Shown here one piece after another: positions 1 through 9,630 of a stretch of 9,630 nucleotides of DNA. Made by a program: the position numbers and the translations under genes. The notes beneath the pieces are model-generated. The model searched no databases and was not told where the DNA came from. It was given only the letters and a program-made list of their open reading frames with translations. Source of the stretch: Micrococcales bacterium (GTDB lineage Bacteria; Actinomycetota; Actinomycetes; Actinomycetales; Cellulomonadaceae); NCBI GenBank assembly GCA_009783975.1, contig WRCL01000038.1, positions 1 to 9,630 on the forward strand, read 5' to 3'. Each line of letters starts with the position of its first letter. Position 1 is the first letter of the stretch.

Positions 1-1
1 C

Positions 2-76
2 CTGGGCATGACCAGCCCGGTACGATACGAGCACGACCACTACTCGGCCCTCGCCCGAGAGCCGAGACCCGCATAG
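2..76 (+). CDS. C-terminal tail of an upstream gene, possibly truA (partial)
   Basis: Reading from base 2 gives 24 residues ending at TAG 74-76 (tail ...[17 protein letters not shown]). Third codon positions in this frame are mostly G or C, as in the real genes here; the alternative open frame from base 1 lacks that bias. The window cuts off everything upstream. In many actinobacteria truA (tRNA pseudouridine synthase) precedes rplM, and TruA proteins end in a loosely similar pattern (GLT..V.Y..D..LA.R), so truA is a guess from synteny and weak resemblance. The coding call is moderate; the identity is weak. Confidence 0.4.
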
Positions 77-220
77 GAGCGGCACGAAACCTCGGACGCT
101 TCAAAGTGCCCAAGGTGCCGGGGTAACGGAGGGGGTTGAGGTTGGGCGGTTGACGCCAGGCGGCCCGGCGTTGGCTGGGGGCCGATCCAGCTGCTGGTGG
201 GCGGGTCGCAGCCGCGTGCG
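77..220. other. Intergenic stretch upstream of the rplM promoter
   Basis: No convincing gene is seen here. The stretch is G-rich around 127-150, with three closely spaced GGTTG-like words. A TTGACG hexamer at 150-155 looks like a -35 box, but no AT-rich -10 box follows at the right distance. A short inverted repeat (CGGCAC 81-86 with GTGCCG 116-121) has a long loop and no T tract, so it is a poor terminator. Confidence 0.4.
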
Positions 221-249
221 TTGCTGTTGGCCGGACGGCCCGGTATCGT
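221..249 (+). promoter_or_regulatory. Predicted sigma-70-type promoter for rplM-rpsI
   Basis: TTGCTG at 221-226 and TATCGT at 244-249 are separated by exactly 17 bp. They fit the -35 and -10 boxes of a housekeeping sigma factor (TTGnnn and TAnnnT). Transcription would begin near 256, leaving a leader of about 220 nt before rplM. This is the best promoter-like pair seen between the upstream stop and rplM. The call rests on pattern and position only. Confidence 0.5.
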
Positions 250-476
250 ATCCCCGTCGTGCGTCCGAGCGCGCGCGCCGGTGGCTTCTCACCACCGTGG
301 CGCTGGAGCTGGACCTGGTGTTCCCACTCACCGGGCCGTGGGCAGCCCGACACCGCACCGACTGGTGTGTCGCTGGGTGCTGTGCGACCACGGCTGTGGA
401 CACATGTGAAGACCACGCTGGGGAGCACGCCGCCTGGACCGCACCGTCGGCCCACACGAACGAGAAAGCTACAGAC
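250..476 (+). promoter_or_regulatory. Long hairpin-rich 5' leader of rplM
   Basis: About 220 nt separate the predicted promoter from the rplM start, and no gene is evident inside. Hand folding finds consecutive hairpins: 279-297 (CGGTGG/CCACCG, 6 bp, 7-nt loop); 314-335 (7 bp with one wobble); 348-372 (CGACAC/GTGTCG plus ACC/GGT around a GACT loop); and 381-404 (TGTG/CACA plus CCAC/GTGG around GGCT). An alternative stem 332-349 (CGGGC/GCCCG) cannot form together with 314-335 or 348-372. L13 operons in other bacteria are known to be controlled through their leader RNA. A regulatory leader here is inferred, not shown. Confidence 0.4.
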
Positions 477-926
477 GTGCGCACCTACACCCCCAAGGCG
501 GGCGAGGTCGAGCGAACCTGGTACGTCATCGACGCGACTGATGTCGTCCTGGGCCGGCTCGCCAGCCAGGCCGCCACGCTGCTGCGTGGCAAGCACAAGG
601 CGGCGTTCGCCCGCCACATCGACACCGGTGACTTCGTCATCGTCGTCAACGCGGAGAAGGTTGCCCTGACCGGCACCAAGCGGGAGACGAAGATGGCCTA
701 CCGGCACTCGGGCTACCCCGGCGGCCTGCGGGCCGTCCCGGTCGGCGAGCTGCTGGACAAGCACCCGACCAGGGTGATCGAGAAAGCTGTCGCTGGGATG
801 CTGCCCAAGACCTCCCTGGGTCGCCAGCAGCTGAAGAAGCTCAAGGTGTACGCCGGTCCGCAGCACCCGCACACCGCCCAACAACCGCAGCCCTACGAGC
901 TGACGCAGGTCGCGCAGCAGGCGTGA
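477..926 (+). CDS. rplM: 50S ribosomal protein L13
   Basis: L13 is an early-assembling protein of the large ribosomal subunit that binds 23S rRNA. The product is 149 aa, close to the usual 142-150. Family landmarks are present: WYVIDA (15-20), LGRLAS (25-30), HSGYPGGL (77-84), [11 protein letters not shown] (101-111), LGR (114-116) and LKVYAG..HPH (122-132). The GTG at 477 is chosen because it gives the standard N-terminus ([15 protein letters not shown]) and has a purine-rich GAGAAAG 8 nt upstream. The frame stays open back to 150, but that extension has no family support. The stop overlaps a GTG in the next reading frame (GTGA, 923-926), and rpsI follows closely, as is nearly universal for this pair. 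Confidence 0.97.
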
Positions 927-961
927 GCCGGCGCGACGACGACGAGAACAAGAGGAACCTC

Positions 962-1456
962 GTGGCAGAAACCCCTGTGGCGGAGATCACCGCCGAGACT
1001 GACGAACAGACCCCGACCAGCTATACCTCCGAGACTGAGGCCCCCACCGGCCGCGGGCAGTCGCTCACCGCGCCTGGCCGGGCGCTGGGGCGGCGCAAGC
1101 AGGCGGTGGCCCGCGTCCGGCTGATCCCCGGGACGGGGCAGTGGACGATCAACGGCCGCGCCCTGGAGGACTACTTCCCGAACAAGGTCCACCAGCAGCT
1201 CGTGGGTTCACCGCTGAAAGTGGTGGACGTCGAGGGCCGGTTCGACATCGTCGCCCGGATCACCGGTGGTGGGGTCTCCGGCCAGGCCGGTGCCTTGCGC
1301 CTGGGGATCGCCCGGGCGCTGAACGCGATCGACGCTGAGCACAACCGGGCCGCGCTGAAGAAAGCTGGTTTCCTCACACGTGACGCCCGTGTGGTCGAGC
1401 GCAAGAAGGCCGGGCTGAAGAAGGCCCGCAAGGCCCCGCAGTACTCCAAGCGCTGA
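962..1456 (+). CDS. rpsI: 30S ribosomal protein S9
   Basis: S9 belongs to the small-subunit head, and its C-terminal tail reaches the P-site tRNA. The product is 164 aa. The first 40 or so residues are acidic and low in complexity, an extension typical of actinobacterial S9. The conserved body follows: [12 protein letters not shown] (43-54), [19 protein letters not shown] (102-120) and the basic tail [12 protein letters not shown] (153-164). The GTG at 962 is chosen because AGAGGA (951-956) lies 5 nt upstream and the product begins MAETPVAE, a family-like start. An in-frame GTG at 923 overlapping the rplM stop would add 13 residues and has no clear ribosome binding site. It is co-transcribed with rplM and followed by a strong terminator. 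Confidence 0.97.
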
Positions 1457-1462
1457 GCGCAT

Positions 1463-1500
1463 CCCGCCCGGTCCTGTTGTTCGGGACCGGGCGGGTCTGT
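1463..1500 (+). terminator. Intrinsic terminator after rpsI
   Basis: A perfect 12-bp stem (CCCGCCCGGTCC at 1463-1474 with GGACCGGGCGGG at 1484-1495) encloses a 9-nt loop. It starts 6 bases after the rpsI stop. Only a weak T-rich tail (TCTGT, 1496-1500) follows, which is common in high-GC actinobacteria. It separates the ribosomal operon from glmM. Confidence 0.85.
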
Positions 1501-1537
1501 ACCCACGGCAGGGGCGCCTACGGTCGAAGGAGTCGCA

Positions 1538-2887
1538 ATGGCTGCACTGTTCGGGACGGATGGAATCCGGGGCCTGGCGAACCGGGACGTCACCGCTGAG
1601 CTGGCGCTGGACCTGTCTGTTGCTGCCGCCCACGTGCTGGCAACCAAAGGCGTGTTCGAAGGGCACCGTCCCCGCGCGGTCGTCGGACGCGACTCGCGCG
1701 CCTCGGGGGAGTTCTTGTCCGCGGCGGTCACCGCCGGGCTCGCCTCGGCGGGGGTCGACGTCATCGACGTCGGGGTTCTGCCCACCCCGGCCGTGGCCTA
1801 CCTCACCGGGCATATCGGTGTCGACCTGGGTGTGGTGCTGTCCGCCTCGCACAACCCGATGCCTGACAACGGGATCAAGTTCCTCGCCGCGGGCGGGTAC
1901 AAGCTTGACGACGAGCTGGAGTCGGCGATCGAGGCGCGCCTCGGCGAACAGTGGGCCCGTCCCGTCGGCGCAGACGTCGGGCGTATCCGCGTGGACACCG
2001 GCCGGGCCGGCGCCCAGTACGTCGAGCACCTGGTCGACACGGTGCGCTACCCGTTGCACGGGCTGCGTATCGCCGTGGACTGCGCCAACGGCGCGGCCAG
2101 CGAGGTCGGCCCCGAAGCGTTGCGCGACGCGGGGGCCGATGTCGTGGTCATCAACGCCTCACCGGACGGGCGCAACGTCAACGAGAAGTGCGGGTCGACG
2201 CACCCTGAACAGCTCCAGGTCGCGACGGTGGCCGCCGGGGCGGACCTTGGGGTCGCGTTCGACGGGGACGCCGACCGGTGCATCGCCGTGGACCACCGTG
2301 GTGTCATCGTCGACGGCGACCAGATCATGGCGACCCTGGCGATCGCCCTGCACGAACGCGGGTCGCTGGTCAAGGACACCCTCGTCATCACGGTGATGAG
2401 CAACCTGGGGTTGCGCCTGGCGATGACCGAGGCAGGTATCACCTGCGTGGACACGGCCGTGGGGGACCGGCACGTGCTCGAGGCGATGCGCACAGGCGGG
2501 TACGTCCTGGGCGGCGAGCAGTCCGGGCACATCATCTTCTCCCGGTACGCGACCACCGGCGACGGGGTGCTCACCGCGCTGCAGCTCTCCTCGCGTGTGG
2601 CCTCGACCGGTTCGACGCTCGCCGAGCTCGCCTCGGTGGTGCGGCGCCTGCCGCAGACCCTCGTCAACGTCTCTGGGGTCGACCGCAAAGGTGTCGACAC
2701 CGATGCCACCCTCGCCGAGGCTGTCGACCGTGCGAACACCGAGCTGGGGGAGACCGGCCGGGTGCTGCTGCGCCCGTCAGGCACCGAACCTCTGGTGCGG
2801 GTCATGGTCGAGGCTGCCACCCAGACCGACGCTGAACGGGTCGCCCACGAGCTCGCCGACGTCGTGCGCGAACGCCTGTCGCTGTGA
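1538..2887 (+). CDS. glmM: Phosphoglucosamine mutase
   Basis: GlmM interconverts glucosamine-6-phosphate and glucosamine-1-phosphate, the step between GlmS and GlmU on the route to UDP-GlcNAc and peptidoglycan. The 449-aa product is full length. It carries FGTDGIRG (5-12), the phosphoserine loop SASHNP (102-107, catalytic serine S104, corresponding to E. coli S102), the Mg-binding loop DGDADR (242-247) and the sugar-phosphate loop RPSGTEP (412-418). The ATG at 1538 has AAGGAG 5 nt upstream. The gene follows the ribosomal terminator, the common actinobacterial order rplM-rpsI-glmM. Its stop overlaps the GTG of def by 4 bases. A promoter is expected in 1496-1527, but none is convincing. Confidence 0.97.
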
Positions 2888-3525
2888 GGCTCGCCGACCA
2901 GGTCGCACAGCTGCTCGACGGTGCCGGCGACGACGGTGTCGCCCCGATCGTCGTCGCTGGTGACCCGGTCTTGCGTACCGCGGCCACCTTGTACGACGGC
3001 GAGCTGGACCGCGCCACGTTCGCCGCGTTGGTCGCCCTCATGCGCCGCACGATGCACAAAGCCCCCGGGGTGGGCCTGGCCGCGCCGCAGATCGGCCTGG
3101 GCCTGGCCCTGGCCGTCGTCGAAGACCCCGGCGTCGACCACCCAGACCTCGCCGTCGCACGTGAACGGTTCCCGCTGGAGTTCCGTGTGCTGGTCAACCC
3201 CCGGTGCGAACCGGTCGGCGACTGCCAGGTCGGGTTCTACGAAGGGTGCCTGTCGGTGCCCGGGTACGCCGCGGTCGTCGCACGGTTCCGCCAGGTCCAC
3301 CTCACCTGCGTCGACGACGACGGGATGCCGGTCGACGAGGTGCTCACCGGCTGGCCCGCCCGGATCGTCCAGCACGAGACCGACCACCTGGTGGGCACCT
3401 TGTACGTCGACCGGGCCCAACCGCGTTCGCTGGCCGCGTCGGCCAGCTGGGGCGGGCACTGGGCAGCCGAGCCCGTCCCGCGCACCGCCGCGGCCGAGCT
3501 CGGCTTCTCGATAGAGGACTCATGA
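2884..3525 (+). CDS. def: Peptide deformylase
   Basis: Def removes the formyl group from the N-terminal methionine of new proteins; it is a cytoplasmic metalloenzyme. The 213-aa product has all three family motifs: [10 protein letters not shown] (62-71), EGCLSVP (120-126, metal ligand C122) and QHETDHL (163-169, ligands H164 and H168, catalytic E165). The product is slightly longer than the common 165-190 aa because of an N-terminal lead of about 20 residues and a C-terminal tail after 175. The GTG start lies inside the glmM stop (GTGA, 2884-2887), implying coupled translation. There is no fmt neighbour, unlike the classical def-fmt pair, so this could be one of several def copies; that cannot be tested here. 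Confidence 0.95.
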
Positions 3526-4262
3526 CCACCGCACCGTTCTTGTTCCTGGGGATCCGCGCCGAGGACGTCGCCGCGGACGACGAGTACGACGCGTTCGTGC
3601 GTGCTGGGGGCCTGACCCCCGACCAGCTGCACCGGGTGCGCCTGGAGGCCGCGCCGCTGGGCCCGGTGGACCTGGGTGCGTACTCCGGGGTGCTGCTCGG
3701 CGGCGGGTCGTTCTGCGTCAGCGACCCGGTGACGACCAAGTCGCCGACACAGCTGCGCGTCGAGGCTGATATCGACCGGCTGCTCGCCGACGTCCTGGCC
3801 AACGACGTGCCGTTCCTGGGGTGCTGCTACGGGATCGGGGCGCTGGGCCGGCATGTGGGGGCGCTCGTCGACCGGACCTACCCCGAACCGGTCTCAGGGG
3901 TGGCGGTGCACGTGACCCCCGACGGGGCCGCCGACCCGGTGTTCGCCACGTGCGGGCCACAGTTCTACGCGTTCACCGGGCACAAAGAAGCGGTGACGGC
4001 ACTGCCGGCCCACGCGGTGCTGCTCGCGACCGGTGACCGCGCCCCAGTCCAGGCGTTCCGGGTGGGCCGGGCGTACGCGACGCAGTTCCACCCCGAGCTG
4101 GACCTGGCCGGTCTGGAGCTGCGGATGCACACCTACGCCCAGTTCGGGTACTTCGCCCCCGACGAGCTTGACGACATCCTCGCCGAAGCGGCTGTGTCGG
4201 GGGTTGGTGCGCTGCCACCGGTGCTGCGCCAGTTCGTCGACGAGCACATCCGTCCCGCGTGA
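3522..4262 (+). CDS. Class I glutamine amidotransferase domain protein (GuaA-type)
   Basis: This is a 246-aa stand-alone glutaminase domain of the class I (triad) family. Such domains release ammonia from glutamine for a partner synthase, or act on gamma-glutamyl substrates. The nucleophile elbow is GCCYG (100-104), with C102 as catalytic cysteine. The histidine and glutamate are in QFHPE (188-192: H190, E192), and GHKEA (153-157) is the segment typical of GMP-synthase-like members. No synthase or ligase domain is attached, and no obvious partner enzyme lies nearby, so the acceptor substrate is unknown. The ATG overlaps the def stop (ATGA, 3522-3525), and AGAGGA lies 3 nt upstream. The long open frame upstream of 3522 is antisense-like shadow over def. 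Confidence 0.88.
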   Translation: MTTAPFLFLGIRAEDVAADDEYDAFVRAGGLTPDQLHRVRLEAAPLGPVDLGAYSGVLLGGGSFCVSDPVTTKSPTQLRVEADIDRLLADVLANDVPFLGCCYGIGALGRHVGALVDRTYPEPVSGVAVHVTPDGAADPVFATCGPQFYAFTGHKEAVTALPAHAVLLATGDRAPVQAFRVGRAYATQFHPELDLAGLELRMHTYAQFGYFAPDELDDILAEAAVSGVGALPPVLRQFVDEHIRPA

Positions 4263-4314
4263 GGCCCAACCCGTCGTACCCTGTGCCCGCGGGGCGAACA
4301 CGGAGGAGCACCAG

Positions 4315-4944
4315 GTGGACCAGCTAGACGCGTGGGCCCAGGGGCTGGTCGCCACGCCATGGGTGTTCGCGGTGGTGTTCGTGTTCGCGTTCGTCGACGC
4401 GTTCTTCCCGCCGATCCCCAGCGAGTCGGTGATCATCGCGATGGCAGCGATCTGGAGCACCACCGGGGAACCGGCCCTCGCCGTGGTGTTCCTCGCCGCA
4501 GCCGGCGGGGCGTTCTGCGGTGACCAGGCGACCTACCAGGTCGGGCGGCTCGTCTCGCTGCGCCGGGTGTGGTGGTTCCGCCGGCCCCGGGGGCAAGGCG
4601 CGCTCGACTGGGCCGAACAGGCCCTAGCCCGCCGTGGGGCGGCGTTCATCATCGCCGCCCGGTACATCCCCGTGGGCCGAGTCGCGGTCAACGTCGTCGC
4701 CGGGGCGCTGCGCTACCACCTGCCGCGGTTCATGGCGGTCGACGCGGTTGCCTGCACGATGTGGGCGGCGTACTCGGTGGCGATCGGGGTCGTCGCCGGC
4801 CAGGCGCTGGGTGACTACCCGTTCGCTGCGGTCGTCGCAGGGGTCGCCGGTGGGGCGACGATCGGGATCGTCGTCGACCTCACCCTGCGGCGTCTGCGCC
4901 CACCAGGACCTGCACCAGGACCGCCGCCGGACGCGAGGTCATAG
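4315..4944 (+). CDS. DedA family membrane protein
   Basis: This is a 209-aa polytopic inner-membrane protein of the DedA/VTT (SNARE-associated) family. Members act in lipid flipping, undecaprenyl-phosphate recycling or proton-dependent membrane homeostasis; which role applies here is unknown. Family marks are the re-entrant motif FFPPIPSE (30-37, acidic E37) and the second motif [17 protein letters not shown] (114-130, R116 and R122). Hydrophobic segments lie at about 12-34, 52-70, 108-131, 142-163 and 169-190. A proline-rich cytosolic tail (195-205) follows. The GTG at 4315 has GGAGG 8 nt upstream. The gene is 52 bp after the amidotransferase. A lone TACCCT at 4277-4282 could be a -10 box but has no -35 partner. 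Its end overlaps the convergent coaA by 6 bp. Confidence 0.92.
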
Positions 4945-5874
4945 CTTGCGCAGACGCACACCGGTGATGCGGTGGTCGGCGTCCTTGCACAGCACCAACG
5001 TCGCCCGGGCACGGGTCGGGCTGATGTTCTGCACGAGGTTCGGGGCGTTGATGTCGTCCCAGATCTGCCCGGCCACACCGGTGGCCTCGTCGTCGCTGAG
5101 CCCGACGTACCGGCCGAAGTAGGCCCCTGGCTGGGCGAACGCGGTGCTGCGCAACGACAAGAACCGTTCGACGTACCAGCGGCGGATATCGGCGGTGCGT
5201 GCGTCGACATAGATCGAGAAGTCGAAGTAGTCGCTCACCGCGACATTTGACCGCCCTGTGGTCCGCGCCGGCTGCAGCACGTTGAGGCCTTCGACGATGA
5301 GCACGTCGGGCTGGCGCACGACGACCTGCTCACCAGGGACGATGTCATAGGTCGTGTGGTCGTACACCGGAGCGCGCACCTCGCCCACCCCCGCTTTGAC
5401 CTGTGCGACGAACCGCAGCAACGCACGCCGGTCGTAGGACTCGGGAAAGCCTTTGCGGCCCATGAGCCCGCGTCGGGTCAGCTCGTCGTTGGGGAACAAG
5501 AACCCGTCGGTCGTCACCAGCTCGACCTTCGGGGTCGCCGGCCACCGCGCGATGAGCTCGCGCAGCAACCGCGCCGTCGTGGACTTGCCGACCGCGACCG
5601 ACCCGGCGATCCCGATGACGAACGGGGTACGTTCGCTCGTCTCGCCCAAGAACGCCGCCGTCGCCCCGTGCAGCCCGTGCGTCGCCCCGATGTACAGGTC
5701 GAGCAGACGTGACAGCGGCCGGTACACCACATCGACCTCGTTCAGGTCGATCGGTTCGCCGATGCCACGCAGACGCCGCACGTCCTCGGCGGTCAGCGGC
5801 AGCGGGGTCGAGGCGGACAACCGCGCCCAGTCGTCCCGGGCGAGGTCCACGTACGGCGAGACGGCGGAGCCCAC
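4939..5874 (-). CDS. coaA: Type I pantothenate kinase
   Basis: CoaA phosphorylates pantothenate with ATP, the first step of coenzyme A synthesis, and is usually feedback-inhibited by CoA. The product is 311 aa, the usual type I length (M. tuberculosis 312). It shows the P-loop GSVAVGKST (91-99), TTDGFL (121-126), RKGFPESYD (140-148), [11 protein letters not shown] (171-181) and VEGLNVLQ (194-201), and ends RLRKL as actinobacterial homologues do. The GTG at 5874 is chosen because it puts SPYV at residues 6-9, close to its place in relatives. An in-frame ATG at 5961 would run past the glmS start. No good Shine-Dalgarno sits before 5874, so the mRNA may be leaderless. It is divergent from glmS and convergent with dedA. 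Confidence 0.95.
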
Positions 5875-5880
5875 GTCCTG

Positions 5881-5886
5881 ATTGTG
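5881..5886 (-). promoter_or_regulatory. Possible -10 box of a leaderless coaA promoter
   Basis: On the minus strand CACAAT ends 6 nt before the coaA GTG. That is the spacing expected if transcription starts at the start codon itself. It keeps the two most important -10 bases (A at position 2, T at position 6), but the first base is C and no -35 box is clear. This is a weak call, supported mainly by the lack of a usable ribosome binding site. Confidence 0.25.
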
Positions 5887-5937
5887 CCCTATGGGCCGCC
5901 CGGGTCGCCTTCGACGGTCCTCGCCGGTGCTGCGCCG

Positions 5938-5943
5938 TACGAT
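5938..5943 (+). promoter_or_regulatory. -10 box of a probable leaderless glmS promoter
   Basis: TACGAT (TAnnnT type) ends 7 nt before the glmS ATG at 5951, so +1 would fall on or next to the start codon. No Shine-Dalgarno sequence lies between it and the ATG. Leaderless mRNAs are common in actinobacteria. No good -35 box is seen; TTCGAC at 5910-5915 is too far upstream (22 bp). This arrangement leaves no room for a glmS ribozyme. Confidence 0.45.
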
Positions 5944-5950
5944 GGTCCCC

Positions 5951-7804
5951 ATGTGCGGCATCGTGGGATACGTCGGCAGCGGTCCGGCCAGTGGTCGTCC
6001 GTTGGAGGTTGTCGTCGAGGGGCTGCGCCGTCTGGAGTACCGCGGCTACGACTCCGCTGGTGTGGCCGTCGTCACACCCGACGGCCTGCAGATGGCGAAG
6101 AAGGCGGGCAAGCTCGTCAACCTCGCGACCCAGCTGGGCACGCACCCGCTGGCCCCTGGGACCGCGGCGATCGGGCACACCCGGTGGGCGACCCATGGCG
6201 GCCCGACCGACGACAACGCCCACCCGCACGTCAGCGGCGACCTCGCGGTCATCCACAACGGGATCGTGGAGAACTTCGCCACGCTCAAGGCTGAGCTCGT
6301 CGCCGACGGCGACGGGTTCGCCTCGGAGACCGACACCGAGGTCGTCGCCCACCTGCTCGACCGTGCCTACCAGGCGACCGGTGACCTCACCGCGGCGATG
6401 CGCGAGGTCGTCGTGCGCCTCGACGGGACGTTCACGTTGCTGGCTGTCCACGCCGCCCAGCCCCGCACCGTCGTCGGTGCCCGGCACGACTCACCGCTGG
6501 TCGTCGGCCTGGGCGACGGGGAGAACTTCTTGGGTTCGGACGTCGTGGCGTTCATCGCCCACACCAACCAGGCCATGGAGCTGGGCCAGGACGAGATCGT
6601 CACGATCACCCCCACCACGGTCGAGGTCACCGACTTTGCCGGGCGCCCTGCGCACGCCCGCCAGTACACCGTGGACTGGGACGCCAAAGCCGCTGAGAAA
6701 GGCGGTTTCCGCTCGTTCATGGACAAGGAGATCGCTGACGAGCCCCAGGCTGTGGCCGACACCTTGCTCAGCCGCACGGACGTGTCTGGCGCGTTGGTGC
6801 TCGACGAGATCCGCATCTCCGAGTCGGTGCTGCGCGCGGTGAACAAGATCGTCGTCGTCGCGTGCGGCACCGCCGCGTACGCCGGGCACGTGGCCAAGTA
6901 CGCCATCGAGCACTGGTGCCGCATCCCGGTGGAGGTCGAGCTCGCGCACGAGTTCCGCTACCGCGACCCTGTCGTCGACGAACGGACCCTCGTCGTGGCG
7001 ATCTCCCAGTCCGGGGAGACGATGGACACGCTCATGGCGGTGCGGTACGCCCGTGAGCAGGGCAGCGCGACGTTGTCGATCGTCAACACCCACGGGTCGA
7101 CGATCCCGCGTGAGTCTGACGCGGTGCTGTACACCCACGCCGGCCCGGAGATCGCCGTGGCGTCGACCAAGGCGTTCTTGGCCCAGATCACCGCGGCGTA
7201 CCTGCTCGGGCTGTACCTGGCCCAGCTGCGCGGGACGTTGTTCCCCGACGAGGTCGTCGCCAAGCTCGCTGAGCTGCGCGCCATGCCCGACAAGGTCCAG
7301 ACCGTCTTGGACCGCTGCGACCTGGTCCAAGAGATCGCCCGGTGGATGGCCGACACCCCCACCGTGTTGTTCTTGGGCCGCCACGTGGGCTACCCCGTGG
7401 CGATGGAAGGGGCCCTGAAGCTCAAAGAGCTGGCGTACATCCACGCTGAGGGGTTCGCCGCCGGTGAGCTCAAGCACGGCCCGATCGCGCTCATCGAACC
7501 TGGTCAGCCGGTGTTCGTCATCGTGCCTTCCCCACGCGGACGGCACTCGCTGCACTCGAAGGTCGTGTCGAACATCCAAGAGATCCGCGCCCGGGGTGCA
7601 CGGACCCTCGTCATCGCCGAGGACGACGACGAGGCGGTCGTGCCGTTCGCTGACGTCGTGTTCCGCGTGCCGCAGTGCCCCACGTTGCTCGCACCGCTGC
7701 TCGCGGTCGTGCCGCTGCAGATCTTCGCCTGCGAGCTTGCCCACGCCAAAGGCCTGGACGTCGACCAGCCGCGCAACCTCGCCAAGTCCGTCACGGTCGA
7801 ATAG
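5951..7804 (+). CDS. glmS: Glutamine-fructose-6-phosphate aminotransferase (isomerizing)
   Basis: GlmS makes glucosamine-6-phosphate from fructose-6-phosphate and glutamine, the entry step to amino-sugar and cell-wall synthesis. The 617-aa product is full length. The N-terminal amidotransferase begins MCGIVGYVG, so removal of Met exposes the catalytic cysteine. It includes RGYDSAG (31-37) and [11 protein letters not shown] (75-85). Two sugar-isomerase domains follow: SIS1 about 295-425 (CGTAAYAG 305-312, SQSGET 352-357, ASTKAF 404-409) and SIS2 about 460-600 ([18 protein letters not shown] 476-493, H498). The tail LAKSVTVE supplies the conserved active-site lysine K612. The ATG at 5951 is chosen because Cys must be residue 2; ATGs at 5882 and 5942 in the same frame would bury it. 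Confidence 0.97.
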
Positions 7805-7830
7805 CCCGTGCCGGCGACCGGGAGGACGAG

Positions 7831-8175
7831 GTGATCGTCGCGGTGGGTGTCGACGTCGTCGACATGGACCGGTTCGCTGCCAGCCTCGTGCGTGTTCCCC
7901 GGCTGCGTGACCGGCTGTTCACCGCAGACGAACGTCACCTGCCCGACCAGTCGCTGGCTGCCCGTTTCGCCGCGAAAGAAGCCGTGGCCAAAGCCCTCGG
8001 GGCGCCGGGGGACCTGCGCTGGCACGACTGCGCTGTGACGTCCGGTGGGCCACCGGCGTTGCTGCTCACCGGTACCGTCGCGGCGCGCGCCGCCGAGCTC
8101 GGGATCACCTGCTGGCACCTGTCGTTGTCCCACGACGGTGGCCTCGCTGTGGCCTTCGTCGTCGCCGAACGCTGA
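7831..8175 (+). CDS. acpS: Holo-[acyl-carrier-protein] synthase
   Basis: AcpS transfers 4'-phosphopantetheine from CoA to a serine of acyl carrier protein, activating fatty-acid synthesis. The product is 114 aa, typical of the small trimeric AcpS type. Mg ligands are visible in [10 protein letters not shown] (6-15, D8) and [14 protein letters not shown] (44-57, E50). The C-terminal [17 protein letters not shown] (97-113) is the usual ending. The GTG at 7831 has GGAGG 5 nt upstream and follows the glmS stop by 26 bp, so the two are probably one operon. In many actinobacteria acpS is followed by a NAD(P)H-hydrate repair gene (nnr) and alr; here none follows within the window. Confidence 0.95.
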
Positions 8176-8220
8176 CCAGCGACGAACTCACACGATCAGG
8201 GGATGTATGCCCGCGATGGG

Positions 8221-8236
8221 TGTGACAAATACCACA
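8221..8236. promoter_or_regulatory. CRP/GlxR-like operator
   Basis: The 16-bp site TGTGACAAATACCACA matches the CRP-family consensus TGTGA-N6-TCACA at 9 of 10 defined positions. With one extra base on each side it forms GTGTG-N8-CACAC. It sits 45 bp after acpS and about 60 bp before the structured region that starts at 8291. It is far from the next protein gene (8700). A factor of the Crp/GlxR type would be the expected binder; none is encoded in the window. Confidence 0.4.
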
Positions 8237-8290
8237 CTGGCAGGGAAGGGTCCAGGTGAGCGGGGGTGAAGGGATGTTCTGGCTTGGCCT

Positions 8291-8604
8291 CGTCGAGTGC
8301 CGCGGTTGCCGGAGCCAGTAATGCGTGGCAGTCTCGCCGATAGCCGGACGACGTGTGGGCTTATCCCTGGCGGCGGCCTGGCCACGGCGGTGCGCAGCGC
8401 GCCGTGGCTGGTCTTGCTGGTACCAGGCACACAAGTGCAGCGTGGGAACGACGGGTGCAGCACGAGAACACTGTCGTCCTGGCGATGGCCGGGAGCCGCG
8501 TGCCCGGTCGCCTCCGCCGAGGCTGGTGCCACAAGCCGACGGCGACGAGTCCGGCTGGGTCGGCTCCGGGATCCAGCCGGACTCATGGCGCGGCAGGCTC
8601 GTCG
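8291..8604 (+). ncRNA. Candidate structured noncoding RNA, no known family recognised
   Basis: A long-range helix closes the region: 8294-8297 with 8598-8601 and 8298-8304 with 8589-8595 (11 bp around a 2-nt bulge), plus 8291-8292 with 8603-8604. Inside are local stems: 8314-8317/8326-8329; 8335-8347/8367-8375 (9 bp with a bulge); 8378-8389/8400-8411 (12 bp, two wobbles); palindrome CTGGTACCAG 8417-8426; 8427-8430/8435-8438; 8445-8454/8471-8479 (9 bp, one bulge); 8486-8493/8503-8510 (8 bp, two wobbles); 8515-8527/8531-8544 (11 bp in three short helices); and 8547-8561/8570-8584 (15 bp, one wobble). Non-Watson-Crick pairs are G-T on this strand, favouring + transcription. Motifs of RNase P RNA, tmRNA, SRP RNA and group II introns were not seen. 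No open frame keeps coding-like codon use throughout. The fold was made by hand. Confidence 0.45.
8547..8584. repeat. 15-bp inverted repeat (strong hairpin)
   Basis: The arms 8547-8558 and 8573-8584 (GAGTCCGGCTGG / CCAGCCGGACTC) are perfect over 12 bp. The stem continues inward by 8559-8561/8570-8572 (one G-T), leaving an 8-nt loop. The palindrome gives both strands misleading coding-like codon use. No T tract follows on either strand. It is the last internal stem of the candidate RNA, but it could also be a U-less actinobacterial terminator for acpS or for an RNA. Confidence 0.75.
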
Positions 8605-8699
8605 CGGTCATCATCTGACAAAGATGTAGTTATGCCGCCCGTGTCCGGAAATGACTCTCTCGGGTGGCTTGTATCACCAACGTCATACAGACTCGACGG
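8605..8699. other. Less GC-rich stretch before the DUF4041 gene
   Basis: This 95-bp stretch is visibly richer in A and T than its surroundings. A small hairpin (CATCT 8612-8616 with AGATG 8622-8626) is followed by TAGTTAT and could mark a transcript end. CTGACA at 8615-8620 resembles a -35 box, but no -10 box lies at a normal distance. The promoter of the next gene is probably here, yet no convincing pair was found. Confidence 0.35.
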
Positions 8700-9630
8700 G
8701 TGAGTATCGCACTGCCGGACGAACCCCAGCACCCGCCAGCCAGGTTCTTCGGGGCCCGGGCGCACGCCAAACGCCTGGAGGCCGAGAACCACCGGCTGCG
8801 CACGACGCTCGAACAGCTCGACGGGCTGGGCCTGGCCGAGATCCGTGATGTCGTCACCCAGGCCCGCGACGCCGTCGCGGCGCTGACCGAGCAGGTGGCC
8901 ACGACGCAGGCCGAGCTGGAGCAGGCCCAGGCTGAGCTGCTCGACGTGCGCAGCCAGGTGACCGTCCAGCACCGGGGGCTGTACGACTTCGAGCACCCAG
9001 CCGAAGACTCATCACACCTGGCGACCCGGTTGTCGCAGGTCCGTGAACGGATCCACCGGTCGGTCGCCCGCGGCGACGCCGTCGTCGCGGCGAGCAGGAT
9101 CCGCCTGAACCGCCGTGCGAGGGCTGTCGTGGCCACCGAGCTGCCCGCACAGCTGTCGGCGCTGGCGCTGGCGGCGTACGACGCTGAGGCTGAGAACGCG
9201 ATCCACACCGTCGAGCCGGGCCGGCTCGACGTCGCACGTGCACGCCTGGACCGGTTCGCCTCGACCGTCGAGACATGCGGACGTCTGGTGGACCTGCGGA
9301 TCGACGCCGAGTACCACCGCCTGCGCACGACCGAGCTTGAGCTGGCGGCCCAGCACGCAGTCGTCCTGGCCAGTGAGGCCGAGACCGAACGTGCCCACCG
9401 CGCTGGCCTGCACGAGGCGAGCCAGGTCGCCGAGCAGCTGCGCCACGAACGCAGCCTGCTCGAGCACGACCGTGAGCACTGTTCTGCCGCCCTGGCCGTC
9501 GCCCACGCCCGTGGTGACGCCGAGGAGACCGAACGCCACGTCGCGCGCCTGGCCGAGCTCGACCAGGCCCTGGCGGCGACCGCCCGGCGCACCGTCGACC
9601 AACGCGCTGGGTACGTGTACGTCATCTCCA
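8700..9630 (+). CDS. DUF4041 coiled-coil protein entering a GIY-YIG nuclease-like domain (partial)
   Basis: The frame is open from 8655 to the right edge; 310 residues are visible from the GTG at 8700 and the C-terminus is missing. Order: a short lead; FFGARAHAKRLEAEN (16-30) opening a coiled coil to about 90; the DUF4041 core with GLYDFEHP (93-100), AYDAEAENAI (159-168) and EYHRLRTTELELA (204-216); a second charged helical segment (about 217-302); then GYVYVIS (304-310). The last motif is how the GIY-YIG domain (T5orf172/Mug113 type) starts in DUF4041 proteins. Family members occur in phages, mobile regions and many genomes; their function is not settled, though nucleic-acid cleavage is plausible. 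The GTG at 8664 is an alternative start. Neither start has a Shine-Dalgarno. Codon use matches the neighbours, so transfer, if any, was from a similar genome. Confidence 0.85.
   Translation, partial: MSIALPDEPQHPPARFFGARAHAKRLEAENHRLRTTLEQLDGLGLAEIRDVVTQARDAVAALTEQVATTQAELEQAQAELLDVRSQVTVQHRGLYDFEHPAEDSSHLATRLSQVRERIHRSVARGDAVVAASRIRLNRRARAVVATELPAQLSALALAAYDAEAENAIHTVEPGRLDVARARLDRFASTVETCGRLVDLRIDAEYHRLRTTELELAAQHAVVLASEAETERAHRAGLHEASQVAEQLRHERSLLEHDREHCSAALAVAHARGDAEETERHVARLAELDQALAATARRTVDQRAGYVYVIS

Follow-up and report, generated by a model that had tools for sequence, protein, structure and literature searches.

A conserved structured element, a candidate noncoding RNA, in four related actinobacterial genomes, three of which carry it directly before a SNIPE homologue

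In type III toxin–antitoxin systems an RNA antitoxin with tandem repeats is encoded just ahead of a nuclease gene that may be toxic to its own cell. The locus described here resembles them in that a candidate structured RNA lies directly before such a gene in three of the four genomes that carry it, but differs in having no tandem repeat array save a weak one of 23 nt and 2.1 copies at the edge of a variable insert (8366–8388), in a fourth genome (G084) where element and nuclease gene lie apart, and in a nuclease that belongs to a DNA nuclease family. That nuclease is a homologue of SNIPE, described in the accessible part of PMC13190303 as a membrane-bound antiphage nuclease whose Escherichia coli form is highly toxic without its transmembrane domain unless the nuclease is mutated. 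According to the same part of that paper, SNIPE homologues have one predicted transmembrane domain in 59% of cases, two in 7% and none in 34%, and no noncoding RNA is mentioned with SNIPE there. Candidate structured RNAs from comparative genomics, as presented in the accessible parts of PMC2864571 and PMC8632094, are likewise conserved, covarying intergenic RNAs upstream of genes; the present element differs from these in being confined, in the scans made, to four species of one genus and in having no threshold match in Rfam 15.

The stretch of DNA analysed (the window) is one whole 9630-nt contig from a genome that is 68% complete. Its genes, named by Pfam, encode ribosomal proteins L13 and S9, phosphoglucomutase, a deformylase, an amidotransferase-like frame, a VTT protein, a PRK-type kinase on the minus strand, and then glmS and acpS, followed by a gap and a DUF4041 gene. 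The preliminary description had placed a 524-bp gene-free gap here, and its limits hold, from the acpS stop codon at 8173–8175 to a GTG start codon at 8700. PADLOC assigns the DUF4041 protein to PD-Lambda-1, with E-values of 7.2e-71 in G004, 1.6e-67 in G083 and 2.4e-24 for the cut window copy. The G004 and G083 proteins join DUF4041 to GIY-YIG domains (T5orf172, MUG113); in the window DUF4041 is present and the contig end removes most of GIY-YIG. Four further proteins (P0002 and P0004–P0006) share 70–79% identity with the G004 SNIPE. Contig C363 starts with a frame (G000:C363:1-234) 85% identical to residues 343–420 of the G004 SNIPE protein and is probably the missing end of the window gene, which is cut at 9629–9630.

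The gap contains a conserved element (Table 1) which we judge, with a probability of roughly one half, to be transcribed from the plus strand as its own noncoding RNA that acts in trans through the loop of its hairpin P5. A second copy was found in G004 by blastn, and the similarity reaches upstream to position 8220, in a block over which window and either relative, G004 or G083, are about 72–73% alike. A DUF4041 search of the genus (81 genomes), which returned 14 loci in 13 genomes, revealed the third copy in G083, and the fourth, a more distant one in G084, came to light through a covariance model built on the 3′ core (43 bits, E 6.5e-6). This model places the element in 4 of the 221 genomes of the family; its one further match, a weak one, falls on the reverse strand of the G083 copy. 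A signature drawn up for the 5′ half once the four copies were known matches the same 4 of 221 genomes, and its reversed control pattern matched 0 among the listed genomes. The signature occurs once in each positive genome, unlike a multi-copy repeat of the MITE or REP kind, and the window's own genome, at 68% completeness, holds one blastn match to the element.

Table 1. Features of the window around the conserved element (window coordinates).
Feature	Positions	Strand	Basis or state
acpS, upstream neighbour	7834..8175	+	PF01648; match 7834-8172
Upstream block; possible 5′ extension or promoter region	8220..8293	+	blastn of 8220-8374 against G004 and G083
Conserved structured element, candidate noncoding RNA, whole	8294..8587	+	copies in G004, G083 and G084; alignments
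Hairpin P1, signature GTTGCCGG...GTGNNAG...CCGATAG	8294..8341	+	three-copy consensus fold, three broken cells; signature in 4/221 family genomes
Helix P2, arms 8346-8357 / 8469-8479, variable insert in loop	8346..8479	+	consensus fold
Variable insert, 94 nt, in P2 loop; includes 12-bp hairpin 8380-8408	8370..8463	+	alignments
Hairpin P3, inner stem 8487-8509	8481..8512	+	one broken cell in window copy
Hairpin P4	8514..8545	+	four pairs broken in window copy
15-bp hairpin P5	8547..8584	+	60/60 cells paired, four copies
P5 loop, 8 nt, GGCUCCGG	8562..8569	+	identical in 4/4 copies
3′ strand of earlier-proposed closing helix (5′ strand 8294-8304)	8589..8602	+	not conserved
Promoter-like block directly 5′ of SNIPE start codon	8650..8699	+	32-33/50 columns identical to block before G084 SNIPE
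SNIPE (PD-Lambda-1) homologue, cut by contig end	8700..9630	+	DUF4041; PADLOC PD-Lambda-1 E 2.4e-24

Wider searches support a narrow range. A scan of 394 genomes of the class matched the window's own genome only, and a covariance scan of 396 genomes of the order returned the own genome together with two matches of 28–29 bits (E 0.006–0.007 per genome), which were set aside as being about the chance expectation over 396 genomes and which, from their sequence, may be coding. Short blastn matches in 13 of the 15 positive genomes of one search and 11 of the 14 of another were put down to chance; two from the second search were inspected. Upstream of SNIPE elsewhere in the order, blastn found no element in the 29 loci besides the window's own (30 loci from 39 positive genomes); phage and plasmid records gave no blastn match to it, and viral contigs gave 0 matches to four of its DNA patterns and no SNIPE relative (three pattern matches, none confirmed). 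In a GlmS tree of 31 rows from the 81 genus genomes, rooted at the midpoint, the four element-bearing genomes lie on one side of a 97/91 branch, with G084 branching first among them; the evidence base is small, four copies from one clade. Rfam 15 at gathering thresholds gave 0 matches in the window, a relaxed search of 8100–8720 gave SNORA17, gyrA and P37 only (E 2.1–9.9, all sub-threshold), Rfam on loci L190–L192 gave two sub-threshold matches, neither at the element, and ARAGORN reported 0 tRNA or tmRNA genes. The absence of a recognised family from the preliminary description thus stands at the Rfam threshold, and narrow searches of the open-licence literature, one of them built on a guessed genus name, returned no description of such an RNA. 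Measured against Rfam, the element is a new RNA family with a narrow range; as a structured bacterial noncoding RNA it belongs to a known general kind.

The anatomy of the element differs from the self-closing, multi-branched RNA that had been proposed, in which an 11-bp long-range helix encloses the other stems. All of the listed stems are present in the sequence and the long-range closure appears in the minimum-energy fold of the window, but it is not conserved: its 3′ strand lies in unconserved DNA, and the longest contiguous helix that the 5′ segment forms with the next 120 nt beyond P5 measures 8, 11, 6 and 8 bp across the four genomes, each time in an unrelated position. Consensus folding of the three close copies (window, G004 and G083) gives instead five hairpins in a row, P1–P5, with the loop of P2 housing a variable insert. 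The 94-nt insert accounts for the length difference between window and G083; it is missing from G083 and G084, and G004 has a shorter, different version. A 12-bp hairpin in the original reading sits inside this insert and is present in the window but not conserved, while the three packed 3′ hairpins, P3, P4 and P5, recur in relatives. P2 and P3 are not recognisable in G084, which, like the four broken pairs of P4 in the window copy, counts against the model. Pseudoknots joining the P3 or P5 loop to the 5′ segment were attractive by eye and weak against shuffles, with P values of 0.0125, 0.11, 0.017 and 0.22 for the P5 loop, whose best partner in G004 lies at another place, and 0.17, 0.08 and 0.11 for the P3 loop, whose pseudoknot is absent in G084.

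Compensatory change is concentrated in P5. The 15-bp hairpin is paired in every copy: G084 has two double changes from U-A to C-G, G083 one change from G-U to A-U, and the loop is the same in all four. Over the four genomes the whole model pairs 150 of 158 cells (95%, against at most 52% for slid structures) and four of its pairs are changed on both sides, a number reached by 7 of 500 shuffles, all counted on an alignment whose guiding structure came from three of its own rows. Two of these double-changed pairs fall outside P5 and each has a broken cell in another genome; the double change in the model's helix 1 falls where the three-copy consensus fold pairs differently. P1–P3 show no both-sided change in the three close copies. 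P2 has one-sided, pairing-preserving changes in G004 (C-G to U-G and G-C to G-U), and P3 is mostly invariant and therefore offers little test of its pairing. Clean covariation thus belongs to P5 only and comes through one distant copy, that of G084; the other helices are little tested.

The genes next to the element bear on whether it acts alone. The element stands directly before SNIPE in the window, G004 and G083, with acpS upstream in the window and G083 and cell-wall-anchor-type genes, with no acpS match, upstream in G004; nnr, alr and tsaE follow SNIPE in G004 and G083, and nnr is absent from the window contig. In G084 the element lies about 55–60 nt before nnr and both SNIPE genes of that genome are on other contigs, so that the element does not always precede the same gene. 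A cis-acting leader, the 5′ untranslated part of the SNIPE or nnr mRNA acting, for instance, through attenuation or occlusion of the ribosome site, would explain why the element shares the orientation of the downstream gene in all four genomes, with the end of P5 about 115 (window), 179 (G004), 152 (G083) and 55–60 nt (G084) before the start codon, and tight control would suit a nuclease that is potentially toxic (accessible part of PMC13190303). The element is nonetheless unlikely to be the leader of one gene, because the G084 copy precedes nnr while SNIPE lies on other contigs. The stretch from P5 to the start codon is also variable in length and poorly conserved except for its last 50 nt. 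Within those 50 nt, positions 8663–8699 (GGTGGCT...GTCATACAGA) are shared with the block before a G084 SNIPE gene that has no such RNA beside it, and may be a SNIPE promoter or operator. An AnGAT motif likewise stands a few bases before the nnr start in 12 of 12 upstream strings compared (14 loci), and the 11 nnr loci compared from outside the clade have a short gap before nnr and no such element. SNIPE and nnr therefore carry conserved, promoter-like blocks near their starts at loci that lack the element, and with these points on the other side we regard the leader reading as doubtful, though a serious competitor.

A stand-alone RNA acting in trans is favoured because the element precedes different genes and because SNIPE and nnr keep promoter-like blocks of their own where it is missing. 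We infer that the element is probably transcribed, that it is independent of the gene after it, and that it would act by way of its loop. The element would be transcribed from the plus strand, and the exposed, invariant P5 loop GGCUCCGG would be the likely site of contact; candidate targets would be the adaptor-less SNIPE protein or its mRNA, or another mRNA able to pair with GGCUCCGG.

The strand and the junction itself are relevant to a reading at the level of DNA, in which the inverted repeats form a protein-binding or integration site at the acpS–nnr junction, or an unusual terminator of acpS. Such a site would suit P5, a near-perfect inverted repeat with most positions invariant, and a junction whose gene content differs between genomes. 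Read as RNA, however, the plus strand pairs 150 of 158 cells and the minus strand 135, and G-U cells outnumber A-C cells by 17 to 2, which favours a plus-strand RNA, as the G-T mismatches in the preliminary description had suggested, and fits a single-stranded molecule better than a DNA site. A scan of 8120–8760, covering for terminators G+C-rich stems followed by a T run, found no promoter (no sigma-70-like site) and no T-run terminator. Both absences count against a separate transcript, and the second also against an acpS terminator. The three close copies further share stems and unpaired blocks besides P5, and we consider a DNA-level function quite improbable.

The acpS–nnr junction (L114, L115 and L194, with acpS loci L129–L156) varies in its contents, which include SNIPE, the cell-wall-anchor-type genes of G004, an antitoxin/PIN-toxin-like pair in G084 named by eye, and in other genus members an LLM-like oxidoreductase gene, also named by eye. 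An AbiEi antitoxin domain (E 1.4e-22) is encoded in G083 by a plus-strand frame (L114 4859–5878) that is set two genes away from SNIPE, between nnr and alr, and overlaps the alr start on the opposite strand. The same genome shows by eye, between SNIPE and nnr (L114 ~7849–7940), a long inverted repeat exceeding 20 bp, which is possibly a two-way terminator.

Conservation separates the element from its surroundings. The 3′ core (8461–8590) is 87, 83 and 85% identical among the three close copies and is more conserved than the adjoining SNIPE coding sequence, whose first 930 nt are 76, 73 and 74% identical in the same comparisons; coding windows of 126 nt as conserved as the core number 0, 0 and 16 of 268. 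The core carries indels of 1 and 4 nt, and the insert and the DNA 3′ of P5 have diverged beyond alignment. A protein-coding reading was rejected: five ORFs over the gap have no Pfam match, the G004 copy has a stop in each of the six frames across the region, and no frame is open through it in all three close copies.

The interval proposed at the outset folds at −175 kcal/mol against a dinucleotide-shuffle mean of −158.9 (z −2.69, 1 of 100 as good), and the opposite strand reaches z −1.98 (3 of 100 as good); the excess in this one sequence is moderate and, taken alone, no more than suggestive. All four cores beat their shuffles (z −2.4, −3.1, −4.3 and −4.2), but so does the minus strand in three of the four copies, which counts against the model. 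A reading as chance stems of GC-rich intergenic DNA, kept alike by close kinship only, would fit the moderate window-only excess and a set of copies drawn from one clade; it is very improbable and largely refuted by conservation above that of the adjoining coding gene and by compensatory changes, next to stretches (the insert and the DNA past P5) that no longer align. The suggestion that the interval may be a new actinobacterial RNA is borne out as to conservation, structure and the absence of an Rfam family, in an anatomy other than the one first drawn.

The N-termini of the SNIPE proteins differ within the genus. In the RNA-bearing clade a simple hydropathy scale shows no hydrophobic stretch over the first 150 residues, and Pfam gives no N-terminal adaptor that passes the cut-off, with weak sub-cut-off coiled-coil matches only; by hydropathy they would thus depart from the membrane-bound SNIPE, although a predicted transmembrane domain does not define the 34% of homologues that have none (accessible part of PMC13190303). 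Over the 14 SNIPE loci of the genus, the N-termini carry DUF2510 in six, TerD in one and a Trp/Pro-rich region with no Pfam match in three (by eye), and four are adaptor-less. The DUF2510 (6 loci) and TerD (1) adaptors, at loci L102–L108, are not named in the accessible part of PMC13190303, and two of the 14 SNIPE genes look broken (L107 and L108: internal stop; frame break). All four adaptor-less proteins occur in the four RNA-bearing genomes, one of which, G084, encodes a further SNIPE with a Trp/Pro-rich N-terminus, so that the same 4 among the 81 genomes of the genus have both the element and an adaptor-less SNIPE; common ancestry could by itself account for that, and we therefore treat it as a lead and not as proof.

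One use for a stand-alone RNA would be to keep the soluble, adaptor-less SNIPE off host DNA until phage DNA enters, by occupying the positively charged DUF4041 surface or by limiting synthesis. We regard this as a long shot because the co-occurrence comes from one clade and because in G084 element and SNIPE lie apart. The element would add an RNA family with no Rfam 15 match, whose 15-bp hairpin covaries and whose loop is invariant, and it raises for SNIPE the question of how anchorless homologues avoid cutting host DNA.
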